A DNA stretch of 64,000 nt from Candidatus Nanopelagicus limnes (GTDB lineage: Bacteria; Actinomycetota; Actinomycetes; Nanopelagicales; Nanopelagicaceae). This document shows, one piece after another, positions 1 through 64,000 of this stretch; positions within the stretch are counted from its first letter, which is position 1, and every line of letters starts with the position of its first letter. Made by a program: the position numbers and the translations under genes. The stretch spans positions 992,001-1,056,000 of the forward strand of contig NZ_CP016768.2 of assembly GCF_002287885.2 (NCBI RefSeq), given 5' to 3'. Below the pieces are notes generated by a model that saw only the letters and a list, made by a program, of their open reading frames with translations, did not search any database and had not been told where the DNA came from.

Positions 1-465
1 TAGATCAACCACTTCAAGTAATGGATTAAGTGGGGATTCCAAATAAAGCATTTGTGCCCCCGGAATGGCAGCAATACATTCATCAGTGTTAGCTAAGTTA
101 ACAAATCGAACTTTTAGTTTTTCACTTTCATGTAGTTTTTTTAATAATGTTGTAGTTCCCTGATAACCATTATTTGCGGCAACAATTACCGCACCCTCTG
201 GCAATAGTGAAAAAACTGCACTTATGGCTGCCATACCTGATGAGAAAAGTAATGTTTTGCCACCTTCTAAAACTGAAATCGCTTCTTCTAAAGCACTCCA
301 TGTTTCATTTCCATATCGGCCATAACCAACTGGTCCACCTTCATGAAAAGTTGAGTTAAGTGCAATTGGTGGATTAAGAGCGCCATCTGGTTGTTTAGCG
401 GGGCGGCCAGCTGCAACAACTTTGGATTCTGTTGCTAATTTTTCCAAATCCATTGGCTCACTCAT
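1..465 (-). CDS. Cys/Met-metabolism PLP-dependent enzyme, N-terminal 155 residues (runs off window)
   Basis: The reading frame is open from ATG at 465 to the window edge, so only the N-terminal part is present. It shows hallmarks of the cystathionine gamma-synthase / O-acylhomoserine sulfhydrylase / methionine gamma-lyase fold: the Y-x-R tetramer-contact motif (Y48, R50), a GNETWSALE segment, the SSGMA loop (75-79) that binds PLP phosphate, and Y101, which is expected to stack on the cofactor. The active-site lysine lies outside the window, so the exact reaction cannot be fixed. Methionine sulfoxide reductases lie immediately upstream on the same strand, which fits a sulfur amino acid role. 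A TAGGCT hexamer six bases before the ATG suggests a leaderless transcript. Confidence 0.85.
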   Translation of the reverse strand, partial: MSEPMDLEKLATESKVVAAGRPAKQPDGALNPPIALNSTFHEGGPVGYGRYGNETWSALEEAISVLEGGKTLLFSSGMAAISAVFSLLPEGAVIVAANNGYQGTTTLLKKLHESEKLKVRFVNLANTDECIAAIPGAQMLYLESPLNPLLEVVDL

Positions 466-477
466 ATCTAAAGCCTA
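466..477 (-). promoter_or_regulatory. Predicted leaderless -10 element of the PLP enzyme gene
   Basis: Read on the minus strand, TAGGCT is followed by six bases (TTAGAT) and then ATG. This matches the actinobacterial TANNNT -10 with transcription starting at the A of the ATG. No Shine-Dalgarno sequence is visible. Confidence 0.5.
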
Positions 478-511
478 ACCCATTACATTAAAGGCAATTA
501 TTGCTGGGTAA

Positions 512-952
512 TCAATTCTTTGGTTCAAGCACAAGTGCCACTGAGTTAATGCACCAACGTTGATCAGTTGGAACGGCATATCCCTCACCAGAAAAGACAT
601 GGCCAAGATGAGAGCCACAGGCTGAACATCTAACCTCAGTGCGAACCCTTGGAAAAAGTGATCGATCTTCAATTAACTCAACTGCATCATCTGCAGTTGG
701 TGCATAGAAAGAAGGCCAACCACAGCCGGAGTGGAATTTTGTGTCAGATCTAAATAATTCAGCGCTACAAGCTTTACATCTATACACGCCAATAGTTTCA
801 CTATCTGTGTATTCACCAGTAAAAGCAGTTTCAGTTGCTGATTTGCGTAAAACATCAAATGAAAGTGGATCTACCTTACTTTTTAACTCAGCTTCATCAA
901 TCTTAACTTTATAAGGTTGTCCTTTGGAATTTATCTCTGTTATCTCATCCAT
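512..952 (-). CDS. msrB: Peptide-methionine (R)-S-oxide reductase MsrB
   Basis: A 146-residue protein of normal MsrB length. Two CxxC pairs (C59/C62 and C109/C112) form the structural zinc site. The signature GCGWPSF lies at 76-82, and the catalytic cysteine C134 sits in RWCINS. It reduces the R epimer of methionine sulfoxide in proteins in the cytoplasm, regenerated by thioredoxin. Its ATG overlaps the end of msrA by eight bases, so the two are translated from one mRNA and repair both sulfoxide epimers. Confidence 0.95.
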   Translation of the reverse strand: MDEITEINSKGQPYKVKIDEAELKSKVDPLSFDVLRKSATETAFTGEYTDSETIGVYRCKACSAELFRSDTKFHSGCGWPSFYAPTADDAVELIEDRSLFPRVRTEVRCSACGSHLGHVFSGEGYAVPTDQRWCINSVALVLEPKN

Positions 953-1478
953 TTTTACTCGCCAATGCTGTTGGAAAAGCTACTCCAGTTGAAGAGTGGC
1001 AGTCATAACCATTTGGATTCTTTTCTAGATATCTCTGATGGTAATCCTCTGCAAGCCAATATGTAATTCCACTTGCTGGCAAAATTTCAGTCACAATTTT
1101 ATCCATGCCATTTTTAGTTAATTCATTTTGATAGATTTCTTTACTTGCTAAGGCTTGCTGCATCTGTTCTGGTGTGGTGGTAAAGATTGATGATCGATAT
1201 TGGGTTCCGATATCTCCGCCTTGTTGATTTAATGATGTTGGATCATGCATAACCCAAAATTCTGCTAACAATCTTTGGTACGAAATAATCTCTGGTTCAA
1301 AAATTACCTCAACCATTTCAGCATGATTTGTAGTACCAGTACAAACCTCTTTGTAAGTTGGATCTGGCTTATTTCCGCCCATATATCCAACTGAAGTTTG
1401 AGTTACGCCAGCTAAATTCCAAAATCTTCGCTCTGCTCCCCAAAAACATCCGGTTGCAAAATATGCGGTCTGGCTCAT
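945..1478 (-). CDS. msrA: Peptide-methionine (S)-S-oxide reductase MsrA
   Basis: A 177-residue protein with the catalytic GCFWG motif near the N-terminus (nucleophile C11), the GYMGG turn (32-36) and the QYRS segment typical of MsrA. A cysteine in CHSS near the C-terminus is a likely resolving residue. It repairs the S epimer of methionine sulfoxide and is first gene of the msrA-msrB pair. An AGGAGAG purine run lies about 12 bases upstream. A GAGAAT hexamer six bases before the ATG could equally be a -10, so leadered or leaderless initiation is unresolved. Confidence 0.95.
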   Translation of the reverse strand: MSQTAYFATGCFWGAERRFWNLAGVTQTSVGYMGGNKPDPTYKEVCTGTTNHAEMVEVIFEPEIISYQRLLAEFWVMHDPTSLNQQGGDIGTQYRSSIFTTTPEQMQQALASKEIYQNELTKNGMDKIVTEILPASGITYWLAEDYHQRYLEKNPNGYDCHSSTGVAFPTALASKNG

Positions 1479-1803
1479 TGGCTAATTCTCTCCTATTGAT
1501 TAATACTGCGCAATCTCAAATTCTTGGCAAACTTTATGCACGCTGTTTCGCTGTAAATCTTGGCCTTCACCTAGATATTCACCCCACATAGCTCAAGGGC
1601 TAGCAAAGCACCTGCCGCAGGCGCATAGGTAGGTTTTATTCATCTAAGGGCCAACTCTCACTGTCAGAGTCGAAATAAATCTAAAATTTTTAAACTTCTT
1701 AGTGAAATATCCTTGTTTATTAATTAAATTAAGGAGAGAATAAGCCAGTTGATTTTATCTTCACTACTAATTAACACCTACTCATCGAAGGAGTTGCTGC
1801 CCT
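1479..1803. other. 325-bp divergent intergenic region between msrA and whiB1
   Basis: This is the longest gene-free stretch in the window. It must hold the promoters of msrA (leftward) and whiB1 (rightward). I see one clear palindrome (1608-1624), a weak ACTCT/AGAGT dyad near 1664-1680, and an AT-rich half (1690-1760) that could carry the whiB1 promoter. I recognise no tRNA, tmRNA, RNase P RNA, riboswitch or convincing small ORF. Confidence 0.6.
1608..1624. repeat. 17-bp palindrome upstream of whiB1
   Basis: CCTGC and GCAGG are perfect arms around a single central C. Extending by three bases each side (GCA / CGC) adds further pairing with one mismatch. It is GC-rich inside an AT-rich spacer, as an operator would be, but has no T tract to suggest a terminator. 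No regulator can be assigned. Confidence 0.4.
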
Positions 1804-2073
1804 ATGGATTGGCGACATGAAGCAGCTTGTCGCGAAGAAGATCCAGAGGTTTTCTTCCCGGTAGGAAATACAGGCCCAGCCTTGGCTCAAATCGAAGAGG
1901 CAAAAAAGATTTGTGAAAGATGTCCTGTTAAAGAGCCATGTCTTGCCTGGGCATTAGAGAGCGGTCAAGATGCTGGTGTTTGGGGTGGATTATCTGAAGA
2001 TGAACGCCGAGCAATGAAGCGACGTGCTGCTAGAAATCGTGCGCGTCAGATGGAAAATCAAAACTCCTTTTAA
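1804..2073 (+). CDS. whiB1: WhiB-family iron-sulfur regulator, WhiB1-like
   Basis: An 89-residue WhiB protein with the four [4Fe-4S] ligands C9, C37, C40 and C46, the GVWGG turn (58-62), and a basic C-terminal tail (KRRAARNRAR) for DNA binding. WhiB1 proteins are nitric-oxide- and redox-sensitive partners of the primary sigma factor. The assignment to WhiB1 comes from the short N-terminus and the neighbour: in Mycobacterium whiB1 also lies beside pdtaS. An AAGGAG Shine-Dalgarno lies about nine bases before the ATG. Its stop overlaps that of the convergent kinase gene by four bases. Confidence 0.92.
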   Translation: MDWRHEAACREEDPEVFFPVGNTGPALAQIEEAKKICERCPVKEPCLAWALESGQDAGVWGGLSEDERRAMKRRAARNRARQMENQNSF

Positions 2074-3536
2074 TTACCGCTAAAGGAAATCTCTGCCCTA
2101 GTTAAATCTCCAACTCGAATTAAATCTAAACTTCCATTCAACTCATTTTTAGTTAATGTGGTCGCAATTTGCAGCCCTAAGTTAGCTGACTTTTCAATGT
2201 TAAATTCACTTGGAAGTCCTGAGCCATTATCACAAACATTTACTTGGTAATTGTTCTGCTTCTTTACAACCTCAACTGTTAACTGATCACCACTCTCATT
2301 TAAACCATGCTCAAGAGCATTGTGAATTAATTCAGTGACCACTAAGGAAAGTGCGGTGGCAGTCTTTGAATCAAAAGCACCGAAAACACCTACTTTTTTA
2401 AACTCAATTTTTCTAGTATTTAAATCCAAAGCATTTTTAACAATCTGCTCAAAGACTTGGTCAAATTCAACAAATTCAGAGGATTGGTTAGATAAAGTCT
2501 CATGAACTAGAGCGATGGAAGCCACACGTCTAACTGCTTCAGATAACGCTTCGCTGGCAATCGGATCAGTTACACGCCGGGATTGAAGGCGAAGTAGTGC
2601 GGACACAGTTTGCAGGTTGTTCTTAACTCGGTGGTGGATCTCCTTGATTGTTGCATCCTTTGTAATCAAAGCTCGATCTCTATTTCTTAGCTCAGTTATG
2701 TTATGCAATAAAACTACTGCGCCGATTCGATCATTTCCTTCAGTTAGTGGAATTACCAAAATATCAATTACAGCGGCCGGACTTTCATACTCGGCTCGGC
2801 GCAAAGATTTTCCACTTAGGGAAGTTTGCCAGGATTCATCGGTAGGTAAATTCTCGCCCTTATGCAAGCTTGCAAAAACTGCACCTAAATTCTCACCCTC
2901 TAACTCCTTTTGAAATCCAACTCTGCTTAAAGCCGAACGGGCATTTGGGGATGCAAAAAAGATTGTGCCATTGACATCCAACCTGATTAAGCCATCGCCA
3001 ACTCTGGGCGCTGATTCTGAGCTATACAAACTATTTCTAATTGGGAAAGTTCCCTCTGCAACCATTTTATATATTTTGTGGGCAATTTCTCGATAATTTA
3101 ACTCAAGCTTTGATGGTTGGCGCATTAACTCAGAATTGCGATGCCTTGAAATAACAGCCAGTGTTTTTCCATTCAAAATAACAGGAATACTTTCCTCTTT
3201 AATCATAAGCTGACCAACTAATTCTGGTTTAGCATCTCTTAAAATCTCACCATCAGATAGTGCTTGGTCTACTAAGGGCCGCACTCCCCAATTAACTTGG
3301 GATCCAACTAAATCATTACTAAAAACTGTTGCAGCAGTTGTGGGTCTGATTTGAGCAATAACTAAATGACCCTGTGGCCAAGATTTTTCATCACGACGTA
3401 TTGGTAACCACAAAAGTAGATCTGCAAATGAAAGATCAGCAAGTAAGCGCCATTCGGCTACTAACTCAGCAAGGTGTTCCACCTCATTTGTAGTCAGCGA
3501 AGAGTTTTCAGTAATCAACTCTGCAAGGGTGGCCAT
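2070..3536 (-). CDS. pdtaS: PdtaS-type cytosolic sensor histidine kinase
   Basis: 488 residues, no membrane segment. The N-terminal ~160 residues look like the GAF-type sensor of PdtaS, followed by a PAS-like domain (about 175-285), a HisKA_2 dimerisation helix with the phospho-acceptor in EIHHRVKNN (H301/H302), and a HATPase domain with N box TELIHNALEHG (401-411) and G box DNGSGLP (436-442). This HWE/HisKA_2 class phosphorylates ANTAR antiterminator response regulators such as PdtaR. No such regulator is encoded in this window. TACCAT six bases before ATG predicts a leaderless transcript. Confidence 0.9.
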   Translation of the reverse strand: MATLAELITENSSLTTNEVEHLAELVAEWRLLADLSFADLLLWLPIRRDEKSWPQGHLVIAQIRPTTAATVFSNDLVGSQVNWGVRPLVDQALSDGEILRDAKPELVGQLMIKEESIPVILNGKTLAVISRHRNSELMRQPSKLELNYREIAHKIYKMVAEGTFPIRNSLYSSESAPRVGDGLIRLDVNGTIFFASPNARSALSRVGFQKELEGENLGAVFASLHKGENLPTDESWQTSLSGKSLRRAEYESPAAVIDILVIPLTEGNDRIGAVVLLHNITELRNRDRALITKDATIKEIHHRVKNNLQTVSALLRLQSRRVTDPIASEALSEAVRRVASIALVHETLSNQSSEFVEFDQVFEQIVKNALDLNTRKIEFKKVGVFGAFDSKTATALSLVVTELIHNALEHGLNESGDQLTVEVVKKQNNYQVNVCDNGSGLPSEFNIEKSANLGLQIATTLTKNELNGSLDLIRVGDLTRAEISFSGN

Positions 3537-3548
3537 GGCTTAATGGTA
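3537..3548 (-). promoter_or_regulatory. Predicted leaderless -10 element of pdtaS
   Basis: Minus-strand TACCAT, then TAAGCC, then the ATG. Same TANNNT-N6-start geometry as at thirteen other genes here; no Shine-Dalgarno. Confidence 0.5.
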
Positions 3549-3557
3549 GAGCCCATT

Positions 3558-4496
3558 TCAGGTCAGCTGGTTACCAATTTTTTGTATCTGCTTATGAAAG
3601 GTTGTGCTGCGCCAGAAATGATTTGGTCGGCCTGCATCTGCCTGTGAACGAATGGATCTTTGGTCCTGTGGTATTTGAAAAGTAGGAAAACTCCCGACAA
3701 CTTCAAGAAATTTGCTTTGGATACTTTGCCCTTTGCGATCAAACCTTTGCTGATTTAACACATAGTAAATAGGAGGTGGGTTAACTAAGTTTTTAAAATC
3801 TGAGACAAATTCATCTAGATATAAGATCCCATTATCGTTGGCAGCGAGCACATAAATTAGATTGCCTGCACATGCCAAAGAGTGACTAAGCCAAAGCGCA
3901 TCCATTCTTCGATCAGAGAGAGTTTTGGTCAAAGCCAAAGTTGAACCTGCATCAATTATTGTTAATCCAGCAGCAAGTACTGCGAGTTTCTTATCAAATT
4001 CTGAAGCTAAAATCATTTCAACTTTAGCGCTACTTTGCGGACGTAAATTATGGTGAACTGCTGCTATTACCTGAGCTGATTTGAAAACAGCTAGATGATT
4101 TGTAATGGTTGATATACCAGGAGACCCAGGTGTTCCAAGTACGGCAATCAAATTATTTGCTCTAGCTAACTGATGAAGCAAGGCAGGCCTGGTTAATTGG
4201 GCTAATTGATTTAGAAGTTCTTCACTACTTAAATCTTCTGTTAACTGAATCAGCCTAAGCTCTGAATACTTTGTTGATAACTCTTTTAATTTCGCAGGAG
4301 CCATAAAATTTTTTGTGTAGATTACATTTATCTTTAATTGATTATTGGCTAAGAATTTAGCTAGTAAATCAGAATTAAGTGCTCGATAAATTATGTTACA
4401 TCCTTGTGAATGCAGCAAGGCGGCAATTTTTTCTTCCTGATCACTGTTACTAATTGCTGTGATCAGATTTAATCTAGGTTCACCGAGTTCTAACAA
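3558..4496 (-). CDS. CpaE/MinD-like P-loop protein with degenerate Walker A
   Basis: 312 residues. Residues 10-110 resemble a receiver-like N-terminal domain. A MinD/CpaE-type NTPase fold follows, with the P-loop GTPGSPGIST (121-130), where the invariant lysine of G-K-T/S is replaced by isoleucine, and an acidic IIDAGS strand. Related actinobacterial proteins carry a GAPGRT-type loop, so the deviation is partly a family trait. The start is uncertain: the TTG used here overlaps the SAF gene by 17 bases and no better start is seen. CpaE proteins position type IV/Tad pilus machinery, but no tad genes are present, so the role is unknown. Confidence 0.65.
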   Translation of the reverse strand: MLELGEPRLNLITAISNSDQEEKIAALLHSQGCNIIYRALNSDLLAKFLANNQLKINVIYTKNFMAPAKLKELSTKYSELRLIQLTEDLSSEELLNQLAQLTRPALLHQLARANNLIAVLGTPGSPGISTITNHLAVFKSAQVIAAVHHNLRPQSSAKVEMILASEFDKKLAVLAAGLTIIDAGSTLALTKTLSDRRMDALWLSHSLACAGNLIYVLAANDNGILYLDEFVSDFKNLVNPPPIYYVLNQQRFDRKGQSIQSKFLEVVGSFPTFQIPQDQRSIRSQADAGRPNHFWRSTTFHKQIQKIGNQLT

Positions 4497-5073
4497 GTAT
4501 TAATCTGCTATCAGTGAGGTAATTAAGTGTTGAAATCACCTGTTCATTTTCTAATATAACTAAAACGCTAACCACTCCTGAATTGCTACGCTCTAAAACC
4601 TGCTCAATGCTAACTGCGCTAACAAGTAAGGTTGGGGAGATTGATTCTTTGGCATTTGTCTTAGCTATCGCATATATGTCAATCACATCTCCCCTAGATA
4701 ATGCGATGGGCAGATCTGAGATCTCAATAGTAAGTGGCACTAATCGTTGATTATTGGCATCTACATCATTTGCGATGGCTGCTACTGGAATAAGGTCACC
4801 AGCTGAAATTTTATTTAATACTGTGGTGCCAACAATTTGGGCAGAGGATGAAAGGTAATTTTTCGCCGTTTGGGCTAATAAAACCGAGGTTGCAGTTAAA
4901 TCTGATTGTTCAATTATCTGTCCAGGTGCTAATTCACCAGTGCTTGCCCAAACTAATACTGTTCTATTGGCTTCTTTAGATATCAAGCTCGCAGCAGTTA
5001 AGGCGATTATAAACAGAGCTAATCCCATAGCCAGTCGTGAGTTTTTCAATATATCTAATTTTGAAATGTTCAT
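4480..5073 (-). CDS. SAF-domain (CpaB/RcpC-like) membrane-anchored protein
   Basis: 197 residues: an N-terminal membrane anchor (about 13-31), then a SAF domain (about 43-105) with the ELAPGQIIEQSDL and ISAGDLIP segments typical of CpaB/FlgA-type SAF proteins, and a beta-rich extracytoplasmic C-terminus. CpaB proteins help assemble Flp/Tad pili by binding peptidoglycan. It is followed by a CpaE-like gene with overlap, so the two are co-transcribed and probably act together. It diverges from the Rv3235-family gene, with a palindromic site exactly midway between the start codons. Confidence 0.75.
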   Translation of the reverse strand: MNISKLDILKNSRLAMGLALFIIALTAASLISKEANRTVLVWASTGELAPGQIIEQSDLTATSVLLAQTAKNYLSSSAQIVGTTVLNKISAGDLIPVAAIANDVDANNQRLVPLTIEISDLPIALSRGDVIDIYAIAKTNAKESISPTLLVSAVSIEQVLERSNSGVVSVLVILENEQVISTLNYLTDSRLILVRTR

Positions 5074-5106
5074 ACCAAGTTTTTACTCTGGCTTGTTTAA
5101 GAAAAG

Positions 5107-5124
5107 ATCATCCGAACGGATGAT
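5107..5124. promoter_or_regulatory. Perfect palindrome midway between two divergent genes (candidate shared operator)
   Basis: ATCATCCG-AA-CGGATGAT: perfect 8-bp arms around AA. The centre (5115.5) is 42.5 bases from the ATG at 5073 (minus strand) and 42.5 bases from the ATG at 5158 (plus strand). The hexamers six bases before each ATG (TAAAAA and GAGTAT) are poor -10 elements. If both transcripts are leaderless, the site sits at -42.5 for both, close to the position of class II activators. Confidence 0.5.
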
Positions 5125-5157
5125 GCTTAAGCCTTCTGACGTGCTGAGTATGAGCCT

Positions 5158-5598
5158 ATGACAATCATTCAGCCAATAAAAAGTGAGACGGTAAGTAAGC
5201 AAACCAAGCTCTACCTTGTTCCATCAGTTGATAAAGAATTTGGACCAGAGTGGTTTCACCCCAAATTTTCACCGATGCCTTCAGCTTTATCAGATTTACC
5301 AGAGCTACATCAATGGAGTGAATCTTTTGTAATTAAAGTACTGGAAGTGTGGTCTGGGCGTAGAGCCTTATCTCAGTTATCAAGAAATTGTCACAGATCG
5401 GTATTGAAAAAGATTAATGAACAGATGTGTTCTTTGACTCAAAGATGTCAGATTAGAAAATTCTATTTCCACCAACCAATCGAAGGTGTTGTTGAAGTGA
5501 CAGTCACTCTCAGGGTTATCGATCGAGTTAGATCTTTAATTTTAAGATTTGAAGGTGTTGATAAAAGATGGATCTGTACTGAATTAACTTTGCTTTAA
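5158..5598 (+). CDS. Rv3235-family protein
   Basis: 146 residues of unknown biochemical function. The C-terminal ~100 residues match my memory of the actinobacterial Rv3235 family: a helix ending [11 protein letters not shown], a variable linker, a beta-rich stretch with EGVVEVTV, and a terminal RWICTEL strand. In Mycobacterium this family also lies close to secA1, which supports the call. It is divergent from the SAF/CpaE-like pair and shares its candidate operator. Its stop overlaps the secA stop by four bases. Confidence 0.75.
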
Positions 5599-8255
5599 GA
5601 CTGTCCGTGACATCTCTTATATTTTTTGCCTGATCCGCATGGACATGGTGCATTTTTGGACGTACCGCCAGCTGCACTTGGTTCGATATCTGCCGCTGAG
5701 TATTTAAGTTCAGCTACTGGAGCTGGTGCAGGTGTCAGGCCTTTAGCGCCAACTTGATCACCTTCTACTTGTACCTCAACATGGAATACAAAACTTACCA
5801 ACTCTTCTTTTAGAGCATCCATCATTGCTGTGAATAAATCAAAGCCTTCGCGTTGATACTCAACCAAAGGATCACGTTGTGCCATAGCACGTAGTCCAAT
5901 TCCTTCTTGCAGATAATCCATTTCATAAAGATGCTCTCGCCACTTGCGGTCTAAGACTGAAAGTAAAATCTTTCTTTCTAGCTCTCGCATTACTGTTGGA
6001 GTTAACTCTGATTCTCGTTTTTCATACGCAGCTCTTGAATCCTGCAAGATCTTCTCAAGTAAATACTCACTATCTAGTGCTACTGCTCCGCCAATCTCAG
6101 CAAGCATTTGTTCATCAGTAAATGAGATTGGGTAAAGAACTTTTAAAGCATTCCATAATGTCTTTAAGTCCCAATCCTCAGCCACTCCCGTTGCTGTTGC
6201 CGAATCCACATAAGCTGTAATTGTCTCTTCAAGTGAAACCTCAACTAATTCCTTTATGTCTACACCTTCTAAGACCTCACGTCGTTCGGAGTAAACAACT
6301 TCACGTTGCTTATTCATAACATCGTCATATTTCAATACGTTTTTACGCATTTCAAAGTTTAAAGATTCAACCTGAGTCTGAGCAGACTTGATCGCATTGC
6401 TAACAATCTTTGACTCCAATGGAGTTTCCTCTGGCATACCTGCTGCTCCAAGGAATCTTTCAACTAAGCCAGAGTTAAATCTGCGCATTAAATCATCTTG
6501 TAAAGATAAATAGAATCTTGATTCACCTGGATCACCTTGGCGACCAGATCGGCCACGTAGCTGATTATCAATACGCCTTGATTCATGACGTTCTGTTCCA
6601 AGTACATACAGACCACCAAATGAAACTACCTCTTCATGTTCTTTTGCTACCGCAGCTTTTTGCTTTGCAATTTCATCCGGCCATGCTTTTTCGTACTCTT
6701 CCGGTGAATCAGCTGGATTTAAACCTTTGCGTTGTAATTCAAAATCTGCCATAAACTCTGGATTACCACCAAGCATGATGTCAGTTCCACGACCAGCCAT
6801 ATTTGTAGCAACAGTTACTGCGCCAATAGTTCCAGCACGAGCAATAATTGCAGCCTCACGTTCATGTTGTTTAGCATTTAAAACTTCATGTGGCACGCCA
6901 TTTTTCTTCAAGATTGAAGATAACTCCTCAGATTTTTCAACACTTACCGTACCCACTAGAACTGGTTGGCCTTTTTTATGCCGCTCAACAATGTCATTTG
7001 CAACCGCAATAAATTTGCCGGCCTCTGATTTATAAATCAGATCAGATTGATCAATTCTTTGCATTTTTTTGTTTGTAGGAATTGGTATAACGCCTAATTT
7101 GTAGATTTGCATAAACTCTGAAGCCTCAGTCATCGCAGTACCAGTCATACCGCTTAACTTCTCATAGAGTCGGAAGTAATTTTGAAGGGTAATAGTGGCT
7201 AGTGTTTGGTTCTCATCCTTGATATCAATTCGCTCTTTTGCCTCTAATGCTTGATGTAAACCATCGCTATACCGGCGTCCTGCCAGCATACGGCCAGTGT
7301 GCTCATCAACAATTAATAGTTCACCGTCCATAACGACGTAATCTTTATCTCGCTTGAATAATTCTTTAGCTCGAATCGCATTGTTTAAATAGCCAATCAT
7401 TGGCGTATTAGCAGCTTCATAGAGATTTTCTATACCGAGTGCTTCTTCAACTCTAGATACACCCTCTTCTAAAATACCTACTGTTCGCTTTTTAATATCC
7501 ACTTCATAATGCTGCCCAAGATTTAATTTTCCTACTAAATTAGCAAACTCTAGATACCACTTTGTTGCTTTATCTGCTGGTCCGGAAATAATAAGTGGAG
7601 TTCTTGCTTCATCAATTAAAATTGAGTCAACTTCATCAACTATTGCAAAGTTATGAGCGCGTTGCACACAATCAGCCAAACTCCAAGCCATATTGTCGCG
7701 TAGGTAATCAAAGCCAAATTCATTATTTGTTCCATAAGTTATATCTGCTGCATATGCTTCGCGGCGCTCGGTAGGTGACATGCTGGCAAGAATTACGCCG
7801 ACTTTTAATCCCAAGAATCTGTGTACTCGACCCATCCATTCACTATCACGCTCAGCCAAATAATCATTTACCGTAACGATATGCACACCTTTACCAGTAA
7901 GAGCATTCAAATAAGCGGGCAATGTTGAAACTAAAGTTTTACCTTCACCAGTTTTCATCTCTGCAATGTTGCCCCGATGCAGTGCTGCTCCACCCATTAA
8001 CTGAACATCGTAATGACGTTGTCCTAAAGTTCGTTTAGCAGCTTCTCGAACAACAGCAAAAGCTTCAGGCAAAATAGAATCTAAAGATTCTCCATTTGTA
8101 TATCGCTCTTTAAACTTATTTGTTTTATCTCGTAGCGCGTTATCGTCAAGAGAAATGATTTGACTCTCAAATCTATTAACTTCTTGAGCAATTTTTGCCA
8201 ATTGCTTTATGGCTTTACCCTCACCAGCGCGCAAAACCTTGTCTAATAAACCCAC
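5595..8255 (-). CDS. secA: Preprotein translocase ATPase SecA
   Basis: 886 residues, the usual length of the housekeeping actinobacterial SecA1. The nucleotide-binding domain has Walker A GEGKT in an MKTGEGKTL context (about residue 100) and a VDEVDS Walker B. The peptide-crosslinking, helical-scaffold and second motor domains ([21 protein letters not shown]) follow. The tail is a zinc-binding SEC-C motif with C871, C873, C882 and H883. It drives unfolded preproteins through SecYEG. The start is GTG at 8255 with GGAGG six bases upstream. It follows comF; the hpf gene seen between these in many actinobacteria is absent. Confidence 0.97.
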
Positions 8256-8305
8256 AAAGATCCTCCGCTGGCCTCTAAAAAATTATTTGAAAAATGCTTA
8301 GTGGC

Positions 8306-8977
8306 TTATGGTATTAGAGAAATACGCCCCACCGCACACGCAGTAATACCTGCAGCAATGGTCATTTTGGCTTCAGATAGGGCTCTGACCCCCTCCAGCA
8401 TTGATGCGCCGGTGGTTATTAGATCATCAATCAAGTAAACAGCTCCCTGAGGAATTTCACAGGATTTAACTGCAAATTTCCCTTTCGTATTATCCATTCT
8501 TTGTTGGCTGCTTAATTGAGACTGATCCTTAATACTCTTTTTTTGAAAAAGTATCGGTGCATAATTTACAGTGACTGATTTTTCTTGTAAATCTCTTTGA
8601 ATATACTCTGCAAGAACATTTATGTGATCTCGGCCTCGCTTTCTAATCGCAGAAGGTGAGGAGGGAATTGTTATAAGAGTGATAACTCCATTAATTTGCA
8701 AGTCCAAAATTGAAAATAATATTGCGTCAGAAATTGACGAAGCTAGAAGTGCAATTGCGTTTAAGTCATTGTCTTCTTTGGCAGCTAAAATTACCGAAGC
8801 AGTTTTACTGGTGTAATCACTCTTAAAATAAATCGGTTTACTATCAATTGAACTTTTCTTGATACTGGTATTCCAACCTGCAAAACATGCTGGGCAGAGC
8901 CAAAATTGCAGTGCGGAGCAGCTAATGCACGCTTTGGTAAAGACTAATTCTTTTAAAGATTTTAGGGAATTAAGCAC
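8306..8977 (-). CDS. comF: ComF-family phosphoribosyltransferase-like protein
   Basis: 223 residues. An N-terminal zinc-ribbon-like cluster (C17, C20, C28, C31) precedes a type I phosphoribosyltransferase fold with the PRPP loop YLIDDLITTGAS near residue 180. ComF proteins are linked to DNA uptake in competent bacteria; their exact reaction is unsettled. GTG start; a TATAAA hexamer lies six bases upstream, so initiation may be leaderless. It sits between mtrB and secA as in Mycobacterium, but lpqB and hpf are missing from the interval. Confidence 0.85.
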   Translation of the reverse strand: MLNSLKSLKELVFTKACISCSALQFWLCPACFAGWNTSIKKSSIDSKPIYFKSDYTSKTASVILAAKEDNDLNAIALLASSISDAILFSILDLQINGVITLITIPSSPSAIRKRGRDHINVLAEYIQRDLQEKSVTVNYAPILFQKKSIKDQSQLSSQQRMDNTKGKFAVKSCEIPQGAVYLIDDLITTGASMLEGVRALSEAKMTIAAGITACAVGRISLIP

Positions 8978-9011
8978 CTAATCTTTATATCAGAATTAAG
9001 CGTGAAAATTC

Positions 9012-10568
9012 CTAGATTTTATTTGCTGTTGAGATTAAATCATCTGGTACAAGAGCAATTGGAAATGATTGCACCGAGTTACCGTGAAGCTTTGGCAGAG
9101 TTAACACAAAGTGAGCACCATGTTGCGGTTTACCCCAAGCCAGTAATTGTCCTTGGTGAAGTTTTGCATCCTCTAAAGCAATAGAAAGTCCGAGCCCAGT
9201 TCCACCACTAGTTCTAGCTCTTGAAGGATCTGCCCTCCAAAAGCGATCAAATAAATAAGGGGCATCCTCTTCATTAAAACCTAAGCCATAATCTCTAACA
9301 CCAATGGCAACTTCATTCTCACTTGTTTTGATCTGAACTTGAACTTTTTTGCCTTCACCATGATCTACCGCATTTGTAATCAAATTTCGAAGAATTCTTT
9401 CAATTCTTCTTGGATCACCTTCAATCTGAATTGGTTCGGCAGGAGTTAAAACCTCAAAAAGTGCTGATTTGCTTGGGTGTAAATAATCAACGGTTTTCTT
9501 TACCAAGTTAGCAATATCAAAATTAACAACACCTAGTGCTGCTGCTTCAGCATCAAATCGGCTCACTTCAAGCAAATCTGATAGTAGTAATTCAAATCGA
9601 TCAATTTGATTAATTAACAATTCACTGCTTCGAGCAATATTGGTATCGAAATTGCCTTTCTGCTCATAAATAACCTCAGCTGCCATACGTAGGGTTGTTA
9701 ATGGAGTTCTCAACTCATGAGAAACATCGGAAACAAATCGCTGTTGCAGCATAGATAAGTTCTCTAATCTAGCAATTTGCTGTTGAATTGAAACAGCCAT
9801 TTCATTAAATGAGTTACCTAAACTTGCCAATTCATCATCACTAGATACAGACATACGACTAGTTAAATCACCTTGTGTAAATTTCTCAGCCACAGCTGCT
9901 GCTTGTTGAACTGGTGAAACAACCTGCCTAATTACAAATTGAGTGCTTAATCCAATTAATAAAACCAACAATAATCCTGCTGCAAATAAGGTCCAGGTAA
10001 TTACTGAAATGCTCTGATATTGAGCATCTAACTTGAAAAGGTAGTAAATTTCATAGACACCAGTGCGTGGAATATTTAATTTACCGCCAATTAAGAAGCC
10101 AGGAAACTCTTTTCCATCTGAGTATCGAATAGTTACTCGTTTATCTAATACCTCATCCGCCTGTCTAACCTGTTCACGAAAGCTTTTTGGAATTGAATCT
10201 AGAACCAATAATGTTGGAACAGTTTGATAAACACTCTGTTCATTTCCACTCTTAGCAAAGGGCAAAATTACAGTTTCGCGTCCAGACAAAGAACCATCTT
10301 CTCTGCTGGATGTAATGAAATCCTGCACCACCTTGTTTAAACCGGAATCATCTTGAAATCTTGCAATATTAAAATGTCCTTGCGCTAAGTAGAGAGCATT
10401 AGCAGTTTCAACTTTTGATATTGCAATTTTTTCATTAATGATTGTGGTTGCCACCCGATTATGAACGGAAATACCGATAACTGCAGCAATAATGATTGAA
10501 AATGCAAGACTTGTTAGCAGAACTTTAAGACTTAGAGATTGTCTAATCTTAATTTTGCTAAGCAACAT
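9012..10568 (-). CDS. mtrB: Sensor histidine kinase MtrB
   Basis: 518 residues: a membrane helix near 18-35, an extracytoplasmic sensor (about 36-185), a second helix (187-208), HAMP (about 209-265), HisKA with H284 in VSDVSHELRTPL, and a HATPase domain with DYGLGF and GGTGLGLSIA motifs. MtrB with MtrA controls cell division, peptidoglycan remodelling and osmotic response in actinobacteria. It starts two bases after the mtrA stop. The lipoprotein LpqB, normally the third gene of this operon and a modulator of MtrB, is absent. Confidence 0.95.
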   Translation of the reverse strand: MLLSKIKIRQSLSLKVLLTSLAFSIIIAAVIGISVHNRVATTIINEKIAISKVETANALYLAQGHFNIARFQDDSGLNKVVQDFITSSREDGSLSGRETVILPFAKSGNEQSVYQTVPTLLVLDSIPKSFREQVRQADEVLDKRVTIRYSDGKEFPGFLIGGKLNIPRTGVYEIYYLFKLDAQYQSISVITWTLFAAGLLLVLLIGLSTQFVIRQVVSPVQQAAAVAEKFTQGDLTSRMSVSSDDELASLGNSFNEMAVSIQQQIARLENLSMLQQRFVSDVSHELRTPLTTLRMAAEVIYEQKGNFDTNIARSSELLINQIDRFELLLSDLLEVSRFDAEAAALGVVNFDIANLVKKTVDYLHPSKSALFEVLTPAEPIQIEGDPRRIERILRNLITNAVDHGEGKKVQVQIKTSENEVAIGVRDYGLGFNEEDAPYLFDRFWRADPSRARTSGGTGLGLSIALEDAKLHQGQLLAWGKPQHGAHFVLTLPKLHGNSVQSFPIALVPDDLISTANKI

Positions 10569-10570
10569 GG

Positions 10571-11245
10571 CTAAACCTTAGCCGCCCCCGCCTTATAGCC
10601 AACACCTCTTACTGTTAAAACATATTCAGGATTATCCGCATCACTCTCTATTTTTGAGCGCAATCGTTGGACATGCACATTTACTAGACGAGTGTCAGCA
10701 GCATGTTGATAGCCCCACACCTCACTTAATAATGCCTCACGTGTGAAGACTCTTCCTGGTTCTTTTGCAAGTGCTGCAAGAAGATCAAACTCCAAGCGGG
10801 TTAGAGCTATCTCTTTTCCATTCTTTATAACTTTGTGCTCCATTTGATCAATAACTAAATCGCAAATTCCAAGAGTTCCAACCTTGGCTACTCTTCTTAA
10901 TCTTGTGTTAATTCTTGCTACTAATTCCTGTGGTTTAAATGGTTTAACCATGTAATCATCAGCGCCTGCTTCTAATCCCAACACAACATCATGGGTATCA
11001 CCTTTGGCAGTTAACATGACAATTGGCACCATTGATTTTTCTCTAATTAATTTACAAACCTCGATACCATCAATTCCAGGTAACATAACATCCAATAAAA
11101 TTAAGTCAGGTGTATTTGCATTAAAGAGATCCATGACCTGATCACCACGGTTTACTAAATCAACCTCCATGCCAGCACCGGTTAATACGATGCTAAGCAT
11201 CTCTGCTAAGTCTTGGTCGTCATCAACAACCATGACCAATGGCAT
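10571..11245 (-). CDS. mtrA: Response regulator MtrA (OmpR/PhoB family)
   Basis: 224 residues. Receiver domain with the acidic pocket DDD (8-10), phospho-acceptor D52 in LILLDVMLPG and the lysine of YMVKPF. A winged-helix DNA-binding domain (about 130-220) ends with RGVGYKAG. Its ATG directly follows the sahH stop codon with no gap, so it is translationally coupled to sahH; the tmk gene that separates them in Mycobacterium is missing. It is the DNA-binding partner of MtrB. Confidence 0.95.
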   Translation of the reverse strand: MPLVMVVDDDQDLAEMLSIVLTGAGMEVDLVNRGDQVMDLFNANTPDLILLDVMLPGIDGIEVCKLIREKSMVPIVMLTAKGDTHDVVLGLEAGADDYMVKPFKPQELVARINTRLRRVAKVGTLGICDLVIDQMEHKVIKNGKEIALTRLEFDLLAALAKEPGRVFTREALLSEVWGYQHAADTRLVNVHVQRLRSKIESDADNPEYVLTVRGVGYKAGAAKV

Positions 11246-12523
11246 TTAAGAGCCGTGTTCCCAGGAGTTTAAGTAAAGCTCTTGTGCTGGAGTCAAAACG
11301 TCTAACGCAGATCCCATGCTCTCAAGTTTCAAACGAGCAACATCTTTATCAATTGAAACTGGAACATTGTGAAGTCCTGCAGTTAAATTCTTGCCAGCCT
11401 TTAATAACCATTCTGCGGTTAGAGCTTGGTCTGAGAAAGACATATCCATTACAGATGCTGGATGTCCCTCAGCAGCGCCAAGATTTGCAAGTCGTCCTTC
11501 TGCAATTAGCAAAATTCTGCGTCCATCAGCCATTACATACTCATCTGTTTGGTGGCGCATCTTGGAGTTCTTTTGCTTTGAATTCTTTTCTAGCCAAGCA
11601 ACATCAATTTCAATATCAAAATGTCCAGAGTTGGCCAAAATAGCGCCATCTTTCATTTGCTTGAAATGCTCATCACGTAATACATCGCGATTACCGGTAA
11701 CAGTAATAAAAATGTCACCAATCGCTGCAGCTTTTGTCATTGGCATAACTCGGAAACCTTGCATTAGCGCATCTAATGCTTTAGTTGGATCAATTTCGGT
11801 AATAACTACCTCAGCGCCCATGCCCTTAGCGCGCTCGGCAACACCTTTACCGCAGTAACCAAAACCGGCAACTACAACGATCTTTCCAGCAACTAATGTA
11901 TTAGTCGCACGGAATATTGCATCAAATGTGGATTGTCCAGTGCCGTATCGATTATCAAACATGTGCTTGGTGTCAGTGTCATTTACTGCAATCATCGGGA
12001 ACTTAAGGGCGCCATCTTTAGCCATTTGGCTAAGACGAATAACACCAGTGGTAGTTTCTTCACAACCAGCCATTACGCCTTCGATTAACTCTGTGCGAGT
12101 TGTGTGTAGAACATTTACCAAGTCACAGCCATCATCAAATACAAGTTGTGGCTTAATATCTAGAGCTGAATTTAAGTGTCCGTAATATCCATCACGATCA
12201 ACTGCATTTCTTGCAAAAACTGAAATCCCGTACTCATGCACAAGTGCTGCTGCAGTGTCATCTTGAGTTGAAAGTGGATTTGAAGCACAAAGTGCTAAAT
12301 CTGCTCCACCGGCTTTTAATGCCAACATTAAATTTGCAGTCTCAGTAGTCACGTGCATACAAGCTGCGATTCGAACTCCTGCAAAAGGTTTTTCCTTTGC
12401 AAATCGATCCTTAATTTGTGCCAGAACTGGCATGTTACGAGCAGCCCATTCAATCCGCTTTTTTCCTTCACTTGCTAATGCGGGATTTGCTATGTCATTT
12501 TTAATCGCGGTTGTGGTGCTCAT
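11246..12523 (-). CDS. sahH: Adenosylhomocysteinase SahH
   Basis: 425 residues. Hydrolyses S-adenosylhomocysteine to adenosine and homocysteine, relieving product inhibition of methyltransferases. The NAD-binding Rossmann loop is GFGYCGKG (about 218-225). The SNPLSTQDD and SGHFDIEID segments of the family are present, and the protein lacks the ~40-residue insertion of some bacterial forms. A clear AGGAGAG Shine-Dalgarno lies upstream. First gene of a sahH-mtrA-mtrB operon. The adenosine released could feed the nucleoside salvage enzymes encoded at 41-49 kb. Confidence 0.96.
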   Translation of the reverse strand: MSTTTAIKNDIANPALASEGKKRIEWAARNMPVLAQIKDRFAKEKPFAGVRIAACMHVTTETANLMLALKAGGADLALCASNPLSTQDDTAAALVHEYGISVFARNAVDRDGYYGHLNSALDIKPQLVFDDGCDLVNVLHTTRTELIEGVMAGCEETTTGVIRLSQMAKDGALKFPMIAVNDTDTKHMFDNRYGTGQSTFDAIFRATNTLVAGKIVVVAGFGYCGKGVAERAKGMGAEVVITEIDPTKALDALMQGFRVMPMTKAAAIGDIFITVTGNRDVLRDEHFKQMKDGAILANSGHFDIEIDVAWLEKNSKQKNSKMRHQTDEYVMADGRRILLIAEGRLANLGAAEGHPASVMDMSFSDQALTAEWLLKAGKNLTAGLHNVPVSIDKDVARLKLESMGSALDVLTPAQELYLNSWEHGS

Positions 12524-12613
12524 TTACTCTCCTATTAAGTCGACTACTAAATTGTGGTTGATCAGGTTATTGCTAGAGGGCAAAGATACCCTGTCCGAAT
12601 TGATTTATCACCT

Positions 12614-13960
12614 CTAAATAAGGGCTAAGACTGTGTCCCTAATCTCGGCCATCTGTTTTTCGGTATTTGCCTCAACATTTAGTCGAAGTAATGGCTCGGT
12701 GTTTGAGGGACGAAGATTAAACCACCAGGTATCTGCTGTGATTGTTAATCCATCTAACTCATCAACCTGATAACTGCCTTGGTACTTTTCTCGAATCAGA
12801 TTGATGGACTTCTTAGCATCTTTAACTTTGCTATTAATCTCACCACTTGAAAAATACCTGTTATAAGGTTTAAGTAAATTTGATAAGGGTTTGGAAGTAG
12901 CCATTAACTCTGCCAATGCATAGAGCGCTGCCAGCATTCCAGAATCTGCACGCCAAAAATCACCGAAGTAAAAATGTCCAGAGTGCTCACCGCCAAAGAC
13001 TGCTCCAGATTCGGCCATTAAACTTTTTATGTATGAGTGTCCCACGCGACTCCGAAGTGCGGTGCCACCATTTTCAGAAATAACCTCAGGCACAGCCTTA
13101 GAGGAGATTAGGTTGTAAATAATGGTTGCACCAGGGTTTGCTTTTAGCTCCCGAACTGCAATCAACGCAGTTAACGCGGATGGGTTTACCAAATCACCAT
13201 TTTCATCAACCAAAAAGCAGCGATCAGCATCGCCATCAAATGCCAAACCTATATCTGCTTTTTCTTTCTTGACCCGCTTTTGAAGTGCCTTCAGATTCTC
13301 TGGTTCAATTGGATTTGCCTCATGATTTGGAAAATTTCCATCAAGTTCAAAATACATTGGTACTAAGTCAATCTTTAATTTTTCCATAACAGCTGGCGCG
13401 GTAAAACCAGCCATTCCATTTCCAGCATCAATTACTACCTTGAGTTTACGCTTTGTGAAAGTTTTCTCTGGAAATCTAGCCAGCAGATAATCCACATACT
13501 CCGTAAGCAAATCCTGCTTTCGAACAGTTCCAACAGGTCGATTAGATATTGGTACACCTTCTTCGATCAGCTGACGAATCTTTATTAAGCCAGACTCTTG
13601 ACCAATTGGTTTAGCACCACTCTTACAAAGCTTCATTCCATTGTATTTAGCAGGATTATGACTTGCGGTGAACATAATGCCTGGCAAATTTAATTTTCCT
13701 GATGCAAAATAAAGCATGTCAGTTGATGCCAATCCAATTCGGATTACATCCATACCTTGGCTTGTTGCGCCATCTGAAAAAGCATCTGCAAGTGGTGAAG
13801 ATGAAGGTCTCATATCTTCACCGACCACGATAGTTGCCGGCTCACGTTCTAGCTCTAGAAATTTGGCATATGCCACACCAAGAGAAAATGAAAAATCAGG
13901 AGTGATCTCATCTTTTACCAAGCCTCTTATGTCGTAGGCCTTGATAATTTTTTCTAACAT
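12614..13960 (-). CDS. manB: Phosphomannomutase/phosphoglucomutase
   Basis: 448 residues of the alpha-D-phosphohexomutase family: phosphoserine loop TASHNP (S100), metal loop DGDADR (about 243-248), sugar loop GEHSGH, and phosphate-binding RPSNTEPLLR near the C-terminus. It converts mannose-6-P to mannose-1-P for GDP-mannose and glycan synthesis. The location in the whiB2/DUF3499/glycosyltransferase cluster, with a pyrophosphorylase nearby, supports phosphomannomutase over phosphoglucomutase. TAAGTT lies nine bases before the ATG. Confidence 0.9.
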   Translation of the reverse strand: MLEKIIKAYDIRGLVKDEITPDFSFSLGVAYAKFLELEREPATIVVGEDMRPSSSPLADAFSDGATSQGMDVIRIGLASTDMLYFASGKLNLPGIMFTASHNPAKYNGMKLCKSGAKPIGQESGLIKIRQLIEEGVPISNRPVGTVRKQDLLTEYVDYLLARFPEKTFTKRKLKVVIDAGNGMAGFTAPAVMEKLKIDLVPMYFELDGNFPNHEANPIEPENLKALQKRVKKEKADIGLAFDGDADRCFLVDENGDLVNPSALTALIAVRELKANPGATIIYNLISSKAVPEVISENGGTALRSRVGHSYIKSLMAESGAVFGGEHSGHFYFGDFWRADSGMLAALYALAELMATSKPLSNLLKPYNRYFSSGEINSKVKDAKKSINLIREKYQGSYQVDELDGLTITADTWWFNLRPSNTEPLLRLNVEANTEKQMAEIRDTVLALI

Positions 13961-13999
13961 AATGCCCTTAACTTAGGGGTTGGGTTGTAAATTTAAAAA

Positions 14000-14350
14000 T
14001 TAATTTGAAGGTAATACTCGCAGATGTCCTCTACGGCCCAGCTCTGGCTGCATGCTTTTGTTACCGATATCTGTATTTGCCACTTCTCGCACCGCGTTAG
14101 CAATCGCCATTAAATCTTCATCTGATGGACCAGTGTTGTGATCAATTATCTCTTCCTTAATCACATTCCAACCAACTGGCACTGTTAGTCGTTCGCTATG
14201 AGCTGCGCAAAGATCATAATTATGTGGCTCTGCATAAGTTGAAAGTGGTCCTAATACCGCAGTTGAATCAGAGTAAATATAGGTAAGAGTTTTTATTGCA
14301 GCACTTGTGCAACTTGCTCTAGAGCATCGGCGACTTACAGATTTTCGCAT
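14000..14350 (-). CDS. DUF3499-family protein
   Basis: 116 residues. The conserved core CSRASC followed by TLTYIY and AVLGPLS identifies the actinobacterial DUF3499 family, which lies next to whiB2 and phosphomannomutase genes in this phylum. C9, C14, C48 and H51 (LCAAH) are spaced as a possible zinc or metal site. Function is unknown. TAATCT six bases before ATG predicts a leaderless message. Confidence 0.85.
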   Translation of the reverse strand: MRKSVSRRCSRASCTSAAIKTLTYIYSDSTAVLGPLSTYAEPHNYDLCAAHSERLTVPVGWNVIKEEIIDHNTGPSDEDLMAIANAVREVANTDIGNKSMQPELGRRGHLRVLPSN

Positions 14351-14362
14351 ACCAACAGATTA
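14351..14362 (-). promoter_or_regulatory. Predicted leaderless -10 element of the DUF3499 gene
   Basis: Minus-strand TAATCT, then GTTGGT, then ATG; no Shine-Dalgarno. Confidence 0.5.
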
Positions 14363-14389
14363 ATACGACAAAGGTATAAAAGTTGGGAT

Positions 14390-15751
14390 TTAGCCTCTAC
14401 TAATTACCCTGGCATCGGAGATTGGCTCAGCAGCAGTTTCTAAGTTAGCACCATTATTCATAGGTATATAGCTACTACCAATACCTCCAACCTCAGGCAA
14501 AAAGATTACTCCCCCGCTTATTCCATCTCGGCTAGCAGTAACTTCTAGACGATTTAAACCAACTGGTGCTCGCCAAGTAACAAAGTTTGAAGCAGAAAGT
14601 TTTTTTACAATTTTCTTTCCATTTGTCCCAGTTGCGGAGATTTGGACATTTATCCGATCGCCAACAAAATTAAGAGTGGGTCTTGAGCCAGTTAAGTTAA
14701 CACTCCACTTCTTAAGTTCATCAGCTCCCGTTGCCCAGGCTATTTCAGGACTTTTACCGTAAGTAAAACTACTTAGCACTGAAGCAAAAATTGGTTGATC
14801 TGAATTAACAATTACAGAAAATGGTTGATCAATCTTGGCGAAGGTTAATGGAATGTCCAAAACTTTCTGGCTCTTAACATCAAGTTGGGAAAGTCCAACC
14901 GGAATAAAATTGCCATCATTAGAATTGATAGTCACATCAACATTGGCATCAATTGTTGCTGGAACTAACAACCTAAGTGTGTGACTGACTGAATTAGTAT
15001 TACTTGCTAGTTTTCCTGACAAGCCCGTGATGGCCGGAATCGTTGCAACTTTGCGCGCGATCGTAACCGGTGACACAAAATCTGCTCCAAGGGATTTAAG
15101 ACCTTTTTTCCGCTCGTCAAACAAATAGGAGCTGACTCGTCCTGATTTAGTTTTTACCGCAATAGCAATTGATTCCTCTCCAGGGACTAAGGAGTCAATT
15201 GAAATTTTCTTAGATGAGTTTTGTGGAATAGAAACAATTTTTGGCTCTAGCTGACCGTTGGGTGTGAATATCTCAATATCAACTGATGATTCACTAAAGC
15301 CGCTATTAATGATAAAAAGATAAGACTTACTTGTTAACGCACCTGAGCCACCAATGAACCACTGTTCCCCATTACTTATTGAACATGGAACAACTGCTTT
15401 CCAACCATTATTTGCAAATGTAAGTGATGTGCCAGGATTGCCCTCAACTAATATTGCGTTATCTTTCAATGCAATTACTGAACTTTTTCCAGGATTTAGT
15501 CGCTTGCTGGTGCCATCAATAGATCGCCTATTAACTTTTGATTTTGTTAGTGCAGCAATTGATGAAACTTTATTACCAATGGCAGGACACACAGTGGCAG
15601 GATAAGAACTAGTCAATTTAACCTGTTCACTGCGCTCTGGAGCAAAATAGGAAAAACCAGCCAAAATCAACAATGCCAGAGAGATCGCTAAAACCTTTAT
15701 GTTCAATTTAAATCCATTTTTGCTAGAAAAAGTTATAGATTTTTGTCTCAT
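14390..15751 (-). CDS. DUF5719-like secreted/membrane-anchored protein
   Basis: 453 residues from ATG at 15751. I prefer this to an upstream in-frame start because ATG overlaps the glycosyltransferase stop as ATGA. One N-terminal membrane helix (about 18-38) is followed by a long beta-rich extracytoplasmic region with repeated immunoglobulin-like strands and few charged clusters. By position and architecture it matches the DUF5719 family that follows the large glycosyltransferase in actinobacteria. It is probably surface-exposed and works with the glycosyltransferase, but no activity is known. Confidence 0.7.
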   Translation of the reverse strand: MRQKSITFSSKNGFKLNIKVLAISLALLILAGFSYFAPERSEQVKLTSSYPATVCPAIGNKVSSIAALTKSKVNRRSIDGTSKRLNPGKSSVIALKDNAILVEGNPGTSLTFANNGWKAVVPCSISNGEQWFIGGSGALTSKSYLFIINSGFSESSVDIEIFTPNGQLEPKIVSIPQNSSKKISIDSLVPGEESIAIAVKTKSGRVSSYLFDERKKGLKSLGADFVSPVTIARKVATIPAITGLSGKLASNTNSVSHTLRLLVPATIDANVDVTINSNDGNFIPVGLSQLDVKSQKVLDIPLTFAKIDQPFSVIVNSDQPIFASVLSSFTYGKSPEIAWATGADELKKWSVNLTGSRPTLNFVGDRINVQISATGTNGKKIVKKLSASNFVTWRAPVGLNRLEVTASRDGISGGVIFLPEVGGIGSSYIPMNNGANLETAAEPISDARVISRG

Positions 15752-18700
15752 ACCAGCTCCTTCAACGGAACTTCTCGTTTTCTTCGGCCAGCTGGTAGCG
15801 CCAAAACAATCGCAGATATTAAGGCAATTAATTGAATTGAGATCCAAGCTCTACGGTTTGTTCCATCATGAGTTAAAGAAAATTCACCAGGCTCTAAAAT
15901 TCTGAACATCGGTATTCCAAATGGATGTTGTTCTATCGGAACTACTTTTCCATTTAGTAGCAGATGCCAAGCTTTATCGTATTTTTCAGCTAACAAAATA
16001 ATGCCCGGCCCAGAAACATAAGAGGTCGATGCTTTGTCAGTTGAGCTAATTGGAAAAAACTTTCCTTGGGTATTTTGATAAGTAACTCGAGCGTGAGATT
16101 TCTCTACCTTCCAAACAACGCCATCTTTAGTTGCAGAGCTTCTAGTGAATCCACCAATGCCATCAACTATTCGAACCAATCCTGCATCAGCCGGATTTTT
16201 CATATAAACATATTGGATTCCATAATGTCCCAGAACTTGGCTACTACTACCACCGACTCCATTTACTAAATCAACAATCGCTTTGTGAAATTGCTCAGGT
16301 GTTTGACTTGCAACATCGGCTTGACCAATTTGCAGATCACTTCCTCTTGTTACAAAGTACTGCAACCTTTCTGGACTCTTTCTAATCACTAAAGTTTTCG
16401 GACGCTCACTTGTGCTGGCAAGATCAGTAATAAAGGCAGGTATGACTTGCTCTTGATTTGATCGGACCAAAGAATCAGCGCCCAAAGTGGCACTCCAAAT
16501 TGAGATTGAAAGCATGGAAACTATTGTGACTATCGAAGTTAAAACCGAAGCTATATGTCGAAAGCCAAAGTTGCTGCGTTTAAGTTGCGGCAGAATTCGC
16601 TCAGCGATAGCAAATATTGATAGCAAAGTCATTAGTTGAGCAAAAACTATTAACGGCCCACTGTATATCCGCTGCGCACTGCTGCTGTTTCCGTCGATGT
16701 AGTACGAGCTAAGAGTTGCTGCTAAGACGATTGCAAATAATGCACCAGTTGCACATACACGTTGATCTTTTGAAATTAAACCAATTAATAAGTAAAGAAT
16801 GAATGGCGCCAAAATAAATAGAGCAGGCGAGCTTGGTCCTCCTGGATTAAAGAGCAAAATCGAAAGCGGGTTATCTGACTCAATTGAAAGCCCTGGCTCA
16901 CGAATAGCTGATATTGGGTTTAACAATAAATTTATTGAAATTGGAACATTAATCAAAATTGGAGTCAAAATTAAGGCAGAACGTCTCTTGAACTCATCTG
17001 TATCAAGATTCTTTAGAATTTGTTGCCAATTTCTAGTGCGCCAATTTGATATGGTGAAATAGGTATAGACAAATATTGATATGTGGAAAAGAGTCCAGAT
17101 AAGTAGAAATAGCAGTGAAAATGCCCCCGCGACTGCAGCAAGTAAAGTAATGGAAAAAATCTTTCGCCAACTTAAATTATCCAAACCTCGATTTTTCTCA
17201 AGCAATGTGAATAAGCCTGGTAGCAGCATTGCGATCACAATCGTGCCAATACGGCCTTGATTTATTGCAGTAAGTGTCACCGGCGATAAGGCATAGATAA
17301 AGGCCACAAAAACACTTGAGTACTTGGTAAGTGAGTATCGCCTAGCTGTTCGATAGCTAAGTACAAATAACAAAGTAGGAGTTAAAAAGAAAAATGCTGC
17401 AATAAAACTCTGTGGATTTGCTGCTGTTACAAATGATGCAATGCCAACAATAGGAATCCAGGCTGGCGCGGCAGCACTACTACCTAGCCCAACTAAATGC
17501 CATGAGTTCACATAAGATGTTATTAATTCAAAAGCACTTGCTGGTGCTACCGCTAACGCTCCACCCGATAATGATCCAAAGCGATTTCGGGAGTAAAGGA
17601 GTGAAATAAATAATGTTAACAATATTCCCAAAAGCAACGGTTGTTTTACCAAAGAACGTATTTTGCTAAAACTCTTACTAGGCGCGTATTCGATCTCATC
17701 AAAGCTTTCATCTATTACACCAATATCTGAATAATTCTTAGCTCGTGTTATTTCACTATCAGCTCGGTTTGGCTTAAAAGCATTCACTAAAGAAGATGAA
17801 ATTCTTTCTACGATTGAACGTAGTTGAAGACCACGACTTGGAATAAATGGTGTGATAACTCTGGCTGTTAAAACTTTGCTAGATTTTCGATAACGCCTAG
17901 ATTTAATTAAATCTGCCGGCTTAAAAATTAATAGTGCAACTGCTGCAATCTCATCCGCTGCATAACCTGGCAACTTTGCCAGTAAGTAAATAATTGATCT
18001 ACCAATTGAAGTGAAGAGAAGTTGAATTGCAACCCAGGGCAAAATCCACCAACTTGAGTTTGCAAGTAAAACAAAAGCTGCATTTCGCCGATCTAGTAGC
18101 AAAGGTCTGTGCAAGATTGCATCTCTAACGTCGACAGATCTGCGTTCAGATGATGCTGCCTCTGCATGATAGAGAATTGCTTCGCCAACACAAACTACTG
18201 AGTGACCAGCAATATGTGCTCGCCAACCTAGATCAATGTCATCTCTAAATAATTCAAGGCTGGGATCAAATCCACCTAACTCTTCAAATAGTGACCGCTT
18301 AATCAACATGCCAGCAGTACTTACCGCCAACACATCTTTAATTTCATCATGCTGGCCTTGGTCATGTTCTCTATCTTCTAGCGCAGTCCAGCGAGTGCCA
18401 TTTTCAGTAATGCTGATGCCAGCTTCTAAAATATGCTTGCGGTCATACCAACCAAGAATTTTTGGACCTGCGATACCAACTTGTGGCCGGGCAACTACTG
18501 CCTCTAACAATTTAGCTAAGGCATAACGATCTGGCGCGCAATCATCATGCAAAATCCATAACCACTCTTGTTGATCACTTTCATAATCAGCTGGGGCAAG
18601 TTTTGCCACCGCTGCTGCAACTGCTGCGCCAAAACCATTTCGCCTAGATTTTTTTATTACCTCAATACCAGCGTTAGTTAGTAATTTAACTGAGCCATCA

Positions 18701-18867
18701 ATAGATCCATTATCGACGGCAATTATTTGATCAACTTTATGTTTTTGAGAAGATAGGGAGGCAACAACCTCACTTAACCAGGTGACACCATCATGAGTAA
18801 CAACTATTGCTGTTACAAATTGATCTTTAAGTTGGACTTGCGTCCCGGTGCTTTGCTTTTCAGCCAC
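15748..18867 (-). CDS. Large membrane glycosyltransferase: GT2 domain fused to a multi-pass membrane region
   Basis: 1039 residues. Residues 1-260 form a GT2 domain: VVTHDGVTWL nucleotide-binding strand, VDNGSIDGS, the LHDDCAP metal motif, and RDDIDLGWR acceptor loop. A cytosolic linker with a hydrophobic patch (about 270-400) follows. About 10-12 membrane helices then run from residue 408 to 800, an extracytoplasmic segment follows, and a last helix precedes the basic tail. The layout suggests transfer of sugars to a lipid-linked or surface glycan across the membrane. It starts nine bases after the whiB2 stop, so it is probably in that operon. Confidence 0.85.
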   Translation of the reverse strand: MAEKQSTGTQVQLKDQFVTAIVVTHDGVTWLSEVVASLSSQKHKVDQIIAVDNGSIDGSVKLLTNAGIEVIKKSRRNGFGAAVAAAVAKLAPADYESDQQEWLWILHDDCAPDRYALAKLLEAVVARPQVGIAGPKILGWYDRKHILEAGISITENGTRWTALEDREHDQGQHDEIKDVLAVSTAGMLIKRSLFEELGGFDPSLELFRDDIDLGWRAHIAGHSVVCVGEAILYHAEAASSERRSVDVRDAILHRPLLLDRRNAAFVLLANSSWWILPWVAIQLLFTSIGRSIIYLLAKLPGYAADEIAAVALLIFKPADLIKSRRYRKSSKVLTARVITPFIPSRGLQLRSIVERISSSLVNAFKPNRADSEITRAKNYSDIGVIDESFDEIEYAPSKSFSKIRSLVKQPLLLGILLTLFISLLYSRNRFGSLSGGALAVAPASAFELITSYVNSWHLVGLGSSAAAPAWIPIVGIASFVTAANPQSFIAAFFFLTPTLLFVLSYRTARRYSLTKYSSVFVAFIYALSPVTLTAINQGRIGTIVIAMLLPGLFTLLEKNRGLDNLSWRKIFSITLLAAVAGAFSLLFLLIWTLFHISIFVYTYFTISNWRTRNWQQILKNLDTDEFKRRSALILTPILINVPISINLLLNPISAIREPGLSIESDNPLSILLFNPGGPSSPALFILAPFILYLLIGLISKDQRVCATGALFAIVLAATLSSYYIDGNSSSAQRIYSGPLIVFAQLMTLLSIFAIAERILPQLKRSNFGFRHIASVLTSIVTIVSMLSISIWSATLGADSLVRSNQEQVIPAFITDLASTSERPKTLVIRKSPERLQYFVTRGSDLQIGQADVASQTPEQFHKAIVDLVNGVGGSSSQVLGHYGIQYVYMKNPADAGLVRIVDGIGGFTRSSATKDGVVWKVEKSHARVTYQNTQGKFFPISSTDKASTSYVSGPGIILLAEKYDKAWHLLLNGKVVPIEQHPFGIPMFRILEPGEFSLTHDGTNRRAWISIQLIALISAIVLALPAGRRKREVPLKELV

Positions 18868-18875
18868 CCGTAATT

Positions 18876-19142
18876 TTATGCGCTACGGCGCTTTAAGCGA
18901 CGACGCTCACGTTCAGATAATCCACCCCAAATTCCAAACCGCTCATCATGAGCTAGGGCGTACTCCAAACACTCAGCACGAACCTCACAGGAAAGGCAGA
19001 CACGCTTTGCCTCACGGGTTGAGCCACCCTTCTCAGGAAAGAATGCTTCTGGATCGGTCTGAGCGCACAATGCGCGCTCCTGCCAAGAAAGTTGTTCTGA
19101 GGAAACTACAAGGGCTGCTAGCTCTGCACGCTGATCTGACAT
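18876..19142 (-). CDS. whiB2: WhiB-family iron-sulfur regulator, WhiB2/WhmD-like
   Basis: 88 residues with [4Fe-4S] ligands C26, C49, C52 and C58, the GIWGG turn (70-74), and the basic tail RERRRLKRRSA. The SWQERALCAQTDPEAFFPEKGG stretch and neighbouring phosphomannomutase and glycosyltransferase genes point to WhiB2/WhmD, needed for septation and sporulation-type division in actinobacteria. An AGGAG Shine-Dalgarno lies near the ATG and a good promoter 70-100 bases upstream, unlike the leaderless genes nearby. Confidence 0.9.
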   Translation of the reverse strand: MSDQRAELAALVVSSEQLSWQERALCAQTDPEAFFPEKGGSTREAKRVCLSCEVRAECLEYALAHDERFGIWGGLSERERRRLKRRSA

Positions 19143-19211
19143 ATCTCTCCTATGTACTCATCCGATGTAACTGGATTACCTAAGGGCCAGGGTGTGCCCA
19201 CTACTGGGATA

Positions 19212-19240
19212 ATTACACGCTTGTAACTCGATTAAGTCAA
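19212..19240 (-). promoter_or_regulatory. Sigma-70-type promoter of whiB2
   Basis: On the minus strand, -35 TTGACT (19240-19235) and -10 TGTAAT (19217-19212) are separated by 17 bases. The predicted start gives a leader of about 65 bases carrying an AGGAG ribosome-binding site. Confidence 0.6.
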
Positions 19241-19266
19241 GTTGAGATTGGGCAAATTGGGTAAAT

Positions 19267-20238
19267 TTAAAAGCCCAAATAATTGGTCAAGACCACCATT
19301 CCAGCCTGAATTTGGGCCCCTGGCGCGATTATTGAGTCAATTATTTTGCAATTACTACCTATTTTTGCCCCACTACCAATAATTGAACCACTAATTTGGC
19401 AATTACTCTCAACTACAACTTCAGTTTCAATTACTGATCCATTACTTATCACACAACCACTACCTATCTTCGCCGATGGTGAAATTAAGTTATCACCTGC
19501 ATGATTTGGTGTGGCAGATGAGTGAATCACTCCAGTAATTAAATCAGCTGATGCCTTAACTAGGGCAGCTGGAGTGCCAATATCTAACCAGTAAGAGTTA
19601 TCTAGGTAACCAAAGACTTTTGCATTAGTAGCAAGAAGATTTGGGAATGTTTCCCGCTCCACACTAACTACTTTATCTTGTGGAATTTGATCAATTATCT
19701 GCCGATTAAAAATATAACAGCCAGCATTTATTAGATTGCTGATGGGATTCTCCATCTTCTCAAGGAAAGATTTAACCTGCTTATTCTCTAATAACTCAAC
19801 ACAGCCATAAGCTCTGGCATCTTCAACTTGAGTTAAATACAAAGTGATATCTGCTTGGTTTTTCTTATGAAACTCTAATTGCCCAGCTAAATTATGCCCG
19901 CTTAATACATCTCCATTGAAGATTACAACCTGATCACAATCTGCTAATAAATTGGCTGCATTTCTTATGCCACCGCCAGTACCAAGTGCACTCTTTTCAA
20001 CTGCATACTTAATTTTGATTCCAAATCTTTCGCCATTGCCAAAGTAAGGCTCAAAAAGCTCAGATTTATAGGAGGTGGCTAAAACAATCTCGGCGATTCC
20101 AGCATCTGCTGCTTTTCTAATTTGGTGTTCGGTAAATGGCACACCTGCAACTTGCAGCATCGGTTTTGGAGTTTTTAAAGTAAGTGGCAGCAGGCGTGTG
20201 CCCATTCCGCCTACTAATAAAATTGCGCTAGTACTCAT
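19267..20238 (-). CDS. Sugar-1-phosphate nucleotidylyltransferase, probably mannose-1-phosphate guanylyltransferase
   Basis: 323 residues. The N-terminal nucleotidyltransferase domain starts with GGMGTRLLPLTLKTPKPM, the NTP-binding signature, and has FNGDV metal and LDIGTP motifs. Hexapeptide (left-handed beta-helix) repeats lie at about 245-310. In Mycobacterium the equivalent gene beside whiB2 and manB makes GDP-mannose, so that product is favoured; glucose-1-P thymidylyl- or uridylyltransferase activity cannot be excluded from sequence alone. Its ATG overlaps the dapC stop by four bases. Confidence 0.8.
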   Translation of the reverse strand: MSTSAILLVGGMGTRLLPLTLKTPKPMLQVAGVPFTEHQIRKAADAGIAEIVLATSYKSELFEPYFGNGERFGIKIKYAVEKSALGTGGGIRNAANLLADCDQVVIFNGDVLSGHNLAGQLEFHKKNQADITLYLTQVEDARAYGCVELLENKQVKSFLEKMENPISNLINAGCYIFNRQIIDQIPQDKVVSVERETFPNLLATNAKVFGYLDNSYWLDIGTPAALVKASADLITGVIHSSATPNHAGDNLISPSAKIGSGCVISNGSVIETEVVVESNCQISGSIIGSGAKIGSNCKIIDSIIAPGAQIQAGMVVLTNYLGF

Positions 20239-21338
20239 GATTTAATCCGCGCTGCTGCTTTATCAATATTTTCATCAGTTGCAGTTAGTGCAATTCGCAC
20301 AAAATTATCACTGCCATAAAAGGCACCAGGGGTTACTAAAATTCCGAGCTGAGCAAAGTAATCAACGGTTTTATACCCATCCTCACCTCTGGTGCACCAG
20401 ATATATAACCCAGCCTCGCTATATTCAATTTTAAAACCTTGGCTAAGCAATGCTGCTTTTAAAGTTTGGCGGCGAGCGCGGTAGCGAGCTGCCTGCTCTT
20501 TTACATGAACCTCATCAGATAATGCTGTGATCATCGCTTGCTGTACTGGCAGCGGCACCATCAAACCAGCATGCTTTCTAACCTGCCTGATCTGATCAAT
20601 TAACTTGCTATCGCCCACTACAAAGCCTGCGCGATATCCGGCTAAGTTAGATCGTTTTGAAAGTGAAAGTACGGCAAGTAAGCCGGTGTTATCTCCATTA
20701 GCTAAGGCCAAAATCGATTTAGCATTCTCTGCAAAACTTAAATAACACTCATCACTTGCAATAATTGAATTATTTTTACGCACCCAAGTAATACAAGCTT
20801 TTAATTCTTCATCACTTTGCACCTGACCTGTTGGGTTTGAAGGTGAGTTAAGCCAGGCTAAATCTGCCGTGGGCCAAGTGCTGGCATCAATCTCTACTGG
20901 AATCCCTTGGGCTGAAGCCATCATTGCGCTGACTAGATAGGTTGGATATGCCACCTTTGGATACAAAACTTTTTTACTTTGTAAGAAGGTTGGAAGTAAT
21001 GCAATAAATTCCTTTGAGCCAATTGAGGGTAAGACATCAAACTCACCAGTTACACCTAAATGTTTAATCGACCAGGTTCGAATTGCATCCTGTAACTCTT
21101 TGGTGCCAGCAACAACTGGATAACTTGGTGAGTTGCTTGCAGCCGTTAGTGAATCTTGAATAAATTTTGGTGTTGGATCAACTGGAGTTCCTTGGGATAA
21201 ATCAATGAAGCCGCCCGAGTATTTTTTTGCTTTCTCACCATAGGGCGCCAAAAGATCCCAGGGGAAATCTGGCAGTTTCAGGTGCGGCCTACTTTTCTTG
21301 TGGTGGAAGAGCTGCAACCGTTTGGTGATCTTTTCCAA
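20235..21338 (-). CDS. dapC: Succinyldiaminopimelate transaminase DapC
   Basis: A PLP-dependent class I aminotransferase of the actinobacterial DapC type: LPDFPWDLLAPYG start, DLSQGTPVDPTP, SPSNPTGQV, DECYLS and the SLSKRSNLAGYR lysine region. It makes N-succinyl-LL-diaminopimelate for lysine and peptidoglycan; dapD is at 35253. The start is uncertain. TTG at 21338 overlaps the ferredoxin gene by 50 bases and gives 367 residues. Homologues begin just before LPDFPW, so an in-frame CTG at 21281, seven bases after an AGG, is a credible alternative. Confidence 0.9.
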   Translation of the reverse strand: MEKITKRLQLFHHKKSRPHLKLPDFPWDLLAPYGEKAKKYSGGFIDLSQGTPVDPTPKFIQDSLTAASNSPSYPVVAGTKELQDAIRTWSIKHLGVTGEFDVLPSIGSKEFIALLPTFLQSKKVLYPKVAYPTYLVSAMMASAQGIPVEIDASTWPTADLAWLNSPSNPTGQVQSDEELKACITWVRKNNSIIASDECYLSFAENAKSILALANGDNTGLLAVLSLSKRSNLAGYRAGFVVGDSKLIDQIRQVRKHAGLMVPLPVQQAMITALSDEVHVKEQAARYRARRQTLKAALLSQGFKIEYSEAGLYIWCTRGEDGYKTVDYFAQLGILVTPGAFYGSDNFVRIALTATDENIDKAAARIKS

Positions 21339-21609
21339 TCGGACCTAACTTTGCAGCACCGCCTGGGGATCCAATCTCAACAAAAAATTTAGTATTAACC
21401 TCGCTGTATTCCTTCCATTGCGAAGGAACATCATCCTCATAGTAAATAGCTTCTACTGGGCAGACTGGTTCACATGCTCCGCAATCAACACACTCATCAG
21501 GTTGGATATAAAGCATTCGATCACCCTCATAGATGCAATCAACAGGGCATTCTTCAATGCAAGATTTATCTTTAACATCAACACATGGTTGAGCAATTAT
21601 GTAGGTCAC
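21289..21609 (-). CDS. fdxA: 7Fe ferredoxin FdxA type
   Basis: 106 residues from GTG at 21609, chosen because AAGGAG lies five bases upstream and ferredoxins of this class start MTYxIAQPC. By analogy with 7Fe ferredoxins, C9, C17 and C50 hold the [3Fe-4S] cluster and C21, C40, C43 and C46 the [4Fe-4S] cluster; C25 is free. It is a small soluble electron carrier. The linkage to dapC is standard in actinobacteria and probably reflects position, not shared chemistry. Confidence 0.93.
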   Translation of the reverse strand: MTYIIAQPCVDVKDKSCIEECPVDCIYEGDRMLYIQPDECVDCGACEPVCPVEAIYYEDDVPSQWKEYSEVNTKFFVEIGSPGGAAKLGPIGKDHQTVAALPPQEK

Positions 21610-21701
21610 GCTTCTCCTTACAGTTTTATCTGCCGAATAGGTAGACAATACTGCCATTAACTATTGGTCTTTTGTGGGCTGAGTTTAATCGAGGGGGTCA
21701 A

Positions 21702-21884
21702 GTGCAGCCATCTACGGCACAAGTAGGTCAGCGAGTCAGTATTCGCCTGCATGATCCTGCTGGTGGTTATCGGGATATTCTCGGTGTTTTAGAGAGTGAA
21801 AACACAGTTCGAAAAAAGGATGGCACCGTGGTCATCTTCGACCCAGCAAAGATTGCACTCTGGAAGGTTGTGCCGAGTAAATGA
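21702..21884 (+). CDS. Small SH3-like protein resembling the N-terminal domain of an actinobacterial GNAT acetyltransferase
   Basis: 60 residues from GTG at 21702, with GAGGGGG six bases upstream; an upstream in-frame TTG lacks such a site. The sequence VGQRVSIRLHDPAGG, a DILGVLES strand, RKKDG and KIALWKVVP fits the beta-barrel domain that precedes a GNAT domain in proteins encoded divergently from ferredoxin in other actinobacteria. Here the acetyltransferase part is absent and cysS follows with a four-base overlap. Either a stand-alone remnant or a domain kept for another job. Confidence 0.6.
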   Translation: MQPSTAQVGQRVSIRLHDPAGGYRDILGVLESENTVRKKDGTVVIFDPAKIALWKVVPSK

Positions 21885-23278
21885 GTAACGAAGAGATATC
21901 ACTCTTTGACACCAAAAGTAGGCAGTTACAACCACTAACTAGTAGCGATGGAAAAAAATTAAGAATTTATAGTTGTGGCCCAACGGTTTATCGAGATGCT
22001 CATGTTGGCAATATGCGCACATTTCTGCTGGGAGATTTAATCACTAGATTAGCCAAGCAACTTGGGCACAAAGTCGAGTTTATTCAAAACATCACAGATG
22101 TTGGACATATGTCTGAGGATTTTGTTGAAGATAAAATATTAGCCCAAGCAAAAGCTGAATCTAAGGATCCATTTGAGATAGCAAGAATCTATGAAGATAG
22201 ATTTCATAAAGATTTAGCACATTTAAACATTAGTCCTGCTGATAAGTATCCAAAGGCAAGTGAGTGCATAGATTTAATGCACGAGTTGATTACCTTGTTA
22301 ATCTCAAAAAATCATGCCTATGTTGGTAGCGATAATTGTGTTTACTTTGCAGCGCAATCATTTGATACTTACGGTGCTATTAGTGGGAACAGATTGGATT
22401 CACTAAAGCCTGGTCATCGCTTTGAATACACCGAAGATGGCGCCAAAAGATTTCATGCAGATTGGGCGCTTTGGAAAGCAGCGGGTGAGCGCAAGGAAAT
22501 GATTTGGGATTCACCGTGGGGCCCAGGATTTCCGGGTTGGCATGTTGAATGTTCTGCAATGTCATTACATTATTTAGATGAGTTTGTTGATCTGCATCTT
22601 GGTGGCATCGATTTAAGATTTCCGCATCATGAAGATGAGCGAGCTCAATCAAACTGCGCAATAGGTAAAGAATCAGTTGCACTTTGGGTGCACGGTGAAC
22701 ACTTGCTATTTGAGGGTAGGAAAATGGCAAAAAGTACTGGCAATGTTGTGTTGGTATCTGATTTGATTTCTAAACACATTGATCCACTAGCACTTCGCTT
22801 ATGCTTTTTAGAGAATAGATATAGAAGTCAGATGGATTTAAGTTGGGATAGTTTAAAGGCAGCTCATTTACTACTTCAAAGATGGCGGGAAAAAATACAA
22901 ATATGGCAAAAGGATGCAACAGTTGATCAAATAAATGCCAATGAGCTCATCGCTGAAGTTATTGCAGATTTTAGGCAAGATCTTGATACTCCACGTGCCT
23001 TGCAAAAACTACGTACTATTGAAAAATCTGAAGATATAAAGGATTCAACTAAATTTAAAGTTTTCTCAAGCTTGGATAATCTCTTTGGATTAAATCTATT
23101 GACGGTGAGTACTAAGAAGGATTTAGATCAACTTTCGAAGGGATTACTTGAAAAAAGAGCTTTAGCAAGAAGCTCAGGAGATTTTGTCGAGAGTGATCGC
23201 TTACGTGATGAACTTGTAAAGCTAGGTATTACTGTCAAAGATAATAAAGAGGGTCAAAGTTGGGATTGGTTGATTTAA
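21881..23278 (+). CDS. cysS: Cysteinyl-tRNA synthetase
   Basis: 465 residues. Class I signature HVGN (41-44), KMAKS (281-285) in place of KMSKS, and zinc ligands expected at C32, C224, H249 and E253. The full C-terminal region ending in an SDRLRDELVKLGI helix is present. This separates it from the shorter mycothiol ligase MshC, whose CGITPYDATH motif is also absent. It charges tRNA-Cys. Its neighbours (mycothiol deacetylase MshB, ferredoxin) make MshC a natural suspicion, but the sequence argues for CysRS, possibly of a divergent clade. Confidence 0.88.
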   Translation: MSNEEISLFDTKSRQLQPLTSSDGKKLRIYSCGPTVYRDAHVGNMRTFLLGDLITRLAKQLGHKVEFIQNITDVGHMSEDFVEDKILAQAKAESKDPFEIARIYEDRFHKDLAHLNISPADKYPKASECIDLMHELITLLISKNHAYVGSDNCVYFAAQSFDTYGAISGNRLDSLKPGHRFEYTEDGAKRFHADWALWKAAGERKEMIWDSPWGPGFPGWHVECSAMSLHYLDEFVDLHLGGIDLRFPHHEDERAQSNCAIGKESVALWVHGEHLLFEGRKMAKSTGNVVLVSDLISKHIDPLALRLCFLENRYRSQMDLSWDSLKAAHLLLQRWREKIQIWQKDATVDQINANELIAEVIADFRQDLDTPRALQKLRTIEKSEDIKDSTKFKVFSSLDNLFGLNLLTVSTKKDLDQLSKGLLEKRALARSSGDFVESDRLRDELVKLGITVKDNKEGQSWDWLI

Positions 23279-23598
23279 TTACTTTTTGATCGAGTAGTAA
23301 TCAAAGCTGTAACAATTGCAATAAAGCCACCTAGTAGAAAAAGATTTCCATAAGTATTTCCATAAACCAATAGCTCTTCACCATTTCCTGGCGTGCCTGC
23401 TCTTACAACTACCGCTAACCAGGCTGCTGCTGCATAAATTTGGTAGCGTAAATAAAAGAATCTTTGACCAACAACCTTTATTCCTAAATAAGTTAAAAGC
23501 AAAGATGTAAGGAAGCCAAATGGTGGTGTGAAGTTGTGCAGTAGTACGCCACAAAACCCAATAAGTGAGCCGAATAATAAAGCTTTAAGAAAATTCAT
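23275..23598 (-). CDS. Small four-helix membrane protein, DUF6113-like
   Basis: 107 residues, mostly hydrophobic, with about four membrane segments (roughly 5-22, 28-44, 53-66, 85-101). No catalytic motif. Position directly after mshB, whose stop codon its start overlaps, fits the DUF6113 family found there in other actinobacteria. Function unknown. Its stop overlaps the cysS stop. Confidence 0.6.
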   Translation of the reverse strand: MNFLKALLFGSLIGFCGVLLHNFTPPFGFLTSLLLTYLGIKVVGQRFFYLRYQIYAAAAWLAVVVRAGTPGNGEELLVYGNTYGNLFLLGGFIAIVTALITTRSKSN

Positions 23599-24467
23599 TA
23601 TTTAATTCCGGCAAATAAATCTAGCTCTCGCCCATTCTCATCTAGTGGTGATGCCACCTGACCTTTTACTAAGGTGTAGTACTCATCTCCCCGCACTGAA
23701 AGTCCTAAGTTATTAGAGAGAGCAAAAAATGGACCATCCACTGAGATTTGAGTGGCATGGGCTTTCATTGCAGCTAATTTCTGTGGGACATACTCAGGTG
23801 CCTTTACTACTGAAGTTACTAGTTCATCAGGCTTTGCGAAAGGTAAATCTTCAACGCTTTCTGCACCAAAGAAATCTGAGCCAACCTCTTTCATTTTATC
23901 TATTCCCATTTGAATAACAGACTTTGGAGTTGTGTTCCAATATATTTTCTCAATCTCCCAACCTTGTGTGCCAGAAATTTCGGCAGCACGCATAGCTACT
24001 TGATTGGCTTTTATATGATCTGGATGGCCGTAGCCGCCAAATTCATCATAGGTAATCAATACTTGTGGTTTTATCTCTAAAATTATTTTTACTAACTCAT
24101 TTGCTGCTTCATCCAAATTAGATTGCCAAAAAACATCCTTGCCTTCATTTTGTGGCGTGCCCATCATTCCACTGTCTCGCCACTTCTTATTTGGTGCACC
24201 TAAGAATCTAAAATCTGAAATTCCCAATTCATCCATTGCATTTTTCAATTCAATTTCACGGTGCTCACCCAATTTGTCATCTTGACTGCTCGCTAAATTT
24301 GCTAATTTTTCAATTAAAACTTCACCCTCTTCACCTCTTGTGCAGGTAACTAATGTGACTTCTACGCCATCTGCTGCATATTTCGCCATCGTTACACCAT
24401 TGTTGATGGTCTCATCATCTGGATGGGCATGAACTAATAACAATCTTTTTGATGAATTCACCCGCAC
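23598..24467 (-). CDS. mshB: N-acetyl-GlcN-inositol deacetylase MshB (mycothiol biosynthesis)
   Basis: 289 residues of the LmbE/PIG-L zinc deacetylase family. The HAHPDDE motif gives zinc ligands H15 and D18 (D17 as base), and YGHPDH supplies H151. It deacetylates the GlcNAc-inositol precursor of mycothiol, the actinobacterial thiol; the mycothiol-conjugate amidase Mca is the main alternative. GTG start; TATAGT lies six bases upstream, so the mRNA is probably leaderless. Divergent from the TetR regulator. Confidence 0.87.
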   Translation of the reverse strand: MRVNSSKRLLLVHAHPDDETINNGVTMAKYAADGVEVTLVTCTRGEEGEVLIEKLANLASSQDDKLGEHREIELKNAMDELGISDFRFLGAPNKKWRDSGMMGTPQNEGKDVFWQSNLDEAANELVKIILEIKPQVLITYDEFGGYGHPDHIKANQVAMRAAEISGTQGWEIEKIYWNTTPKSVIQMGIDKMKEVGSDFFGAESVEDLPFAKPDELVTSVVKAPEYVPQKLAAMKAHATQISVDGPFFALSNNLGLSVRGDEYYTLVKGQVASPLDENGRELDLFAGIK

Positions 24468-24479
24468 AATATAACTATA
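24468..24479 (-). promoter_or_regulatory. Predicted leaderless -10 element of mshB
   Basis: Minus-strand TATAGT, then TATATT, then GTG. This AT-rich stretch is back to back with the TetR-gene promoter. Confidence 0.5.
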
Positions 24480-24492
24480 AATCTTATAAAAA

Positions 24493-24528
24493 CTGACAAT
24501 CCATCAATTTACAGATTAGAATTAATGA
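24493..24528 (+). promoter_or_regulatory. Promoter of the TetR-family gene, predicted leaderless
   Basis: -35 CTGACA (24493-24498), 18-base spacer, -10 TAGAAT (24517-24522), then six bases to ATG at 24529. This is the best -35/-10 pair among the predicted leaderless starts. Confidence 0.6.
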
Positions 24529-25137
24529 ATGGTCGATGATAAGTCAGCACGATTACCTCGTGATGAACGTCGCGCTCAGCTACTTGTAGCAGCGCTAGAA
24601 GTTTTCACAGCAGCTGGATATCACTCCGCTGCAATGGATGAAATCGCAGATCGAGCAAATGTAAGCAAGCCAGTTTTGTATCAGCATTTTCCATCAAAAT
24701 TGGAGCTTTATCTTGCAGTACTAGATTTACATATTGATTCACTTGTATTTGCAATACAAAAAGCAATTGCATCAAACCGTGAGAACTCATCAAGAGTTGC
24801 AGCCACAGTTGAGGCCTACTTTGGATTCATTGATTCTGAAGGAGAAGCTTTCCGCTTACTTTTTGAAAGTGACATGAATCTAGAACCACAGGTTCGAGAA
24901 CGTCTAAACCGAATGACTTATGACTGTGCCGCTGCAGTAAGTGCAGTTATTTCTATAGATACCGGTTTAGGCAAGGAAGAGTCGATGATGCTGGCAGTTG
25001 GAATTATCGGAACAGTTCAAACAACAGCTCGGCATTGGTTAGATCGTGATGGCAAGATTGATCGTCAGCGAGCAACTGAATTGGTGATGAATTTAATTTG
25101 GCGGGGAATTTCTGGGTTCCCTAAATCACAATCCTAA
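24529..25137 (+). CDS. TetR-family transcriptional regulator
   Basis: 202 residues. N-terminal TetR helix-turn-helix (about 14-60) with AALEVFTAAGYHSAAMDEIA and VSKPVLYQHFPSK; helical ligand-binding domain after that. The order TetR then DUF3107 is conserved in actinobacteria (Rv3208/Rv3208A in Mycobacterium). The 61-bp gap to mshB could hold its operator, so autoregulation or control of mshB is possible, but no clear dyad is seen there. Confidence 0.9.
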   Translation: MVDDKSARLPRDERRAQLLVAALEVFTAAGYHSAAMDEIADRANVSKPVLYQHFPSKLELYLAVLDLHIDSLVFAIQKAIASNRENSSRVAATVEAYFGFIDSEGEAFRLLFESDMNLEPQVRERLNRMTYDCAAAVSAVISIDTGLGKEESMMLAVGIIGTVQTTARHWLDRDGKIDRQRATELVMNLIWRGISGFPKSQS

Positions 25138-25162
25138 ATTCGCAAACCATTGATGTAATAGA

Positions 25163-25174
25163 TAGAGTTAGAGC
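25163..25174 (+). promoter_or_regulatory. Predicted leaderless -10 element of the DUF3107 gene
   Basis: TAGAGT, then TAGAGC, then ATG at 25175. It lies only 25 bases after the TetR stop, so DUF3107 may have its own promoter as well as read-through. Confidence 0.45.
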
Positions 25175-25438
25175 ATGGCAACTACAAAATCAGCAGTTAA
25201 AGGTTCAAGTAAGACTGAGGTAAAGATTGGCATTTCAGATAGCACTCATGAAATTTATATTGAATGCTCAAGTTCTCAATCTGAAGTAATTGCAAAAGTA
25301 AATGATGCAATTAAAACATCCTCAGTTTTGGCACTAAGTGATGCAAAGGGCCGAGAGATTTTAGTTCCACACAATAAAATTAGTTATGTTGAAGTTGGCG
25401 AATCTGCTGACCGACGTGTTGGTTTTGCAAATCAATAA
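25175..25438 (+). CDS. DUF3107-family protein
   Basis: 87 residues. After a short polar N-terminus come the EVKIGISDSTHEI and KISYVEVGE segments typical of DUF3107, with the conserved end RRVGFA. A small soluble alpha/beta protein of unknown function, widely conserved in actinobacteria next to a TetR gene. Its stop abuts the stop of the convergent PHP gene. Confidence 0.85.
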   Translation: MATTKSAVKGSSKTEVKIGISDSTHEIYIECSSSQSEVIAKVNDAIKTSSVLALSDAKGREILVPHNKISYVEVGESADRRVGFANQ

Positions 25439-26284
25439 TTAGACGCTAACTACCCTTCGTTTATTTGCTCTAGCTTCTAACTTTTCCCACTGTTCAGGCA
25501 AGGTTGTGTACTCACCCAACAAATTTAGCTTTCCATTGCCATGGTAATCACTAGCGCCAGTCATAATTAAGTTGTTGTCTCGAGCCAACTCAATAAGTTG
25601 ATTTTTCTCATCCGGTGAGTGATCTCGATGATCAACCTCAATTCCATCTAAGCCAGCCTTAATCAATGAACCAAATGTTTCAATTGAGATTGTTCTACCC
25701 CTATGTGAAGCCATTGGATGAGCAATCACTGAAACTCCACCAGCATCTTTGATTAATTTTATTGCCACTTCAGGCGTCGGTGAATAATGTGAAACATAAT
25801 ATTTAGATTTGTTATGAAGCATTTGGGTAAATGCCTCATCTCGACTAGTAACAACTCCCTTTTTAACAAGTGCATCAGCTAAATGTGGCCTTCCTAAGGT
25901 TGCGCCATCTGCTAACTGTTCAAGGACATCTTCCATAGTTATATCGATGCCAGCTTCATTGATTCGAGCAATAATTTTTGCCATTCGGCCATGTCTATTC
26001 TCGCGAGTTTCTTCCATCGTTTTCATTAATTCAACATTTTGCGAATCAAATAGCAATCCTAAAATATGCACGCTAATTCCATCTGAAGTTTGGCAAGAGA
26101 TTTCAGCTCCTGGAACCAATGAAATTCCTGGCCTTAAAGCAGCGGTCGCCTCTTGCCAACCACTGACCGAATCATGATCGGTTAATCCAATTACTGAAAT
26201 GCCTGCAGCAAGTGCTTTATTAATTAATTGGGCAGGTGAATCTGTTCCATCACTGAAATTTGTGTGGGTGTGTAAATCAATCAT
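25439..26284 (-). CDS. PHP-domain phosphoesterase
   Basis: 281 residues from ATG at 26284, which overlaps the EamA stop and begins right at the conserved MIDLHTHTNFSDG motif (metal ligands H5, H7, D12). An upstream in-frame start would only add residues unlike the family. Further metal motifs are LTDHDS, AHPMASHRG and ASDYHG. It resembles the RNase AM / 3',5'-nucleoside bisphosphate phosphatase group (YciV/TrpH), which removes phosphate from pAp-type substrates or trims RNA 5' ends. Which substrate is used here is not shown by the sequence. Confidence 0.85.
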   Translation of the reverse strand: MIDLHTHTNFSDGTDSPAQLINKALAAGISVIGLTDHDSVSGWQEATAALRPGISLVPGAEISCQTSDGISVHILGLLFDSQNVELMKTMEETRENRHGRMAKIIARINEAGIDITMEDVLEQLADGATLGRPHLADALVKKGVVTSRDEAFTQMLHNKSKYYVSHYSPTPEVAIKLIKDAGGVSVIAHPMASHRGRTISIETFGSLIKAGLDGIEVDHRDHSPDEKNQLIELARDNNLIMTGASDYHGNGKLNLLGEYTTLPEQWEKLEARANKRRVVSV

Positions 26285-27182
26285 TTGATTTACTCTCAGG
26301 TTGATTTGAGCGCAATACAAATAATGTGCAGCCAAACAACAAGCCAATTATTCCTGGAATTGTGCCGGAAGGTGGTTGCTGTCCTAGCCAAGCAAATGCC
26401 AAAAGCGCACTTACTGGAACTTCAAAAAATACAACTAGAGATACAACTGCAGGAGATACCCGCTTTAATGTGAAGTTAAACAATGTATGGCCAAGAAATT
26501 GTGCGCCAATTATCAAGCCAGCAAGCAGTAACCATTGTGTTCCAGAGTATCCAGTTAAATTCGAGTCAGTTAAAAGCACTACGGGAAAAATTAAGATTGC
26601 GCATGTTGAATAGCAGACGGTTGTAAAAGTTGAAGTAGAAATAACTTTTTGAGCGCTGGCGCCAATTATCATGTATCCAGCACCTACTGCGCCACCAAAT
26701 ACTGCAAGCAAATCTCCCTGAAAAGCCCTAACGGAAATATTCAAATCAATTCCAGTAATTGCCACGACTGATAAAAAAGCAATTACCATTCCACCAATAG
26801 ATTTTTTCGGAATGTGACCGCCAGCTAACTTAATAAATAATGCTGCAAAAATTGGTTGAGTTGCAGTTAGAGCAACTCCGGTTGCAACACTTGTTAATTT
26901 CATAGCCCAGAAGAAACAAACAAAATGCGTTGCTAACAAGGTGCCAGCCAGTACTGACCACCGAATCGCATTTAATTGGGCCTTGGTTTTCCATTCACCG
27001 CGGGCGATAGCAAATGGCATCATCATTAATGCGCCTACTAAATTACGCCAGAAAATCATGGTTGGTATGGGCATTATCGCTTTGGCAATTATTGGACCAG
27101 AAGATCCGATACCGAGCACCCCAAGAATGAGGAAAGGAATATCCCGACCTGTTGGTAACTTGGTGTGGTCTTGATCTTTCAT
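26277..27182 (-). CDS. EamA/DMT-family transporter
   Basis: 301 residues, about ten membrane helices in two EamA repeats: FLILGVLGIGSSGPIIAKA at the start, an ATQPIFAAL loop in repeat one and VSLVVFFEVPVSALLA in repeat two. Drug/metabolite superfamily members export amino acids or metabolites; the substrate is unknown. It is co-transcribed with the PHP gene by overlap. TAGGTT six bases before the ATG predicts a leaderless transcript. Confidence 0.88.
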   Translation of the reverse strand: MKDQDHTKLPTGRDIPFLILGVLGIGSSGPIIAKAIMPIPTMIFWRNLVGALMMMPFAIARGEWKTKAQLNAIRWSVLAGTLLATHFVCFFWAMKLTSVATGVALTATQPIFAALFIKLAGGHIPKKSIGGMVIAFLSVVAITGIDLNISVRAFQGDLLAVFGGAVGAGYMIIGASAQKVISTSTFTTVCYSTCAILIFPVVLLTDSNLTGYSGTQWLLLAGLIIGAQFLGHTLFNFTLKRVSPAVVSLVVFFEVPVSALLAFAWLGQQPPSGTIPGIIGLLFGCTLFVLRSNQPESKSND

Positions 27183-27194
27183 GGGTAAAACCTA
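27183..27194 (-). promoter_or_regulatory. Predicted leaderless -10 element of the EamA gene
   Basis: Minus-strand TAGGTT, then TTACCC, then ATG; no Shine-Dalgarno. Confidence 0.5.
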
Positions 27195-27234
27195 TCGATA
27201 AATTAATTATTGTTATGAATCCATAGTGAGCCGA

Positions 27235-27246
27235 TACCCTTAGCCC
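27235..27246 (+). promoter_or_regulatory. Predicted leaderless -10 element of the MgtE-N/CBS gene
   Basis: TACCCT, then TAGCCC, then ATG at 27247; no Shine-Dalgarno. Confidence 0.5.
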
Positions 27247-28521
27247 ATGAATACAAGTAAAGGTGCAATCCTAAATCGTGTATTCCTAGCCCGATTAGCT
27301 GGTACAGCGGTCTTTGACCCAAATGGTGATCAACTTGGCAAGGTTAGGGATGCGGTCGCAACTCTGCGTACTAACAATCAGCCTCCAAGAATTCTTGGCT
27401 TTATCATTGAAGTACCACCAAGAAAAAGAATTTTCATACCAATCACACGGGTGACTTCAATTGATAATGGCCATGTAATTATCACTGGTTTACTTAACAT
27501 GCGTCGGTTTGAACCAAGAACTAATGAAATTACTGTGCTTTCTGAAATGTTAGATCGATCAGTGACTTTAATTGAGACTGAAGAAAAAGTAACTGTGGAA
27601 GATGTGGCAATGGAGATTTCAAAAACAGGTGATTGGTTTATTGAGCGCGTTCATGTTATGAAACGCGGTTCTGGCTTTAGAAAGCGCGGTGCATCATCAA
27701 CTGTTGCCTGGTCAGAAATTTCTGGAATAAATATTCCAGAAACTCATCAAGGTGTCAGTAATTTGCTTGGTACGCTAGCAAATCTACGTGCTGCAGATTT
27801 AGCTGCCGTACTTCATGATTTAAATATTAAGCGCAAGGTCGAAATTGCTCGAGCATTAAATGATGAACGACTAGCCGATGTTCTTGAAGAGATGGATGAA
27901 GCATCTCGCGTTGAATTACTTGCCGAACTTGAGGGCGAGAGAGCAGCAGATGTTTTAGAAGAGATGGATCCAGATGATGCTGCTGATTTACTTCGTGAAG
28001 TTGGTAAAGAAAAAGCACAAGCACTGCTTGCATTGATGGAGCCAGAGGATGCTGAAGGTGTTCAGCGGTTAATGGGTTATGAGGATTACTCTGCTGGTGG
28101 AATGATGACGACTGAGCCAATTGTTTTAACTGCAGATACAACTGTGGCCGAAGCTCTGGCTCGAATTAGATTATCTGAAGTAGCACCTGGTCTTGCCTCG
28201 CAAGTTTTTGTTTGTAGACAGCCAATTGAAACTCCAACCGGTAGATTATTAGGAGTTGTTCACATTCAAAGATTATTACGCGAACCACCTGCAACATTGT
28301 TGGGTGGAATTCTAGATTCTGATATTGCACCACTTGCACCAGAGGCAACTTTGAGTGAGGTTTCTTCATGCCTTGCTAGCTACAACTTATTGGCAGTTCC
28401 TATTGTCGATTCAAATGAGCGCCTACTAGGGGCTGTTACCGTTGATGACGTGCTGGATCATTTACTACCTGAGAATTGGCGCAAAGTGGAGTCATTAAAG
28501 CGAGAAAGTGAGTCAAACTGA
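27247..28521 (+). CDS. Soluble MgtE-N / CBS-domain protein with N-terminal PRC-like domain
   Basis: 424 residues, no membrane helices. A PRC-barrel-like region (about 10-110) is followed by a MgtE intracellular N domain (about 175-280) with repeats such as LADVLEEMDEASRVELL and AADVLEEMDPDDAADLL, then two CBS motifs (about 285-415). In MgtE these parts sense Mg2+ and gate the pore; here the channel domain is absent, as in Rv1232c of Mycobacterium. It may regulate a partner in response to Mg2+ or nucleotides. The DUF1003 membrane gene begins three bases after its stop and is the likely partner. Confidence 0.85.
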   Translation: MNTSKGAILNRVFLARLAGTAVFDPNGDQLGKVRDAVATLRTNNQPPRILGFIIEVPPRKRIFIPITRVTSIDNGHVIITGLLNMRRFEPRTNEITVLSEMLDRSVTLIETEEKVTVEDVAMEISKTGDWFIERVHVMKRGSGFRKRGASSTVAWSEISGINIPETHQGVSNLLGTLANLRAADLAAVLHDLNIKRKVEIARALNDERLADVLEEMDEASRVELLAELEGERAADVLEEMDPDDAADLLREVGKEKAQALLALMEPEDAEGVQRLMGYEDYSAGGMMTTEPIVLTADTTVAEALARIRLSEVAPGLASQVFVCRQPIETPTGRLLGVVHIQRLLREPPATLLGGILDSDIAPLAPEATLSEVSSCLASYNLLAVPIVDSNERLLGAVTVDDVLDHLLPENWRKVESLKRESESN

Positions 28522-28523
28522 TC

Positions 28524-29015
28524 ATGGCTAAAAAACTTAACAAAAATTCACTTGAGTATCCTCGTGAGGCACGTAGAACCTTAAAGCCTTCATATGATCC
28601 TGAAACCTTTGGTCGTTGGTCTGAAAGATTTGCAAGATTCTTAGGAACTGCCCGCTTCTTAGTCTTTATGACTGGATTTGTAGTTTTCTGGTTAGCTTGG
28701 AATTCACTTGCACCAAGTAATTTACAGTTTGATCACTATCCATTTATTTTTCTAACACTTTTACTATCGCTGCAGGCTTCATACGCTGCGCCATTAATTT
28801 TGTTAGCACAAAATCGACAAGCTGATCGAGATCGTGTCCAGGGCAATGAGGACCGTGAGCGAGAAGAGCGCAATATGGCAGATACTGAGTATCTAACGCG
28901 TGAGTTAGCTAGCTTGCGAAGTGCAATTGGTGAGGTAACTACTAGAGACTATCTACACAGTGAGATAGCAGATGCCATTGAAGAAATAGTTAAGAAGCTA
29001 AACAAAAAGTCTTAA
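28524..29015 (+). CDS. DUF1003-family membrane protein
   Basis: 163 residues. Two membrane helices (about 44-62 and 72-90) separated by SNLQFDHYPFIFL, then the charged QNRQADRDR and long helical tail of DUF1003 proteins. Function unknown. Co-transcribed with the MgtE-N/CBS gene, as in Mycobacterium (Rv1231c-Rv1232c). Stop overlaps the convergent mrp stop. Confidence 0.88.
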   Translation: MAKKLNKNSLEYPREARRTLKPSYDPETFGRWSERFARFLGTARFLVFMTGFVVFWLAWNSLAPSNLQFDHYPFIFLTLLLSLQASYAAPLILLAQNRQADRDRVQGNEDREREERNMADTEYLTRELASLRSAIGEVTTRDYLHSEIADAIEEIVKKLNKKS

Positions 29016-30127
29016 GTATTTACGTTAAGCCTTACGCCCAATAAGGATTTTGGTCTAACAATTATTTGATCAATAATGCCATCAAATACATCCATAAATT
29101 TCTGATCAGTTAAAACTAATGGATTTCCGGCATCTCCGCCCTCTCGAATATTTGTGTCAAAGGCAACTTTTGCTAATAGTGGAACATCAGCGCCAACTAA
29201 TTCACTTAGACGTCTGGCAGTCTCTTCACCGCCACCACTTCCAAATATCGAAATCTTCTCTCCAGTTGTAGAAGAAATAGTTTCTGACATATTTTCAATT
29301 ACACCAATTACTGGTTGCTTGATTTGATGGGCAATTCTGCCCGCGCGCTCTGCCACTTCGGCAGCAGCTATTTGTGGAGTTGTCACAACAATTATTTCTG
29401 AACCTGGAATAAGTTGACCAAGTGAAATTGCGATATCGCCAGTTCCTGGCGGTAAATCTAATAAGAGAAGATCTAAATCTCCCCAGAATGCATCACTTAA
29501 CAATTGCTCAAGCACGCGGTGTAAAAGTGGACCACGATAAGCAACTGGATCTGATCTTTCTGGCTTGAACATCTCCATTGAAACAACCTTGACGCCATAG
29601 TTTTCTACTGGAATAAAGGTTTGATCAATCGCAGTTGGTCTTTTATCTAAAATTCCCATCAATCGCGGAATTGAATGCCCGTAAACATCAGCGTCCAAAA
29701 TTCCCACTTTTAGGCCACGCGCTGCTGCTGCAACAGCCAAATTAACTGTGATCGAAGATTTACCTACGCCACCTTTTCCAGATGCGATACCTAATACTCT
29801 GGTTAGTGACTCTGGCTGAGCAAATGGAATGAATTTTTCACGACCCCCGCGAATGATTTTCTTTACATTATTTCTTTGTTCTTCACTCATTACTCCAAAA
29901 TTAATCTCTACTGACTTAATCTCTGAAATATCAGTCAAAGCATTTGAAATATCACTCTTTAATCGATCTTTCATTGGACAGCCAACTATGGTTAACAAAA
30001 TCCCAATACTTGCTTTTCCGTCGGTGAAGTTAACTGATTCAACCATCCCGAGCTCAGGAAGTGGTTTATGTAGCTCTGGGTCTATAACTTTCTCTAGAGC
30101 CTTATTTATTGCCTCAACAGTACTCAT
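29012..30127 (-). CDS. mrp: Mrp/ApbC-family P-loop iron-sulfur carrier
   Basis: 371 residues. A MIP18 (DUF59) domain (1-80, C50 in VGCPM) precedes a deviant Walker A ATPase with GKGGVGKS (117-124), DADVYGHS and LDLPPGTGD. Mrp proteins bind and deliver Fe-S clusters using a C-terminal CxxC after IENMS. Here that position reads IENMSETISS and has no cysteine pair, so the classical cluster site is missing; related actinobacterial proteins appear to share this. It overlaps tatB by four bases. Confidence 0.9.
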   Translation of the reverse strand: MSTVEAINKALEKVIDPELHKPLPELGMVESVNFTDGKASIGILLTIVGCPMKDRLKSDISNALTDISEIKSVEINFGVMSEEQRNNVKKIIRGGREKFIPFAQPESLTRVLGIASGKGGVGKSSITVNLAVAAAARGLKVGILDADVYGHSIPRLMGILDKRPTAIDQTFIPVENYGVKVVSMEMFKPERSDPVAYRGPLLHRVLEQLLSDAFWGDLDLLLLDLPPGTGDIAISLGQLIPGSEIIVVTTPQIAAAEVAERAGRIAHQIKQPVIGVIENMSETISSTTGEKISIFGSGGGEETARRLSELVGADVPLLAKVAFDTNIREGGDAGNPLVLTDQKFMDVFDGIIDQIIVRPKSLLGVRLNVNT

Positions 30128-30420
30128 AGAATCTCTGGATCAATTCTAGGTTTTGGTTTCATATCAAGATCAGATTTATCAATCACATCACCAATATGTT
30201 TTTTAATTAATGCCTTTGGATGTAAGTCCTTTACCTGCAAATCCTCATACCCAGGTCCTAAATTATCTTTTATTTCATTAGTCACAGTTTGTGCCATATT
30301 TTTTAATTTAATCAATAATCTTGCAGCATCTGCTGCCATATTTGGCAGGCGGTCTGGCCCGATTAGAATCATGCCAACTACTAGTAGAGCTAGAATCTCA
30401 CCGCCACCAATATTAAACAT
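30124..30420 (-). CDS. tatB: Sec-independent translocase subunit TatB
   Basis: 98 residues: a short N-terminal membrane helix with the conserved glutamate (E8), the GPDRLP hinge, an amphipathic helix and a charged tail. It recruits folded twin-arginine substrates with TatC. TatA/TatC genes are not in this window. Located between htrA and mrp as in Mycobacterium, five bases after the htrA stop. Confidence 0.9.
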   Translation of the reverse strand: MFNIGGGEILALLVVGMILIGPDRLPNMAADAARLLIKLKNMAQTVTNEIKDNLGPGYEDLQVKDLHPKALIKKHIGDVIDKSDLDMKPKPRIDPEIL

Positions 30421-30425
30421 AAGTA

Positions 30426-31550
30426 CTACTCCTTTGAAGCTACAAGTGTTACGGTAACTTCCTTGGTCAAACTATTACGCTTATATTTAATCTTCACCTT
30501 ATCACCAACACTTTTACTTCTAATCATCACAATCAATTCATCAGAGTTATCAACCTCAGAGCCATCAAATTCAACAATCACATCTCCTGCTTTAAGACCA
30601 ACTTTATCTGCCGGTCCACCTGGAGTTATTCCAACTCCTTCGCTAGTAATTAGTGCGCCAGTGCCAGTAAATCTTGTATCTACTGATATTCCCATAATTG
30701 GGTATGTAGCAGATCCGGTTTTTATTAACTGTTCAGCAGTCTTTTTTGCTTGATTGATTGGAATTGCAAAACCTAAGCCAATTGATCCTGCTTGAGAACT
30801 AAAACCGAGTGTTGCAATAGCAGAATTGACTCCAATTACAGCACCTGTTGCATCAACTAATGGACCACCGGAGTTTCCTGGGTTAATTGCTGCATCCGTT
30901 TGTAAAGCGTTGATAAATGAGCTTTCACCATTTCCGTCACCAGTTGTCACAGCACGGTCCTTTGAACTAATAATTCCAGAGGTCACAGTTCCAGAAAGTC
31001 CCAGTGGAGATCCAATTGCAATGACCGCATCACCAACCTGAACTTGTTCACTGTTGCCAAGCTGCAAAGTTGGTGCACCCACTACATCAATTTTTAGAAC
31101 AGCAAGATCATATGAGCTATCTCTACCAATCAACTTAGCCCTGTATTTTTTCCCATCAGATAACTCAACTGTGATTGTGCCACTTCTTGCAGCAGCCGCT
31201 ACCACATGGTTATTGGTCAAAATGAAACCATCACTATCTAGGAAGAAACCAGAACCTGTTCCTGAACCACTAAACCCTTTTACTGCTATTGATACCACTG
31301 CAGGTATTACACGGGCAGCAAGTCCTGCAATTGAATCTGGTGCTCGCTCAATTGAATTAGTTGTTTGAACTAAATTCGCTCCTAAGTTTGTTGCACTACT
31401 CCGACCGATAGCGGCGCCAAAACCACCTGCAATTAGTGCAATTACAACTGCAACTACAAAAAAGTTTGAAGTACTACGACTAGAGACAATTCGAACTTGC
31501 TTGGTTTCAGCACTTGCTTGCCACCATGGAGTATCTGATGGTTGTCTCAT
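30426..31550 (-). CDS. htrA: HtrA/DegP-like trypsin-family serine protease with PDZ domain
   Basis: 374 residues: short cytosolic N-terminus, membrane anchor (about 30-48), protease domain with catalytic triad H115 (NNHVVA), D148 (SSYDLAVLKID) and S227 (GNSGGP), and a C-terminal PDZ domain (about 280-370). An extracytoplasmic quality-control protease. In Mycobacterium it follows sigE-rseA; neither is present here. Starts right after the methyltransferase stop. Confidence 0.93.
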   Translation of the reverse strand: MRQPSDTPWWQASAETKQVRIVSSRSTSNFFVVAVVIALIAGGFGAAIGRSSATNLGANLVQTTNSIERAPDSIAGLAARVIPAVVSIAVKGFSGSGTGSGFFLDSDGFILTNNHVVAAAARSGTITVELSDGKKYRAKLIGRDSSYDLAVLKIDVVGAPTLQLGNSEQVQVGDAVIAIGSPLGLSGTVTSGIISSKDRAVTTGDGNGESSFINALQTDAAINPGNSGGPLVDATGAVIGVNSAIATLGFSSQAGSIGLGFAIPINQAKKTAEQLIKTGSATYPIMGISVDTRFTGTGALITSEGVGITPGGPADKVGLKAGDVIVEFDGSEVDNSDELIVMIRSKSVGDKVKIKYKRNSLTKEVTVTLVASKE

Positions 31551-32207
31551 TTAAGTAAGTTTATTGGCAAGTAATAGACCTTCGCCAATAGGAAGTAGTG
31601 ATGCTGCCCATCTTTCATCTTCTTTAACAACCTTTATCGCATCTCTTCTAGCAATACTCTCAGGATCGCGCTGAGTTGGATCAGCAACTTTTCCACCGCT
31701 TAGGGCCTGATCAAGAATCAGTAATCCACCTGGTTTTAAAAGACGGTAAGACTCTTGAACCATGTCAAATAGATCAAGTGCTGGTCTAATGATTATTAGA
31801 TCATAAGCATTATCAGCTAGCTTGCCGATTACTTCAATTAATTTTCCAGTGATGATTCGGTATTTTGTTGGCGCAATATCTGCTTCTTCAAATACTGTGC
31901 GAGCAATTTTTGAGTGTTCTCTTTCTGAATCAATCGTTGTTAAAACCGAATCTGCAGGCATTCCGCTTAATAACCAAAGCCCACCAACACCCGAACCTGT
32001 CCCAATTTCTACAACTGATTTAGCGCTTACTAAATTAACTGCAAATTTTAGAAAGTTTCCGACTGCAGCAGATGGATCAGCAGCGCCAATTTCCTTTCCA
32101 TTGTTCCTGGCTTGTTGCATGAAATAATCTTCGTGCGCAAATGACTCAGAGTATGAACTCATATCTCCGCGAGGTGAAATTGGTTGGTTCAAAATGTATC
32201 CAGCCAT
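31551..32207 (-). CDS. O-methyltransferase (class I SAM-dependent)
   Basis: Rossmann methyltransferase with SAM motif EIGTGSGVGGLWL and the TIDSE acidic loop, matching the Rv1220c-like family upstream of the sigE/htrA region. Substrate unknown. Residues 1-15 overlap pepA by 19 bases; ATG at 32162 is a likely alternative start (203 residues) because homology begins after it. The metal-binding DxD of catechol-type enzymes is replaced by IRPALD, an oddity that may affect chemistry. Confidence 0.82.
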   Translation of the reverse strand: MAGYILNQPISPRGDMSSYSESFAHEDYFMQQARNNGKEIGAADPSAAVGNFLKFAVNLVSAKSVVEIGTGSGVGGLWLLSGMPADSVLTTIDSEREHSKIARTVFEEADIAPTKYRIITGKLIEVIGKLADNAYDLIIIRPALDLFDMVQESYRLLKPGGLLILDQALSGGKVADPTQRDPESIARRDAIKVVKEDERWAASLLPIGEGLLLANKLT

Positions 32208-33682
32208 TCAATTAAAAGTCTTGCGCCAAATCCAGTACCGCCCTTTATGTTTTCACCCGCATCAACCTCAGACCTACCAGTACCAGCAATATCTAAGTGC
32301 ACCCAAGAACGCTCTCCAACAAATTTTTCTAAAAATAGAGCCGCCGTTACTGAGCCGGCTGAGAAATCGTATTTATCTGCAGTGTGGTTAAAGTCTGCAA
32401 CATCACTAGCTAATGCCTTTGTGTAGTCATCAATTAGGGGCATATGCCAAACTCTTTCACCAACTTTATTTCCTACTTCAGATAACTTCTTGGCCAGAGT
32501 TGTTTGGCGGGTATACATCGCTGCATGTTGCCTGCCTAAACCAAGGGTTGCCGCACCCGTAAGAGTTGCAACATCAACTACATAATCAGGATCTAGATCT
32601 AAATCAGCGTATGCAAGTCCATCAGCTAAAACTAATCTGCCCTCTGCATCTGTGTTTATAACTTCAACTGTTGTACCGCCATAATGTTTAATCACATCTG
32701 ATGGTCGTTGTGATGTCCCAGATAATGCATTTTCAGCAGCCATTAATAATGTTGTCACTCTAACTTTTGGTTTAGTTCTTGCCAAGGCAACGGTTGCACA
32801 TAAAACTGCTGCCGCGCCAGCCATGTCACTTTTCATTCCAATCATCGTGTCATATGGTCGTTTTAACGAAACACCACCGGTATCAAAAGTAATTCCTTTT
32901 CCTATCAATACAACATGTGGCCAATGAGTAGAGCCTTTTGGTGCATAGGTAATTTCGATTAATCGTGGGCCCGGAGTTGGAGATGAGTTTCCAACGGCAG
33001 TTAATCCACCGAAATCTTTTAGTGCTCGGCCCGACTTAACTGAGATTGATAAACCAGAATTTTTTGTGGCCAAAACCATCGCGCCAGCCTGCTTAGCAAG
33101 CCACTCAGGATTTTTAATATTTGAAGGGGTATGAATTAAATTTCTAGTTTGCCAGACAGCAGTTGCCAATACATCAGCACGCTCAATTTCATTTTCAAAA
33201 TCTCCATAAACAGTCAATTCTGGTTTGTTATTTTTTTGTTCACTCTTAAGCGAGAATTGGTAGTTTGAAAGCGCAAATGCAACCGCTTGGGTGGTAACCA
33301 AGTTCTTATCTTCAGTTAAAGCAGAAAGGACTTTACTGCTACTAGTTTTAACTTTACGACCGAGGGCGGTCCCCGCTTTGCGAATATCATCAGGGCTTTG
33401 CTCGCCCGTGCCAATTAAATAAATACGTGTAAGAGTGCCAGCTGAAAGTGGAATTTCAATTAACTCACCAGCCTTTGCGGTGAAATCTGGCCAATTAGCC
33501 AGCTCAATATTTAGATCTAGTTTTGTAAAATTAGTTAATGCAGTTAAAAAACTGCTTTTATGTATTTGGGGTTTTTCACCAGGAGAAACCGGTATAGCCA
33601 CCGCTGTGAAGTTTGAAAAATCTAATTCATCTTCGGGAAGAAATGAGAGTTTTGGATATAAATCTAGGAGTTTATGAATCAT
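32189..33682 (-). CDS. pepA: Leucyl aminopeptidase PepA (M17)
   Basis: 497 residues. The N-terminal macro-like domain precedes the M17 catalytic domain with IGKGITFDTGG, MKSDMAGAAA and the signature NTDAEGRLVLADGL, which carry the two-zinc ligands. It releases N-terminal residues from peptides in the cytosol. The TAGGCT hexamer nine bases before ATG could be its -10. The downstream methyltransferase overlaps its end. Confidence 0.94.
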   Translation of the reverse strand: MIHKLLDLYPKLSFLPEDELDFSNFTAVAIPVSPGEKPQIHKSSFLTALTNFTKLDLNIELANWPDFTAKAGELIEIPLSAGTLTRIYLIGTGEQSPDDIRKAGTALGRKVKTSSSKVLSALTEDKNLVTTQAVAFALSNYQFSLKSEQKNNKPELTVYGDFENEIERADVLATAVWQTRNLIHTPSNIKNPEWLAKQAGAMVLATKNSGLSISVKSGRALKDFGGLTAVGNSSPTPGPRLIEITYAPKGSTHWPHVVLIGKGITFDTGGVSLKRPYDTMIGMKSDMAGAAAVLCATVALARTKPKVRVTTLLMAAENALSGTSQRPSDVIKHYGGTTVEVINTDAEGRLVLADGLAYADLDLDPDYVVDVATLTGAATLGLGRQHAAMYTRQTTLAKKLSEVGNKVGERVWHMPLIDDYTKALASDVADFNHTADKYDFSAGSVTAALFLEKFVGERSWVHLDIAGTGRSEVDAGENIKGGTGFGARLLIEWLDTF

Positions 33683-33708
33683 AAACTTGTGAGCCTAGAT
33701 CAGTCGAT

Positions 33709-33888
33709 TTACTTTTTTACTAACGCAACAGCAGCTTGAAGTACGTTGCCAAGGTTTGTAGCCTCTTCGACATTTAGCTCAACAACTAACCGGCCGCCGC
33801 CTTCTAGTGGGATTCGCATAACCATAGAGCGAGCCTCTTTGGTGACCTCCATTGGGCCATCACCAGTTCTTGGTTTCATCGCTGCCAT
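33709..33888 (-). CDS. DUF3117-family small protein
   Basis: 59 residues, below usual ORF cut-offs. It begins MAAMKPRTGDGPMEVTKE and contains RIPLEGGGRLVVEL, the near-invariant core of DUF3117, a small actinobacterial family of unknown function. A GGGGAG Shine-Dalgarno lies about seven bases upstream of ATG. The end (VALVKK) is slightly different from the family norm. Confidence 0.88.
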   Translation of the reverse strand: MAAMKPRTGDGPMEVTKEARSMVMRIPLEGGGRLVVELNVEEATNLGNVLQAAVALVKK

Positions 33889-33978
33889 TTAACACTCCCC
33901 TGCCAAATTAATTCATTGCCGTACTAGAGGCGTAATTATCCCCTATATGGCTACGGGTGGGAAATCCATTAAATCCCC

Positions 33979-34176
33979 TTAAGAAATCAAGCCAATTAGG
34001 CGGGATCTACCCGATGCAATTACTGATGAGACTGCCCGTTCTGGGACTCCCAATTTTTCTGCAATTTCAGTGGCACTAATCATGTTTACTAAATGCAAAG
34101 TCAAAATCAGTCGTTCTTCTTCAGGCAGGGTGGCAATTAATTCTGCGATTGTCTTCGCACTGCCATCAGGTGCCAT
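33979..34176 (-). CDS. Stand-alone sigma-70 region 4-like helix-turn-helix protein
   Basis: 65 residues. LPEEERLILTLHLVNMISATEIAEKLGVPERAVSSVIASGRSRL divided over its length is the region 4 fold of ECF-type sigma factors (helices near 17-30, 34-40, 45-60), but region 2 and core-binding parts are absent. It could bind a -35-like site or act as an anti/cofactor. It lies near htrA, where sigE stands in Mycobacterium, so it might be a relic. TAACCT seven bases before ATG predicts leaderless initiation. Confidence 0.7.
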   Translation of the reverse strand: MAPDGSAKTIAELIATLPEEERLILTLHLVNMISATEIAEKLGVPERAVSSVIASGRSRLIGLIS

Positions 34177-34189
34177 GGCGTAAAGGTTA
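34177..34189 (-). promoter_or_regulatory. Predicted leaderless -10 element of the sigma-4-like gene
   Basis: Minus-strand TAACCT, seven bases, then ATG; no Shine-Dalgarno. Confidence 0.4.
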
Positions 34190-34213
34190 CTGGGCTAAGT
34201 CGATACTTTCGAG

Positions 34214-34675
34214 TTATGCGCTAACTTGCCGAGCAAACCGACGTAACGAGAGCCAAACTCCGATAAGTAGCGCTGGTTTTGCAAAGAGTAAAATCAACGC
34301 TGGGGCAATTACTTCCTCTTGCCAATAAAAAATTGTGCCACCACGAACTTTTTTAAGTTCAAATTTTCCAGTTCCTCTAATTACTCGGCCGATATGCATG
34401 ACTTCGCATATGTGTGGCGGTTTCCAATTTGTAACCTCCATGGTGTCAAGAATGCCTAATTTTAATTTTGGATAGAGCTTTGGAAAAATTCCAGTAAAAG
34501 CAAAGATAAGTACTCCCTTGCCATTTTTAACTGTTCGATCTTGATCTAATTCTGACCAAACTTTAGTTTGCAGCATCCATTTACTTTGACCCTTCCAATC
34601 CACTAAAGATCGCCAAACCTCATCTACTGGTTTGTTTATCTTTATGGTCAGGGTTAAATTAGATAGTTTGTTCAT
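34214..34675 (-). CDS. SRPBCC (START-like) superfamily protein
   Basis: 153 residues. A polyketide-cyclase/START-like fold: LTLTIKINKPVDEVWRSLVDW at the N-terminus, RVIRGTGKFELKKV mid-protein and a long C-terminal hydrophobic helix (about 125-148). Such proteins bind hydrophobic ligands; ligand unknown. Its ATG overlaps the LOG gene stop by four bases. Confidence 0.8.
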   Translation of the reverse strand: MNKLSNLTLTIKINKPVDEVWRSLVDWKGQSKWMLQTKVWSELDQDRTVKNGKGVLIFAFTGIFPKLYPKLKLGILDTMEVTNWKPPHICEVMHIGRVIRGTGKFELKKVRGGTIFYWQEEVIAPALILLFAKPALLIGVWLSLRRFARQVSA

Positions 34676-35208
34676 TTGATTTTGACCGCCTCAATTGCGC
34701 TAGGAATGTCGGAACACCATGCAACAAGTTCTTTCTGGCCAGACTTCATAAAATTTTGACTAGCTAAATGATCTAGCGCAGTTTGAAGAGGTCCATAGAC
34801 GCCGGTTGGATCACACACTGCAATTGGTTTACCGTGAAATTTAAGATATCGGCCAACCCAGATTTCAAAGAATTCTTCTAACGTTCCGATACCACCAGGC
34901 AAAATAATAAATGCATCAGCTAAGTCCTCTATTTTTGCTTTTCTAGTTCGCATATTTGTAACCACATGCATATGTGAAGCCTGCGCATCTTCAAACTCTA
35001 CTTTTTTAAGTGGCTCTGGAATTACTCCAATAGTTGCAGCACCTGATGATCTCGCCCCTTTTGCCACCTCACCCATCATTGAAGCTTTCCCGCCACCCCA
35101 AACAAGATCCCAACCTTGTTCACCAATTGCCTTGCCAACATTAAATGCCAATTCCAGTGAAGTATTTGGAATATCTGGAGCAGATGAGCAGAAAACCGAT
35201 ACGCGCAT
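34672..35208 (-). CDS. LOG-family nucleoside 5'-monophosphate phosphoribohydrolase
   Basis: 178 residues with the LOG signature: VWGGGKASMMG nucleotide loop, MRTRKAKI and PGGIGTLEEFFE (catalytic glutamates). LOG proteins cleave the base from cytokinin or purine 5'-monophosphates, giving ribose-5-phosphate. TAGACT six bases before ATG predicts a leaderless message; divergent from dapD. Confidence 0.88.
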   Translation of the reverse strand: MRVSVFCSSAPDIPNTSLELAFNVGKAIGEQGWDLVWGGGKASMMGEVAKGARSSGAATIGVIPEPLKKVEFEDAQASHMHVVTNMRTRKAKIEDLADAFIILPGGIGTLEEFFEIWVGRYLKFHGKPIAVCDPTGVYGPLQTALDHLASQNFMKSGQKELVAWCSDIPSAIEAVKIK

Positions 35209-35220
35209 GAAATTAGTCTA
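35209..35220 (-). promoter_or_regulatory. Predicted leaderless -10 element of the LOG gene
   Basis: Minus-strand TAGACT, then AATTTC, then ATG. Confidence 0.5.
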
Positions 35221-35240
35221 TTGCCTTCCATGCACTTTGA

Positions 35241-35252
35241 TACCGTTGGCTA
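35241..35252 (+). promoter_or_regulatory. Predicted leaderless -10 element of dapD
   Basis: TACCGT, then TGGCTA, then ATG at 35253. Only 44 bases separate dapD from the divergent LOG gene, so both promoters share this gap. Confidence 0.5.
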
Positions 35253-36185
35253 ATGAGCACTACTCAAAGCACTGCATATGGATTTGGTATTGCTACCCAA
35301 AATCAATCTGGCCAAACTCTTGAGTGCTCTTTTTATGCCCTTGGATTAGGTAAGGCGCCAGAAAATAACATTGACGCAACTTTTAAATCCTTAATCGGTG
35401 AAGATCCGATACGAAAAGTTAAGAAAGTTGCGGTTGAAGTTGTTATCCAGATCAATGAAAAACCAAAAGATGCTGCAGATGTTTATCTAAGGCTTCACTT
35501 ACTTTCACATAGGTTGTTAAAGCCCCACACAATTAACTTAGAGGGCATTTTTTCACTACTTGCCAATGTAGTTTGGACTTCAGCAGGTGCTTGTGAAATT
35601 GATGGATTTGAAAAGGTTAGACCTCAATTGATGAGTAAATATGCAAACTTAGTTGTGTATGGCGTAGATAAGTTTCCACGCATGGTTGATTATGTAATTC
35701 CTGAAGGCGTTCGAATTGCAGATGGTGATCGAGTGCGTTTAGGTGCGTATCTAGCACCTGGCACAACAGTGATGCATGAAGGCTTTGTTAACTTCAACGC
35801 CGGAACTTTAGGTAAATCAATGGTCGAAGGTCGGATTAGCGCAGGTGTTGTTGTGGGTGATGGAAGTGACATTGGTGGCGGAGCTTCAATTATGGGCACC
35901 TTAAGTGGTGGTGGCAAGGAAGTAATCTCAATCGGTCAGCGAACTCTTTTGGGTGCCAACTCTGGAATTGGAATTAGCCTAGGTGATGATTGCGTCGTTG
36001 AAGCTGGCATCTATATAACTGCTGGATCAAAAATTACTTTACCGGATGGAAAAATAGTTAAAGCCTTAGAGTTAAGCGGTGCCAACAATCTTTTGTTTAG
36101 ACGAAATTCTCAAAGTGGCAGCTTAGAAGCACTGCCAAAAACCGGTAGTTGGAGTGGCCTGAATTCAGCCTTGCATAAGAATTAG
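35253..36185 (+). CDS. dapD: Tetrahydrodipicolinate N-succinyltransferase DapD (actinobacterial type)
   Basis: 310 residues. An N-terminal domain, then a left-handed beta-helix with hexapeptide repeats (about 160-265, for example VRLGAYLAPGTTVMHEGFVN and GASIMGTLSGGG). It uses succinyl-CoA in the diaminopimelate/lysine pathway, upstream of DapC encoded at 20.2 kb. Length and the N-terminal block match the actinobacterial class, not the shorter E. coli type. Confidence 0.92.
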   Translation: MSTTQSTAYGFGIATQNQSGQTLECSFYALGLGKAPENNIDATFKSLIGEDPIRKVKKVAVEVVIQINEKPKDAADVYLRLHLLSHRLLKPHTINLEGIFSLLANVVWTSAGACEIDGFEKVRPQLMSKYANLVVYGVDKFPRMVDYVIPEGVRIADGDRVRLGAYLAPGTTVMHEGFVNFNAGTLGKSMVEGRISAGVVVGDGSDIGGGASIMGTLSGGGKEVISIGQRTLLGANSGIGISLGDDCVVEAGIYITAGSKITLPDGKIVKALELSGANNLLFRRNSQSGSLEALPKTGSWSGLNSALHKN

Positions 36186-37156
36186 TTCTTAAAAAGTTTT
36201 TTTGGTGAGGTTATAAAACCAGCACCCCAAGATAAATGCATAGTTGCAAAGACAATTGACATCAATAACTTATCAGCTATTTTTCTACCAATAATCACCC
36301 CGCCAATTATCAATAACGCTACATAAATCAAAACAGGTACCAAAAAGATTGGGGCAACAAATACTCCTAAAACTACTGATAAAGAATTAATCACTAAAGC
36401 AATTGGCGGAGCTAGATATCTAAAGTTAGTTGTTTTTGGGTGTTGTCTAGAGATTACTCGTCGCCACCTGCCATATTGAAAATACTGTTTTGCTAATTTA
36501 CTTAGTGATTTTCTAGGCCGGTATGTGACAACAAGTCTTGGGTCAAACCAAATTAAACCCCCCTGCGCACGCATGCGATGGTTTAACTCCCAATCTTGCG
36601 CTCTGATATATCTTTCATCAAAACCACCTGCAGCCAAAATTGCAGATTTTTTAAAAGTACCAAGGTAAACAGTGTCGGATGGACCAGCCTTGCCTCCGGT
36701 ATGAAACTTAGAAGCTCCTACTCCTAGTTTTGATCGCATTGCTTGCGCGATCGTTCGTTGTAAACCAGATTGGCTATCAGCATGCATAAGCCCGCCAACA
36801 TTTACTGCCCCAGTTTCTTGCATGATTGATATTGCAGTTTTTAGGTAAGAATTTGAAATCTCTGAGTGCCCGTCAATTCTGCAAATAATCTCAAAAGAGC
36901 TCGCCTTTATTGCCAGATTCAAACCCTTAGCGGTTTGCCCAGTTGGATTATCAACTAATTTAATACGCTTATCTCTAGCAGCTAATTCGCTGGCAATTTG
37001 ATTTGTTTTATCTTTTGAAGGTCCTAATGCCAAAATTATTTCTAGTTCACCGGCGTAATCTTGCTGAAGGATTGCTGAGATGCAATTTCCAAGATCTGCT
37101 TCTTCATTGAGAATTGGTAAAATAACTGTGACCGCTGGTGATGATAAATGATTCAT
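36182..37156 (-). CDS. GT2-family glycosyltransferase
   Basis: 324 residues from ATG at 37156, which has GGAG five bases upstream; the ATG fifteen bases earlier has no site. GT2 motifs: VTVILPILNEEADL, the IDGHSE metal region, GGFDERY, and QDWELNHR acceptor loop; two to three C-terminal membrane helices (about 240-310). It resembles ExoA-like transferases of surface polysaccharide synthesis. It is divergent from the LCP ligase and near ugd, suggesting an envelope polysaccharide locus. Confidence 0.88.
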   Translation of the reverse strand: MNHLSSPAVTVILPILNEEADLGNCISAILQQDYAGELEIILALGPSKDKTNQIASELAARDKRIKLVDNPTGQTAKGLNLAIKASSFEIICRIDGHSEISNSYLKTAISIMQETGAVNVGGLMHADSQSGLQRTIAQAMRSKLGVGASKFHTGGKAGPSDTVYLGTFKKSAILAAGGFDERYIRAQDWELNHRMRAQGGLIWFDPRLVVTYRPRKSLSKLAKQYFQYGRWRRVISRQHPKTTNFRYLAPPIALVINSLSVVLGVFVAPIFLVPVLIYVALLIIGGVIIGRKIADKLLMSIVFATMHLSWGAGFITSPKKLFKN

Positions 37157-37203
37157 AACCACTCCGATCATAATTTGTGCTCAGTAATTCCCTGCCCATA
37201 ATC

Positions 37204-37215
37204 TAGGATAAGAAG
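37204..37215 (+). promoter_or_regulatory. Predicted leaderless -10 element of the LCP gene
   Basis: TAGGAT, then AAGAAG, then ATG at 37216. Confidence 0.45.
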
Positions 37216-38316
37216 ATGAAATCTGCTCGAAGCGTCAGGATCTTTACTGGTATTTCGATAGCCACTCTAGCAATATCGGCAATTAGCGCACTGGCATTTG
37301 GCACAGTCTCTGCTTCAATTACCAAGATTGATGCATTTGCAGGTATTGATAAGCGGCCTGATAAGAAATCTTCAGCTATTAATTATCTACTGGTTGGCTC
37401 TGATACTCGAGAGGGATTAACTAAGGCAGAATTAAAAGAATTACGAGTTGGTTCAGTTGCTACTGCCGCAGGTAAAAGATCTGACACCATGCTTTTGGTA
37501 CATATCTCAAAGGCAAGAGATAAAGCGGTATTAGTCTCTATCCCTCGTGATACTTTTGCTTTAATTCCAGCACACCTTAATAAAGCTGGCAAAACAATTC
37601 CAGCAGTGCACTCTAAAATAAATTCAGCATTTAATTGGGGTGGAGCACCTTTATTAATTCAAACAATAGAGGAGATGACCCAACTTAAAATTGATCATTA
37701 TGTTGAAGTAAACTTCGCAGGATTTGCCAGTGTCATTGATTCTCTAGGTGGTATTGAAGTTTGTACCAAAAAAGATATTGATGATCCAAAGAGCCACTTA
37801 GTTTTACCCGCCGGAGTTCACACGCTTAATGGAATTGAAGCTCTTAAATATGTCCGAACACGAGAGTTTGATGGCATGGGTGATATTGGCAGAATGCAAC
37901 GCCAGCAAGCATTTATGTCTTCGGTATTAAAAAAGGCCACTAGTGCAGGTGTTTTACTTAACCCAATTACGATGACAAGTTTCATAAATTCATCCCTTGC
38001 TGCCGTAACAACTGATGAAGGCTTAAAAAACTCAGATTTGATAACCCTTGCTAAGCAGATGAAATCACTTGCAACATCAAATGTTAGAACGTTGACAGTT
38101 CCACTTTCTGATCTGAATTACTATTCAAATGGCGTAACAGCCTCGGTGTTGTGGGATCCAGTTCTAGCACCAGAATTATGGGATCGCTTGCGCGAGGATC
38201 GAGCAGTAGTTGATGAAGTAACTGCCTCGCCATCACCATCATCGACAAAAGCCGCCAAGGTTGAAATAGTGGATAAATTTAAAACCCGAACAGCTGACGA
38301 TAATATCTGCCGTTAA
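37216..38316 (+). CDS. LytR-CpsA-Psr (LCP) family glycopolymer ligase
   Basis: 366 residues: N-terminal membrane anchor (about 8-32), then the LCP domain with GSDTREG, KRSDTMLLVHI, SIPRDTF and the YVRTRE motif, whose arginines and aspartates bind lipid pyrophosphate. It transfers lipid-linked polysaccharide to peptidoglycan outside the membrane. The C-terminus is a low-complexity, Ser/Lys-rich tail. Neighbours (GT2, ugd) are consistent with one glycopolymer pathway. Confidence 0.92.
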   Translation: MKSARSVRIFTGISIATLAISAISALAFGTVSASITKIDAFAGIDKRPDKKSSAINYLLVGSDTREGLTKAELKELRVGSVATAAGKRSDTMLLVHISKARDKAVLVSIPRDTFALIPAHLNKAGKTIPAVHSKINSAFNWGGAPLLIQTIEEMTQLKIDHYVEVNFAGFASVIDSLGGIEVCTKKDIDDPKSHLVLPAGVHTLNGIEALKYVRTREFDGMGDIGRMQRQQAFMSSVLKKATSAGVLLNPITMTSFINSSLAAVTTDEGLKNSDLITLAKQMKSLATSNVRTLTVPLSDLNYYSNGVTASVLWDPVLAPELWDRLREDRAVVDEVTASPSPSSTKAAKVEIVDKFKTRTADDNICR

Positions 38317-38332
38317 TAATCAACCTCTTAGA

Positions 38333-38344
38333 TAGGCTCTATAC
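38333..38344 (+). promoter_or_regulatory. Predicted leaderless -10 element of ugd
   Basis: TAGGCT, then CTATAC, then ATG at 38345. It is only 17 bases past the LCP stop, so ugd may be read both from its own promoter and from the LCP promoter. Confidence 0.45.
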
Positions 38345-39661
38345 ATGGCGTTAAAGCTTTCAGTAATTGGCACTGGGTATTTAGGTGCAACGCATGCTGC
38401 CTGCATGGCCAGCTTGGGCTTTGATGTTATCGGTTTTGACACTGAAGCTAGCAAAATAGAATTGTTAAGCAAAGGTAAAGTTCCATTTTATGAACCTGGC
38501 TTAGAAGAATTGCTATCTGAGCAGATTAAATCAGGTCGTTTAACATTTACAAATAATGTTGCAGATCTGGCAGACGCCGATGTTCATTTCATTTGCGTAG
38601 GAACACCTCAGATTAAAAATGGTAATGCCGCTGATTTAACCTATGTAAATTCAGCGTTAGAGGCGATTGCAAAGCTTGTAAAGCCTGGCGGCTTAGTAGT
38701 TGGTAAATCAACAGTTCCAGTTGGTACTGCAACAAAGTTAAGAAACAGATTATTAGAGCTAAATCCGAAGGCAGATCTTGCTTGGAATCCTGAATTCTTG
38801 CGCGAAGGATTTGCCGTTGAAGACACCTTAAGACCGAATCGATTGGTTGTTGGTGTTGTAAATGACAGTGCGGAGCAGATCTTAAAGGAAGTTTATGCAA
38901 CTAATCTAAAGGATAAAACTCCATGGGTTAGAGCTGATCTACCAACTGCAGAATTAGTAAAGGTTGCTGCTAATTCTTTCTTAGCAACAAAGATTTCCTT
39001 TATTAACGCTATGGCTGAAATCTGTGAAGCTGCTGGAGGTGATGTCACGGTGCTTGCAAAAGCTATTGGCTATGACCCAAGAATTGGAAGTCGATTCTTA
39101 CAAGCTGGAATTGGCTTTGGTGGCGGCTGTCTACCAAAAGATATTCGTGCCTTTATGGCAAGAGCTGAAGAACTTGGCGCCAGCCAAGCAGTTGAGTTCC
39201 TGAAAGAAATTGATGCAATCAATTTACGTGCCCGTCAACGAGTTATTGAATTAGTTCGTAAAGATTTATCAGATGACCTGCAAGGTAAGAAGGTTGCAAT
39301 TCTTGGTGCGGCATTTAAGCCTGATAGTGATGATGTTCGCGACTCCCCAGCACTAGATATCGCAGCACAGATTCAAGCAGCCGGAGCAGTTGTTACCGTC
39401 CATGACCCTAAAGCTATTGCTAATGCTCAAAAGCGCTTTCCTGCCCTGAATTTTGCAGATGATGTGAATGCCACACTTAAAGATGCAGAAATTGTCCTAC
39501 ACCTGACAGAGTGGAAGATTTATCAAGAGATTGACCCAGTCAAAGTTAAATCAATTGTTAAAAATCCAATTGTTATTGATGGTAGGAATGCATTAGATCG
39601 TCATCTGTGGCAATCTGCTGGCTGGAAATTTAGAGCACTCGGCCGCAGCAATAATGAATGA
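38345..39661 (+). CDS. ugd: UDP-glucose 6-dehydrogenase
   Basis: 438 residues. NAD-binding GTGYLGATHA (8-17), the STVPVGT motif, NPEFLREGFAVED, and catalytic cysteine in GFGGGCLPKD, with the UDP-binding C-terminal domain (AFKPDSDDVRDSP). Oxidises UDP-glucose to UDP-glucuronate for surface polysaccharides. Overlaps the CoA-binding gene by eight bases. Confidence 0.94.
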   Translation: MALKLSVIGTGYLGATHAACMASLGFDVIGFDTEASKIELLSKGKVPFYEPGLEELLSEQIKSGRLTFTNNVADLADADVHFICVGTPQIKNGNAADLTYVNSALEAIAKLVKPGGLVVGKSTVPVGTATKLRNRLLELNPKADLAWNPEFLREGFAVEDTLRPNRLVVGVVNDSAEQILKEVYATNLKDKTPWVRADLPTAELVKVAANSFLATKISFINAMAEICEAAGGDVTVLAKAIGYDPRIGSRFLQAGIGFGGGCLPKDIRAFMARAEELGASQAVEFLKEIDAINLRARQRVIELVRKDLSDDLQGKKVAILGAAFKPDSDDVRDSPALDIAAQIQAAGAVVTVHDPKAIANAQKRFPALNFADDVNATLKDAEIVLHLTEWKIYQEIDPVKVKSIVKNPIVIDGRNALDRHLWQSAGWKFRALGRSNNE

Positions 39662-40046
39662 TTCAATAGATAAATTATTAGCCTTAAAAACTTGGGCTGT
39701 TGTTGGTTTAAGCAATAATTCTGAACGTGCCGCTTTCGGAGTTGCAAAGCTGTTAATTGAAAAAGGGCACCAAGTAATTCCTGTTCATCCAAAGGCAGAA
39801 ACTGTTCATGGTCAAAAAGGATATGAGAAGTTATCAGATGTTCCTTTTCCAATTGATGTTGTAGATATATTCGTTAACTCTGACTTAGCAGGTGAAGTTG
39901 TAGATAGTGCAATCGCAATAAATGCAAAGGGAGTTTGGCTGCAACTTGATGTAATTGATCAGAGTGCTGTTGAAAGAGCAGAAAATGCTGGTCTGATCGC
40001 AGTTATGAATCGATGCCCTGCTATCGAATATAGAAAACGACCTTAG
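39654..40046 (+). CDS. CoA-binding domain protein
   Basis: 130 residues, a stand-alone Rossmann-like CoA-binding domain (YccU type): WAVVGLSNNSERAAFGVAKLL, IPVHPKAETVHG and MNRCPAIEYRK. Function unknown; related proteins bind CoA or act as regulators. Stop abuts that of the convergent PurK-like gene. Confidence 0.88.
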   Translation: MNDSIDKLLALKTWAVVGLSNNSERAAFGVAKLLIEKGHQVIPVHPKAETVHGQKGYEKLSDVPFPIDVVDIFVNSDLAGEVVDSAIAINAKGVWLQLDVIDQSAVERAENAGLIAVMNRCPAIEYRKRP

Positions 40047-40868
40047 TTATTCAACAATTTTTCCACTGTAATACTGCTGTGCATGAATTATCTCTGTAAG
40101 TAACTCCTCAAGATCATCACCAGCAACTGCTACCTGTTTGATCGATTGATCAAACTTAAGCCTTGGATTTCTCGCCATTAAATGCAAATATGGCCGGTAG
40201 TCATCGCTGTTTTGATCAGTTTCCAATGCTCCTGTAACTACATATTTTGAAAGCAATTCAGTGCTGCCTAAAGGTAAATCAAGAACTGCGCGCAAGTTTT
40301 GTTCATAAAAATTAGTTACAGAGCCAATTTGAGTCCAGTAATTCGTAGTAGGTGTCATCCAGTTGATTCCAATTAATTTTTTGTATTCGACTGCGTCAAC
40401 TATCAATTCAAATCCACCAACTAAACCCACCTCTGCAGCAAGTTTTAAAACTGAAATTTGTATCTCCTGCGCTATCTCATCACTAATTCCAGGAAGAGGG
40501 GTAATGCATAATTCATTTGATAACAAGGTAATTGGCCAGCTAGCAGCTTGTGCATGTGCTGATCTAGCCACTAACACCGACAACCGCTCACCCTCACCTG
40601 AATGGGAGGTTATCTTGGCTAACTCTTCAATTGTTTTGGATGTAGGATAAATTCGAATTCCAGATTTTTCTGCAGTTTTAATTGCTGAAGTTGAGATGAT
40701 TGCCGGATCGACATAAAGTAAATCGCACTCTTTAGCGAATTCAATTAAATCAGAACCTGACATTTCCTTGCTCAAAGTTTTAATCCCAATGCCCAATTTC
40801 ACTGCTTGCACTTGGTAGGCATTCTGACTCTGCTCTTGCGCAATAAGTCCAATAAATGGCGGCTTCAT
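40047..40868 (-). CDS. Degenerate PurK-like protein lacking the ATP-grasp core
   Basis: 273 residues versus about 360-390 for PurK (N5-CAIR synthetase). Residues 50-85 match the part of PurK before the ATP-binding domain (YPTSKTIEELAK). The ~90-residue ATP-binding segment is missing, and homology resumes at LSVLVARSAHAQAASWP (96-112), LPGISDE, and NFYEQNLRAVLDLPLGS (186-202). The substrate/metal motif usually NExAPRPHNSGHW reads NWMTPTTNYW, losing the glutamate, arginine and histidines. The frame is intact, so it is probably expressed but not catalytic. purE is absent; a maf neighbour is shared with Mycobacterium. Confidence 0.75.
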   Translation of the reverse strand: MKPPFIGLIAQEQSQNAYQVQAVKLGIGIKTLSKEMSGSDLIEFAKECDLLYVDPAIISTSAIKTAEKSGIRIYPTSKTIEELAKITSHSGEGERLSVLVARSAHAQAASWPITLLSNELCITPLPGISDEIAQEIQISVLKLAAEVGLVGGFELIVDAVEYKKLIGINWMTPTTNYWTQIGSVTNFYEQNLRAVLDLPLGSTELLSKYVVTGALETDQNSDDYRPYLHLMARNPRLKFDQSIKQVAVAGDDLEELLTEIIHAQQYYSGKIVE

Positions 40869-40872
40869 GTAA

Positions 40873-40880
40873 TAAGGTTA
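40873..40880. promoter_or_regulatory. Overlapping opposed -10 elements between the PurK-like gene and maf
   Basis: Plus strand TAAGGT (40873-40878) lies ten bases before the maf ATG; minus strand TAACCT (40880-40875) lies six bases before the PurK-like ATG. The two hexamers overlap by four bases in a 20-bp gap, so the two promoters should exclude one another. Confidence 0.45.
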
Positions 40881-40888
40881 CCTGCATA

Positions 40889-41488
40889 ATGGTTCAGATA
40901 ATTCTTGCCTCAGCATCACCATCTCGGCTTCGCCTTTTAGAAAGCGCTGGGATCTCTCCTAAGGTTTTAGTTAGTGGGGTTAACGAAGAGGCCTCTGAAC
41001 TTGATTCACTTACTCCCTCAGAACTAGTTATAGCTTTAGCGATTCTAAAAGCACACACCGTTAAAGAGCTAGCTCCTGCCGATTCTTTAATTATTGGATG
41101 TGATTCAACATTTGAGTTTGAAGGAAAATCACTTGGCAAACCAGGGAGCAAAGAAAATGCAATTTCTAGATGCAAGCAATTAAGTGGTAAATCTGGATAT
41201 CTTCACACCGGGCATTGCGTGATCGATTTAAAAAATGGCATAGAGTTAAGTGAAAGATCAACCTCTAAAGTTCAATTTGCTCAAATGACTGATGCTGAGA
41301 TTAGTGATTATGTAGATTCAGGTGAACCATTAAATGTTGCAGGTGGCTTCACATTGGATGGCTTAAGTGCTCCATTTATTACAAATATTGAGGGTGACCC
41401 AAGTGGAATTATTGGCTTATCGCTACCTTTATTAAGAAAAATGGTTATCTCATTAGGGTATAGCTGGCCTGACTTAAAAAATAAGTAA
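40889..41488 (+). CDS. maf: Maf-like nucleoside triphosphate pyrophosphatase
   Basis: 199 residues from ATG at 40889, which begins right at the family motif (MVQIILASASPSRLRLL); an earlier in-frame ATG overlaps the divergent gene. Further motifs: GVNEEA, GCDSTFEFEGKSLGKP (catalytic aspartate and lysine) and the IEGDPSGIIGL end. Hydrolyses modified or canonical pyrimidine NTPs to monophosphates, linked to division arrest. Twenty-two bases upstream of the nucleoside phosphorylase gene. Confidence 0.92.
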   Translation: MVQIILASASPSRLRLLESAGISPKVLVSGVNEEASELDSLTPSELVIALAILKAHTVKELAPADSLIIGCDSTFEFEGKSLGKPGSKENAISRCKQLSGKSGYLHTGHCVIDLKNGIELSERSTSKVQFAQMTDAEISDYVDSGEPLNVAGGFTLDGLSAPFITNIEGDPSGIIGLSLPLLRKMVISLGYSWPDLKNK

Positions 41489-41498
41489 GTATTTAGGA

Positions 41499-41510
41499 TA
41501 AGTTTGGCTT
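41499..41510 (+). promoter_or_regulatory. Predicted leaderless -10 element of the purine phosphorylase operon
   Basis: TAAGTT, then TGGCTT, then ATG at 41511; no convincing -35 and no Shine-Dalgarno. It would drive the punA-pgm-deoC-ALDH operon. Confidence 0.5.
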
Positions 41511-42320
41511 ATGAAGAAGTTGTATAAAGACCCTATTGGCACAGCTGAAAAAGCTGCCAAAGCGATTGCAAAGATAACTGGAAAAGCCAAGCATGATGTT
41601 GCACTCGTTATGGGATCAGGTTGGATTTCAGCCGCTGACGCACTTGGCACACCCACTCATGAATTTGCTGTAACAGAATTACCTGGCTTTCCTGCGCCAA
41701 CAGTTGCAGGCCATGGCGGAAAATTGCGTTCTTATAAATTATCAAATGGTTCAAATGCTTTAGTTTTCTTAGGTCGTACCCATTTTTACGAAGGTTTAGG
41801 CATGGAGCCAGTAGCGCATGCGGTTAGAACTGCGGTTAAAGCAGGGTGTAAAAACATTGTGTTAACTAATGCTTGCGGAGGAATTAATACAGATTACAAA
41901 GTTGGACAGCCAGTATTAATCAGAGACCACATCTCACTGACAGCTGCTTCACCATTAATTGGTGCAGATTTTGTTGACCTTACAGATTTATACAGCAAGA
42001 GATTAAGACAGATTGTTAAAGAGGAAGATCCATCTTTAGCTGAAGGTGTCTATGTTCATTGGCGTGGACCATCCTATGAAACACCTGCTGAAATTAAGAT
42101 GATGAGAAGTATGGGAGCGGATTTGGTTGGAATGTCTACTGTTCCAGAAGCAATTGCTGCACACGCACTCGGCGCAGAAATTCTTGCTATTTCTTTGGTG
42201 ACAAATGCTGCCGCTGGAGTAACTGGTGAAAAACTAAATCATGCTGAAGTCATAGCCGCTGGTAAAGCTGCTGCTGATCGGATGGGAAATCTACTAGCGA
42301 AGGTTTTGCCTAAGTTGTGA
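41511..42320 (+). CDS. punA: Purine nucleoside phosphorylase (trimeric, PunA type)
   Basis: 269 residues, the length of trimeric PNPs. Phosphate-binding GSGW, RTHFYEG, NACGGIN, the ESMxxx equivalent MSTVPEAIAA, and SLVTNAAAG purine loop (Asn of the base site). Splits inosine/guanosine and deoxy forms to base plus (deoxy)ribose-1-P. First gene of the sugar-phosphate catabolic operon; its stop overlaps the next start as GTGA. Confidence 0.95.
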   Translation: MKKLYKDPIGTAEKAAKAIAKITGKAKHDVALVMGSGWISAADALGTPTHEFAVTELPGFPAPTVAGHGGKLRSYKLSNGSNALVFLGRTHFYEGLGMEPVAHAVRTAVKAGCKNIVLTNACGGINTDYKVGQPVLIRDHISLTAASPLIGADFVDLTDLYSKRLRQIVKEEDPSLAEGVYVHWRGPSYETPAEIKMMRSMGADLVGMSTVPEAIAAHALGAEILAISLVTNAAAGVTGEKLNHAEVIAAGKAAADRMGNLLAKVLPKL

Positions 42321-43930
42321 TCTCAGATCAGCTAAAAAATGAAGTTTTAGATTGGATTGATAATGATCCAGATGCAAAGACAGCTAACCAATTAACACAG
42401 TGGCTTAAAGAGGAAAATAAAACAGAGTTAGAAAAATGTTTTGCTGGGTTCTTACAATTTGGCACAGCTGGTTTACGTGGCCCAATGGGCCCTGGTCCTT
42501 CCTGCATGAATCGTGCCGTTGTAAGTAGAACAGCGACTGGAATTCTTGCATTTATGAAAAAAAATAATTTGAGTTCAGTAGTAATTGGCCGCGATGCTCG
42601 GCATGGATCAGAGCAATTTGCAAAAGACAGCGCAGAGATATTTGCTGGTGGCGGTATAAAAACTTATGTATTACCAAGAGAACTTCCAACTCCAGTTCTC
42701 GCATATGTAGTCAATAAAATAAAAGCTGACGTTGGAATTATGGTTACGGCAAGTCATAACCCAGCAAATGACAATGGCTATAAGGTTTATTTGGGTGGAG
42801 TATTTGATGGTATTAATTACCATGGCTCTCAGATAATCTCCCCAATTGATACGCAAATATCAAATCTAATTGAAGTGGCTGAAAAACAACCTGCTAGAGC
42901 CGACCAATATGAAATTGTTAATGAATCTGTAATTGATCAATACATAGTAGAAGTATCAAAGTTGGCGACTAAATCAAATAACTTAAAGGTTATCTACACG
43001 CCACTGCATGGAGTCGGGGCCGAAACATTTATAAAGGTTTTTGAAAAATCTGGATTTAAGGCACCAATAGTTGTGAAAGAACAAGTCAAACCTGATCCAG
43101 ATTTTCCCACTACAGCCTTTCCTAACCCGGAGGAAGCCGGAGCTATCGACATGGCACTTGCCTATGCCAAGGAACATAATGCAGATTTAGTTATTGCAAA
43201 TGACCCAGATGCTGATCGTTGCGCAGTTGCAATTAATGATTCAGCACTTGGTTGGCGGATGTTACGAGGGGACGAAGTTGGCACATTACTTGGCCACTAT
43301 TTAATTAGTAAAAGTTCAACAAAGAATGCTCGAATTGCGAATTCATTAGTCTCATCATCACTGCTTGGGAAAATAGCAAACAAGCATCACTTGGAGTTCA
43401 AAGAAACTTTGACGGGATTTAAATGGATTTCTAAAGTTGAGAACCTTTTATTTGGATATGAAGAAGCGCTTGGTTACTGCGTTGATGCAGCAAATGTGAA
43501 TGATAAAGATGGAATTAGTGCTGCTGTCGTAATTGTTGAGATGGTTTCTGAGTTAAAAGAAAAAGGGTTCACCATAAATGAATATCTGGAAAAAATCGGC
43601 CAAGAGTATGGCTTTCATTCAACTGATCAGATTTCACTTAGATTTAGCGATCTTAAGCAAATAGATCTATTGCTCAGCAAAGTAATTGATCAACCACCTA
43701 CAGTTCTATCTGGTCATACATTGGTATCTAAAGAGAACTTAAGTCAATCAAAGTTAATGCCAACCCCTGGTATTAGATTGAAGTATGCAAATGGGATTCG
43801 AGTAATTATTAGGCCAAGTGGAACTGAACCTAAACTTAAATGCTACATAGAGGTGGTGGCTACAAGTAAAAATGAGGCCGAATCTCTAATCTCGCAAATA
43901 AAGCAGGCATTGACTAAAGTACTCACATGA
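42317..43930 (+). CDS. Phosphohexo/pentomutase (PgmB/PmmB type)
   Basis: 537 residues, alpha-D-phosphohexomutase family: TAGLRGPMGPG, phosphoserine loop TASHNPANDNGY (S146), metal loop DPDADRC, GYEEALGY and RPSGTEPKLK. This long subfamily includes bacterial phosphopentomutases/glucose-1,6-bisphosphate-dependent mutases. Its place between PNP and DeoC argues for conversion of (deoxy)ribose-1-P to 5-P. GTG start overlaps the PNP stop by four bases; end overlaps deoC as ATGA. Confidence 0.9.
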   Translation: MISDQLKNEVLDWIDNDPDAKTANQLTQWLKEENKTELEKCFAGFLQFGTAGLRGPMGPGPSCMNRAVVSRTATGILAFMKKNNLSSVVIGRDARHGSEQFAKDSAEIFAGGGIKTYVLPRELPTPVLAYVVNKIKADVGIMVTASHNPANDNGYKVYLGGVFDGINYHGSQIISPIDTQISNLIEVAEKQPARADQYEIVNESVIDQYIVEVSKLATKSNNLKVIYTPLHGVGAETFIKVFEKSGFKAPIVVKEQVKPDPDFPTTAFPNPEEAGAIDMALAYAKEHNADLVIANDPDADRCAVAINDSALGWRMLRGDEVGTLLGHYLISKSSTKNARIANSLVSSSLLGKIANKHHLEFKETLTGFKWISKVENLLFGYEEALGYCVDAANVNDKDGISAAVVIVEMVSELKEKGFTINEYLEKIGQEYGFHSTDQISLRFSDLKQIDLLLSKVIDQPPTVLSGHTLVSKENLSQSKLMPTPGIRLKYANGIRVIIRPSGTEPKLKCYIEVVATSKNEAESLISQIKQALTKVLT

Positions 43931-44862
43931 TTATTGATGGAAGTGAAAAATCACTTCGAAAGTTTCTCTCCGATCTACCTCCCGTAGATCAAGTGGGAGC
44001 AGAAGCAAGAGCAGCAATGCTAGCTACTCGAAGTATTAAAACTAGTAGTAAAGCCTGGGCCATAGATATGGCAATAAGCATGGTTGATCTAACAACTCTT
44101 GAAGGAGCAGATACTCCTGGGAAAGTTAAAACTCTTTGCGCCAAAGCTGTCAGGCCAGATCCATCTGATTTAACTGTTCCATCCGTGGGCGCAATTTGCG
44201 TTTACAACGATATGGTAAAAATTGCTCGCACTGAATTAGATCGAATCGGCGGTAAATCTCTGCCGGTTGCAGCAGTTGCAACCGCATTTCCATCTGGCAG
44301 AGCATCTCTTGCTGTTAAGAAGATTGATACACAAGATGCAATAGATGCTGGTGCAAATGAAATCGATATGGTCATTGACCGTGGCGCTTTTCTATCGGGC
44401 AGAATTTCTGATGTCTTTGAAGAGATTAGAGTCATTAAAGAAATTTGTGAGAAAAAAGCTCACCTCAAAGTTATTCTAGAAACAGGTGAATTAGTTACAT
44501 ATGACAACGTTAGAAAAGCTTCATACCTTGCGATGTTGGCTGGCGCAGATTTCATTAAAACCAGTACTGGAAAAGTCGCACCAGCAGCTACTGCTCCAGT
44601 TGTTTTGGTAATGCTTGAGGCAGTCCGTGATTACTTCACCTTAACCGGTGAAAAAATTGGCGTTAAACCTGCTGGTGGAATTCGCACAACTAAGGATGCA
44701 ATCAAACAGCTTGTGCTTGTAAAGGAAACTGCTGGGGAAGAGTGGCTAACCCCAGATTTGTTTAGAATTGGGGCTAGCGCCTTACTTAATGATTTACTCA
44801 TGCAGCGAATGAAGCTACGTACTGGGCACTACGCTAGTGCCAACTACGTAACTGTAGATTAG
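43927..44862 (+). CDS. deoC: Deoxyribose-phosphate aldolase DeoC
   Basis: 311 residues. Schiff-base lysine K211 in ADFIKTSTGK and the assisting lysine K247 in GVKPAGGIRT. The N-terminal ~40 residues are longer than E. coli DeoC, as in other actinobacteria. Cleaves 2-deoxyribose-5-P to acetaldehyde and glyceraldehyde-3-P. Followed eight bases later by an aldehyde dehydrogenase that can remove the acetaldehyde. Confidence 0.95.
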   Translation: MIIDGSEKSLRKFLSDLPPVDQVGAEARAAMLATRSIKTSSKAWAIDMAISMVDLTTLEGADTPGKVKTLCAKAVRPDPSDLTVPSVGAICVYNDMVKIARTELDRIGGKSLPVAAVATAFPSGRASLAVKKIDTQDAIDAGANEIDMVIDRGAFLSGRISDVFEEIRVIKEICEKKAHLKVILETGELVTYDNVRKASYLAMLAGADFIKTSTGKVAPAATAPVVLVMLEAVRDYFTLTGEKIGVKPAGGIRTTKDAIKQLVLVKETAGEEWLTPDLFRIGASALLNDLLMQRMKLRTGHYASANYVTVD

Positions 44863-44869
44863 GAGCGTT

Positions 44870-46324
44870 ATGAGCGATTTTGAGTACGCAAACGCGCCTG
44901 AGTCAAAGGCAATTGCAAATATTTCACCAAGCTATGGCCTGTTTATTGGCGGTAAGTTTGTAGATCCTAAAAAAGGAAAAAGTTTTAACACTATAAATCC
45001 AGCCACTGAAGAGTTGTTATCAAAGGTTGGTTACGGCGATAAATCTGATATCGATGCAGCCGTAAGAAGTGCTAGAGCTGCATACACAAAGATATGGTCA
45101 AAAATGCCGGCAAAAGAGCGTGGTAAATATCTATACCGAATTGCTCGAATTATGCAGGAACGGGCTCGCGAGTTCGCAGTTGTGGAAACTTTAGATAACG
45201 GCAAGCCGATAAGAGAATCTCGTGACACAGATATTCCACTTGCTGCTGCACATTTTTTCTATCATGCTGGCTGGGCAGACAAATTAGAATATGCCGGTTT
45301 TGGAAGTAAGCCAAAACCACTTGGTGTGGTTGGGCAAATAATTCCTTGGAACTTCCCATTATTAATGCTTGCTTGGAAAATTGCGCCAGCACTTGCTGCT
45401 GGAAATACAGTTGTATTAAAACCAGCTGAAACAACTCCACTTACTGCACTTTTATTTGCACAAGTTTGTCAGCAAGCAGGACTTCCAGATGGAGTAGTAA
45501 ATATTGTTACCGGTGATGGAATTACTGGAGCTGCCCTAGTTAATCATCCAGATGTGAACAAGGTTGCATTTACTGGTTCGACAGAGGTTGGTAAAGCAAT
45601 AGCTAGATCAATATCGGCAACTAAAAAAACTGCCACACTAGAGCTTGGTGGCAAAGCTGCCAATTTAGTATTTGAAGATGCTGCAATTGATGAGGCAGTT
45701 GAGGGAATTATTAATGGTATTTTCTTTAATCAGGGCCATGTTTGCTGCGCAGGTTCACGTTTAATTATTCAAGAAAATGTTGCTGATGAAGTATTAGAAA
45801 AACTTAAAAAAAGAATGAGCCTGATTCGAGTAGGTGATCCGATGGATAAGAACACAGACTTGGGAGCAATCAACTCAAAAGAGCAGTTAAATAAGATTGA
45901 AGAGATATCTAAAACTGGTGATGCTGAGGGAGCCAATAGATGGTCACCGGATGTAAAACTTCCAACAAAAGGATTCTGGTACCCACCAACTATTTTCACA
46001 GGTGTTACGCAATCACATCGAATTGCTAGGGAAGAAATATTTGGTCCAGTTTTATCAGTTCTCACATTCAGAACACCAGCTGAGGCAATCGAGAAAGCCA
46101 ACAACACTATGTATGGATTATCTGCAGGAATCTGGAGCGATAAGGGTGCAAAAGTTTTATGGGCTGCTAAGCAATTAAAGGCTGGCGTGATCTGGAGTAA
46201 CACATTTAATAAATTTGATCCTGCAAGCCCATTTGGCGGATACAAAGAGTCAGGTTGGGGTCGTGAAGGTGGACGCCACGGTTTAGCAGGTTATTTAACA
46301 TCTGATTCGAAGGTGAATAAATGA
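44870..46324 (+). CDS. NAD(P)-dependent aldehyde dehydrogenase
   Basis: 484 residues, full-length ALDH: PWNFPLLMLAWK (cofactor entry), FTGSTEVG, general base in LELGGKAANLVFED, and the nucleophile in NQGHVCCAGSR, then EEIFGPVLS and the bridging domain. By context it oxidises acetaldehyde from DeoC to acetate. GGAG five bases before ATG. Ends in an ATGA overlap with a half-length paralogue. Confidence 0.93.
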   Translation: MSDFEYANAPESKAIANISPSYGLFIGGKFVDPKKGKSFNTINPATEELLSKVGYGDKSDIDAAVRSARAAYTKIWSKMPAKERGKYLYRIARIMQERAREFAVVETLDNGKPIRESRDTDIPLAAAHFFYHAGWADKLEYAGFGSKPKPLGVVGQIIPWNFPLLMLAWKIAPALAAGNTVVLKPAETTPLTALLFAQVCQQAGLPDGVVNIVTGDGITGAALVNHPDVNKVAFTGSTEVGKAIARSISATKKTATLELGGKAANLVFEDAAIDEAVEGIINGIFFNQGHVCCAGSRLIIQENVADEVLEKLKKRMSLIRVGDPMDKNTDLGAINSKEQLNKIEEISKTGDAEGANRWSPDVKLPTKGFWYPPTIFTGVTQSHRIAREEIFGPVLSVLTFRTPAEAIEKANNTMYGLSAGIWSDKGAKVLWAAKQLKAGVIWSNTFNKFDPASPFGGYKESGWGREGGRHGLAGYLTSDSKVNK

Positions 46325-47163
46325 GCTCACTAGATATAAACAAAACTTATAAGTTATTCATTGGTGGTGCTTTCCCACGTAGTGAATCTGGTCGAGTCTA
46401 TGAAGTTAAAGGTGCCAATAAAAAATTCTTAGCTAATCCTGTTCTGGCATCTAGAAAAGATTTAAGAGATGCAGTCGTTGCCGCTAAATCTGCCCAATCT
46501 GGTTGGGCAAATGCAACCGCCTTTAATCGCGGGCAAATTCTTTATCGAATTGCAGAGATTATGCAAGGCAGAAGTGAACAATTTGTTGAAGAGATCTGCG
46601 CACTTGAAGGTGTAACAACAAAGGCGGCAAAACTTCAAGTAGCAGAAGCGATTGATACTTGGGTTTGGTACTCCGGTTGGTGTGACAAGTTATCTTCTAT
46701 TTCTGGGTCACAAAATCAAGTTTCTGGTCCGTTTTATAACTTTACAACTCCAGAAGCTTTGGGAGTTATTGCATTATTTGCCGAAGGCAAACCTTCATTA
46801 CTTGGCGCAGTACGCACGTTAGCTCCAGTACTTGCTGCTGGAAATTCAGCTATATTAATTGCCAGCGAGTCATATCCCCTACCAGCAATAACTTTAGGTG
46901 AAGTAATCGCAACAAGTGATGTGCCAGGTGGAGTTGTAAATATTCTCACTGGTAAAACTTCTGAGCTTTTGCCTTGGATTGGCTCTCATATGGAAATCGA
47001 TGGCGTAGATGTGGCTGGATTAAATAAGAAGCAGGAGGATGAAATTAAGCTAGTAGGCGCAGATAACTTAAAACGTATTTCTAGATTTGCACCAGCTAAT
47101 CATCCAGAGAGGATTTTAAGCTTCATGGAGCATAAAACTATTTGGCACCCGATCGGTATTTAA
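46321..47163 (+). CDS. Half-length aldehyde dehydrogenase paralogue without catalytic domain
   Basis: 280 residues. Aligns by eye with the first ~240 residues of ALDH: LFIGGAFPRSESGRVYEV, NRGQILYRIAEIMQ, TPEALGVIALFAEGKP and TLAPVLAAGNSAILIASES. It stops before the NAD loop GSTxxG is completed and lacks both the general-base glutamate and the nucleophilic cysteine. The entry motif PWNFP reads LFAEGKP. The frame is intact and ATGA-coupled to the true ALDH, so it is likely made in similar amount and could be a structural subunit. Similar tandem pairs occur beside deoC in other actinobacteria as far as I recall. Confidence 0.75.
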   Translation: MSSLDINKTYKLFIGGAFPRSESGRVYEVKGANKKFLANPVLASRKDLRDAVVAAKSAQSGWANATAFNRGQILYRIAEIMQGRSEQFVEEICALEGVTTKAAKLQVAEAIDTWVWYSGWCDKLSSISGSQNQVSGPFYNFTTPEALGVIALFAEGKPSLLGAVRTLAPVLAAGNSAILIASESYPLPAITLGEVIATSDVPGGVVNILTGKTSELLPWIGSHMEIDGVDVAGLNKKQEDEIKLVGADNLKRISRFAPANHPERILSFMEHKTIWHPIGI

Positions 47164-48258
47164 CTACTCAGCTGATATCACTGCGTAAGCAGGTTTAACT
47201 ACCTTTTCTATAATTTCTAGTCTTTCCTCAAAAGGGATAAATGAACTCTTAAGTGCATTTACAGTTACTCGTTGTAAATCGGTAAATTTCCAGCCAAACG
47301 ATTTAACACATTCTGACATTTCATTACTCATTGAAGTCCTGCTCATTAATCGATTATCGGTATTTAGAGTTACGCGAAAACGTAATTTTGCCAGCATGCC
47401 AATTGGATGCTCAGAGTAAGTTTTAGCGGCACCTGTTTGAAGATTTGAGGTTGGGCAAAGCTCAAGTGGAATTCTGCGATCTCTGACATATGATGCAAGT
47501 GGGCCAAGCTTTGGTTTATCCCCGCTAAAGTCAATGTCATCAATAATTCTTACGCCATGCCCAAGACGTTCTGCGCCACAGATTTGAATAGCCTCCCAGA
47601 TGGATGGCAATCCATAAGCTTCACCAGCATGAATTGTGAAGTGAGCATTCTCTTTACGCAGATACTCAAAAGTTTCTAACTGGTTTGATGGTGGAAAGCC
47701 ATCTTCTGGTCCTGCAATATCAAATCCAACAACTCCTTTATTTCGATACTTAACAACTGCTGCAGCTGGTTCTTGGGATCGATTATTTTGTCGCATGCCG
47801 CAAAGTAATGATTCAACTCTTATTTTGTTACCTTCACTTGCTGCCTCTGCCATTCCTTGTTTGTAACCTTCAAGAGTTGCCTCAACAACCTGATCAAGAG
47901 TTAAACCTTGTTCAGTGAATAACTCAGGTGCACCTCGCACCTCCGCATAAACCACACCATCTCTTGCTAGATCAATTGCGCACTCTCTTGAAACTCGAAT
48001 GATCGCTTCTTTGCTCTGCATAACTGCAATTGTGTGTGAGAAAGTTTCAAGATAGCGCACCAATGAGTGTGAATTACAGGATTCTTCAAACCAATCTGCA
48101 AGCTTTATCGGGTCATCAGTTGGTAACTTCTTGTAACCAATTTGTTGAGCAATCTCAATAATAGTTTCAGGGCGCAAACCACCATCTAAATGATCATGTA
48201 ATAACGCTTTTGGAACGCGTTTAATCTGATCACTTGTAGGTGTTTTATCTAAAGACAC
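47164..48258 (-). CDS. add: Adenosine deaminase
   Basis: 364 residues. Zinc ligands in HDHLDGG (H21, H23), [10 protein letters not shown], the HGVRI proton shuttle and [10 protein letters not shown]. Deaminates adenosine and deoxyadenosine to inosine forms that PNP can split. GTG start directly after the deoA stop (TAA-GTG), with GAGGGG as ribosome-binding site. Last gene of the nucleoside import operon; its stop abuts that of the convergent ALDH paralogue. Confidence 0.94.
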
Positions 48259-49554
48259 TTACCCCTCAATTCTTTCAACAACTAATGGTAATCGCTTAAC
48301 TTCATCATCTTTACCACCAATTGAAAATCCACCAACTAACGCATCTATTGCGCGTTCAAATCTTGCTACTTCATCTGTGTGTAGAGTTAAAATCGCTTGA
48401 TCCTTTGTAACTAGATCCCCTGGTTTGGCATGAATTTCAATTCCAGATCCAAGTTGTAAAACTTCACCTTGTTTTTGTCTACCTGCTCCTAATCGCCATG
48501 CTGCAACGCCAACTTTCATTGCATCTAAATTTAAAAGCTTTCCAGATGCAGTTGCCTTAATTTCCATTTTCTCTTTCGCAACTGGCAATGGCGCATCATT
48601 ATCTCCGCCTTGCGCTGTAATCATTTTTCGCCAAACATCCATTGCCATGCCGTTTTTTAATGCTTCCTCTGGTGAAACTTTAGGTTTTATGCCAACCGCA
48701 TCCAGCATCTCATTTGCCAACAAAAGAGTTAATTCGATGACATCACTAGGTCCACCACCAGCTAACACCTCTAGTGTCTCCCTGATTTCAAGAGCATTTC
48801 CAGCAGTTAAGCCAAGTGGCACATCCATGGCAGTAACAAGTGCTCGGGTTTTTACACCTGCATTTTTTCCTAAATCAACCATTGTTCTAGCGAGTAATGC
48901 TGCATCCTTTGGATCGCTCATAAAGGCACCAGAACCAGTCTTAACATCTAGCACTAAAGCACTTGTTCCTTCGGCAATTTTCTTACTCATAATTGAGGAT
49001 GCAATTAATGGAATTGCTTGCACGGTTCCTGTCACATCACGCAGGGCATAAAGTTTTTTATCAGCTGGTGCTAACCCGGCACCTGCTGCGCAAATAACTG
49101 CGCCACATTCTTGAATTACTTTTAACATCTCCGCATTGGAAAGATTTGCTTTCCAGCCTTTAATAGATTCCAACTTATCTAGAGTTCCTCCGGTATGACC
49201 TAGCCCTCGGCCTGATAGTTGTGGCACCGCAGCACCGCATGCTGCTACTAAAGGTGCGAGTGGCAAAGTAATTTTGTCGCCAACACCACCAGTTGAATGC
49301 TTATCAACTGTTGGGCGATCAAGCATTGACCAATTCATTTTTTCACCACTTGCGATCATGGCTTCGGTCCATTTAGAAATTTCTCGATTATTCATTCCGT
49401 TAAGCAAAATTGCCATCAGTAATGCTGACATTTGCTCGTCTGCTATAACACCTCGAGTGTAAGCATCGATAGTCCAGTCGATTTGTTCATTACTTAATTC
49501 ATGTTTATCGCGCTTTGCTGAAATGATTTCAACAGCAGCGAATTTTTCACTCAT
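48259..49554 (-). CDS. deoA: Thymidine/pyrimidine nucleoside phosphorylase
   Basis: 431 residues. KHSTGGVGDK phosphate-binding motif, SGRGLGHTGGTLDKLE signature, RDVTGTV and SIMSKKIAEG, with the C-terminal beta domain. Releases thymine or uracil with (deoxy)ribose-1-P, which the mutase and DeoC of the facing operon can use. ATG overlaps the cdd stop as ATGA. Confidence 0.95.
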   Translation of the reverse strand: MSEKFAAVEIISAKRDKHELSNEQIDWTIDAYTRGVIADEQMSALLMAILLNGMNNREISKWTEAMIASGEKMNWSMLDRPTVDKHSTGGVGDKITLPLAPLVAACGAAVPQLSGRGLGHTGGTLDKLESIKGWKANLSNAEMLKVIQECGAVICAAGAGLAPADKKLYALRDVTGTVQAIPLIASSIMSKKIAEGTSALVLDVKTGSGAFMSDPKDAALLARTMVDLGKNAGVKTRALVTAMDVPLGLTAGNALEIRETLEVLAGGGPSDVIELTLLLANEMLDAVGIKPKVSPEEALKNGMAMDVWRKMITAQGGDNDAPLPVAKEKMEIKATASGKLLNLDAMKVGVAAWRLGAGRQKQGEVLQLGSGIEIHAKPGDLVTKDQAILTLHTDEVARFERAIDALVGGFSIGGKDDEVKRLPLVVERIEG

Positions 49555-49937
49555 TTAAGGTCCTCTGGACCAAACCCCCAAGGCAATAGATATGACAGTG
49601 GCTTAGGGCCATCAGGTGTCATAAACAACATTTCATTACCGCCATGTTCAAACAATAACTGGCGACAACGACCACATGGAGATAGATACTCACCTTTACC
49701 ATCAACACAAACCACTGCGATTAATCTGCCACCACCTGTAGCAGTTAATGAAGAGATAAGTCCACACTCTGCGCAAAGGCCAACGCCATAACTTGCATTC
49801 TCACTGTTACAACCAACAACTATTCGCCCATCTGAAACTAAGCCAGCTACGCCAACTTTAAAATTTGAATAGGGAGCATAAGCTTTTTGCATAACATCTT
49901 TAGCGGCTAAATGCAGTTGCTCCCAGTTAATATCCAT
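49551..49937 (-). CDS. cdd: Cytidine deaminase
   Basis: 128 residues, the homotetrameric form. Zinc ligands C55, C88 and C91 with catalytic E57 (CAE and CGRC motifs). Converts (deoxy)cytidine to (deoxy)uridine for phosphorolysis by DeoA. AGGAG lies upstream and the permease gene ends 25 bases before. Confidence 0.95.
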   Translation of the reverse strand: MDINWEQLHLAAKDVMQKAYAPYSNFKVGVAGLVSDGRIVVGCNSENASYGVGLCAECGLISSLTATGGGRLIAVVCVDGKGEYLSPCGRCRQLLFEHGGNEMLFMTPDGPKPLSYLLPWGFGPEDLK

Positions 49938-49962
49938 GGGCTAATTCTCCTACGAAATTAAA

Positions 49963-51219
49963 CTATTTATTACCGCGAGAGTATGGGATTCCATCTGCTG
50001 CAGGCGCTCGAACACGTCCTACCAAGCCAGAAACCGCAATGATTGTGGCAACGTAAGGAACCATCAACATTAGTTCTGATGGTAGGGCTACGCCGGAGAT
50101 TGAAAGATTACTTTGTAGACTGTTAGCAAAACCAAAAAATAGTGCAGCTACAAGTGCCCCTCGTGGCGTCCATTTACCAAAAACTAAGCAAGCAAGGGCG
50201 ATGAATCCTGCACCAGCAGTCATCGACTGAGAGAAAATTCCAACGGCGCCGATTGTAAATACTGCGCCACCTATACCCGCCACCAATCCAGCAAGCATTA
50301 CATTTCTAAATCTTAATTTATTAACATCAATTCCAACTGAATCAGCCGCAATAGGAAGTTCACCAACAGCTCGAGTGCGAAGGCCCCAACGAGATTTATG
50401 CAAAGCTACTTGAATCAAAATAACGATTGCATACATTATGTAGACAATTATCGTTTGATTAAACAAAACAGGACCAATTATTGGGATCCTAGACAAAATA
50501 GGAATAGGTATCGCTGAAAAACTTCCTGCAGCATTCCAAGTGCTGTCATAAGGCACAAGCAGGGTTGAATAAAAGAAATTAGTTAGCCCTAAAACCAAAA
50601 CATTTATAACAAAACCAACTATAACTTGGTCTACTTTAAAGTTAATTGCAAAGTAAGCCAAGATCAGTGATACCAAAGCACCAGCAATTGGCGCTGAGAT
50701 TAATCCCCAAAGTAAATTCTGTGTAAGGCTTGCAACTATCGCAGAGATGAAGGCTGCAAATAGTAATTGGCCTTCAATGGCAATATTTATAACACCAGAC
50801 TTTTCGCAAAGTAATCCAGACATAGAACCAAAAATCAGTGGAACAGCTAGCAAAAGTGCTGCTTGAAGTAACCCAGTAAATGGGATGAATTTTCCAGCTG
50901 CTGCCCAACATAGGAATGACATGATGCTGCCTAAGCCAAATACAAAACTACCAAAGGATAAGGATTTATCTGACTTAAAGCCTAAGTAAGAAAGCCCAAC
51001 TCCAAACAGTGCCAAGATCATAAATATTCCAGAGCCAACTCTTGAACTAATACTCCACTCACTTAACAACTTAAATTCATCGCCAAGAATAAATCCAAAA
51101 GTAATTGGTTCAGTTTTCTTAGATGTCAGATAGAAAATAGTCGTGAAAACACCAAACAAGCCCAACATCGTATAAACACTCTTTTGCTTACGTTTTTGTA
51201 CTAAATTCAACTCTGCCAT
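49963..51219 (-). CDS. Nucleoside ABC transporter permease 2 (BMP-linked, NupQ-like)
   Basis: 418 residues from ATG at 51219, which overlaps the previous stop as TAATG; an upstream TTG is less likely. About ten helices, with an extended N-terminal part (three helices) and the branched-chain-type permease core (GLLCEKSGVINIAIEGQLLF, ADSVGID). Resembles the second permease of B. subtilis YufPQ-type nucleoside importers. Confidence 0.88.
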   Translation of the reverse strand: MAELNLVQKRKQKSVYTMLGLFGVFTTIFYLTSKKTEPITFGFILGDEFKLLSEWSISSRVGSGIFMILALFGVGLSYLGFKSDKSLSFGSFVFGLGSIMSFLCWAAAGKFIPFTGLLQAALLLAVPLIFGSMSGLLCEKSGVINIAIEGQLLFAAFISAIVASLTQNLLWGLISAPIAGALVSLILAYFAINFKVDQVIVGFVINVLVLGLTNFFYSTLLVPYDSTWNAAGSFSAIPIPILSRIPIIGPVLFNQTIIVYIMYAIVILIQVALHKSRWGLRTRAVGELPIAADSVGIDVNKLRFRNVMLAGLVAGIGGAVFTIGAVGIFSQSMTAGAGFIALACLVFGKWTPRGALVAALFFGFANSLQSNLSISGVALPSELMLMVPYVATIIAVSGLVGRVRAPAADGIPYSRGNK

Positions 51220-52394
51220 TAGCCGTTCCAACCTTTAGCAGTTAAAGTCTTTGATTCAACGCTATTTTTCAATCTGAAGACTCGCTTTAGCAGCATCGGA
51301 GTTGCGATGAATAAGACTATTAAGGCTTGAATAACTTGAACAATTTCTGATGGCGTACCAGTATTGGAAAGCAAAGTTCTGCTGCCAGTTTGAAGTGCGC
51401 CAAAGAGTAATGCTCCCAGCAAGGTTCCAAGTGGAGTTGCTTGCCCAAGTAGAGCTACCGTGATCGCATCAAAACCGATGCTGCCAGCAATTCCCGCAGT
51501 TAAAGAGTACTCAGTACCAATTAGATGTACTGCCCCACCTAATCCAGCTAAACCGCCACTAATAAACATCGTTGCAGTTGTTACGAATGGAACTGAAATT
51601 CCTGCAGTCCTAGCTGCATTTGAGTTTGCTCCGACTGCCCTAAATTTAAAGCCGATAGTGCTTCTCGTTAATAACCACCAAACAAACAAAGTGGTTGCCA
51701 GCGCTATAAATATTCCAAAATGTAATCTTAAATCGCCACCAAATATTTTCGGTAACTGAGCGCTGCTATTTACTTCAGGTGCGATCGGGTCTTGCCGTTC
51801 TGCCCGCAAAAATGCCTGAGTTTTCAGCAACCAAAGAACAAACAAGGAAGCAATGTAATTGAGCATAATAGTTACAATTACTTCGTGCGCTCCTGTTTTT
51901 GCTTTAAGCAAACCTACAAACCCGCCAAATAAACCACCGAGAACTATTCCAACTATTAAAACAAGTGGAACATGAATTAGCGGTGGCAATTCATAAGCAA
52001 ATCCAACATAAGAAGCACCAATCGCTCCAAAAATAAACTGACCCTGAGCTCCGATGTTAAACAGGCCAGATCTAAATGCTAGAGCCACAGCCAATCCTGC
52101 AAATAAAAGTGGAACTGCAGTAACAATTGTTTCTGAGAGTGGATAGAACCCACGGAAAACTCCAGATTCCCTTGCCAGATTAACATCGTAAATAGAACCT
52201 TGGAATATTGCTAAATAAGAGTTGCCAATTCTTGATCCTGCTGATGTTAAGAATTTTCCTGGTGAACTTAGTTGTCCCATAATCACAGGATCTGAGAGAA
52301 CAATAATTATTCCACCAATAAAGAATGCAAAAACAAAGGATAGAAATGGTAATAATGCATTCTTTCTAAACGCCATAAGGAATCTAGTAATCAC
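51219..52394 (-). CDS. Nucleoside ABC transporter permease 1 (BMP-linked, NupP-like)
   Basis: 391 residues, eight to ten helices, with FRSGLFNIGAQGQFIFGA and ARTAGIS motifs of the LivH/YufP permease family. Forms the channel with permease 2. GTG start overlaps the ATPase stop as GTGA, giving tight stoichiometric coupling. Confidence 0.88.
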   Translation of the reverse strand: MITRFLMAFRKNALLPFLSFVFAFFIGGIIIVLSDPVIMGQLSSPGKFLTSAGSRIGNSYLAIFQGSIYDVNLARESGVFRGFYPLSETIVTAVPLLFAGLAVALAFRSGLFNIGAQGQFIFGAIGASYVGFAYELPPLIHVPLVLIVGIVLGGLFGGFVGLLKAKTGAHEVIVTIMLNYIASLFVLWLLKTQAFLRAERQDPIAPEVNSSAQLPKIFGGDLRLHFGIFIALATTLFVWWLLTRSTIGFKFRAVGANSNAARTAGISVPFVTTATMFISGGLAGLGGAVHLIGTEYSLTAGIAGSIGFDAITVALLGQATPLGTLLGALLFGALQTGSRTLLSNTGTPSEIVQVIQALIVLFIATPMLLKRVFRLKNSVESKTLTAKGWNG

Positions 52395-53884
52395 TTGATG
52401 CCTGCCATCATTAAGCCTAGTTTTTCTCTAGATACATCAGAATCTACTACTCCGACAATTTCACCTTTATAAATTACCGCAATTCGGTCAGCCAACTCCA
52501 TTACTTCATCTAACTCACTACTAATCAGCAATATAGCTTTTTTATTAGCTCGCTCAGCAAGTAATTTCTCATAGACAAATTCAATAGAACCAACATCTAG
52601 TCCTCTGGTTGGTTGTGCTGCAACAACTAATTTAACTTCGCGTGAAAGCTCTCGCGCAAGTACTACCTTCTGCTTATTTCCACCAGACAGTGAAGAGGAA
52701 TTATCCTCAATGCTTTGTGTTCTAACATCAAATTCTTTTACTAATGTTGTGGCATTATTTTGAATATAGGCTCTATTTAATTGTCCTCTGCTTGCAACAG
52801 GTTCTAAATCGTGAACATCTAAAATCAAGTTTTCTGTGATTGAAAAGGTGGAGATTAATCCATCCAGTTCTCGAGATTCTGGAATGTAGGCAATTCCAGC
52901 CCGCAATGAATCCCTAACCGTAAAACCTTGAATCTCTTGTCCATCTAATTTTATGGAGCCGGATGAATGTTTCTCAAGGTTAAGTAGCGCCCTAGCTAAT
53001 TCAGATTGTCCATTGCCTTGAACACCAGCAATAGCAACAATTTCTCCAGCGCGAATATTTAAAGAAAGATTGTTTATAACTTTACGGCCAGCATCATTAA
53101 ATATATTTAAGTTGTTGATCTCTAGAACATTAATACCAGGGTTAAAGGCCACTTTATTAGGCGCTAAATCAACTTGGCGTCCCACCATCAGATTAGCTAA
53201 CTCCTCTTGTGAAGCGGTTGGTAGTTGAGTTCCTACCACCTTGCCCAACCTAATAATTGTTATCTTGTCGGCTACTTCTTTAACTTCTCTAAGTTTATGG
53301 GTAATGAAAATAATTGAAGTCCCCTTAGATTTTAAGACCTTCATAACATTTAGCAACTCATCAGTTTCCTGGGGAGTTAGGACTGCTGTTGGTTCATCTA
53401 AGATCAAAACCTTGGCGTCATACATAAGCGCTTTAACTATTTCAACTCGCTGCTGCACACCAACAGGTAAATCTTCAATAATAGCGTCTGGGTCAATATC
53501 AAATTTAAACTCATCAGATAACTTCTTAATTTTTGTTTTAATCTCAGCCAAACTCATAATGCCAAACTTAGATTTTTCGCGTCCGAGCGCAATATTTTCT
53601 GCCACCGTAAACACTGGAATTAACATGAAATGCTGGTGCACCATACCGATACCATGCTTAATTGCATCTGATGGTTCATAGATTTTTACCGTCTGATCAT
53701 CAACAAGAATCTCGCCAGAATCTGGCTGCAACAGACCATAAACAATATTCATTAAAGTTGATTTGCCGGCACCGTTTTCGCCAAGAATGGCGTGAATTTC
53801 ACCTTTACCGACTTTTAAATTTATTTGGTCATTTGCAATTAAATTGCCAAAACTTTTGGATACTCCCCTTAACTCTAAGGGCAT
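52391..53884 (-). CDS. Dual-domain ABC transporter ATPase (BMP-linked, NupO-like)
   Basis: 497 residues from ATG at 53884 (AAGGAG six bases upstream). Two ABC domains. The first has Walker A GENGAGKST and DEPTAVL with signature VGVQQR. The second has a degenerate Walker A GVQGNGQSEL, LSGGNKQK signature and AQPTRGLD in place of D-E, typical of sugar/nucleoside RbsA-type ATPases. Energises nucleoside import. A strong hairpin lies between it and the binding-protein gene. Confidence 0.92.
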   Translation of the reverse strand: MPLELRGVSKSFGNLIANDQINLKVGKGEIHAILGENGAGKSTLMNIVYGLLQPDSGEILVDDQTVKIYEPSDAIKHGIGMVHQHFMLIPVFTVAENIALGREKSKFGIMSLAEIKTKIKKLSDEFKFDIDPDAIIEDLPVGVQQRVEIVKALMYDAKVLILDEPTAVLTPQETDELLNVMKVLKSKGTSIIFITHKLREVKEVADKITIIRLGKVVGTQLPTASQEELANLMVGRQVDLAPNKVAFNPGINVLEINNLNIFNDAGRKVINNLSLNIRAGEIVAIAGVQGNGQSELARALLNLEKHSSGSIKLDGQEIQGFTVRDSLRAGIAYIPESRELDGLISTFSITENLILDVHDLEPVASRGQLNRAYIQNNATTLVKEFDVRTQSIEDNSSSLSGGNKQKVVLARELSREVKLVVAAQPTRGLDVGSIEFVYEKLLAERANKKAILLISSELDEVMELADRIAVIYKGEIVGVVDSDVSREKLGLMMAGIK

Positions 53885-53903
53885 CAACTACTCCTTAATG
53901 TAA

Positions 53904-53933
53904 CTGGGTGAGTTAGAAATCTAACTCACCCAG
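53904..53933 (-). repeat. Perfect 14-bp hairpin between the binding-protein and ATPase genes
   Basis: CTGGGTGAGTTAGA pairs with TCTAACTCACCCAG across AA. In the mRNA it falls after bmp and just before the ATPase ribosome-binding site, with no long U tract. It is likelier to stabilise the bmp 3' end or attenuate read-through than to be a full terminator. Confidence 0.65.
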
Positions 53934-53942
53934 CAATAGTGC

Positions 53943-53963
53943 TCGACTAAAATTTATAGTCGA
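53943..53963 (-). repeat. 7-bp inverted repeat directly after the bmp stop
   Basis: TCGACTA and TAGTCGA flank AAATTTA. It is immediately downstream of the bmp stop codon and next to the larger hairpin, so the two may form a tandem stem structure. Confidence 0.4.
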
Positions 53964-54998
53964 TTACGCATTGTTTACATCAATATATCCAGCAGCAATG
54001 TTTGCAGCTAGATCTTTTACTTCATTTTGCAGTGAGGCAGGAATCTTCTTTGCCCAAGCTGGAGTAATTGCATAGCTAACACCCTTGTTTGAAAGTGAGC
54101 CTACATACTCTTTGCTTGTGAATTTGCCTTCATATGCTTCTTTAGTTACAGCCAATACACCTTCAGCTAAGCCCTTAAGAGCTGAAACTGGAGTAACACT
54201 CGCGTATTGCTTGCCTGTATCCATAACCTTTGCATCTACCCAAATAACGTTTGATTTCTTTGTCTTTACGCTATTTGCAGCAGTTGTTGCTTGCATTCCA
54301 CCGGCAACTGGGAAAATTACATCTGCACCCTGTTGCTCAAATGAGATTGAGGTTTGTAGTGCTTTGGTTGTGTCATCAAAGCTACCAAGGAAAGTTCCAG
54401 TCTTAGTCTTTGTGTTCCAACCAAGTACTTCAACCTTCTTGTTCTTCACCTCGTTGTAGTACTGGACTCCCTTTGCATAACCTTCCATGAAGATTGTTAC
54501 GGTTGGAATCTGAATTCCACCATAAGTTGCAACCTTGCCAGTCTTGCTCATGCCAGCAGCTAAGTAGCCAACTAGGAATGAGTTTTCGTCAGTCTTGTAG
54601 GTAATTCCCTTTTGGTTTTTTCCTGAAGACCATCCATCAACTAGCGCGAAGTTAACTGAAGGATTAGCAGGTGCAGCCGCTGCAAATGCATCACCAAGTA
54701 AATATCCAACACCGATGATTAGGGTGCACTTCTTATCTAAAAACTTTTTAATATTTGGTGCATAGTCAGCATTTGATTTTGCTGGTAAGTATTCAATTGA
54801 TGATGTGTAGCCAGCTTTTTGAGCAAGCTTTGCACCTTCATATGAAGTTTGGTTGAAAGACTTGTCATTAATTCCAGCGGTATCTAGTGCTACACAGACC
54901 TTTTGCTTGGTTGCAGCATTAGCAGCTGGTGAAATTGCTACTGATGAAATTAGCGATGCAGCTGCAATAGCCACAACGACTTTATTTACTTTTTTCAA
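53964..54998 (-). CDS. BMP-family nucleoside-binding protein
   Basis: 344 residues. N-terminal signal peptide (about 1-28, cut after ANA) without a lipobox cysteine. BMP fold motifs: ALDTAGINDKSFNQTSYEGA, IGVGYLLGDAF, VGYLAAGMSKTGKVATYGG and FPVAGGMQ. Captures nucleosides for the ABC importer whose genes follow. TTG start preceded by a very strong GGGAGGG site. On the minus strand TGACTT and GATAAG with 18-base spacing near 55026-55056 are a possible promoter. Confidence 0.9.
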   Translation of the reverse strand: MKKVNKVVVAIAAASLISSVAISPAANAATKQKVCVALDTAGINDKSFNQTSYEGAKLAQKAGYTSSIEYLPAKSNADYAPNIKKFLDKKCTLIIGVGYLLGDAFAAAAPANPSVNFALVDGWSSGKNQKGITYKTDENSFLVGYLAAGMSKTGKVATYGGIQIPTVTIFMEGYAKGVQYYNEVKNKKVEVLGWNTKTKTGTFLGSFDDTTKALQTSISFEQQGADVIFPVAGGMQATTAANSVKTKKSNVIWVDAKVMDTGKQYASVTPVSALKGLAEGVLAVTKEAYEGKFTSKEYVGSLSNKGVSYAITPAWAKKIPASLQNEVKDLAANIAAGYIDVNNA

Positions 54999-55121
54999 AA
55001 TCCCTCCCTAGGACTTAGACCCAAAAATGATGGGGTTAGTTGTGTGCTGACCTTATCGGTGAGGAATCAGGCTTTAAGTCAGGCGCCCAAGTTAGGTTGA
55101 TTACGATTTCTTTAGATTTCC

Positions 55122-55145
55122 TTAAACTCTAAATGGAGAGTTTAA
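55122..55145. repeat. 9-bp inverted repeat between two BMP genes
   Basis: TTAAACTCT and AGAGTTTAA around AAATGG. A six-T tract follows on the plus strand (55148-55153), not on the minus strand on which both neighbours are read, so it is not a typical terminator for the upstream operon. Confidence 0.45.
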
Positions 55146-55164
55146 AGTTTTTTACAGATTTCTA

Positions 55165-56172
55165 TCAGTTACCTAGATTTTTGACCCGACCGGCCTTTAA
55201 ATTAGCCAATATTCCTTGGATTTTTGCTGAGAAGGCTGATCCAGCAACAATCTTCACTGAAAGCCCACCATCCTTCAAATTGTAGCGATTTCCATAGATA
55301 CCTTTTTTAGAATCTAGAATATTCAAAATATTTTTATCCGATAACTCAGCAGTGATGATCTGTTCTACCGCTAGATCATAACGTTTTGAAACTGCGACAT
55401 ATTGATTCTTTTTTCCTGCTGAAAAATTCAAAAAGTATTGATCAGGCAGTATGCCAGAAATAAGAATTGGTGTCGCAGCGCTATTAAATCTAGCAACGGT
55501 GGATATTACTTCATCTGACTTCGACCAAGTTGAAAAAAGCTGATCTACTCCTGAATTAACTAGGCCAGCAACCTCAGCTTCAATATTTGAATCAGCTAAC
55601 TTACTGAAAACTTTAATTTTTGAATTTCCCGCCGCCGCACCTTTTGCAAAAACAGCGGCATATTTCATTGAGATTGGATCGGCCTTAGGTGCAATAAAAC
55701 CAATTTTTCCACTCTTGCTCTTCACCGCCATCGCAGCAGCCGCTAAATAAATAGCTTCAGAGGTAGCAAATGACAGATTGGAAACATTTGTCATCGCAAC
55801 AGATTCATCATCGATTATTGCAAATTGAGTATTTGGGTACTCATTTGAAATTCGCCGCACCGTATCGGCATATCCTGAACCAACACAAATAATTAATTGG
55901 TATTTATTCTTGGCTAGGAACCTAACTCGGGTGATTCGATCCCCAAGGTTGCCATCAGTTATTTGCTCCCGCACATCTAGTCTTGAGATGTTAAGTTTTT
56001 TTATCGCCCGCTCTAATCCCAGCGCGGCAAGATCATTTAGGCCATTATCTCCTCGGCCGCCAACATCATAGGCAATAGCGATTTTCTTTGGTTCAGCAGC
56101 GATTGAGTTTGGCAGTGTGAGCGTGGTTAATAAAGAAAGAACTAGAGCAAAAAACGTAAAACGCTTAGCCAT
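55165..56172 (-). CDS. Second, divergent BMP-family protein
   Basis: 335 residues with signal peptide (about 1-26, cut after IAA) and no lipobox cysteine. BMP-like motifs: [53 protein letters not shown] and [10 protein letters not shown]. It differs strongly from the BMP protein of the nucleoside operon and sits last in the corC-trpS operon, its ATG overlapping the trpS stop. It may offer a different ligand to the same transporter or act as a sensor. Confidence 0.8.
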
Positions 56173-57169
56173 TATTAATCAGACCTAGTGCGGTGTAAAC
56201 ATCAGATAATGTCTTGCCAGCAACTTGGTTAGCTTTTTCTGCGCCAGATTTCAAAATCTTAATTAGCTCGCCCTGATCATCCATCAACTCCTGCGTTTTA
56301 ACTCGGATTGGGTTTAATGCTTCAACCACAACTTCGGCAACCTGTAATTTGAAATCACCATAACCTTTGCCAGCAAACTCATTTTCAATCTCCTTAACAG
56401 ATTTTCCAGAGAAAGCTGAGTGGATAGTTAATAGGTTAGAGATTCCAGGCTTTTCTTTTTCATCATATTTAATCTCTTTGCCAGCATCTGTAACACTGGA
56501 CTTAAACTTCTTAATCGTGGCCTCTGGTGAATCTAATAACTCAATTACCCCGGCCATAGAGGCAGCTGATTTACTCATCTTCGAATTTGGATCTTGTAAA
56601 TCATTTATCTTGGCTAAGGATTTAATTATCTGTGCCTGTGGAATGTTAAATACCTCTTTGTATTTGGTATTAAATCGTTGGCCTAGATCTCTAGTTAATT
56701 CAATGTGCTGTCTTTGATCTTCACCTACTGGCACAAAATCTGCTTGGTAAAGTAAAATGTCGGCTGCTTGTAAAATTGGGTAGGTAAATAATCCAACATT
56801 AGTTCGATCAGCCCCACCTTTTTGAGACTTATCTTTAAATTGTGTCATTCGGCCAGCTTCGCCGAATCCAGTAATGCACTCCAGTACCCAAGCTAATTGG
56901 TTGTGAGCAGGTACGTGAGATTGAATAAATAATGTACACAGCTTTGGATCCACGCCAATAGCAATTAATTGCGCAGCTGAAAGTAGTGTTCGCTTTTCTA
57001 ATAATTTTGGATCAGTTTCAACTGTGAGTGCGTGAAGATCAACTACACAATAAAAAGCATCATGTTCTTTTTGTAGATCAACCCATTGCTTGATTGCGCC
57101 TAAGTAATTTCCTAGATGAAATGAGTCATGAGTTGGCTGAATGCCAGAAAGCACCCGTTTTTTGCTCAA
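56165..57169 (-). CDS. trpS: Tryptophanyl-tRNA synthetase
   Basis: 334 residues. Class I motifs HLGN (18-21) and KMSKS (about 198), with [14 protein letters not shown] for tryptophan binding. Starts with TTG, overlapping the upstream CorC-like stop as TTGA, and no strong Shine-Dalgarno is seen, so its translation probably depends on coupling. Confidence 0.95.
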
Positions 57170-58458
57170 GATTTCACATCATCTCTGGCAAGTAATAATT
57201 GACCTACCCGCTTGCCACTCATGCTGATAATTGTAAAGCGTGCACCATTGATTCGAACCACATCATTTACCTGCGCAATTCTTCCTAAATAATGCATCAC
57301 AAAACCACTGACAGTTTCATATGGTCCATCTGGCAAGGAAATGCCGGCTAGATCATGTAAATCTTCAAGTGAGATTAACCCATCAATCTCTATATCCCCT
57401 GTGCGTTGCTCGAGTTCTGGCTGTGCTTCATGGCCGTCATACTCATCATGGATCTCACCGATTAAACATTCAACTAAATTTTCTAAAGTGATGATTCCAT
57501 CAGTGCCGCCGTACTCATCAAGCACGATTGCAATGTGCTGGCGTTTGCTTCGCATCTCAGTCAAAGCTGGCAAAACACCTTTAGTGCCAGGCAAGAAGAT
57601 TACATTTCTGACAATTTCCATAATGGTTATCTGGGCATCATCTAATTTCGGATTCAGCAAATCTCGAACGTGTAAAAATCCGATTACCTCATCGCTGCTG
57701 CCTCTAACTACTGGGTATCTGGAGTGAGCAAGTTCAACAGCAATCTTTCTGGCTTGTGAAATACTTAAGGATGCATCTAAGAAATCAACTTCAGTTCTTG
57801 GCACCATCACTTCGTGAATTAAACGATCGCTGGTATTAAACACCTCTTCAACAATATCTCGCTCTTCTTTCGTTAAATCTGCATGACCGCTAACTAAATC
57901 CATTAATTCAACATCAGAAATCTGATTACGCTCACTCTTTGAGGTAATACCAAAAATCTTTACAATCAAATCAGTTGAATGCGAAAGTAACCAAATAACT
58001 GGTCGAAAAAATATGGCAACGCGATCAACGATGGCAGCGGTTGCGAGCGCAATACTCTCACTCTTATAAAGTGCCAATCGCTTGGGCACTAACTCACCAA
58101 AGACTAATGAGATGTAAACAATCACTAATGTGATTGCCACAATTGAAACTATCTCACTGCTACCAGCAGATAAGCCCAACTCCTCTAATCTTGGAATAAC
58201 AAATACGCCAAGTTGTTCAGCGCCTAGCGCTGCTGATAAGAATCCACATAAGGTGATGCCAACCTGCACTGCGGCTAAGAAACGGTTTGGATTACTAGCT
58301 AGCTTTGCTACCCGAGCCCCACGTTTACCCTTAGTTGATATCTGTTTGACCTGGGAATCACGTAGGGAGATAAGTGCGATCTCAGCGGCCACAAAGATTC
58401 CGCCCACCGCAATTAGGCCTAAAACGATTGCAATACTTGGTAGCGCACCTTCAGCCAT
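57166..58458 (-). CDS. CorC/HlyC-like CNNM-family membrane protein (DUF21-CBS-CorC_HlyC)
   Basis: 430 residues from ATG at 58458; the longer in-frame start adds 16 residues before the first helix. DUF21 domain with four helices (about 5-150), CBS pair (about 190-310: [26 protein letters not shown]) and CorC_HlyC domain (about 340-425). The family is linked to Mg2+/Co2+ export. TACCAT seven bases upstream suggests a leaderless mRNA; a GGAG also touches the start. Confidence 0.9.
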
Positions 58459-58471
58459 ATCTCCAATGGTA
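58459..58471 (-). promoter_or_regulatory. Predicted leaderless -10 element of the corC-trpS-bmp2 operon
   Basis: Minus-strand TACCAT, seven bases containing GGAG, then ATG. Confidence 0.4.
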
Positions 58472-58591
58472 TCTAACTGCGCACATAGCCCGCCCTGTGA
58501 GCGCAAAAACTGCGCCCCTTCCTCTTTTTAGCCAATCTGTCGTAGCCTTTGCCAACTCTCACAACCGTGAGACCTTCATCCAACGGATCGT

Positions 58592-58609
58592 CGGGCACGT
58601 ACCTGCCCG
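58592..58609 (+). repeat. 6-bp inverted repeat in the leader of the sugar-ABC ATPase gene
   Basis: CGGGCA and TGCCCG around CGTACC, ending four bases before the AAGGAG ribosome-binding site. A nearby ATCC-AAC-GGAT dyad (58578-58588) resembles the operator-like palindrome at 5107 with one base fewer. Confidence 0.4.
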
Positions 58610-58628
58610 GAGAAGGAGTAATAAAATC

Positions 58629-59711
58629 ATGGCATCAGTTGTATTTTCCCAAGCATCACGAATTTATCCCGGCACTACAAAACCTGCGGTAGATAAATTA
58701 GATCTAACTGTTAATGATGGTGAGTTCTTAGTATTAGTTGGACCATCTGGTTGCGGTAAATCAACCTCACTTCGAATGTTAGCTGGATTAGAAGAGATTG
58801 ATACTGGATCAATTCGTATTGGCGATAAGGATGTAACAAATGTTGCACCTAAAGACCGCGATATTGCAATGGTATTTCAGTCATACGCGCTATACCCACA
58901 TATGTCAGTTGCTGAAAATATGGGATTTGCATTAAAGATTGCTGGCGTTGCAAAAGAGGAACGCGATCGCAGAGTTTTAGAAGCTGCAAAATTATTAGAT
59001 TTAGAAGATTACTTAGACCGCAAACCTAAGGCACTTTCCGGTGGACAACGCCAGCGAGTTGCAATGGGCAGAGCGATTGTGCGCGAGCCACAGGTCTTCT
59101 TAATGGATGAACCATTATCAAACCTAGATGCAAAACTTCGCGTTGCTACCCGTACCCAAATTGCAGCGCTGCAACGCAGATTAGGAATCACCACTGTTTA
59201 TGTAACTCATGATCAGGTAGAGGCGATGACCATGGGTGATCGAGTTGCAGTATTAAAGGATGGCTTATTGCAACAGGTTGATACTCCAAGAAATCTTTAT
59301 GAAAGACCACAAAATGTATTTGTTGCTGGATTTATTGGCTCACCTGCCATGAACCTGCTAACTGCACCTGTATCTGGTGGCAAGGCAATGCTTGGTAGTT
59401 TAGGCATCGCAATTCCATCTGCTGGTGGCTCATCAGTAACAGTTGGTATTAGGCCAGAGGGCTTTGTGCCAGCAAGTACTGGATTTGAAGTAGCAGTTGA
59501 GGTAGTTGAAGAGCTGGGCGCTGACGCGTTTGTTTATGGCAAGCCAGTTGATAAATCACTTAAATTCGCTAACACCAGTGAGGAGTTAGGTCAGGTAATT
59601 ATTCGTTGGGATCCAAAGAACCCACCAAAGCCTGGTCAAACCGTTACCGTGGGAGTTAATCCTGATGTTGTTCATCTATTTGATGCAACAAGTGGCAAGC
59701 GACTTAATTAA
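58629..59711 (+). CDS. Sugar ABC transporter ATPase (UgpC/MsmK type)
   Basis: 360 residues from ATG at 58629, where family homology begins and AAGGAG lies 12 bases upstream; the longer open frame overlaps the divergent gene. Walker A GPSGCGKST, Q loop FQSYALYPH, signature LSGGQRQR, Walker B VFLMDEPLSNLDAK, H loop VTHD, and a C-terminal TOBE/OB domain (about 250-360) as in MalK. No permease or binding protein is adjacent, so it probably serves several sugar importers. Confidence 0.92.
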   Translation: MASVVFSQASRIYPGTTKPAVDKLDLTVNDGEFLVLVGPSGCGKSTSLRMLAGLEEIDTGSIRIGDKDVTNVAPKDRDIAMVFQSYALYPHMSVAENMGFALKIAGVAKEERDRRVLEAAKLLDLEDYLDRKPKALSGGQRQRVAMGRAIVREPQVFLMDEPLSNLDAKLRVATRTQIAALQRRLGITTVYVTHDQVEAMTMGDRVAVLKDGLLQQVDTPRNLYERPQNVFVAGFIGSPAMNLLTAPVSGGKAMLGSLGIAIPSAGGSSVTVGIRPEGFVPASTGFEVAVEVVEELGADAFVYGKPVDKSLKFANTSEELGQVIIRWDPKNPPKPGQTVTVGVNPDVVHLFDATSGKRLN

Positions 59712-59722
59712 CTAAGAAAATT

Positions 59723-59755
59723 AAAAAGCCCCACTCAATCAGAGTGGGGCTTTTT
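59723..59755. terminator. Intrinsic terminator, probably bidirectional
   Basis: AAAAAGCCCCACTC and GAGTGGGGCTTTTT form a 14-bp perfect stem around AATCA, with seven T on the plus strand and five T (A run) for the minus strand. It separates the convergent ABC ATPase and icd genes and is the only textbook rho-independent terminator I found in the window. Confidence 0.92.
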
Positions 59756-59766
59756 TTATTAAAGCT

Positions 59767-60981
59767 TTAAGCCATTGCTTTCTTCAAATTATCATCAATA
59801 GCAGCCAAAAACTCTTGGGTATTAAGCCATGGCGCATCTTTGCTAATTAGTAGTGCTAAATCCTTTGTCATCTTGCCGCTTTCAACTGTTTGGATACACA
59901 CTCGCTCTAAAGTTTTAGCAAACTCTGCGACCTTAGGAGTGTTATCTAGTTTGGCGCGGTGAGCTAAGCCTTGCGTCCAAGCAAAGATAGATGCAATTGG
60001 ATTTGTAGAGGTTGCTTTACCCACTTGATGATCGCGGAAGTGGCGGGTAACTGTTCCATGGGCTGCTTCTGCTTCAACTGTTTTGCCATCTGGAGTCATT
60101 AGAACTGAAGTCATTAATCCGAGTGATCCATAACCTTGTGCAACAGTGTCGGACTGAACATCACCGTCATAATTCTTACACGCCCAGATATATCCACCCT
60201 CCCAGCGAAGTGAGGTGGCAACCATGTCATCAATTAAACGATGGTCGTACTCAAGATTATTCTTGGCAAACTCTGCCTTAAACTCTTTTTCAAAAACTTC
60301 AGCAAAGATATCTTTAAATCGGCCATCGTATGCCTTAAGAATTGTATTTTTAGTCGAAAGGAATACTGGGTACTTACGGATTAGGCCGTAGTTAAATGAT
60401 GCTCTTGCAAAATCTCTAATTGAATCATCCAAGTTATACATAGCCATTGCTACACCAGATGAAGGAAAATCAAAAACATTAAACTCCATCGGCTTTGAAC
60501 CATCAGTTGGTGTGAAAGTAACAGTTAGCTTTCCTGCACCTGGAACTTTAAAATCTGTGGCACGGTATTGATCACCAAACGCATGACGGCCAATCACAAT
60601 TGGCTTTGTCCAGTGCGGAATTAAGCGCGGAACATTCTTAATGATGATTGGTTCGCGGAAAATTACGCCACCTAAAATATTGCGGATTGTTCCATTTGGG
60701 GATTTCCACATTTTCTTCAACTTAAACTCTTCAACTCGCGCCTCATCCGGTGTGATAGTTGCGCACTTAACGCCAACGCCATGTTTTTGAATGGCGTGAG
60801 CTGAATCAATAGTTACCTGATCATCTGTCTTATCCCGATATTCAATGCCTAGGTCGTAATACTCAAGATTTATATCCAGATAAGGCAAGATCAAAGAGTC
60901 TTTGATGAACTGCCAGATAATTCTGGTCATTTCATCGCCATCTAATTCAACTACTGTGCCCTCTACTTTTATCTTATTCAT
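59767..60981 (-). CDS. icd: Isocitrate dehydrogenase (NADP, homodimeric type II)
   Basis: 404 residues with the eukaryotic-like IDH pattern: [11 protein letters not shown] start, SPNGTIRN substrate loop, the [12 protein letters not shown] segment, [13 protein letters not shown] metal site and HGTVTRH NADP motif. Oxidises isocitrate to 2-oxoglutarate in the TCA cycle. AGGAG about eight bases before ATG. It lies 16 bases after mdh, so the two TCA genes form an operon. Confidence 0.95.
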
Positions 60982-60997
60982 AATTTATCTCCTGGGC

Positions 60998-61954
60998 CTA
61001 TAGATCTTTAACATCTGCTTGTTTTGTACGTACCGCTTCAGCAGCCACTTTTAAAGAAGCTAACTCATCAGCGGTTAACTTTGTTTCCACAACTTTGTTG
61101 ATTCCATTCTTACCAATCTGTGCTTCAACACCAAGGTAAACACCGGTAATTGAATACTCACCATTTACCCACGCGCATACCGGCATTACCTCATTTGAAT
61201 CCGTAATCACAGCCTTTGCCATTCGAGCTGCAGCCGCTGAGGGTGCGTAATAAGCAGAACCTGTCTTAAGCAATGCCACAATCTCAGCGCCACCATTTCG
61301 AGTTCGGTCAACTAAATCCTTTATTTCATCGGCAGATAAAACATCTGAAAGTGGTTTGCCATTTACTGTGCAACGACTTGGAACTGGCACCATCGTTTCA
61401 CCATGTGAACCAAGAGTTAAAGTCTTAACGGACGCCGTTGGCACACCACATTTTTCAGCAACAAAGTTTGTAAATCTTGCTGTATCAAGCATGCCTGCTT
61501 GACCCATAACTTTGTTATATGGAAATTTAGTTGCGATTTGAGCTAATGCAGTCATTTCATCCAATGGATTTGAAACCACGATAATCACTGCGTTGGGTGA
61601 ATGCTTTGCAATGTTTTCGGCAACGCCACGGACAATTCCAGCATTTACGCCAATTAAGTCCATTCGACTCATGCCAGGCTTTCGAGGTAATCCTGCAGTA
61701 ATAACTACCACATCAGAGTTGGCAGTCTTCTCATATCCGCCACCTTCTGCAGTTGTGGTGGCACCAATAACTTTAGTTTCAAAATTTTCAATTGATCTTG
61801 ATTGATTAATATCTAACGCTAAGCCCTCTGATTTACCTTCTAAAATATCGGTCAATACAACAGTTTCAAAAACATCATATTCTGCAAGTCGTAGTGCGGT
61901 GGTTGAACCATAAAACCCAGCCCCTACAACTGTTACTTTCCCAGATCTGCTCAT
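60998..61954 (-). CDS. mdh: Malate dehydrogenase (LDH-like type)
   Basis: 318 residues. NAD loop GAGFYGSTTA, VVITAGLPRKPGMSR (substrate arginines), SNPLDEMT, and the catalytic histidine in LGSHGETMVP. Belongs to the LDH-like MDH group. GAGAGG ribosome-binding site. A 7-bp inverted repeat (GATTTAG/CTAAATC, 61988-62011) lies upstream and may belong to its promoter region. Confidence 0.94.
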   Translation of the reverse strand: MSRSGKVTVVGAGFYGSTTALRLAEYDVFETVVLTDILEGKSEGLALDINQSRSIENFETKVIGATTTAEGGGYEKTANSDVVVITAGLPRKPGMSRMDLIGVNAGIVRGVAENIAKHSPNAVIIVVSNPLDEMTALAQIATKFPYNKVMGQAGMLDTARFTNFVAEKCGVPTASVKTLTLGSHGETMVPVPSRCTVNGKPLSDVLSADEIKDLVDRTRNGGAEIVALLKTGSAYYAPSAAAARMAKAVITDSNEVMPVCAWVNGEYSITGVYLGVEAQIGKNGINKVVETKLTADELASLKVAAEAVRTKQADVKDL

Positions 61955-62018
61955 TGAATCCTCTCGCTGCTTATGGCCAATATTACTGATTTAGGGCAAA
62001 TCAACTAAATCGGTGAGG

Positions 62019-62264
62019 TTATCTGGCGTTGGGAAGTGAAATAGCCAATCCAAATAACATGATGCAGATCATAATTGGCAGAATCAATTCAATATTCCGC
62101 TTTACTTTTAATTGTGAATATCTAGCCAACGTAAATGCAGCTGCGCCAATTGATAAAATGATTGAGCCACTGCGTACTGCGCCACTAATTCCAATCACTA
62201 ACCCGATCGCAACAATAAGCAATGAAACTCTTCTTATTTGATCAAGTCGAAAACTATTTTTCAT
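62019..62264 (-). CDS. DUF3017-family membrane protein
   Basis: 81 residues from ATG at 62264; an upstream TTG adds five residues. Three membrane helices (about 12-28, 32-48, 60-78). Position between folD and mdh fits DUF3017, found beside folD in Mycobacterium (Rv3355c). Start overlaps the folD stop by 11 bases. Function unknown. Confidence 0.75.
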   Translation of the reverse strand: MKNSFRLDQIRRVSLLIVAIGLVIGISGAVRSGSIILSIGAAAFTLARYSQLKVKRNIELILPIMICIMLFGLAISLPNAR

Positions 62265-63093
62265 TTCTAGCCAGTTCAATTACATTTTTAAGCAGCATAA
62301 CCCTTGTCATTGGACCTACTCCACCTGGCATCGGCGCAAAAGCAGAGGCGACCTCAATAACTTTAGGATCAAAATCCCCAACAAGTTGATTGCCATCTCG
62401 AGTGATTCCAACATCAACTAAGACTGATCCTTTTTTCACCATTTCAGGCTTTATAAATTGCGCACTACCCATGGCAGCAATAACTACATCAGCATCCTTA
62501 ATGAGGTCGGTTAAATTCTTAGATGCTGAGTGTGCCAGGGTTACTGTGGCATTAATTGGTTTTTGGGATAGCAAAATAGATAAGGGTCTACCGACTGTCA
62601 TGCCTCGGCCAATAACTAATACCTTCACGCCAGATAAATTAATTTTATACTCAGCTAACAAAGCCACAATCGCCTTTGGTGTACAGGCAACTACTGAGTT
62701 AAAACCTAAAACAAGATTGCCTAAATTATTTGGAGTAAGCCCATCTGCATCCTTTGCTGGATTAATTGCAGATAAAACTTTTTGCGTATTCACTCCAACT
62801 GGAAGTGGAAGTTGAACAATAAATCCTGAGCAACTCGGATCTGCATTTAGTGCGTTAACTGAGGCAATAACTTCATTAGTGGTTGCACTGGCAGGTAAAT
62901 TTACTTTAATTGATTTGATGCCAACCTCAGCACAATCCCGGTGCTTGCCTTCAACATATGCAACTGATCCAGGATCATCACCGACCAGAATTGTGCCCAA
63001 GCCAACTGGCTTATCGAGTTTTCCAATAGCGGCAGCGATATCAACCTTTATCCTCTGGGCTAAAGCTTTGCCATCCATGATTATCGCACTCAT
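62254..63093 (-). CDS. folD: Methylenetetrahydrofolate dehydrogenase/cyclohydrolase FolD
   Basis: 279 residues. Catalytic lysine region VAYVEGKHRDC, QLPLP motif, DADGLTP and the NADP-binding GRGMTVGRP, ending MPGGVGPMTR. Interconverts methylene-, methenyl- and formyl-tetrahydrofolate for purine and methionine synthesis. Overlaps the upstream membrane gene as ATGA. Confidence 0.95.
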   Translation of the reverse strand: MSAIIMDGKALAQRIKVDIAAAIGKLDKPVGLGTILVGDDPGSVAYVEGKHRDCAEVGIKSIKVNLPASATTNEVIASVNALNADPSCSGFIVQLPLPVGVNTQKVLSAINPAKDADGLTPNNLGNLVLGFNSVVACTPKAIVALLAEYKINLSGVKVLVIGRGMTVGRPLSILLSQKPINATVTLAHSASKNLTDLIKDADVVIAAMGSAQFIKPEMVKKGSVLVDVGITRDGNQLVGDFDPKVIEVASAFAPMPGGVGPMTRVMLLKNVIELARNEK

Positions 63094-64000
63094 GTAGCAA
63101 GCCTACTCTGCATATCTTTTTTCTTAAACAATTTTGGTAAGTAGTGAATAACTAGGAATGCTAAAAGGATGTGAACAAAAACAATTGCACCGATCCGTAG
63201 TGGATTTACGCCAACTGGATTCATATTTGCTGAAATTAATGATCCAGATGAAATAAACGCCAAGATCGCTGAGCCAAGGACAGATAGAAGTAGGAATCGC
63301 AGATTTAGTTGTTGTTTACTTTTTTTATCAATATCAAGGACTTTAATTTTATTTAGGTTTATTAAAGCATAACCAAAAAGCATGATTGATAAAGTAATCA
63401 TCCATGGAAACCTCCCGGCAGGTAATGCTGCAAGGGCTGGAATTGCAGGAATCTCACGAAGATTAAAGATAAATGGAGTGATATCAGTTGCACTACCTAG
63501 TGAAAATCCAGAACCTAAGATGTAGCTAAAGGTGGCAAAAAATAGATTAGGCAAATAAAGTATTTGTAAGAACAGCAACAGAATTCCGCCAATGATGCCT
63601 GGGTGAAGAACTACGGTTAGATTTTTAGCAATACTAAAGTTAAGTAGCAGGTTTAATGAGAAAAGTACTCCTGAGATTCCGAGCATGATTAAAAACATTT
63701 GGCCTGGTAATTTAACTAGTGTTTCAAAATTTACCGTAGTTGTGGCTAGAAATAATAAAAACATCAAAACTGCTATCCCTCTTAGATAGTCAACTGAGAC
63801 TTGGCTGTTTGAAGCAATTAGTGCCAGTAGTAAGTAACAAATCAAATAGGTCAAGATAAAGTATGCCCGACTCATTTTTTTGTTTTCAATTACTGCAACT
63901 ACTCTTCTATATCCCACTCGCATACTAAGCCAAGGAAGTATTACCGCACCTAACGGCAAGTAAGACAGGTACCCAGTTATCTCATTGCTAGTGATATGAA
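63090..64000 (-). CDS. DUF6350/PerM-like membrane protein, N-terminus outside the window
   Basis: The frame stays open past 63959 to the window edge, so the TTG there is not the true start; 302 residues are visible. About seven to eight membrane helices, ending in a basic tail (KLFKKKDMQSR). The LSYLPLGAVILPWLSMRVG segment and the position upstream of folD match the DUF6350 family, which includes the mycobacterial cell-division protein PerM. Function in this organism not shown. Confidence 0.7.
   Translation of the reverse strand, partial: HITSNEITGYLSYLPLGAVILPWLSMRVGYRRVVAVIENKKMSRAYFILTYLICYLLLALIASNSQVSVDYLRGIAVLMFLLFLATTTVNFETLVKLPGQMFLIMLGISGVLFSLNLLLNFSIAKNLTVVLHPGIIGGILLLFLQILYLPNLFFATFSYILGSGFSLGSATDITPFIFNLREIPAIPALAALPAGRFPWMITLSIMLFGYALINLNKIKVLDIDKKSKQQLNLRFLLLSVLGSAILAFISSGSLISANMNPVGVNPLRIGAIVFVHILLAFLVIHYLPKLFKKKDMQSRLAT

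Follow-up and report, generated by a model that had tools for sequence, protein, structure and literature searches.

A PurK homologue without its ATP-grasp core, kept under purifying selection in Nanopelagicaceae

The purK locus

The window, the whole stretch of 64,000 nt that was analysed, comes from a complete genome of 1.24 Mb and carries on its minus strand an ORF for a PurK homologue of 273 aa plus stop codon, with no internal stops (Table 1). The original prediction, an intact gene for a PurK homologue that has lost its ATP-grasp core, was borne out on both counts: the frame is open, and searches with Pfam and NCBIfam profiles find no full-length ATP-grasp domain. No Pfam domain at all is recognised in the ORF, whereas the PurK of Planktophila is matched by the ATP-grasp, preATP-grasp and PurK_C profiles. 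The NCBIfam PurK model NF004680 matches residues ~95–240 only (E 1.2e-21; 76.9 bits against a cut-off of 327), and TIGR01161 (PurK) scores 49.8 bits against a cut-off of 318.

Compared with the full-length PurKs of the family, the protein has lost ~16 residues of the N-terminal domain near position 35 and ~73–90 ATP-grasp residues between residues ~84 and ~95; the large lobe is shorter by 5 residues, and the RPGRKxGH loop is gone. The catalytic/metal/bicarbonate motif NELAxRPHNSGHW reads INWMTPTTNYW (the alignment of residues 154–173 may be off by a few positions, and claims about single sites there are tentative), and the segment SVTNFYEQNLRAVLDLPLG is retained. Both the degraded substrate/metal motif and the well-kept flanks noticed earlier were thus seen again. 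The same deletions, and the same open frame of 273 aa, recur throughout the genus.

Table 1. Features of the core-less purK locus (positions in the window).
Feature	Position	Strand	Basis
CoA_binding_2 protein, convergent, stop codon adjoining that of purK; purE ancestrally lay between the two	39654..40046	+	profile
Core-less PurK (pseudo-PurK), 273 aa + stop	40047..40868	-	profile and alignment
Residues 257-273: C-terminal tail LLTEIIHAQQYYSGxIxE, conserved	40050..40100	-	
Residues 223-241: block DYRPYLHLMARNPxLKFxQ, most conserved stretch, pN/pS 0.01	40146..40202	-	
Residues 183-201: helix TNxxEQxLRAVLDLPLG, kept	40266..40322	-	
Residues 159-182: former active-site hairpin (NELAxRPHNSGHW), degraded	40323..40394	-	
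Residues 95-158: large lobe, RSxHxQ...W kept	40395..40586	-	
Residues 85-94: junction, ~73-90 ATP-grasp residues (GGYDGRG, adenine-contact Lys) missing	40587..40616	-	
Residues 1-84: pre-ATP-grasp remnant, GxGQLARM lost, weakly conserved in the genus	40617..40868	-	
Maf-family protein, divergent; ATG 40889 is probably the true start; birA and accD ancestrally lay between maf and purK	40856..41488	+	
Start-to-start region of divergent purK/maf, 26 bp, GGTAACCTTATTACATG on the minus strand	40866..40891	.	
Purine nucleoside phosphorylase homologue (salvage)	41511..42320	+	sequence resemblance

Throughout the genus the genes stand in the invariant order ugd-coa-purK-maf-pnp-pgm-deoC. In relatives with a full-length enzyme the order is GT-LytR-ugd-(coa)-purE-purK-birA-accD-maf-pnp (birA and accD being named by sequence resemblance). 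Of these genes, purE, birA and accD have disappeared from either side of purK in the window, where only the core-less purK is left. It had been suggested that the short gene may have replaced the real one, but the order GT-LytR-ugd-coa-[purE]-purK-[birA-accD]-maf-pnp identifies this place as the real purK locus. Because of this synteny with the loci of full-length relatives, the core-less gene is the original purK in situ. A replacement gene or a horizontal gain at the locus is ruled out by the same comparison.

The sequence between the purK and maf starts, GGTAACCTTATTACATG, is near-identical across the genus and likely represents overlapping leaderless promoters. As listed, the maf ORF begins inside purK; a start at ATG 40889 gives the usual Maf N-terminus and leaves a divergent intergenic region of 20 bp, also near-identical among genus members.

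Loss of the catalytic machinery

Catalytic positions are numbered after E. coli PurK; E238, R242, H244 and the R310/R313/K314/H317 loop are taken to have their usual PurK functions. An alignment of 19 genus members shows that none retains K120 (adenine), H244 or the R310/R313/K314/H317 loop, whose positions are deleted, and that all have other residues in place of E238 and R242; 18 of them also have another residue in place of Q11 (AIR). GGYDGRG and the positions of K120 and R80 are deleted throughout the genus, and E153 is variable. The functions of Q11, R80, K120 and E153 in the E. coli enzyme are given by PMC3261824. The same catalytic positions are invariant in 48 full-length PurKs of the family (with R/K at R310) and nearly invariant in 13 further actinobacterial full-length PurKs. 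Because the ATP-grasp, AIR, metal and phosphate-loop positions are deleted or replaced, catalysis by the short PurK of the genus would be impossible.

An AlphaFold model of the 273 aa protein has a pLDDT of 91.7 and a pTM of 0.88. The structures closest to it are all PurK, among them T. maritima PurK (3ax6; Z 27.8, rmsd 2.7 over 261 residues). A comparison of the model with PurK had been proposed as a check, and it finds the PurK fold kept outside the lid, so that a well-formed scaffold appears to remain after the lid deletion.

Purine synthesis genes

The pathway was assessed by family searches for PurK, PurE, PurC, PurH and PurF. A true purK and purE had been proposed as search targets, and neither was found in the complete host genome, where the family searches detected no second PurK. 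Two ATP-grasp matches were discarded as candidates, one being a D-Ala-D-Ala ligase-like ORF and the other an ORF of 1083 aa that is probably carbamoyl-phosphate synthase. Neither PurE nor PurC was detected in any of the 25 genus genomes searched. PurH was found in two of the 25, the host not among them, and the only PurF match in the host genome is below the cut-off and has the length expected of GlmS. With PurE, PurC, PurF and PurH absent, the step served by PurK therefore no longer exists.

The two PurH-like ORFs (G004:C87:2281-3135 and G012:C6:3366-4220) are 480 aa long, compared with ~520 aa in relatives, and are retained in these genomes though PurC, PurE and a full PurK are gone. Complete nucleotide synthesis has been reported for acI-A and acI-C strains (PMC5301498), with which the full-length PurK and PurE of Planktophila (L113) agree. 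In a metatranscriptome study, a second purine/pyrimidine permease is reported to be expressed only in acI-B (PMC5574706).

Selection on the short gene

The short form was found in 23 of the 25 genus genomes, at 53–90% identity, and the two without a match are incomplete MAGs. Every copy not cut by a contig end has an open frame of 273 aa. Values of dN/dS in six close pairs were 0.09–0.13, and a codon model of 19 sequences gave an omega of 0.104, close to that of the neighbouring genes pgm, maf and coa. For neighbouring genes in the same pairs dN/dS was 0.02–0.18, the exceptions being a maf pair (0.34, at a dS of 0.04) and a coa pair with zero nonsynonymous changes. In a simulated neutral ORF at 0.1 substitutions per site, a stop arose in 98.7% of runs.

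The gene is under strong purifying selection, and the open frames and an omega of ~0.1 rule out a pseudogene. The comparison of dN/dS across relatives thus gave neither the values near 1 nor the broken frames of a decaying gene, in agreement with the earlier view that a non-catalytic protein is preserved by selection. Median omega was 0.061 for full-length PurKs of the family and 0.126 for core-less ones, so constraint on the latter is about half as strict, yet clear.

Conservation of the C-terminal block

Catalytic PurKs share 103 conserved positions; the genus retains 26 of them, clustered in RS..Q, T185-E189-R193-LPLG201, H229, A232, H262 and G269. Regional conservation was expressed as mean pairwise identity within full-length PurKs of the family, full-length PurKs of other actinobacteria (outgroup), the genus, and other core-less PurKs, in this order. 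For block 223–241 the values were 0.88, 0.51–0.52, 0.92 and 0.80, and for the tail 0.70, 0.47, 0.83 and 0.60. The old active-site hairpin gave 0.77, 0.74, 0.53 and 0.33, and the old active site at residues 164–182 gave 0.87, 0.82, 0.52 and 0.35, the reverse of the pattern in the block. Helix 183–201 (0.92, 0.87, 0.79 and 0.80) is an ordinary feature of all PurKs. When all 19-residue windows were scanned, 223–241 ranked first both for the excess of family over outgroup identity and for conservation in the genus.

The comparison across the four groups shows that conservation of 223–241 tracks the family and not catalysis. A constraint at the DNA level was rejected for the block, as synonymous sites in it vary freely among the close pairs (pS 0.34 against pN 0.004). 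The idea of a new motif unique to the family had to be toned down, since RSPHGQ and a looser C-terminal block occur in other actinobacterial PurKs; what is special in Nanopelagicaceae is the raised conservation.

Recurrence across Nanopelagicaceae

Core-less PurKs with deletions of varied size were found outside the genus too, several of them on single MAG contigs. In g3, a genus with larger genomes, they adjoin purE (L093, L097, L100, L102, G026, G110, G125 and G140), and scattered genomes have a core-less PurK but no purE (L094, L095, L096, L098, L140 and L152). Genera g13, g40 and g8 carry strongly diverged forms, those of g13 and g40 consisting of the C-terminal ~180 residues only, with no N-terminal domain. 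The loci L074, L079, L103 and L111 nest within Nanopelagicaceae, and the 'Bifidobacterium breve' titles of these MAG records are probably wrong.

On a tree of the neighbouring genes ugd/maf/pnp/coa (80 loci), the full-length and core-less states need at least eight changes, of which at least six are forced by strongly supported branches. These changes are undirected under parsimony; repeated loss is the natural reading because all outgroups are full-length. The full-length PurK of L134, inside the g3 clade, may be a regain.

In g3 the core-less PurK lies directly upstream of an intact PurE at L194 (G026:C1:63119-64430), L093, L097, L100, L102 and L195–L197. Searches of G026, G110, G125 and G140 yielded no catalytic PurK, and G026 additionally carries PurC and PurH. 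By analogy with archaea lacking PurK, for which PurE working with CO2 alone has been proposed (PMC3261824), purine synthesis in g3 may run in this way.

Among 22 sampled g40 genomes, 15 have no remnant, including one that is 99% complete; the function of the remnant is therefore dispensable there. About a third of the sampled g40 genomes retain a remnant of 219–236 aa and the others have lost it; this contrast (e.g., G063, G074 and G095 against G139, G144 and G119) should be useful for finding a co-lost partner.

One MAG, G135, carries both forms. A core-less PurK (L192) occupies the ancestral locus, and a full PurK with PurE lies on contig G135:C8 (L193, 5976-7572) at a locus without ugd or maf. 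The catalytic copy is nearest to that of L131, with strong support. It keeps the catalytic motifs and has lost RSPHGQ (RSxHxQ), YRPYLHLM and the HAxDYxSGxIDE tail, and the core-less copy shows the opposite pattern, keeping RSxHxQ, YRPYLHLM and the tail. The tetranucleotide composition of both contigs is closer to g3 genomes than to L131. The second purK-purE pair looks like a re-acquisition from an L131-like lineage, and the two copies together are suggestive of a natural double dissociation of catalysis and block, seen in this one MAG.

Discussion

The reading we favour, and consider reasonably probable, is that the ancestral purK without its lid now encodes a non-catalytic structural partner, a pseudoenzyme whose C-terminal surface binds another macromolecule. 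The host is a streamlined freshwater actinobacterium, probably Ca. Nanopelagicus (acI-B), in which de novo purine synthesis was lost. Deletion or erosion took away the PurK lid and active-site residues, and birA/accD disappeared on the upstream side and purE on the downstream side. What remains of the protein is a scaffold made up of the large lobe of the ATP-grasp domain, the helix TSxxEQxLRAxLDLPLG and a C-terminal domain that carries the block and the tail. A C-terminal binding role may already have been present in the full-length PurK of Nanopelagicaceae. We propose that several lineages dropped catalysis independently and kept the same part because this second function pre-existed; in other lineages, too, purE has gone from several while the PurK remnant stays. 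The evidence leans slightly towards a function of the PurK C-terminus (block DYRPYLHLMARNPxLKFxQ and tail) that predates the loss of purine synthesis, persisted after catalysis had gone in at least six lineages and, in one, was divided between two copies. We infer that this function is binding, most likely of a protein, rather than sensing.

It is unlikely that the short PurK is a ligand sensor, with a pocket for a purine nucleotide or an AICAR-like metabolite that regulates purine salvage or uptake. This is the idea, put forward earlier, of a regulator or ligand-binding relic in purine metabolism. In its favour, the genus depends on imported purines, acI-B is reported to express an additional purine permease (PMC5574706), homologues of purine nucleoside phosphorylase and deoxyribose-phosphate aldolase lie nearby, and in the AlphaFold model the lobe and C-terminal domain are kept around the old substrate cleft. 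However, the protein has no DNA-binding domain, its neighbours are ancestral and form no recruited cluster, and the old active-site stretch is among its less conserved parts. A sensor becomes less likely because the residues known to contact AIR and ATP have been deleted or vary, and because the g13 and g40 forms have no N-terminal domain, so that the ancestral cleft cannot form in them.

Folding or dimerisation might be all that the kept blocks serve, for instance to avoid misfolding toxicity or to stabilise PurE. Helix 183–201 is conserved in all PurKs, several g3 genomes keep the core-less PurK next to an intact purE, and PurK-PurE binding has been reported in Pectobacterium (PMC13028927). 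This account is nevertheless quite unlikely to suffice: other actinobacterial PurKs fold and function without a conserved block 223–241 (0.51), the catalytic copy of G135 has lost this block, and deletion of the gene would be a simpler escape from misfolding. A PurE helper is out as a general explanation for the window's genus, as PurE is absent there.

A new catalytic activity on the PurK fold would agree with newly fixed residues in the genus (e.g., T217, D218 and, tentatively aligned, E154 and N169), but it is very unlikely, as the best-conserved part is the C-terminal domain, remote from the old active site and conserved already in catalytic relatives, and a core lost independently several times, with the same part retained each time, points to a function that was there beforehand. 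Slow decay of an in-frame relic kept by chance or by low deletion rates is the least credible account and already largely refuted: omega is about twice that of full-length PurKs and g40 has mostly lost the remnant, but omega is far below 1 over a divergence that saturates synonymous sites, complete copies are free of stops and frameshifts, and the gene stayed when birA, accD and purE were deleted around it.

The putative structural partner shares with PurK (N5-CAIR synthetase; TIGR01161; PDB 3ax6, 1b6s) descent, locus, the retained fold and the TSxxExxLRAxxDLPLG helix. It differs in being a short protein without the ATP-grasp lid, the metal ligand, and the AIR and phosphate contacts, in the absence of PurE and PurC, and in scoring far under the curated cut-offs. 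By its homologous fold, its lost catalytic residues and the purifying selection on it, the short PurK fits the description of a pseudoenzyme, with a presumed non-catalytic function. Many pseudoenzymes exist alongside an active paralogue in the same cell; here, by contrast, the sole copy of the gene would have become the pseudoenzyme after its pathway vanished, and repeatedly so in one family.

A moonlighting role independent of purine supply is described in a single report, for PurK of Pectobacterium brasiliense (PMC13028927). That protein is full-length, belongs to another phylum and needs all three domains, so the case shows only that a second role of PurK is plausible. 'Domain atrophy' (PMC4432964) resembles the case of the short PurK in that functional proteins have lost core elements of a domain, but that work treats the ordinary N-terminal domain of S. 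aureus PurK and not a loss of the ATP-grasp core. No description of a core-less PurK, or of its retention in acI bacteria, was found in the open-licence literature.

Annotation pipelines may miss the short PurK, which has no Pfam match, or call it a broken PurK, and such annotation would mislead metabolic models of acI bacteria. The family offers a natural repeated experiment in which one housekeeping enzyme gave up catalysis on several occasions, with the same part retained each time, in hosts that are among the most abundant and most streamlined freshwater bacteria. If the proposal is true, a hidden second function of a textbook enzyme would be mapped to a 19-residue block and a tail, where it is directly testable.
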